The notes under the pieces are model-generated. The model was not told where the DNA came from. It worked only from the letters and a program-made list of their open reading frames with translations, and did no database searches. From positions 1 through 23,823 of IMG/VR virus record IMGVR_UViG_3300020214_001748: a DNA stretch of 23,823 nt. One strand, 5' to 3'. Source of the DNA: a virus. Shown here one piece after another: positions 1 through 23,823 of this stretch; the stretch's first letter is position 1; every line of letters begins with the position of its first letter. Made by a program: the position numbers and the translations under genes.

Positions 1-1
1 G

Positions 2-298
2 CAATTTTTATTTCCATACTGGAAGCATGATGTGGTTTTCGAAGAGCTTAGAATTGTTGGCAGCAGGCTATCTTTGGACTTTTATAACGCCAATAAAAAA
101 ATTGCAGTTGAAGTTCAAGGAAGGCAACATCAAACTTACAATCCATATTTTCATGGATCTAATCGTCAGAATTGGTTGTCTCAATTAAAAAGAGATGATT
201 TAAAGCTTGAATTTTGCTTGACAAACGGAGTCAAGTTGGTAGAAATATACGAAACTGACACACTGTCTAAAGAAATGTTTGATCGTCTTTTTTTATGA
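2..298 (+). CDS. PD-(D/E)XK / VSR-like nuclease, 5' partial
   Basis: The reading frame is open from the left edge of the window, so the N-terminus is missing. A GTG at 32 is possible as a start, but the preceding in-frame residues (FPYWKHD) look like part of the same domain, so I treat the gene as truncated by the window. What is visible is an LDF segment (Asp at codon 26), then AVEVQGRQH with Glu at codon 37 and Gln at codon 39. This D-x10-ExQ pattern is typical of small VSR/DUF559-like members of the PD-(D/E)XK nuclease superfamily. A C-terminal segment ending in VKLVEIYE fits the last core strand of that fold. The stop overlaps the next start as ATGA, so it belongs to the replication operon. 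It could act in recombination, repair or host DNA degradation, but the substrate is unknown. The family call is by motif only. Confidence 0.6.
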   Translation, partial: QFLFPYWKHDVVFEELRIVGSRLSLDFYNANKKIAVEVQGRQHQTYNPYFHGSNRQNWLSQLKRDDLKLEFCLTNGVKLVEIYETDTLSKEMFDRLFL

Positions 299-552
299 GT
301 AAAAAACAAAAAGATCAGGGAGAAGAACCAAAAGACTTTATATTTCCTACAGAATTGGTAGAACAGGTCTACGAAATTTCTGGTAACGCTGATTCGCATA
401 AAGGCGTTATCCTTTGCGTCTGCTCTCCCAAAGGAACTCCTCAAATTTATACTAGATTTGATTCAGTTGTGACTTCTTTAGGGATGAAAACTGCAATTGG
501 ACAATGGCTTTCAGATGAAGAAGATAAGATTACAGCAACCGATAACAACTAA
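295..552 (+). CDS. Hypothetical phage protein (85 aa)
   Basis: I do not recognise this small acidic protein. It starts with a charged, probably disordered Lys/Glu-rich stretch (about residues 1-13). A compact region with alternating hydrophobic residues follows (about 14-75), and the tail is acidic. There are no membrane segments or signal peptide. Its start overlaps the upstream stop (ATGA, 295-298) and its stop overlaps the helicase start (TAATG, 550-554), so it is probably translated by coupling; no Shine-Dalgarno sequence is visible at its own start. Its place directly before the replicative helicase suggests a replication accessory role such as a helicase-loader-like or regulatory factor, but nothing in the sequence proves this. 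Confidence 0.65.
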   Translation: MSKKQKDQGEEPKDFIFPTELVEQVYEISGNADSHKGVILCVCSPKGTPQIYTRFDSVVTSLGMKTAIGQWLSDEEDKITATDNN

Positions 553-2069
553 TGCTTTATTCACTAGAGGTAGAAAAACAGTTTCTGGCGGGGCTAATTC
601 AATATCCAGAGACCTATTCTGAAATCTGCGATTTTGTTTCTGAATCTGATTTTTATTCAGAGGATACGATTGTTCACAAAACAATCTATCATATTATTCG
701 CAAGTGTATTGAATCAAATGAAAAAGTTGACGAAATCATTATCGCTCAACAAATTAAAGAAATAGGTATATCCTTTGAAGACAACATTGATATTTTTGAT
801 TACTTAAGATCTCTTGCCGTCAGAAAAACAAATAAGACTACTGCAATTTCTGCCGCCAAAGAAATCAAAAAATATTCAATCAGAAGATCTATTCACGCAT
901 CCGCTATTGAGGTCGCGGAAAAAATGAAGAAGATTGCCCCAGACTCTTCTTATCAAAAAATTGTTGAAGAAGCTGATACTACTTTTAATAAGATTATAAA
1001 TATTTATGAAAACAATGAAGAAAGGCCAATCAACATCTTTGAAGAAATGGAAGCTGTCATTGAAGAGCGCGGCAACAATCCTATTACTGAATTCGGTTTC
1101 ATGGGTCCATTTCCCACTGTTAATAAGATTTATGGATCTCTTCTTCGCCCCGGTAATATTACTGTTGTGGTGGCACGTTCGGGTGTAGGTAAAACTTTAC
1201 TTGCACTTAATTACACAACTAAGGTTTCCGCTCAATATGATGTTCCCGTCCTCCACTTTGATAATGGAGAAATGAGCAAGGAGGAGGTTATTATGCGTCA
1301 GTGCGCCGCATTGAGCCATGTCCCGATGCATTTACTTGAAACTGGTCTTTGGCGCAAGGCTGGAGAAGATGTTGTTGAGCGCGTTCGCTCTACTTGGGAC
1401 AAGGTAAAAAAGCTTAAATTTTATTATTATAATGTAGGTGGTATGACCACAGACCAAATGCTTAATAATCTTAAGCGTTTTTATTACTCAAAGGTTGGTC
1501 GGGGCAATCCTCTTATCTTTAGTTTCGATTACATCAAGCCTTCTGCCGATGCCGATGGTAATAAACCAGAATGGCAGGTTATTGGCGATATGTTGAATAA
1601 GTTTAAAAGGACTATTCAGCGAGATATCGTGCAGGGTCAAAAACCAATGATTACAATGTTTACTTCGATTCAGTCAAATCGGAGCGGCATTACAACAAAC
1701 AGAAATTCTGATACTATTAATGACGATGAAGGCATCGTATCAATGTCAGATCGAATCACGCATTACTGCTCTCACATGGCAATTTTGCGCCCGAAAACGG
1801 CGGATGAAAGACAGGAAGAAGGCGTCAACTTTGGTTCCCATAAACTCATCTTTGTGAAAAATCGTTTTCTTGGTTCTGACGTTGCTGGTGCGGTTGAATT
1901 AGTTTCAATGCCAGATGGAACACTTAAAAAGAATTTTATTAATCTTCAGTTTGAAAATTTTGACATCAAAGAGCGTGGTGACCTTCGCGATATTGTAAAT
2001 CAAGCAGACACAAACACAACAACATTACAAAATTCTGGTGAAGACGACAATGTCCCAAACTTCAATTGA
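552..2069 (+). CDS. dnaB: DnaB-like replicative DNA helicase
   Basis: This is a hexameric 5'-3' replicative helicase of the RecA-fold DnaB family (505 aa, close to the usual 450-510). Residues about 1-110 match the helical DnaB N-terminal domain, which normally contacts primase. The C-terminal ATPase domain has Walker A ARSGVGKT (residues 208-215). Walker B ends at Asp326 in the segment FSFDY, and the DnaB-type motif with IQSNRSG follows. The C-terminus is acidic and Asn/Thr-rich and overlaps the primase gene by 20 bases. There is no Shine-Dalgarno sequence before the ATG; the upstream TAATG overlap suggests re-initiation. It would unwind the phage replication fork together with the downstream primase and the split polymerase. 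No intein or intron is visible. Confidence 0.95.
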   Translation: MLYSLEVEKQFLAGLIQYPETYSEICDFVSESDFYSEDTIVHKTIYHIIRKCIESNEKVDEIIIAQQIKEIGISFEDNIDIFDYLRSLAVRKTNKTTAISAAKEIKKYSIRRSIHASAIEVAEKMKKIAPDSSYQKIVEEADTTFNKIINIYENNEERPINIFEEMEAVIEERGNNPITEFGFMGPFPTVNKIYGSLLRPGNITVVVARSGVGKTLLALNYTTKVSAQYDVPVLHFDNGEMSKEEVIMRQCAALSHVPMHLLETGLWRKAGEDVVERVRSTWDKVKKLKFYYYNVGGMTTDQMLNNLKRFYYSKVGRGNPLIFSFDYIKPSADADGNKPEWQVIGDMLNKFKRTIQRDIVQGQKPMITMFTSIQSNRSGITTNRNSDTINDDEGIVSMSDRITHYCSHMAILRPKTADERQEEGVNFGSHKLIFVKNRFLGSDVAGAVELVSMPDGTLKKNFINLQFENFDIKERGDLRDIVNQADTNTTTLQNSGEDDNVPNFN

Positions 2070-3129
2070 CCCAATTGTTCTCAGAAGCTCTCTTGAGTCT
2101 TTAGGTTATTGCCTTAAAGATTATGGAAGTTATTGGCGAACAAGAGCTTTATATCGTGGTGGCGATAATACCACCGCTTTAAAGATATATAAAAATACTG
2201 GCGTATGGACAGATTTCGCGACTGGTGGATCAAAAAGCTATCCATTCCAAAGACTTGTGGAATTGACCTTGGACACCAAAGACTCCTACGTCGTGAATAA
2301 GTATGTAAAATTTGACGCCAGTAATATTATCCATGTACAAAACAAGGAGAAGCTTGAGATGGAAAAAATCTACCCAGAATCAATGCTAGAAAATCTTTTG
2401 CCCCATCTTGATTTTTATTCCAAGAAAATGATAAGTAAAGATACGCTTGATTTTTACAAGTGTGGTTATGCAACTTCTGGTCAATTGTTCAGAAGAATCG
2501 TGTTTCCAATTTATAATCAATTTGGGCAGATTCATGGATTTTCTGGTAGAGCGGTCTTTTGGCAAAAAGATTCAGAGTTTCCAAAATGGAAACATGTGGG
2601 TAAGAGAGCAGATTGGATTTATCCGCTTAATCTAAAGCGCAATGGATCTTCAGAAGTTAAGGACGAAATTGAGAAGCGGCGTTCAATCATTATTGTCGAA
2701 AGTATTGGAGATAGTATGGCTCTTTTCGAGCATGGCTATAAAAATAACCTAGTAACCTTTGGACTTGGAGTTTCTTCAAAACTTTCTTCTTCATTAGTAG
2801 CTTTAGACCCAGACAAGATTATTATTGCCTCAAACAACGATAGCGAAGGCGAAACAAATCACGGCTTAATTTCAGCCTGTAAAACCTTTCTGCAACTGTG
2901 TTCTGTTTTTGATTACTCGAAATTGCAGATTAAGCTACCGCTTAAAAATGATTTTTTCGATATGCATCTAGCGACATTTGAAGGGGAAGATTCCATCTTT
3001 AATCAATGGGAAGAAAAGAAAATAAACATGGAAACTCAAATCAAAAAGATTTATGAAGTTGCGGTCGCCAATAAGTTCTCCAATAATCTTATTGAGAGAG
3101 CCGAGAAGATTTTAAATGACGCAACCTGA
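2050..3129 (+). CDS. DnaG-type DNA primase with TOPRIM domain
   Basis: This enzyme should make RNA primers for replication. I chose ATG 2050; GTG 2038 in the same frame would add four residues. Residues about 1-75 have the layout of a CHC2 zinc-binding domain (YWR..., then VWTDFATGG, then PFQRLVEL), but the zinc-ligand Cys/His residues are absent. About 100-190 is the primase core with the segment RRIVFPIYNQFG followed by GFSGR. TOPRIM follows: IIVESIGDSMALFE with Glu217 as the conserved acid, then IIASNNDSEG with Asp264. About 280-359 is a short C-terminal region that may bind helicase. It overlaps dnaB upstream by 20 bases and the nuclease downstream by 14 bases. At about 359 aa it is shorter than bacterial DnaG (about 580-600), as is common in phages. 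Confidence 0.85.
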   Translation: MSQTSIDPIVLRSSLESLGYCLKDYGSYWRTRALYRGGDNTTALKIYKNTGVWTDFATGGSKSYPFQRLVELTLDTKDSYVVNKYVKFDASNIIHVQNKEKLEMEKIYPESMLENLLPHLDFYSKKMISKDTLDFYKCGYATSGQLFRRIVFPIYNQFGQIHGFSGRAVFWQKDSEFPKWKHVGKRADWIYPLNLKRNGSSEVKDEIEKRRSIIIVESIGDSMALFEHGYKNNLVTFGLGVSSKLSSSLVALDPDKIIIASNNDSEGETNHGLISACKTFLQLCSVFDYSKLQIKLPLKNDFFDMHLATFEGEDSIFNQWEEKKINMETQIKKIYEVAVANKFSNNLIERAEKILNDAT

Positions 3130-4153
3130 AATCAAACACGTTGCGCTATCTGCAAGTCGAATCAAAACTCTCGAAAAGTGTAGTTGGTCGTATTGGTGCA
3201 ATTATATTCTCAAGCTGCCAGAGAAGTCCAACGATGGCGCTAGTAGAGGAAATGTAGTTCACCTTGTTCTTGAGTGTCTTGCAAAGCAAAAAAGGAAACC
3301 TTATGTCGATACCATCTTAAATGCTGGTGATATTTTTACAATCAAGTCTATTAAAAAACTTGCATTGAAACACGCTAGAAAGTTAAAAGTTTCTGATCCA
3401 GATAATATTGATATGATCAGAGAGATGACTTTAACCGCCCTTAAATATGATTTTTGGGGTGATGCGGGAAAAGCTCCAGTGCAAGATTTGCAAGAGAGAG
3501 ATTTCGATATCACAGTTAACAAAAAAGATAAAAAGTATAGAATTAAAGGTTTTATTGATCGTCAGTTTATTTACGATGATGCGACTTCAGTAGTCAGAGA
3601 CTATAAAACTAGTAAAGCTGTATTTGCCGGTAAGGATGCCGAAGACAACATGCAGCATATGATTTATATTCTTGCCTCCAAGAAACTTGATCCAAAACAT
3701 AAGGTTTCAATGGAGTTCTTATTTCTTAAGTTTGATCTTAAAGATAAAACTAAGAATGGTGGTCTATTAAAAATGGAGCCGCCTAATAAAAATGAACTCA
3801 GTGAGTTCGAAAATCATTTAACTGAAGTTCAAAAGGTTGCCGATAACTTCTCTGAGCCTGATGCTTATTCTAATTTTGCAGCAGACAAGCCGATGCCGTC
3901 AGATGGTTCGTTTAGCGGCAAACTGGCTTGTGGCTTTGCCAAATACAAAGGCCATCTGAAGAAAGACGGCAATCCAATGTGGCATTGCCCATACAAATTT
4001 GGATTTAATTACTATGCCTTAAGAGATAAAGATAATAAAATAATTAAAACTTTCCTAGAGGAAGATATGAACGAAGCTTTTAAAATTGCCAAACCAGAAG
4101 AAAAAGTTACCAAAGAAGCTTATTTGGGATGCCCAAAGCACTTGACACCCTAG
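3116..4153 (+). CDS. RecB/Cas4-like PD-(D/E)XK exonuclease
   Basis: This is a 345-residue nuclease of the PDDEXK_1 (RecB-nuclease/Cas4-like) group. The N-terminus has the family signature SASRIKTLEKC..SYWCNY, followed by RGNVVHLVLE, whose His is the usual helical metal-site residue. The catalytic core is GFIDR (Asp148) and RDYKT (Asp162, Lys164). The QHMIYILA segment is the typical later QxxxY motif. Cysteines at 22, 28, 272, 291 and 339 are spread as one N-terminal group and a C-terminal group. This resembles the Fe-S cluster arrangement of Cas4/AddB nucleases, but cluster formation is inference. It lies between primase and polymerase genes and overlaps primase by 14 bases. A role in end resection, recombination-dependent replication or fork processing is likely; polarity and substrate are unknown. 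Confidence 0.85.
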   Translation: MTQPEIKHVALSASRIKTLEKCSWSYWCNYILKLPEKSNDGASRGNVVHLVLECLAKQKRKPYVDTILNAGDIFTIKSIKKLALKHARKLKVSDPDNIDMIREMTLTALKYDFWGDAGKAPVQDLQERDFDITVNKKDKKYRIKGFIDRQFIYDDATSVVRDYKTSKAVFAGKDAEDNMQHMIYILASKKLDPKHKVSMEFLFLKFDLKDKTKNGGLLKMEPPNKNELSEFENHLTEVQKVADNFSEPDAYSNFAADKPMPSDGSFSGKLACGFAKYKGHLKKDGNPMWHCPYKFGFNYYALRDKDNKIIKTFLEEDMNEAFKIAKPEEKVTKEAYLGCPKHLTP

Positions 4154-4175
4154 ACACAGATGTTAGGATTAGGGC

Positions 4176-4913
4176 ATGATCCCGCTATTCAAGTCTCACT
4201 TTTCTTTTGGGAAAAGTATCCTTACTCTAAATGAGCCAGAGAAGCAGAAACAGGACGGGCCAGATAGTATTATTTCAATCGCTCTTGATAATAAATTAAA
4301 AGAACTTTATCTTGTTGAAGACTCTTTGACTGGATTTTTAACTGCTTTTAAAAACTGCAAAAAATACAATATTCAGTTAAAGTTTGGCCTTAGAATTAAT
4401 ATTTGCAATAGTTATGAATCAGTAGATTCTTCTACTAGTAAACTTATTCTTTTTGCTTTGAATGATTCTGGCTTTAAGGATATTAATAAAATCTATACTT
4501 TCATAAATACCGAGAAAGACTCGGTGATTGCTAATTTTGATTTAGTGGAACGCCTAACAGATAATATTTTAATTGGCGTTCCGTTTTATGATTCATATAT
4601 TTGGAAAAATAGATATACATTTTCTAATTGTATGCCAGATTTTCTTGACGGCGAGAATGTTGTTTACTTTACAGAAAATAATAAATTACCTTTTGATAAA
4701 ATAACTACAGCTTTAATTCACTCTAGTCATAAAGAAAATATCGTTAAAGCTAAAACTATTTATTATAAAAATCGCGAAGACTTTTCTGCTTGGGTCACCT
4801 ACAAGATAGCTTGTAATAGAAACATGGGCAAAAATCAAAGTCTCTCGGCTCCAGAGCTTGGTGGATGCGGCAGTAAAGAATTTTGCCTCCAATCTTGGAG
4901 GGAGGCTTCATGA
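4176..4913 (+). CDS. Stand-alone PHP-like domain of DNA polymerase III alpha
   Basis: This 245-residue protein resembles the N-terminal PHP domain of DnaE as a separate chain. The opening LFKSHFSFGKS matches the first PHP strand of DnaE. It is followed by helix-strand units ending in KELYLVEDSLTGF and then a segment KFGLRINI, which corresponds to the DnaE segment with PIVGADF. The region about 200-235 may correspond to the start of the linker that leads to the palm in DnaE. Of the usual metal ligands only His8 is clear. The expected Asp two residues later is Ser10, and other ligands are not obvious, so the domain is probably structural rather than catalytic. Its stop overlaps the exonuclease start (ATGA). 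The assignment rests on fold-level similarity read by eye plus position just before exonuclease and polymerase genes. Confidence 0.65.
   Translation: MIPLFKSHFSFGKSILTLNEPEKQKQDGPDSIISIALDNKLKELYLVEDSLTGFLTAFKNCKKYNIQLKFGLRINICNSYESVDSSTSKLILFALNDSGFKDINKIYTFINTEKDSVIANFDLVERLTDNILIGVPFYDSYIWKNRYTFSNCMPDFLDGENVVYFTENNKLPFDKITTALIHSSHKENIVKAKTIYYKNREDFSAWVTYKIACNRNMGKNQSLSAPELGGCGSKEFCLQSWREAS
4885..4906 (+). promoter_or_regulatory. Hairpin masking the Shine-Dalgarno of the exonuclease gene
   Basis: CCTCCA (4886-4891) can pair with TGGAGG (4896-4901) around a four-base loop. Alternatively GCCTCC (4885-4890) pairs with GGAGGC (4901-4906). Both structures cover a GGAGG Shine-Dalgarno element that precedes the ATG at 4910. 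The element lies inside the last codons of the PHP-like gene, so ribosomes finishing that gene would open it. This suggests translational coupling; the regulatory role is inferred from the pairing alone. Confidence 0.45.
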
Positions 4914-5536
4914 ACAACCTTTTAAAACAAAAAATTAATCAAAAGTTCGTAGTATTTGATACTGAAACAGAAGGTTTGTCTTTGACTGATTCTCGTCCTT
5001 GGCAATTGTCTTGGATCGTTTGCAAAGGAGAAGAAGTTATTGAAGAGCATGATGAATTTATTTTGTATGGCGACTTAAACGTATCTGAAGACGCCGCCAA
5101 GATAACTGGATTCAACAAAGAGAAATATCTTTCTAGAGCAAAGCCTCCTATAGAGGTATGGAAAAGATTTGCTAATTATCTATACGATAAACATAATATT
5201 TTGGTTGGACAGAATATTCTTGGATATGATATTTATATTTTAAATACTATGATGCAGGGTATTGGAATACAGAATGATTGGAGTTTTATTGAAAGGGCGC
5301 TTGACACCAAAGCTTTGGCCACTGCATTATTCAAGAACATAAAGCCGTCTGGAGACTTGCTCTCTTGGCAAATGAAACTAATGAACCATAGAGAGAAAGG
5401 ACTTAAAACAAGTCAGGGGTTTCTGCTTAAGCAGTTTGGTATTGATCATGATCCTTCAAAGCTTCACGATGCTTTGTATGATATTCAGATGAACTATAAG
5501 ATTTTCCGCAAGCTAATTATGCAGGTTGACGTATGA
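4910..5536 (+). CDS. DnaQ-like DEDDh 3'-5' proofreading exonuclease
   Basis: This 208-residue exonuclease should remove misincorporated 3' nucleotides for the adjacent polymerase. Exo I is FDTET (Asp17, Glu19), Exo II lies in GQNILGYD (Asp107), and Exo III is LHDALYD (His186, Asp191). That gives a complete DEDDh set as in DnaQ/epsilon. I chose ATG 4910 rather than an upstream in-frame ATG at 4883, because 4910 has a GGAGG element at the right distance and an ATGA overlap with the previous gene. The next gene also begins in an ATGA overlap (5533-5536). The domain ends soon after Exo III, with no evident clamp-binding or alpha-binding tail as in E. coli epsilon. Its place between the PHP-like and polymerase chains strongly suggests it acts in one complex with them. 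Confidence 0.9.
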   Translation: MNNLLKQKINQKFVVFDTETEGLSLTDSRPWQLSWIVCKGEEVIEEHDEFILYGDLNVSEDAAKITGFNKEKYLSRAKPPIEVWKRFANYLYDKHNILVGQNILGYDIYILNTMMQGIGIQNDWSFIERALDTKALATALFKNIKPSGDLLSWQMKLMNHREKGLKTSQGFLLKQFGIDHDPSKLHDALYDIQMNYKIFRKLIMQVDV

Positions 5537-8097
5537 GTAATTTATTAAATAGCTTCCAAAAGTACGAACATCCTGTTCCTCCTGGTGTTCGCTTACCAGA
5601 AATCAAAATTGATGCTCGCTACTATCAAGAGCTTGGCATTGATGCGTCAGTTTCAAACACAGAGTTTCTGCGGCAGCTTTGTTTGAGAGCCGTAAGAACA
5701 AAGGGTATAGATAAACTACCTAATAAAAAAGACTATTATGAAAGAGTAAAGTACGAATTGACAACCTTTGAAGAACTTGGTTTCGTTGATTACGTTTTGC
5801 TGAACTGGGACATTCTTAATTATGCTCATGAGCATAATATTCCTACTGGTTACGGGCGTGGTTCTGCGGCTGGATCTCTCATTCTTTTTTTAATTGGGGT
5901 TACTAATATAGATCCAATCAAGAACGGGTTATTTTTTGAGCGGTTTGTTTCAAAGAGTCGCGCCAAGAAGATTGTTGTAGATGGCATTACTTATCTTGAT
6001 GGGTCGTTAATGCCCGACGTTGATAATGATATTGAGTTTTCAAAACGTCAGGATGTTATTAATTATATTAAAACAAAGTATGCCGGTAAAACTTGCAAGA
6101 TCCTTACCATGAATACTCTTACTGGTAAACTTTGTATCAAGGAATGCGGAAAGATTGTTGGCGAAATGTCAGAAGATGAAGTTAATGCCGTAAGCGATAT
6201 TATCCCAAAGCAATTTGGCAAGGTTTTCGCCCTCAAGGACGCTTACGAAGAAAGTGATCAGTTCAGGGCGTTTTGCGACAAAAATCCAAAAATTTATAAA
6301 ATTTCCAAAAAGATTGAAGGCTTAAATAAAAACACTGGCGTCCATCCATCTGGTATTTCTATTTCTTATTATGATAACGAAGAGGTTATGCCGTTACAGA
6401 AGACAGGGGACGGAGAAATTGTTTCTGCATACGACATGAATAACGTATCAGAAATTACAGTTAAGTTTGATATTCTTGGATTAAGAACACTAACTGTTGT
6501 TTATGATACTTGCCAAATGCTCGGCCTAGACTTTAAAAATCTCAATTTCGATAGCGCATCAACATATAAATTTTTACAAGACCTATCTAATCCCAAGGGC
6601 TTATTTCAAATCGAAGCCAATACTAACTTTTATGTTTGCAAAAAAGTAAAACCAAGAAATATGCTTGAACTTGCGTGCGTTCTGTCTCTAGCCCGACCTG
6701 GCGCACTAGACTTTTTAGATCAATATGCGCGATATGTTGCTACTGGACAATTCCAATCTATCCACCCTTTCTTTGATGATATTCTCGGAATTACTGGCGG
6801 CATCCCAATCTTTCAAGAGCAGTTAATGAAGATGATTGTTAAAGTAGGATTCACTCTTGATGAAGCCGAAACGGTACGTCGCATTATAGGTAAGAAAAAA
6901 GTTAGCGAGATGCCCGCTTGGCAACAGAAGATCAGAGAAAAAGTTGCCGCTAATAATCTTGAGGCTGCTGTTGCCGATGTACTTTGGAAGGTCGCAGAAG
7001 ACAGCGCGAACTATTCGTTCAATGCGTCTCATGCCGTATCTTATGCTACTCTTTCTGCATTAACTACTTATCTTAAGTTTAATCATCCAAAAGAATTCTT
7101 TCTTGCTTTGCTTAGATCTTCTAAACATGAGCCAAATCCACACGAAGAAATCGAGTCAATTTCTCAGGAATTACCCTTTTTTAACATTAGACTTTTACCA
7201 CCAGATCTTTCTAAATCTAAAGCTGATTTTGAGATTGAAGGAGACAACATTCGATTTGGTCTCAACGCCATTAAAGGCGTATCAGATAAAGTTCTAACGC
7301 ATCTTCTTGAATTTAGACAAGAAGAATTCGCGAATAAAATCGATTGTTTCGACGGGGCCAAAGAAGCTGGAGTTAATATTGGAGTCCTGTCTTCTTTGAT
7401 TCAAGCTGGGACATTATCCAGCTTTAGCGAAAAACGCTGTCGCTTAGTTCTTGAAGCTCAAACTTACAATATTTTGACAGATAGAGAAAAACGTAATATT
7501 AAACTTATAGGACTAAAATACAATTATGACGTTCTTAATATCATAGCCGATTTAGTCAAAAATAAATCAGTTGGAGACGACGGCAAACCTTTCATGAAAG
7601 AAAGTCGCTTTGAAACATTTAAAAATAAGTATGAGCCATACAAAAAGATTTATGACATGAATAAAAAATACGAAAAGTTTGCTAATTGGTTTTTTGAAAA
7701 GCGCCTTCTTGGCTACAGCTATACCCATAAATTAAAAGATGTTTTTAATGATGGCCCAGATATGTTTCATAATACTTATGAAGCTTCGCAAGTTGATCTT
7801 CGTCAAAATGTAAAAATGGTAGGTATTGTTAAAGAATCTCGCAAAAAAATTAGCCGCGCTGGTCGCCCATATTTATTAGTTAAAATTTCAGATGAATATG
7901 GGCAAATGACCTGTCGCCTCACCGATGGCGGTCGAGACGATAAGTTTACTCAGTATTACGAAGGAGGCGGCAAAACGCCAAAGGAAGACGATATCGTTGT
8001 TCTTTATGGTTCTAAAGCAGACGATTCAATCTTTCTAAATGGCTTGACAATCCTCACAGAAAAGATATATACAAAACTATCACAGATCGAAAGTTGA
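5533..8097 (+). CDS. dnaE: DNA polymerase III alpha, polymerase core (DnaE-type, no PHP)
   Basis: This is the family C replicative polymerase core, 854 aa against about 1160 for E. coli DnaE, because the N-terminal PHP domain is absent. It begins at the palm-proximal linker. YGRGSAAGS (about residues 110-118) matches the DnaE GRGSGAGS motif. The catalytic acids are present as PDVDND (Asp164, Asp166) and KFDILGLRTL (Asp313), equivalent to E. coli D401, D403 and D555. HPSGISI, FQIEAN, RRIIGKKK and YSFNASHAVSYA are further family C motifs. A segment WFFEKRLLGYSYTHKL precedes a C-terminal OB fold (about 750-845). No canonical clamp-binding pentapeptide was found, and the tau-binding domain is missing. 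The motifs are DnaE-like rather than PolC-like. It is translationally coupled to the exonuclease by ATGA and should replicate the phage genome. Confidence 0.93.
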   Translation: MSNLLNSFQKYEHPVPPGVRLPEIKIDARYYQELGIDASVSNTEFLRQLCLRAVRTKGIDKLPNKKDYYERVKYELTTFEELGFVDYVLLNWDILNYAHEHNIPTGYGRGSAAGSLILFLIGVTNIDPIKNGLFFERFVSKSRAKKIVVDGITYLDGSLMPDVDNDIEFSKRQDVINYIKTKYAGKTCKILTMNTLTGKLCIKECGKIVGEMSEDEVNAVSDIIPKQFGKVFALKDAYEESDQFRAFCDKNPKIYKISKKIEGLNKNTGVHPSGISISYYDNEEVMPLQKTGDGEIVSAYDMNNVSEITVKFDILGLRTLTVVYDTCQMLGLDFKNLNFDSASTYKFLQDLSNPKGLFQIEANTNFYVCKKVKPRNMLELACVLSLARPGALDFLDQYARYVATGQFQSIHPFFDDILGITGGIPIFQEQLMKMIVKVGFTLDEAETVRRIIGKKKVSEMPAWQQKIREKVAANNLEAAVADVLWKVAEDSANYSFNASHAVSYATLSALTTYLKFNHPKEFFLALLRSSKHEPNPHEEIESISQELPFFNIRLLPPDLSKSKADFEIEGDNIRFGLNAIKGVSDKVLTHLLEFRQEEFANKIDCFDGAKEAGVNIGVLSSLIQAGTLSSFSEKRCRLVLEAQTYNILTDREKRNIKLIGLKYNYDVLNIIADLVKNKSVGDDGKPFMKESRFETFKNKYEPYKKIYDMNKKYEKFANWFFEKRLLGYSYTHKLKDVFNDGPDMFHNTYEASQVDLRQNVKMVGIVKESRKKISRAGRPYLLVKISDEYGQMTCRLTDGGRDDKFTQYYEGGGKTPKEDDIVVLYGSKADDSIFLNGLTILTEKIYTKLSQIES

Positions 8098-8104
8098 GTG
8101 TAAA

Positions 8105-10516
8105 ATGAATACAGTGCAAGATATTAATTTTACTCCTAAAGTAAGAAGGGCTTTAGATGTCGCAAGGCAACGCTGCGTTGAAAACAATCAGGAAGAAATC
8201 ACGGATGAATTTTTATTGCATGCGGTTTTGTTTTCTGAAAACATGATTGTTAATATGGTATTTCAATCGTTATCCATTGAAACCAAAGACGTTATTCTGG
8301 CGTTATCTAAAATTCTTCCGTCCAGCAAGAAAAAAATTTCTGCAAAAAATATTATTTATAGCGCAAGCTCAAGTTTAATTATCAATGAGTCTCATAATAT
8401 TTCTCAAAGCTTTAAGCAAAACTACACTGGTATAGAGCATATTTTCCTTTCTCTTTTGAGAAACTCTAAAACAGTAACAAGGTTTTTTAAAAAAAATGGA
8501 GTTGATGTTGGTTTTATTTCGCAAAAAGTGGAAACGGAATGCAGGATGCTTTCTAATCCCGTAAAAAAACCGCTTCAGCAGAAAGAACAATCCGAACAAA
8601 ATAATGTTTTGTCGGCCTTTTGTTCTGATTACAATCAGATGGCGCTAAACGAATCTTTTGATAATATTTTCTTTAGAGAAAAAGAAGTAGCTAAAATGTC
8701 CGAAGTGCTTTGCAGAAAGCAAAAGAAAAATGCTATTTTAATTGGAGAACCTGGCGTTGGCAAAAGTGCGATTGTGGGCCTTTTGGCGAAAAAAATTATA
8801 TCTTGCGAATGTACCGAGTTTCTTATCAACAAAAAAATCATTTCTCTTAATCTTGCGAATCTTATTGCTGGAACCAAACTTCGTGGCGAGTTTGAAGAAC
8901 GCTTGGTCAAAACAATGAACGAGATCAAGAAGATGGGAAACGTTATTGTATTTATCGATGAAGTTCATAATGTTATAGGAATGGGCAATGACGCTGGCTC
9001 TATGGATGCAGCGAACATTCTTAAACAGTACTTAACTACCGACGAAATATCTTTCGTTGCGGCCACAACTCAATCAGAGTATGAAAATTACTTTGTTAAA
9101 GATAGCGCTATGAATCGGCGCTTTGAACCAATTTTTGTGTCTGAGCCGTCGAAAGAAGAAACTTTTAAAATTTTAAAATCGCTTAAGAAATTTTATGAAA
9201 AATTTCATATGGTTTATTATAGCGATAACGTTATCACTGATATCGTTAATCTTTGTGAGAAATATATCCCATCTCGTAAATTTCCAGACAAAGCCATTGA
9301 TTTGATGGATCAAGTTGGATCGAAGGTAAAGATTAGATCTTTTTCTCGTCCACAAGAAATAAAAGACATTGAAAAGTTAATTGTAGAATTTGAAAAGCTC
9401 GCGCCAGATAATTTAAAAGAAAATCACCTTAAGCTTCTAATTAAAGATTATGAATTGAAATATGATATTTGGACATCTTCAGTAAAAGGTAAAATTTTTA
9501 AAGCTAAAACAAAAGACGTTTATCAAGCTTTATCGGATAAAATAGGTAAATTTATTGATAGCAAATCGGACAACGATGGCATAAAAAATATTTTATCTAA
9601 TTTGAAAAAATACGTCTTTGGTCAAGACGAAGCTTTGAAAAAGATATCTGACTGCGTACTTAGAAGCTCGTTTGGGCTGGCAAAGGTCACCAAACCCCTT
9701 GGCAGCTTTATGTTTGTCGGTCCGACTGGATCAGGTAAAACTCACGCAGCCAGAACATTGGCTAAACAAGCGTTTGGCGACGAAGCCAATCTTTGTGTCG
9801 TCGATATGTCGGAGTTTATGGAGCAGCATTCGGTTTCTAAATTAATAGGCTCCCCGCCAGGTTATATCGGATATGGTGGAGCAAACCTTTTTTGGTCTCA
9901 CCTTGACAAGCATCCCTCCTCTGTTTTTCTTTTTGATGAAATTGAAAAAGCCCATCCAGACGTAGTTAATATTCTTTTGCAAATTATGGACAGTGGGCAA
10001 CTTACAGATTCTATGGGCAGAAAATTAAGCTTCAAAAATTCAATTATCATCATGACCGGAAACGTTGGATTTCAAGCCAATGACAATAAAAAGATAGGAT
10101 TTGGGGCGTCCGTAAATCAAAAGCCGAGTAAAGAAACCGTAACAGATAATCTCAAAAAATTTTTTAGACCAGAGTTTTTAGCCAGATTAAATGATATCAT
10201 TATATTTGACGAGTTGCAACAAGATTCTTTAATTAAAATTGCGCAAAGCGAACTTAATCAAATTAAAGATTCATTAAAACAAAATCAAACCATTTTAACC
10301 TATTCTAGCGATGTTGTTGATTTCATTATAAATAATACAAAAAATAGTAACACTGGAGCTAGAAAAATAATTTTCTTTATCGAAAATGAATTAAAGAGCA
10401 AGATCGTTGACATTCTTTCTCTCAACAACTATAATAAAATTAATGTGTCAGTTAAAAACGGACAGATTTATATAGATGGAAAAGTTAAAAAATTATTTGC
10501 AACTTGTAAAAAATGA
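8105..10516 (+). CDS. ClpA/ClpC-like AAA+ protein unfoldase
   Basis: This 803-residue Hsp100 protein has two AAA+ domains, close to ClpA/ClpC length. A Clp N-domain spans about 1-145, with the second half starting near YTGIEHIFLSLL. D1 has Walker A GEPGVGKS (214-221), the pore-proximal KLRGEFEERL, Walker B FIDE (Asp285, Glu286) and MNRRFEP as arginine-finger region. A middle segment of about 65 residues near 418-485 is probably helical. D2 has Walker A GPTGSGKT (539-546), SPPGYIGYGG pore loop, Walker B FDE (Asp611, Glu612) and RPEFLARLND. An IGF tripeptide (664-666) sits where ClpA/ClpC carry the ClpP-docking loop, so it may feed substrates to host ClpP. No ClpP gene is in the window. It follows the polymerase by seven bases, and its role in the phage cycle is unknown. 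Confidence 0.92.
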   Translation: MNTVQDINFTPKVRRALDVARQRCVENNQEEITDEFLLHAVLFSENMIVNMVFQSLSIETKDVILALSKILPSSKKKISAKNIIYSASSSLIINESHNISQSFKQNYTGIEHIFLSLLRNSKTVTRFFKKNGVDVGFISQKVETECRMLSNPVKKPLQQKEQSEQNNVLSAFCSDYNQMALNESFDNIFFREKEVAKMSEVLCRKQKKNAILIGEPGVGKSAIVGLLAKKIISCECTEFLINKKIISLNLANLIAGTKLRGEFEERLVKTMNEIKKMGNVIVFIDEVHNVIGMGNDAGSMDAANILKQYLTTDEISFVAATTQSEYENYFVKDSAMNRRFEPIFVSEPSKEETFKILKSLKKFYEKFHMVYYSDNVITDIVNLCEKYIPSRKFPDKAIDLMDQVGSKVKIRSFSRPQEIKDIEKLIVEFEKLAPDNLKENHLKLLIKDYELKYDIWTSSVKGKIFKAKTKDVYQALSDKIGKFIDSKSDNDGIKNILSNLKKYVFGQDEALKKISDCVLRSSFGLAKVTKPLGSFMFVGPTGSGKTHAARTLAKQAFGDEANLCVVDMSEFMEQHSVSKLIGSPPGYIGYGGANLFWSHLDKHPSSVFLFDEIEKAHPDVVNILLQIMDSGQLTDSMGRKLSFKNSIIIMTGNVGFQANDNKKIGFGASVNQKPSKETVTDNLKKFFRPEFLARLNDIIIFDELQQDSLIKIAQSELNQIKDSLKQNQTILTYSSDVVDFIINNTKNSNTGARKIIFFIENELKSKIVDILSLNNYNKINVSVKNGQIYIDGKVKKLFATCKK

Positions 10517-11468
10517 AGTTGATATTCTTCCTATAGAAGAAGAATTTTTATCTTCAACTAAAGTAATCATAGAAAACAAACTTGGGCATGAAATTCGATT
10601 CCACAAGAAGCACCAAATTCATCCAATTTATGATTGTTATTTAATTAGTGGAAACGATAAACCCTTTTTATTAAAAATAAATTTATCTCCAGATTTGCCC
10701 AACTCTTGGGAATTACTTTCAAAAAATAACTATGATTTTCATCCTAAAATAATTTGCTCATCGAATGATTTGGATGAATTTAAATTTATTTGTTTTGAAG
10801 TGCCTAAAGGCATGTTCTTGTCTGATATTTCAAATTACCCATTAAACTCTAAATTAAAATTACAAAATGCCTTCTTGCACAGTTTGGATCAAATGCACTG
10901 TGTTAAAACCAAAGGAGAAGACGAAACAACAAAGGTATTTGATTCCTTTTTGCCTAGAGAAGCGATGATGGTAGTTAGAAAGTATCCAGTAATTCAACTT
11001 TTTTCTACCGCTAGAATGGTTTTTAAAAAAATTTACCAACCTAATATTAACGATTGTGGGCTGTGCCATTTTGACTTAGCTCCAGAAAATATAATTTATA
11101 CGGGAAAAGATATTAAATTTATTAATTTTGAGTATTCTGCTAATGCAAATATATATTTAGACATTCTTCTCGCGAAAGACACTTTAAACTGCTCAAATCA
11201 AGCTTTTGAAGATCTTTGCAAGCCTTTGCCTAAAAATATATACGATAAACTATTACTGAACGAAGACGCTTCAAACTTATTTAATTTTGCTTATTTTAAT
11301 TCAAAGATAACCTCTGAGTATATTACTTTTGGATTAAGAAATCCAATTAAATTAAAATACTGGATTAAGAAGTCAGAAAATTATTATAATAAAATTTTTG
11401 ATAAACTTTTTGTCGGAAAACAGCTTGACAAATTGATTAGAGACTTCTATTATTTATGGAATTCATAA
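10476..11468 (+). CDS. APH/choline-kinase-like phosphotransferase
   Basis: This 330-residue protein has the protein-kinase-like fold of the APH/choline kinase group. PFLLKI carries the probable ATP-binding Lys67. FICFEVPKGMFLSDI looks like the hinge region. CHFDLAPENIIY is the catalytic loop (His198, Asp200, Asn205). The following INFEY (216-220) matches the choline-kinase IDFEY segment, but the metal-binding Asp is Asn217. Activity is therefore uncertain. It could phosphorylate a small molecule or lipid headgroup, or be a pseudokinase. ATG 10476 gives a 41-base overlap with the Clp gene; a TTG at 10497 is an alternative start. The gene appears more AT-rich than the small gene after it. Nothing in the context identifies the substrate. 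Confidence 0.65.
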   Translation: MEKLKNYLQLVKNEVDILPIEEEFLSSTKVIIENKLGHEIRFHKKHQIHPIYDCYLISGNDKPFLLKINLSPDLPNSWELLSKNNYDFHPKIICSSNDLDEFKFICFEVPKGMFLSDISNYPLNSKLKLQNAFLHSLDQMHCVKTKGEDETTKVFDSFLPREAMMVVRKYPVIQLFSTARMVFKKIYQPNINDCGLCHFDLAPENIIYTGKDIKFINFEYSANANIYLDILLAKDTLNCSNQAFEDLCKPLPKNIYDKLLLNEDASNLFNFAYFNSKITSEYITFGLRNPIKLKYWIKKSENYYNKIFDKLFVGKQLDKLIRDFYYLWNS

Positions 11469-11471
11469 ATA
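11451..11471. repeat. Perfect 8-bp inverted repeat at a gene junction
   Basis: TATTTATG (11451-11458) and CATAAATA (11464-11471) are exact inverted copies around the five bases GAATT. The left arm contains the first in-frame ATG of the small gene (11456), and the right arm ends at the first base of the second ATG (11471). It could be an RNA hairpin that affects start choice, an operator, or a chance AT-rich palindrome. Confidence 0.4.
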
Positions 11472-11695
11472 TGAACAAAACACACTCAAACAGTGCGCTC
11501 AACACGATTAGCCGTACAGCTGGTCGTTTTTTCGGTCTTGAGACCTTTAACGAGGTTATCAATGCTCGTCTTGTCAACTTCGGCCCTTCTATTATTACAG
11601 TAGAGGACCGCAATACTGGTCGTAACCGCCGATTCTCAAAGGGTGAAGTAAAGGCAGTTACGTTTCGGGGGGCAAGGTATACAAGCTCCCGTTAA
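11471..11695 (+). CDS. Small basic protein of unknown function (74 aa)
   Basis: I do not recognise this protein. It is strongly basic, with many Arg residues, and has the segment RLVNFGPSIITVEDRNTGR, which looks like a small beta-strand-rich unit; there are no Cys residues. I prefer ATG 11471 because GGA of GGAATTC lies upstream at a usable distance; ATG 11456 would add five residues and overlap the kinase gene by 13 bases. Codon use looks less AT-rich than in the neighbouring kinase gene, which may reflect high expression. It is the last gene before a strong terminator. A nucleic-acid-binding or virion-associated role is possible from the charge, but this is a guess. Confidence 0.65.
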   Translation: MNKTHSNSALNTISRTAGRFFGLETFNEVINARLVNFGPSIITVEDRNTGRNRRFSKGEVKAVTFRGARYTSSR

Positions 11696-11701
11696 TTCAA
11701 A

Positions 11702-11726
11702 CCCCCGAGAAATCGGGGGTTTTTTT
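11702..11726 (+). terminator. Rho-independent terminator of the replication operon
   Basis: CCCCCGA (11702-11708) pairs perfectly with TCGGGGG (11713-11719) around a GAAA tetraloop and is followed by seven T residues (11720-11726). It sits seven bases after the stop of the small basic gene. This is a textbook intrinsic terminator and should end the long upstream transcript. Confidence 0.93.
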
Positions 11727-11741
11727 GTGTAAATACTATAT

Positions 11742-11954
11742 ATGCCAATTCCGACTCCTCAAAAAAACCAAGAAAAGGATGAATTTATGGCCTCTTGTAT
11801 GTCTTCGGACACAATGCTTAAAGAATATCCAAATCAAAAACAAAGAGCAGCGGTGTGCTATTCGCAGTTTGACCGGAAGAAAAAGAAAACACAGGGTTCA
11901 ATGTGCGAAACGAAATGGGACGAAAAAGATGTTTCGAAAGTTATTATAGAATAA
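11742..11954 (+). CDS. Small conserved phage protein (70 aa)
   Basis: The protein has a Pro/Lys-rich start, then DEFMASCMSSDTMLKEYP and QKQRAAVCYSQF, and a charged end. This pattern (xFxxxCM...xxQxxAVCYSxW/F) is one I know from small phage proteins often found near structural or head-assembly genes; its function is not established. Cysteines at about residues 19, 39 and 54 could bind metal but may be coincidental. It starts 16 bases after the terminator, so a promoter must lie in or near that terminator region. The overlapping frame starting at 11725 has no such pattern and is not a gene. It appears to be co-transcribed with the next gene, 12 bases away. Confidence 0.7.
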   Translation: MPIPTPQKNQEKDEFMASCMSSDTMLKEYPNQKQRAAVCYSQFDRKKKKTQGSMCETKWDEKDVSKVIIE

Positions 11955-11966
11955 ATTTTAATTACC

Positions 11967-12347
11967 ATGATCACTTATAAATGGGAGTTCCCCGCTTTAG
12001 ACTGCGCTCCGCTTGAGAGCGGATTAGCTGATGTTATTAAAACTATTCACTGGAGAATCGCCGCCTCTGAACCTAAAACTACAGGAGAAGTTGCTAGTGG
12101 CGAGTTTCCTCAATTTTACTACGCTTCAAGTATTGGAACAGCATCTCTTGATCCAGTAACAGATACTGGAGCTTTTGTTCCATTTGAAGATGTCACTACT
12201 GGTATTGCCGCTGAATGGGTAGGTGCTAAAATCAATTTGACTGGTGAGTATGGTATTTATTCTGGCCTCGTCGCAGAGATTGAACGTCAAAAGAATCCTC
12301 CAATTGTCCGCAAACAGATTGGCGTCTCTGGTTCATTCCCTGTTTAA
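11967..12347 (+). CDS. Conserved phage protein of unknown function (126 aa)
   Basis: The product begins MITYKWEFPALDCAPLESGL and continues with VVIKTIHWRI-type strands (actual residues VIKTIHWRIAA). A Gly/Thr-rich middle and a C-terminal YGIYSGLVAEIERQ segment follow. I recall similar short proteins from aquatic phages, where they are unnamed and may be virion-related, but I cannot assign a function. No signal peptide or membrane helix is visible. The ATG lacks a Shine-Dalgarno sequence and is preceded by TTTTAATTACC. The gene ends just before a second strong terminator, so genes 11742-12347 form a short separate transcription unit. Confidence 0.7.
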   Translation: MITYKWEFPALDCAPLESGLADVIKTIHWRIAASEPKTTGEVASGEFPQFYYASSIGTASLDPVTDTGAFVPFEDVTTGIAAEWVGAKINLTGEYGIYSGLVAEIERQKNPPIVRKQIGVSGSFPV

Positions 12348-12370
12348 TACAAAATCTAAATAGGCTTTAA

Positions 12371-12396
12371 AGGCGCACAGAAATGTGCGCCTTTTT
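12371..12396 (+). terminator. Rho-independent terminator
   Basis: GGCGCACA (12372-12379) pairs perfectly with TGTGCGCC (12384-12391) around a GAAA tetraloop. Five T residues follow (12392-12396), with further T-rich sequence after them. It begins about 23 bases after the stop of the upstream gene and should end the short two-gene transcript. Confidence 0.93.
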
Positions 12397-12445
12397 ATTT
12401 ATTTGTGTTTAATTTCAACTATGGCCGTTTATAATTTTTACTACC

Positions 12446-12907
12446 ATGCGCCTTAACTTTTATAAACCCAACAAGTCAAATACGGGTACAGCTCTTTCTT
12501 TTAATGTCTCGCCGCCCAAAAACCAAACCAAAGGAGAAGCTCCAGATCTTTATGTCAGTTTTGTAAAACAAGCTGGGTGGAGCGACGAAACAAAAAAAGG
12601 ATCTTTTTCTGAAAACGCCAAAAACCCAGAAAAAACTGCGGCATTAAAACTTAATCAAACTGAGGCAGCGTCTATCATTAGGGCGGTTAGACAATCATCT
12701 AAATTTTCTACTGTTCACGCCTATCAAGGCTCCACAACTTCAATTATGTTTGGGCCTTATCAAAAGAAAAATGGAGACAATGCTTTTTCTTTTTCTATTA
12801 AAAAAGGCGAGCAATCATTTTTGATCGGTTTTGAACTTGGAGAGGCAGAGCTTGTCGCCCAATACATGGAAAACTATCTCCGTAAAACTTTTGAGTTTTC
12901 AGAATGA
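12446..12907 (+). CDS. Possible single-strand DNA-binding protein (153 aa)
   Basis: The protein begins MRLNFYKPNKSNTGTALSF and has a central segment ALKLNQTEAASIIRAVRQ, then STTSIMFGPY and AFSFSIKK, ending with FELGEAELVAQYMENYLR. This strand-helix order, with a final helix after a GEA motif, resembles phage PC4/Whirly-like single-strand DNA-binding proteins that I recall starting with M-K/R-L-x-F-x-K-P. The similarity is by eye, so the call is tentative. It has no acidic tail typical of E. coli SSB. It stands alone after a terminator; TATAAT at 12430-12435 is a possible -10 element, but a good -35 is not evident. The stop overlaps the glycosyltransferase start (ATGA, 12904-12907). Confidence 0.45.
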   Translation: MRLNFYKPNKSNTGTALSFNVSPPKNQTKGEAPDLYVSFVKQAGWSDETKKGSFSENAKNPEKTAALKLNQTEAASIIRAVRQSSKFSTVHAYQGSTTSIMFGPYQKKNGDNAFSFSIKKGEQSFLIGFELGEAELVAQYMENYLRKTFEFSE

Positions 12908-14805
12908 AAAAGACGGTAGTTTTTCACAGTAATCATAGTAGAATATTTACTGGGTTTGGTAAAAATGCCAAAAATATTCTTAGATATTTATATAAAACCG
13001 GCAAATATAATTTAATTGAATTTGCCAACAGTAAACATAAAGACGCCCCAGAGTTAAAAAGTTTGCCTTGGAAAGCTGTTGGCACATTGCCAAATCCGAA
13101 CAAAATACAAGAAATCTCTTCTGATCAATCTCAATTAAGACTAGCAGCTTATGGTTTAAATGAAATAGACTCTTTAATTAAAGAGTTTCGTCCAGATTTC
13201 TATATCGGCGTAGAAGATATTTGGGCTTTATCTCCTTTAGTAGATAAAAAATGGTGGAATGAAAACTGCATGATATGGACGACACTCGACTCATTGCCTC
13301 TTTATGCTGACGCCATTAAAATTATTCCCAAAGTAAAACACTATTATTCTTGGGCATCTTTTGCTGGGAAAGAAGCCCAAAGACTTGGGCATCCTAAAGA
13401 TTCTATTAGAACATTAAGGGGAGCTACAGAAGCTTCGTTCTTTTATAAAATAAAAGAAGAAAGTAAAAAACAAATTAGAAAAGAATTTAATTTATCTAAT
13501 GAATTTATTATCGGATTTGTATTTAGAAACCAATTAAGAAAAAGCGTTCCTAATCTTTTGCAAGGCTTCAAACTCTTTAAAGAAAAAAATTTAAATTCAC
13601 AAGCTAAGTTATTATTGCATACTCATTGGGGTGAAGGGTGGGATATCCAAAAATTAATCAAAGATAATGATTTAAAAAACGAAGATATTCTAACTACATA
13701 TTTTTGCAAAAAATGCAAGCAATTTGAAGTCAAGCCATTCCAAGGACAAAAAATAAAATGTAGATTTTGCGACGGTAAAGATACGGTAGAAACAACTAAT
13801 ATTGCAAATGGAGTTAGCGAGATTCAGCTAAACGAAATATATAATTTAATGGATGTATATTGCCATCCTTTTACAAGCGGGGGGCAAGAGATCCCAGTAA
13901 CAGAGGCGAAACTTACAGAATTAATCACGCTTGTTACAAATTACTCTTGTGGAGAAGATTTTTGCCAAGAAGACAGCGGAGGCTTACCGCTTAATTGGAA
14001 GCCTTATTATGAACCAGGAACTAATTTTATTAAGGCTACAACTCTTCCAGAATCAATAGCGGAAAAAATAGAAAAAGTTTATAAAATGTCGGCCTCCAAA
14101 AGAAAAGAAATGGGGGAAAAAGCCAGACAGTTCGTTCTTGATAATTTGTCCGCAGAAGTTATCGGCAAGCATTTAGAATCTATCATAGACAATGCCCCGC
14201 AAATACAATGGAATTATGATTTAGATTTTAAACAGAGAAATCATAATTACGAACCTCCAGAAATAGAGTCTGATACAGAATGGCTTATTGATATTTATAA
14301 AAATATTTTATTGATGAATGTTGGAGCCAACGACGAGGGATTAAAAGGATGGCTGTCACAATTGCAAAATGGCAGGGGAAGAGAACAGGTATTAAACTTT
14401 TTCAAAAAAACGGCCCTGAAAGAAAATAACGAAAACGCTAAAATCGAATTTTCTGATTTACTAGATAAAGACGATAAGGGGCGACGAATTTTATTCGTCA
14501 TGCCTCAAAGTGCGGGCGATGTTTTTATGTCAACGTCTTTACTGCCTTCAATAAAAAAACTTTATCCAGATCATAATATTTATTTTGCAACCAAACAGGA
14601 ATTTTTTGAAATACTTGATTGTAATCCATTTGTCCATAAAAAACTTATTTTTAATTCTTTTATGGAAAACCTTTTAACTATGGAGGGTCATGCTGATGGG
14701 CATGGATATTTTGATATAGCTTTTCTGCCTCATATTGGTACTCAAAAAATATTCGATTACCAACATAACGGGAAAGACAAATTAGAATTTAACACCAAAA
14801 ATTAA
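12904..14805 (+). CDS. Multidomain glycosyltransferase: GT4-like, DUF4214-like and first half of GT9
   Basis: This 633-residue protein has several parts. About 1-440 is a GT-B glycosyltransferase of the GT4 type, with the donor-site segment GGQEIPVTEAKLTE. A zinc ribbon is inserted in it, with CxxC pairs at Cys268/271 and Cys286/289. About 460-505 resembles DUF4214 (WLIDIYKNILL, GLKGWLSQLQNG). From about 526, RRILFVMPQSAGDVFMSTSL is the N-terminal half of a GT9/heptosyltransferase. The frame then stops at 14803-14805, before the GT9 domain is complete. The second half lies in the next gene in the -1 frame. One missing A in a run of five A residues (14797-14801) would explain this. It probably modifies a glycan of the virion or host surface; donor and acceptor are unknown. 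Confidence 0.8.
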   Translation: MKKTVVFHSNHSRIFTGFGKNAKNILRYLYKTGKYNLIEFANSKHKDAPELKSLPWKAVGTLPNPNKIQEISSDQSQLRLAAYGLNEIDSLIKEFRPDFYIGVEDIWALSPLVDKKWWNENCMIWTTLDSLPLYADAIKIIPKVKHYYSWASFAGKEAQRLGHPKDSIRTLRGATEASFFYKIKEESKKQIRKEFNLSNEFIIGFVFRNQLRKSVPNLLQGFKLFKEKNLNSQAKLLLHTHWGEGWDIQKLIKDNDLKNEDILTTYFCKKCKQFEVKPFQGQKIKCRFCDGKDTVETTNIANGVSEIQLNEIYNLMDVYCHPFTSGGQEIPVTEAKLTELITLVTNYSCGEDFCQEDSGGLPLNWKPYYEPGTNFIKATTLPESIAEKIEKVYKMSASKRKEMGEKARQFVLDNLSAEVIGKHLESIIDNAPQIQWNYDLDFKQRNHNYEPPEIESDTEWLIDIYKNILLMNVGANDEGLKGWLSQLQNGRGREQVLNFFKKTALKENNENAKIEFSDLLDKDDKGRRILFVMPQSAGDVFMSTSLLPSIKKLYPDHNIYFATKQEFFEILDCNPFVHKKLIFNSFMENLLTMEGHADGHGYFDIAFLPHIGTQKIFDYQHNGKDKLEFNTKN

Positions 14806-14807
14806 AA

Positions 14808-15986
14808 ATGCATTTACTTGATCGTTATGCACTATCTTGCGGAGTCAAGATAAGTAGTCCGTTTATTTTAGAGCATTACTATCCAATAGTCTTGGATAAA
14901 TATATTGTTTTTCAAACTAGCGGCAAAGGTAACTCAAGAGAATACGATTATTGGCCCAAGGTTTTTTCTTTTATTAAAGAATATGCACCAGAATATAAAA
15001 TAATTCACGTTGGCCTTCCCTCCGATCATTCCGTAGCGGGAGTAGACATTGATTTGAAAGGTAAAACAAATATCAAACAACTTGCATTTATTATTAAAAA
15101 TTCATCTCTTTACCTAGGGGTTGATAGCCTGTCAACACATTTAGCTGGATTCTATAATAAAAAAATAGTTGCCTTATATTCTTACTGTTACGCGCAAAAT
15201 TGTAAACCAGTTTGGGGAGACAAAAAAAATCAAAAACTAATAGAAGTTGATTGGGAAAAGTATGGCAAGCCCTCTTTTTCTTTAAAAGAAAATCAAAAGA
15301 AAATTAATACAATTATGCCAGAAATAGTTGCAAAAGCTGTTTTGGACAAACTTGAAATAAATAATGAATTGGACAAAATCAAAACAATATATATAGGCAA
15401 AAGCTATCATAAGCCGACAATAGAAATTATACCCAATAACGGGCCGCTGCCAATAATTATTAAAGACAAAATCTGTAACATAAGAATGGATTTATTTTTT
15501 AATGAAAAAGCGCTGCTAAGATTAGCTCACGTTTGTAATTTAAATATTATTTGCGATAAAGAAATATCTTTAGATTTACTCAGTAAAATTAAATCAAAAA
15601 TTACAGCCTTGACCATAGTAGCTTCTGATAAAATTTCAGTCGAATACCTTGAAGCTGTTAGATCGCTTGGTTTTAAAATATTTTTAATTGCGGACGATAA
15701 TGATGATTGGGGGCGGTTAGCGGAAAAATTTTTTGATTTTTGCCTTGACAAAGAAGATCGTTTTGATAAAAAAAATATTGAAAATTTAAATCAAATAGAC
15801 GAAACCTGCACCTTTTCTTCCGAAAAAATAATTATTTCAGATGGAAAAATTTTTGCTTCCAAATTATCTTGGAAAAACGACGAGCCAAAGCTTGACAAAT
15901 ATTCGAAAGTTATAGATTGTAGTGAATTCTGGGAAGAAATTGACCACTTCTATATTTTAAAAGATGAGCGAAACAATAAAAAATAA
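14808..15986 (+). CDS. Second half of GT9-like glycosyltransferase plus unknown C-terminal domain
   Basis: The first 180 residues continue the GT9 domain begun in the previous gene. DKYIVFQTSGKG matches the donor-side start of the second Rossmann fold. LYLGVDSLSTHLAGFY followed by KIVALY matches the heptosyltransferase nucleotide-sugar site (usual form DSGxxHxAA). Without the first half it could not be a complete GT-B enzyme. About 190-392 is an unrecognised alpha/beta region rich in Lys, Asp and Ile. Reading -1 at 14797-14801 joins the two frames as NTKKLKMHLLDRYA, giving one protein of about 1027 residues. The ATG at 14808 is two bases after the upstream stop, so separate coupled translation is also possible. 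The end overlaps the next gene by 23 bases. Confidence 0.72.
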   Translation: MHLLDRYALSCGVKISSPFILEHYYPIVLDKYIVFQTSGKGNSREYDYWPKVFSFIKEYAPEYKIIHVGLPSDHSVAGVDIDLKGKTNIKQLAFIIKNSSLYLGVDSLSTHLAGFYNKKIVALYSYCYAQNCKPVWGDKKNQKLIEVDWEKYGKPSFSLKENQKKINTIMPEIVAKAVLDKLEINNELDKIKTIYIGKSYHKPTIEIIPNNGPLPIIIKDKICNIRMDLFFNEKALLRLAHVCNLNIICDKEISLDLLSKIKSKITALTIVASDKISVEYLEAVRSLGFKIFLIADDNDDWGRLAEKFFDFCLDKEDRFDKKNIENLNQIDETCTFSSEKIIISDGKIFASKLSWKNDEPKLDKYSKVIDCSEFWEEIDHFYILKDERNNKK

Positions 15987-16740
15987 TAAAACATCGATTC
16001 GTGATGAGCGCGGACTTCTGAATAACACCAACTATATTTTTAATAAAGACGGTACGGTAAATTGGCGAGCGATGGTCAATCCGATACACCTTTACCCAAA
16101 TAAAGATTGGTTCAACCGGAGAAACCAACCTGTCCCAGAGACGGGAGATGGACTTCGTGATGAGCAACTCCTAATTAAATTAGGAGGCATCAAGGAGGTC
16201 GCAAAGCTTCGTGGCTATTCTCGCGTCCATTTTCAATTTCCTAAGCTAGAACGTGATTATGTTGTAGCGTCATGTTCTATAGATTGGATTAATAATTTCG
16301 AAACTAATATTAACGGCTCAGAAGACGAGTGGCTTATGATTTCGTCTATGGACGTTGCAAATGCGACTTTTGAAAATACAGACGGGTTTGGGCAAAAGTT
16401 TCTTGAAACTATTGCGGCAAACCGCGCATTTGTTCGCACGGTAAGAAACTATCTTGGTATTCATATTGTTGGTGAAGATGAAATTGCCAAAGGCAATGGA
16501 GCCAAAGCCGCAACAGTAGCAGTAGACGGCTCTGCTGACGTTTCACCTCAAGGTATTCTGTCGAAAAAGTTCACAGACTCATTATACTTTCGCTCTGGCG
16601 ATGAGTGGTCTGATTTTAGAGGGTGGCTCAGAGAACTGTGGAAAGAAGAAACTTATAGAAACGAATCTGCAAAAGACTGGAAGTCTTGGGCCGATATTCC
16701 CTCAAAGGAGGCCCGCTCTCTTCTTAAGTTTATTAAGTGA
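15964..16740 (+). CDS. Possible single-strand annealing (recombination) protein (258 aa)
   Basis: I do not recognise the family firmly. Residues about 15-165 contain VNWRAMVNP near the start, a central AKLRGYSRVHFQFP..DYVVASCSIDW segment of strands, and FLETIAANRAFVRTVRNYLGI. The last pattern, an ETxAxxRAxxRxxRxxLGI helix after a strand pair, recalls RecT/Sak/Rad52-type annealing proteins. An Ala/Gly-rich linker (about 173-193) leads to a Trp-rich helical C-terminal domain (WSDFRGWLRELW, WKSWADIP). The linker-plus-tail layout also fits DNA-binding recombinases with a partner-binding end. The start overlaps the previous gene by 23 bases, and the stop overlaps the next start (TGATG). If the call is right, it would pair with the RecB/Cas4-like nuclease and the SSB-like protein of this window. 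Confidence 0.4.
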   Translation: MSETIKNNKTSIRDERGLLNNTNYIFNKDGTVNWRAMVNPIHLYPNKDWFNRRNQPVPETGDGLRDEQLLIKLGGIKEVAKLRGYSRVHFQFPKLERDYVVASCSIDWINNFETNINGSEDEWLMISSMDVANATFENTDGFGQKFLETIAANRAFVRTVRNYLGIHIVGEDEIAKGNGAKAATVAVDGSADVSPQGILSKKFTDSLYFRSGDEWSDFRGWLRELWKEETYRNESAKDWKSWADIPSKEARSLLKFIK

Positions 16741-17210
16741 TGGTCAAAAGAATTACAAGCATATTCGCTCTCAAACCTATCCTTCAAAAAATGAAGGATA
16801 GTGAGGGGCTAAAAAAAATTCTTGATAAACAAGGGCATGTAGCTGGCGCTTGGGACATCAAGCATTTAGAAAGTCAGCTTATGCAACTTTTGTTAGTTTT
16901 TAAAAATGATGCGGTAATAGTTTGTTATTTTGAAAAAGAAGAACCCGTATCTTTGTTTGCAGGTATCGCATCTAAAGATTGGTGCTGCGGCAAAATTGGA
17001 CTGAATGAGATTGTATGGATTTCGACTCGACCCACAATGTTTGGAGGTTTTAGGGTTTTGCAAGAAGTGGAAAAAATTATTGTCGAAAATAAGATTGACT
17101 TTTTGTCGATGAATTATATGTGTAATGGTGGAGACCCAAGAATTCAAGCCTTTTATATGGCTAATGGATTTCGCCTAGATACACTTTGTTTTGTTAAGCG
17201 CTACGAATAA
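16740..17210 (+). CDS. GNAT-like N-acetyltransferase (156 aa)
   Basis: The product resembles small phage GNAT proteins. It has an N-terminal helix region, then strands with AVIVCYFEKEEPVSLFAGIA and NEIVWISTRP. An acetyl-CoA-like helix region around GGFRVLQEVEKI follows, and the ending RIQAFYMANGFRLD matches the typical GNAT C-terminal AxxFYxxxGF motif. I chose ATG 16740, which overlaps the upstream stop (TGATG); a GTG three bases earlier is not needed. A second in-frame ATG at 16791 (Met18) lies inside a perfect hairpin. A classical Q/RxxGxG/A loop is not clear, so acyl-CoA binding is not proven. The target could be a protein, a nucleotide or a small molecule. The gene closes this middle operon before a weak terminator-like hairpin. 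Confidence 0.6.
   Translation: MVKRITSIFALKPILQKMKDSEGLKKILDKQGHVAGAWDIKHLESQLMQLLLVFKNDAVIVCYFEKEEPVSLFAGIASKDWCCGKIGLNEIVWISTRPTMFGGFRVLQEVEKIIVENKIDFLSMNYMCNGGDPRIQAFYMANGFRLDTLCFVKRYE
16777..16801. repeat. Perfect 10-bp inverted repeat inside the GNAT-like gene
   Basis: CTATCCTTCA (16777-16786) pairs exactly with TGAAGGATAG (16792-16801) around a five-base A loop. The internal in-frame ATG (16791-16793) is at the loop/stem junction. There is no following T-run, so it is not a normal terminator. It may be an RNA structure affecting translation or a protein site; no function is shown. Confidence 0.5.
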
Positions 17211-17230
17211 TTCTTTGCGTGCGCTTTTTA
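17196..17230 (+). terminator. Possible weak terminator before nrdA
   Basis: AAGCGC (17196-17201) pairs with GCGCTT (17221-17226); ACG and CGT can extend the stem past a one-base bulge. The loop is about 12 bases, and the T-run is five bases and overlaps the stem end. It spans the stop of the GNAT-like gene. It is weaker than the two terminators upstream. Confidence 0.4.
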
Positions 17231-17282
17231 GTTTGGTAATCAACATTTGATATGTAATATCTCTTACCTTATTTTACTTTTT

Positions 17283-19583
17283 ATGAAAAAACTAATGACC
17301 GTCAACAAGAGAAGCGGAGAAGTTGAAAAATTCGATGCAGATAAAATTAATAAAGTTTTAGAATGGGCTTGTACTGGAATTCACGACACTTCATTTGAGG
17401 AGGTCGCGATGAACGCCAACCTTTCTTTTTTTGATGGAATATCTTCAAAAGATATTCACAATACGTTGATTGAAGCTGCTTCTGGGTTAATTTCTGAAGA
17501 AAAGCCTCAGTATCAATATGTTGCCTCTCGTCTTTTAAATTATCAATTGCGCAAAGAAGTTTGGGGCGGCAAAAACGCTCCAAAGCTCATTGATTTCGTA
17601 AAAGAAAATATTAAAAATAAAGTTTACGATCCTGCTATTCTTGAATGGTACGACGAGCGTGAGTTTCACAAGCTTGACGAGTATCTTCGGCATGATCGTG
17701 ATTTTATTTTCACATACGCTGGTATTAAACAGCTTTGTGAAAAGTATTTAGTTCAAAATAGAACTAATAAGAAACTGTACGAAACTCCTCAATTTGCCTA
17801 TATGCTCATTGCAATGACCTTGTTTAAAGATTATAAGAGCGAGCGCATCTCTTTTATTAAAAAAGCTTATAATTATTTTAGCCAGCACAAGATTAATCTT
17901 CCTACTCCAATTATGGCTGGGGTCAGAACAACATTGAAATCTTATGCTTCTTGCGCCTTGTTCAGCGTAGACGATTCATTAGATTCTATCTTTGCCAATA
18001 ATAGCGCTATTGGCTTTGCTACCGCAAATCGTTACGGTATTGGCATTAATGCAAGTCGTCTTCGAGCCGTTAATACTCCAGTTAAAGGCGGCATGGTAAG
18101 TCACACTGGACCAGTTCCGTTTCTTAAGATGTTTGAGTCTACCGTAAAGTCTTGTCATCAGAATGGCATTCGCGGCGGCTCTGCAACGGTAAACGTGGCT
18201 TGGTTTCATCACGATATTGAAGACATTCTTGTTCTCAAAAACAATGCTGGGACCGACGATAATCGAGTTCGTAAACTTGATTATTGCATTGGATTTGATC
18301 GCACGTTCTATGATCGTTTGATCAAGAACGAAAGTATCACTTTGTTTTCTTATCATGAAGCTCCAGAGCTTTGGGATAGCTTTGGTATGCCTGAATTCAA
18401 AGAGCTTTATGAAGAGGCGGAAAAAAACAAGAGTCTTAAATTTAAAAAGACAGTAAATGCTCGCGATTTATTTTTCTTGTTTTCTAAAGAGCGCGTAGAA
18501 ACTGGTCGTATTTATTTAATGAACGTTGACCATGCAAACTCGCACGGCTCTTGGAACGCTCAGGTAGACACTAGTAATCTTTGTCTTGAAGTTAATCATC
18601 CACTCAAACCAATAAAAGACTTGAATGATCCTAACGGAGAAATTGGCGTTTGTATTTTATCTGCCGTCAATCTTCTTGAGGTAATCAAGGACGAGATGGA
18701 CTCTGTGTGCGAAATTATTGTTCGTATGCTTGATGCTCTAATTGATCATCAAAACTATTTCGTTCCTGCTGCCGCTAATTTTGCTAAAAATCGCCGCAGT
18801 CTTGGAGTTGGCGTTAGCAATCTTGCTGGCTATCTTGCAAATATTGGAGTCAAGTACACTGATAAGAATGCCGCAAATAAAGCTGCGGCTATTATGGAAC
18901 TTGTGAGTTATAATTTAATCAAGGCTTCAGTTAAGATGGCTCAAGAAAAAGGGCCATGCGCTTTGTTCTCTGAAACAAAGTTCTCAAACGCTATTCTACC
19001 AATCGATACTTATTGCAAAAATATTGATGAGTTTGTTACTGAAAAACTTCATTGCGATTGGGAAGGCTTGCGAAAAGAAATTAAAACACATGGTATGCGC
19101 CATAGTACCCTAACTGCACTTATGCCTGTCGAGTCTAGTTCTGTTATTCAATCCTCAACCAATGGGATTGAGCCTCCCCGCTCTTTGATTTCCTACAAGC
19201 GCTCAAAGGCTGGAGTTATTCCTGTTGTTGTGCCTCATATTAAAAATAACAAAGATAATTATACTCTCGCATTTGAAATGCCTAATAATCAAGGTTATCT
19301 GAAAGTTGTCGCTGCTCTTCAAAAATTTGTAGACATGAGCATTTCAACTAATCTTTATTACAATGCCACTCGTTATCCAAACAAAATTCCAAGTCAAGGA
19401 GAACTTGTCGGGGACTTAATTTTGGCTTATAAATATGGTATTAAAAATCTTTATTACACAAATACGTTTGACGGCGATACGCAGACCGCATTACATACGA
19501 AACAAGAAGTTAAACAAGAAGTAAAAACTGAAAAATCGCAAGACGATACCCAAGGCTGCGCTGGTGGAGCTTGCACCTTATAA
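17283..19583 (+). CDS. nrdA: Ribonucleoside-diphosphate reductase class Ia, alpha subunit
   Basis: This is the catalytic large subunit that reduces ribonucleotides to deoxyribonucleotides (766 aa, close to E. coli NrdA at 761). An ATP-cone for allosteric control covers about 3-95. Active-site residues are present: Cys224 (ASCALF), Asn432, Cys434 and Glu436 in NLCLE, and Cys457 (VCILS). Tyr724/Tyr725 of the radical path are in LYYTN. The C-terminal shuttle pair is Cys759/Cys764. A short Gln/Glu/Lys repeat precedes that tail. I chose ATG 17283 because the upstream 12 residues from 17247 do not match the family. There is no Shine-Dalgarno sequence; TTGGTA (17233-17238) and TAATAT (17255-17260) are a possible but weak promoter. 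It would supply dNTPs for phage replication with nrdB next to it. No intron or intein is visible. Confidence 0.96.
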   Translation: MKKLMTVNKRSGEVEKFDADKINKVLEWACTGIHDTSFEEVAMNANLSFFDGISSKDIHNTLIEAASGLISEEKPQYQYVASRLLNYQLRKEVWGGKNAPKLIDFVKENIKNKVYDPAILEWYDEREFHKLDEYLRHDRDFIFTYAGIKQLCEKYLVQNRTNKKLYETPQFAYMLIAMTLFKDYKSERISFIKKAYNYFSQHKINLPTPIMAGVRTTLKSYASCALFSVDDSLDSIFANNSAIGFATANRYGIGINASRLRAVNTPVKGGMVSHTGPVPFLKMFESTVKSCHQNGIRGGSATVNVAWFHHDIEDILVLKNNAGTDDNRVRKLDYCIGFDRTFYDRLIKNESITLFSYHEAPELWDSFGMPEFKELYEEAEKNKSLKFKKTVNARDLFFLFSKERVETGRIYLMNVDHANSHGSWNAQVDTSNLCLEVNHPLKPIKDLNDPNGEIGVCILSAVNLLEVIKDEMDSVCEIIVRMLDALIDHQNYFVPAAANFAKNRRSLGVGVSNLAGYLANIGVKYTDKNAANKAAAIMELVSYNLIKASVKMAQEKGPCALFSETKFSNAILPIDTYCKNIDEFVTEKLHCDWEGLRKEIKTHGMRHSTLTALMPVESSSVIQSSTNGIEPPRSLISYKRSKAGVIPVVVPHIKNNKDNYTLAFEMPNNQGYLKVVAALQKFVDMSISTNLYYNATRYPNKIPSQGELVGDLILAYKYGIKNLYYTNTFDGDTQTALHTKQEVKQEVKTEKSQDDTQGCAGGACTL

Positions 19584-19585
19584 TA

Positions 19586-19831
19586 ATGAAAACCGTACTT
19601 AATACTGTAAACGTGGACTCGCTCAAGCAGCCGCTCTTTCTTGGTGAAGACTTGGCGATTCAAAGGTATGATCGCTTAAAGTATCCCAAGTTCTATGATC
19701 TTTATGATCAGCAGATTAACTTCTTCTGGCGACCACAAGAAATTAATCTTACAAAAGATGCGGCTGATTATAAGAATCTTTCTCCAGAGAAAAGTTTGTT
19801 TTTGATAGCAATCTCCGCTTTCAGACTATGA
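19586..19831 (+). CDS. nrdB: Ribonucleotide reductase beta subunit, N-terminal fragment
   Basis: This 81-residue piece matches the start of class Ia NrdB: a LFLGEDLAIQRYD segment, then INFFWRPQEINLTKDAADY, then the beginning of the second core helix. It aligns without gaps to E. coli NrdB up to the residue equivalent to Tyr79, then runs into two wrong residues and a stop. All iron ligands lie after the break, so this fragment alone has no metal site. ATG 19586 is two bases after the nrdA stop; an upstream TTG in the same frame is less likely. The stop (19829-19831) overlaps the next start as ATGA. Either one base is missing near 19819-19822 or nrdB is expressed in two pieces. Confidence 0.88.
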   Translation: MKTVLNTVNVDSLKQPLFLGEDLAIQRYDRLKYPKFYDLYDQQINFFWRPQEINLTKDAADYKNLSPEKSLFLIAISAFRL

Positions 19832-20640
19832 CAGACTCAATGCTATCGCGCAGTATTGGGTCGCTTTCTAACTATGTTAGCAACCCAGAGCTTGAGATCT
19901 GCATGAATGTTTGGTCTTTCTTCGAAACCATTCACAGCAATAGTTATACATATATCTTGCAAAACGTTCACCCAGACGCCACAAAATTTTTTGATTCGAT
20001 TCTTGATGATAAAGAAATTGTCAAAAGGGCGCAATTTATTTCTAATAAATACGACGCTCTTCTGAATACCAAGAGCGACGATCCGAAACAACAGATTTTT
20101 GACGCACTTCTTTCAACCCAAATCACTGAGGGCGTGACTTTCTACATCTCGTTTGCTTGCTCGTTTTATTTTGGCTATCGCGGTAAAATGGAAGGAAATG
20201 CTAAAATTATTAATTTAATTTCTCGCGACGAAAATCTTCATGTAGCTATTAGTCAAAATATTTTAAAAATTCTTCGCAACGAGCCTAAAGAAGGGTTCCA
20301 AGATATTTTTAAGAAAAATGAAGATAGGATTTATGAGGGCTATCGTATGGCAGTGGAAGCAGAAAAAGATTGGGCTGATTACCTTTTTTCAAAAGGTAGT
20401 TTAATTGGCCTTACCGCCGATTCATTGAAGCATTACGTTGAATGGCTCGCTGACAACCGACTCACTTCGATGGGATACAAAAGGCTTTACAACGTCAAAA
20501 GTAATCCTATTGCTGGGTGGCTGGACAGTTTCTACGACAGTAAGAAAATTCAAGTCGCTCCACAAGAGACTGAGATTTCTTCTTATGTAAAAGGCGTTGA
20601 CAGTAAAATCGACGAATCAGTATTTGATATTAAATTTTAA
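19828..20640 (+). CDS. nrdB: Ribonucleotide reductase beta subunit, main fragment with the radical site
   Basis: This 270-residue fragment holds the whole di-iron tyrosyl-radical site of class Ia NrdB. Asp3 (equivalent to E. coli D84), Glu33 and His36 in ETIH, and Tyr40 (equivalent to the radical Y122) are near the start. The later ligands lie in QITEGVTFY and DENLH. The C-terminus SSYVKGVDSKIDES..DIKF matches the tail that binds NrdA. Reading this frame back to 19819 and joining it to the previous one gives AF-QTMTDS, which fits the family exactly with a -1 shift. No canonical slippery heptamer is present at the junction. The ATGA overlap would allow separate translation. It ends three bases before the convergent tail gene, with no terminator visible between them. 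Confidence 0.93.
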   Translation: MTDSMLSRSIGSLSNYVSNPELEICMNVWSFFETIHSNSYTYILQNVHPDATKFFDSILDDKEIVKRAQFISNKYDALLNTKSDDPKQQIFDALLSTQITEGVTFYISFACSFYFGYRGKMEGNAKIINLISRDENLHVAISQNILKILRNEPKEGFQDIFKKNEDRIYEGYRMAVEAEKDWADYLFSKGSLIGLTADSLKHYVEWLADNRLTSMGYKRLYNVKSNPIAGWLDSFYDSKKIQVAPQETEISSYVKGVDSKIDESVFDIKF

Positions 20641-20643
20641 TTA

Positions 20644-23600
20644 CTAAATAGCTAGATACCGGCCTCTATCGTCTCTCCATTCGTTTTCGTCTCTAGTAAT
20701 TTCTGCCCTTTCGCCAGGACGAATAGTGGAAATTAGTTCTCCGTTACTGGATTCTATAAATAGACTATATTCAAGACCAGCATTTATTATTACTATTGTA
20801 TCGCCTTCTGCAACCTCTGTTGGCAAAACCATTGTAGAATCTGAAATTGGCGTCACTAAATTCGTTTTATTTATTTGATCGGTAGGAATATTAAATTTAA
20901 TTTCAACTTGTTTAACTTTACCAACGGTTGTGCCACCTCCAGAAACAGCTCCTCCATTATATGTAAATTCAACATTTAAAGTTGGTGAGTCTGCGCCTAT
21001 AGCAACCCAATTTATTTCTGAATTACCAAGCTGCTCTATTTTGTACTTTAAGTTTTTTATTAACGGATTATTATTGTTAGAAACATTAATGGCTTGTTTC
21101 TGATCTCTCCCTCCATCCAAAAAATATCTGTTCGCAGTTGAAGGGGTGGTTTCAGCTTGTTCCATTTCTAAATATCCACTTACAACTTTAGAAGTAAAAC
21201 CGGGTCCGTAATCATCCCAAGGTCTGAATCTAAAATACAACCATTCTCCTGTGGGTAAACGTTCTCCAAGAGTAATTACATTCAGATAGCTTCTTGTTTC
21301 AGTTAAAGAAACTGTCGCAAACTTATTAGTGTGATTAACCAAGTCTGGAGTAAATACTCTTTTCACAGTTGCTGTTCCATTAATTGTTTGTCCATTATAT
21401 TGAAATTCGCTACCCAGTATTGGAGTATTTGAATCGTGACCTATTGTTTTCCAGTTTACATTACTACCCGTAGTCACAATTTCGTAATAATTATCTTTTT
21501 CCATACTAGTATGGTTTATAATATTAGTATATCCTACTCCAGTATATACATCAACACTTAAAACATCTTTATTTGAAGTGGCGTTGAAGCAATTAAATAT
21601 AATTTTACTTTTTGAAACAGGTTCTGGCAACACACTGAAAGCAATTCCAGAAAACCCTGTTTTATTTGGTAGTGTAATATCATGAAGATTACAAATACCT
21701 AGTGGGTTGCCTTCTTTTGTTGATAATTCCCTTCCTTCAAACTGACCGAAAGAAGAATAGTGTTCTGCTCCCCATTTGGAAATAGATTTTGATTTATCAA
21801 CGTATTTTTCATAATGTTCTATCAAATCTTTAGATTCATATCCATATTTTGCCATAGTTCCGCCTTTATAAACATATGTTTCAAAATCAGGTTCGCCAGT
21901 TCCTTTAACATTAATTCCAACAGCAGCCCTTGTTCCAGAAAGTAATCCAGTGCCATTATAAAACGTAGCCGTAGAAAATGCTCCAGATATATCTCTAAAT
22001 GTCAATGGGACACTTTCGTCTTCACTCCTTAGTAAGTTACCACCAGCATCTCTTACTCCAGAACCTGAAATTGTTGTTATGGCTCCAATTGTACTTGCCA
22101 CATCAGGGCTCCAAACAGCTAATCCAGTAAAATTTCTATTACCGTAATATCCAGACAAAATTTGATATGGAGAGTTTTGAAAAGAGTCTATAACCTGTAT
22201 CCTGGAATAACCAGGGTATTGATTTACCGCTTGAAAGGTTCCTGTTTTAGACAAATTGGTGTTATCGGTAACAATGACCCTTAATCCTATTTCTCTTGAA
22301 TATTCTATAGACTCTGGAGTTCTGGAGCTATCAAACATAGCAGCATTATTTGCTTGTGTTATTCTATAAGATAAACCTTGATAGTTTTTTTCTTCTTTTA
22401 TCACTTGACCAGCAGAATCTAAAACTTGAACCGTAACTTTTTGAGGCAAGTCAACAAATGGATTTTCGTAAATTTGCTCTTTGGTTGCCATTTTCCCGCC
22501 CGTAGGATCAAGATATTTCCATCTAAAAACTAAATCTTTTGAAGTCCAATTGCCCCTGCCGTTTCCACTGTAAGTACCATTATCAAAACCAATTGAATAT
22601 TTTACAGAGTCTTGATCTGCGGTATCAATTGTGAATCCACTTGGAATTGTAGAAGTTAATAATTCATTAATGTCATTGATTTTTAAATTTGCAGAAGGTA
22701 GCATAACGATTCCTGTCGCCACATAATCGGAAAGTAATTTATATGTTGTTCCTTGCGAATATATTTTAAAATCATATTGGCCCCAAATGTCATTACCGTC
22801 TGAACCTGTTATTGGGATTGTTAAAGTATGTATTCCTGATGGAGTAGAGTATGCTTGAACTATTGAGTCATACTCATTTGTTGTTGAATAGTCTGGTTTA
22901 CTAACGTAAACTTTATATCCAGTAATTGGACTATTTGTTCCAGACCAAATAATGTGAATGCCAGTGTATTTTGTCGTTCCAGAAAAGCCACTGATGCTTT
23001 GTATACCAGATGGCGGATTAGGTTTTACGACCACATCATATGGCCCCTGAACATAATAACTAGGCGAAGTATCTAAAATATCTTTTTCAATATAATCATC
23101 CTTATTGTTTAAATATTCAATACCTACAATGCCGTATTGATTAGCCTCTTCTTCTTTTGTTGCAATAGTTTTGTATAGTTTTGGCTCAACGCCCGAGCCG
23201 CTTAGAACATAAAGAGAGCCTTCAGAGACTAAATCTAAATTTTGAGGAGTTGTATCTACTGTTAAGCTATAAATACCTTTAGGATATCCAGTGCCATAAA
23301 CTAAGCCGCTATATCCAATACCATTAGATTCTGGCAATGATTTCAAATCAGATTGGCCTAGTGTTCCGCCTCCAACATAAACCTCCAACCCAAGTGCAGT
23401 AAATGCGCCAGACACAAGAGCAGATGTCAAAGTTGTGGTTAGCGGAATTTTCCCTGTACCATAAAAATCTTTTGGCAAACCAACAGAATAATAACCATCG
23501 CTATTTCCTCTGGTCCATTTTGTTGATGATGTATTATTCCCGATTCCTGGGGTGGACGCAAAAGTTACTGTCTCATTAGTTCGGGTAAGTGTTGGATTTT

Positions 23601-23823
23601 TGTCAATATGGAAAGTGATGCTATTTGGGTCGTCGCTTATACTATTTATTCTTGAATTTTCTGGAATTCCAGAGCCAGCAACGTACATTCCTACAGCAAC
23701 TCCACCAAGTTGAGAAATGCTTTGAGTTGTTAATCCAATATTTTTATTTAATGTTGCAATATCGCATTGTCTGGTGAATTCGTTTAAGTAATCTTCAGTA
23801 AAGTATTCTTTAGACGTATGATC
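20644..23823 (-). CDS. gpJ-like tail-tip / host-specificity protein, 5' partial
   Basis: The frame is open to the right edge, so the N-terminus is missing; 1059 codons plus a TAG stop are present. The ATG at 23686-23688 is internal. Near visible residues 218-250 the segment ANQYGIVGIEYLNNKDDYIE matches the end of the phage lambda J-type hub domain. A fibronectin-type-III-like domain follows (about 265-365), starting PNPPSGI. Later regions are beta-rich and Gly/Ser/Thr-rich. About 655-700 has a WGAEHYSSFGQFEGR motif seen in surface and secreted proteins. Two diverged copies of a NW.xIG...F.YNG module lie at about 778-823 and 926-970. The protein should sit at the tail tip and bind the host receptor. 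It is the only - strand gene visible here and converges on nrdB. Confidence 0.85.
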   Translation of the reverse strand, partial: DHTSKEYFTEDYLNEFTRQCDIATLNKNIGLTTQSISQLGGVAVGMYVAGSGIPENSRINSISDDPNSITFHIDKNPTLTRTNETVTFASTPGIGNNTSSTKWTRGNSDGYYSVGLPKDFYGTGKIPLTTTLTSALVSGAFTALGLEVYVGGGTLGQSDLKSLPESNGIGYSGLVYGTGYPKGIYSLTVDTTPQNLDLVSEGSLYVLSGSGVEPKLYKTIATKEEEANQYGIVGIEYLNNKDDYIEKDILDTSPSYYVQGPYDVVVKPNPPSGIQSISGFSGTTKYTGIHIIWSGTNSPITGYKVYVSKPDYSTTNEYDSIVQAYSTPSGIHTLTIPITGSDGNDIWGQYDFKIYSQGTTYKLLSDYVATGIVMLPSANLKINDINELLTSTIPSGFTIDTADQDSVKYSIGFDNGTYSGNGRGNWTSKDLVFRWKYLDPTGGKMATKEQIYENPFVDLPQKVTVQVLDSAGQVIKEEKNYQGLSYRITQANNAAMFDSSRTPESIEYSREIGLRVIVTDNTNLSKTGTFQAVNQYPGYSRIQVIDSFQNSPYQILSGYYGNRNFTGLAVWSPDVASTIGAITTISGSGVRDAGGNLLRSEDESVPLTFRDISGAFSTATFYNGTGLLSGTRAAVGINVKGTGEPDFETYVYKGGTMAKYGYESKDLIEHYEKYVDKSKSISKWGAEHYSSFGQFEGRELSTKEGNPLGICNLHDITLPNKTGFSGIAFSVLPEPVSKSKIIFNCFNATSNKDVLSVDVYTGVGYTNIINHTSMEKDNYYEIVTTGSNVNWKTIGHDSNTPILGSEFQYNGQTINGTATVKRVFTPDLVNHTNKFATVSLTETRSYLNVITLGERLPTGEWLYFRFRPWDDYGPGFTSKVVSGYLEMEQAETTPSTANRYFLDGGRDQKQAINVSNNNNPLIKNLKYKIEQLGNSEINWVAIGADSPTLNVEFTYNGGAVSGGGTTVGKVKQVEIKFNIPTDQINKTNLVTPISDSTMVLPTEVAEGDTIVIINAGLEYSLFIESSNGELISTIRPGERAEITRDENEWRDDRGRYLAI

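Follow-up and report, generated by a model that had tools for sequence, protein, structure and literature searches.

Separate genes for the PHP, exonuclease and polymerase parts of a DnaE-type DNA polymerase III in an uncultured phage group

The window analysed in this study is a stretch of 23,823 nucleotides of viral DNA (positions 1 to 23,823 of the IMG/VR record IMGVR_UViG_3300020214_001748). Three consecutive genes on its plus strand encode a stand-alone DnaE-type PHP domain of 245 residues with nine substituted metal-ligand positions (4176-4913), a DnaQ/PolC-exo-like DEDDh 3'-5' exonuclease (Exo) of 208 residues counted from the ATG at 4910 (4910-5536), and a polymerase chain (Pol) of 854 residues with DnaE-type palm, thumb, fingers, tandem HhH and OB domains (5533-8097). 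The stop and start codons overlap as ATGA, also on the plus strand, at 4910-4913 (PHP-Exo) and at 5533-5536 (Exo-Pol), an arrangement of translational coupling. The three reading frames and both overlaps lie exactly where an earlier note on this DNA had placed them. A Shine-Dalgarno-like sequence, GGAGG, is found upstream of Exo in the window. GGAGG or AGGAG precedes Exo in 21 of 89 relatives against a background of 1%. Since this feature is enriched and yet not general, it was not relied on as a sign of independent starts.

The three genes lie in a replication block. Upstream of PHP, on the same strand, are genes for a DnaB-like replicative helicase (552-2069), a Toprim primase (2038-3129) and a Cas4-like PD-(D/E)XK exonuclease (3116-4153). 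A homolog of the helicase was found in 40 of the 41 relatives with room for it, and homologs of the primase and the nuclease were each found in 40 of 41 relatives. Directly 3' of Pol is a gene for a ClpA/ClpC-like double AAA+ ATPase (8105-10516, plus strand). It starts within 700 bp of the end of Pol in 50 of 52 relatives and was not found in the deepest branch (L050 and L058); we know of no link between this ATPase and the polymerase. The order helicase, primase, PD-(D/E)XK nuclease, PHP, Exo, Pol and ATPase is kept as a block. Elsewhere in the window, nrdB, the gene for the small subunit of ribonucleotide reductase (19571-20640), occupies two overlapping frames of 86 and 270 residues. It is a single open frame in the 16 relatives checked, and the split seems to reflect a frame break in this record and not a conserved division. 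An open reading frame of 1014 residues on the minus strand (20644-23688) has no Pfam match and a weak PHROG match to a virion protein.

The PHP relationship of 4176-4913, on which the earlier note had made its reading depend, was confirmed by profile alignment and predicted fold. By Pfam the relationship is weak (E 2e-5 and 25.2 bits, slightly below the cut-off of 26.4), and a sequence search against the PDB gave only weak matches to DnaE and PolC (E 0.07-0.2). The chain also matches the PHP part of the phage polymerase family phrog_405 (E 1e-8), as do the PHP chains of 28 of 29 relatives. A profile of 29 relatives was aligned with nine DnaE PHP domains over 219 columns (hhalign, E 1.5e-12). 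The predicted structure (pLDDT 90) superimposes on residues 6-247 of E. coli DnaE with a Z score of 22.5 and an rmsd of 2.7 over 226 residues, while Z was 18-19 for the PHP domain of PolC and at most 12 for other PHP enzymes. The profile alignment and the predicted fold therefore make the assignment certain. As modelled, the chain is a whole DnaE-type PHP domain, uninterrupted over DnaE 6-247.

The metal site of an active PHP domain of Pol III has the signature HHDHEH[C/H]DH (PMC12926913). In the profile alignment, the nine signature positions of the PHP chain are gap/L4, K6, E48, D49, R73, K89, F137, T194 and Y196, so that all nine ligands are lost. It is therefore very unlikely that the chain is a metal-dependent nuclease. 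The PHP chains carry invariant motifs of their own, PFYDS and N-LPFD, and diverge faster than Pol (31-47% versus 44-61% identity among deep relatives). Between the loci L028 (PHP at 4611-5378) and L029 (PHP at 4614-5381), PHP is 98% identical, whereas Exo is 86% and Pol 92% identical. This pattern of identities suggests that PHP may have been exchanged separately by recombination.

For 5533-8097, Pfam, sequence profiles and the predicted fold agree with the claim that the gene encodes a DnaE-type polymerase core lacking PHP. Pol matches DNA_pol3_alpha (PF07733, E 1e-60), the finger domain (PF17657, E 4e-28) and HHH_6 (PF14579, E 5e-18), as well as phrog_405 over positions 327-1081. The motifs GRGSAAGS, PDVDND and KFDILGLRTL, which had been put forward as DnaE-like, are present, and the catalytic residues D162, D164 and D313 are invariant among the relatives. 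The OB domain is C-terminal, at about 744-844. From about model residue 14 on, the predicted fold of Pol (pLDDT 86) fits DnaE structures (Z 28-38) better than PolC (Z 20-27), and it aligns with residues 270-910 of E. coli DnaE and with Taq DnaE up to residue 1122 of about 1220. Sequence profiles gave E values of about 1e-116 to 7e-116 for DnaE and only 1e-8 for PolC. Pol has no PHP domain at its N-terminus. Since the PHP chain ends at DnaE 247 and Pol starts at the equivalent of about 270, the break corresponds to the boundary between PHP and palm. The only part of DnaE missing from the two chains together is the C-terminal domain after OB, where Pol ends. This domain is also absent in DnaE2 and in some DnaE3 (PMC3919608).

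Three relatives show variations of the Pol gene. In L057 (5995-9783), Pol contains a full-length intein before CVGKKK, matched by the intein N-terminal model TIGR01445. In L058 (6001-9879), Pol is broken between YSFNK and SHS by an apparent split intein, the halves of which are separated by a free-standing open reading frame of 325 residues (7766-8743) with a NUMOD3 motif. This arrangement looks like the published 'fractured gene' arrangements, and its site is close to that of the split inteins of cyanobacterial DnaE. In L040 (5251-8583), Pol has an N-terminal extension of roughly 250 residues without a Pfam match.

The middle gene, to which Pfam and PHROGs give as unambiguous an identity as to Pol, encodes, as had been proposed, a complete DEDDh exonuclease: it matches RNase_T (E 1.5e-14), and the five active-site residues D17, E19, D107, H186 and D191 are invariant in 18 sequences. 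Exo is about equally close to the PolC model (4e-12) and to DnaQ models (1.5e-10). Nothing follows the last helix of the RNase_T domain, and the chain is 208-215 residues long in most relatives. In E. coli, the epsilon subunit binds the PHP domain of alpha through its C-terminal tail. An epsilon-type tail is absent from the Exo chain, and its docking mode must therefore differ from that of E. coli epsilon.

The earlier note had also suggested a PolC-like layout. PolC is a single chain whose PHP domain harbours the exonuclease and is preceded by the OB domain, while DnaE carries PHP and polymerase in one chain. The gene order PHP-Exo-Pol and the slightly better score of Exo against PolC than against DnaQ would be expected of a PolC broken into its domains. 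In this locus, however, PHP is whole, the Exo gene follows it, the OB domain is C-terminal, and both the profile and the fold scores of Pol favour DnaE. A broken PolC is thus extremely unlikely. The likeness to PolC stops at the gene order.

To analyze the conservation of the split, a protein search of IMG/VR (58 loci) was combined with a PHP-profile search, which gave at least 560 related stretches, the best 80 loci of which were taken. PHP is apart from Pol in 92 loci of this set, counted by distinct PHP genes, with Pol 44-95% identical. The search for the same gene order proposed in the earlier note thus found separate PHP, Exo and Pol reading frames in all these loci, a recurrence that is more than chance. 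All relatives come from IMG/VR or from a small number of metagenome bins (labelled Flavobacteriaceae, Halobacteriovorax and others). A tblastn search of 50,697 phage records with the PHP chain as query found nothing at 0.01, so that annotated phages contain no close relative within reach of this method. A tree of 45 sequences groups the split polymerases in a single clade (support 100/100), which fits a single origin. For pairs with unsaturated dS, the dN/dS ratios of PHP, Exo and Pol lie at about 0.02-0.1 and indicate purifying selection on each of the three genes.

It is worth noting that a split gene can also arise from frame breaks of assembly or sequencing in an ordinary fused dnaE, and nrdB of the same record does look frame-broken when compared with its relatives. 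In this case, however, an exonuclease gene lies between the two parts, and the same split is found in distinct loci from many assemblies. The earlier note had named related phages with the PHP-like chain fused to the polymerase among the observations that would refute it, and none of the 92 distinct loci in the family has a PHP-Pol fusion. Three fused matches, in a Pacebacteria bin (29% identity) and in two Gram-positive phages, all lie outside the family. An assembly error is refuted by the conservation of the split, and its probability is negligible.

The junctions bear on the question of whether a programmed frameshift, read-through or intein trans-splicing could still link the chains. The ATGA overlaps do change the frame, and there is the apparent split intein inside Pol of L058. 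The PHP-Exo junctions of the 92 loci comprise 64 short overlaps, two adjacent genes without overlap, one longer overlap, 22 pairs more than 30 bp apart and three that run off the contig end, so that the spacing could be tested in 89 relatives. The overlap is of 4 bp in 36 of the 92 at PHP-Exo and in 56 of the 92 at Exo-Pol. The 22 wider gaps mostly contain a whole unrelated gene, and PHP is 1 kb or more from Exo in some relatives. A GMP reductase/IMP dehydrogenase-like gene lies between PHP and Exo in L038 (4389-5363), L042 (4231-5184), L110 (6758-7714), L145 (4365-5345), L148 (3996-4970) and others. Other insertions encode a SET-domain protein (L133), cupin-fold proteins (L129, L145) and an HNH nuclease (L084), and in L040 (3548-4491) two similar genes of 153 residues lie between PHP and Exo on the opposite strand. 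With such genes in the gap, no frameshift joins PHP and Exo. No intein-like sequence is found at the ends of PHP, Exo or Pol, and an Exo-Pol fusion was never seen among the loci examined. It is therefore very unlikely that the chains are joined. The gene order PHP-Exo-Pol of the earlier note is present in the window, but in view of the wide gaps it is not a fixed, fusion-like layout.

Ten large records of the family (112-206 kb) each contain exactly one split-type Pol and one PHP; in the record of L058, the one Pol lies in two pieces. No family A or family B DNA polymerase was found in these ten records, and a search for the beta-clamp with PF00712 gave no match in them, which might reflect a clamp that has diverged too far or reliance on that of the host. 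Since the records carry no completeness estimate, these absences are provisional. The single Pol and PHP, the lack of a family A or B polymerase and the block with helicase and primase together point to a replicative role. It appears that the only DNA polymerase detected in this uncultured phage group consists of three separate proteins, of which PHP is apparently inactive.

How might the three chains work? The metal-less PHP domain of E. coli is a structural element, and mutations in it reduce the stability and activity of Pol III (PMC3666897). The decay of PHP accompanies a separate epsilon-type DEDDh exonuclease, and a role in positioning this exonuclease has been proposed for PHP (PMC3666897). 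Because a dead PHP and a live DEDDh protein are combined here as in E. coli, docking of PHP in trans is the simplest mechanism. We consider it probable that the three proteins constitute a Pol III core, with PHP as a structural, non-catalytic subunit acting in trans and with proofreading by the DEDDh chain. Pol would polymerise DNA as a C-family enzyme of the DnaE type, and Exo would excise mismatched primer ends. The PHP chain, its metal site lost, would dock on Pol at the site of the covalent PHP in DnaE, stabilise Pol and probably position the exonuclease. We infer the physical complex, the scaffold role of PHP and proofreading in trans. As to its origin, an ancestral PHP-Pol gene may have lost its PHP part to a separate gene a single time in this phage lineage, and the exonuclease gene may have come to lie next to Pol. 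The separate-chain polymerase holoenzyme of the earlier note survives as a separate-chain core, which is the most likely reading, but 'holoenzyme' goes too far for records in which no beta-clamp gene was found.

Several facts count against the three-chain core, namely the faster divergence of PHP, its apparent separate exchange in the pair L028 and L029, its distance of 1 kb or more from Exo in some relatives, and an Exo without the epsilon tail. It could be that PHP has left the polymerase, its fold being kept and repurposed, for example for binding a replication or host protein, and that Pol works without a PHP domain. Its separate gene, its rapid evolution, the loss of all metal ligands, its own invariant motifs and the separate recombination would all agree with this. 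PHP nevertheless remains in the replication block, is single-copy in all ten large records, keeps the full DnaE-PHP fold and is often ATGA-coupled to Exo-Pol. We therefore regard repurposing as unlikely. It is likewise rather improbable that Pol replicates with no PHP attached or bound, PHP now being a different replication or host-directed factor. If that were the case, PHP would be dispensable for the C-family polymerase fold.

The three-chain core is of interest because the role of PHP in E. coli has been probed by mutation inside the chain. With a natural, conserved stand-alone PHP that is apparently catalytically dead, this role can be tested by adding or omitting one protein. The split also shows how, within a large lineage of phages, a presumably replicative polymerase can come apart into subunits along the borders of its domains.

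To our knowledge, every bacterial C-family polymerase surveyed carries PHP within the polymerase chain itself. PolC likewise possesses PHP, a DEDDh exonuclease, to which Exo is about as similar as to DnaQ, and a C-family polymerase, but in a single chain, whereas the phage has three chains and a DnaE-type Pol. Among phages, PHP was found apart from Pol in one further case, the Weasels2 group of Rhodococcus phages. In Peregrin (gp99/gp100), Grayson, Weasels2 and Trina, PHP and Pol are encoded in two genes that overlap, and the cut lies close to the same boundary between domains. Their PHP, however, retains the motifs HMH and TDH for metal binding, no exonuclease gene lies between, and their Pol falls outside the split clade in the tree. 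In Pseudomonas phage PB1 (gp58-gp57), a separate gene for an RNase_T-type exonuclease immediately precedes that of a DnaE-type polymerase, whose PHP is decayed but still fused to Pol. In jumbo phages, a minimal Pol III alpha is split over several genes (PMC7824862), but there the cut is inside the catalytic core, PHP is absent and a family B polymerase is present alongside (PMC7824862). The individual elements are thus already known from these three precedents, which lowers the novelty. No description of a separate phage PHP chain was found in the literature searched, and the lineage-wide combination of a dead stand-alone PHP, a separate Exo and a PHP-less Pol was not found described there.

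In comparison with E. coli DnaE and epsilon, the phage has PHP as a polypeptide of its own, an Exo from which the epsilon tail is missing, and a Pol that lacks the C-terminal, tau-binding domain. The two systems nevertheless share the polymerase domains, a metal-less PHP and a separate DEDDh proofreader.
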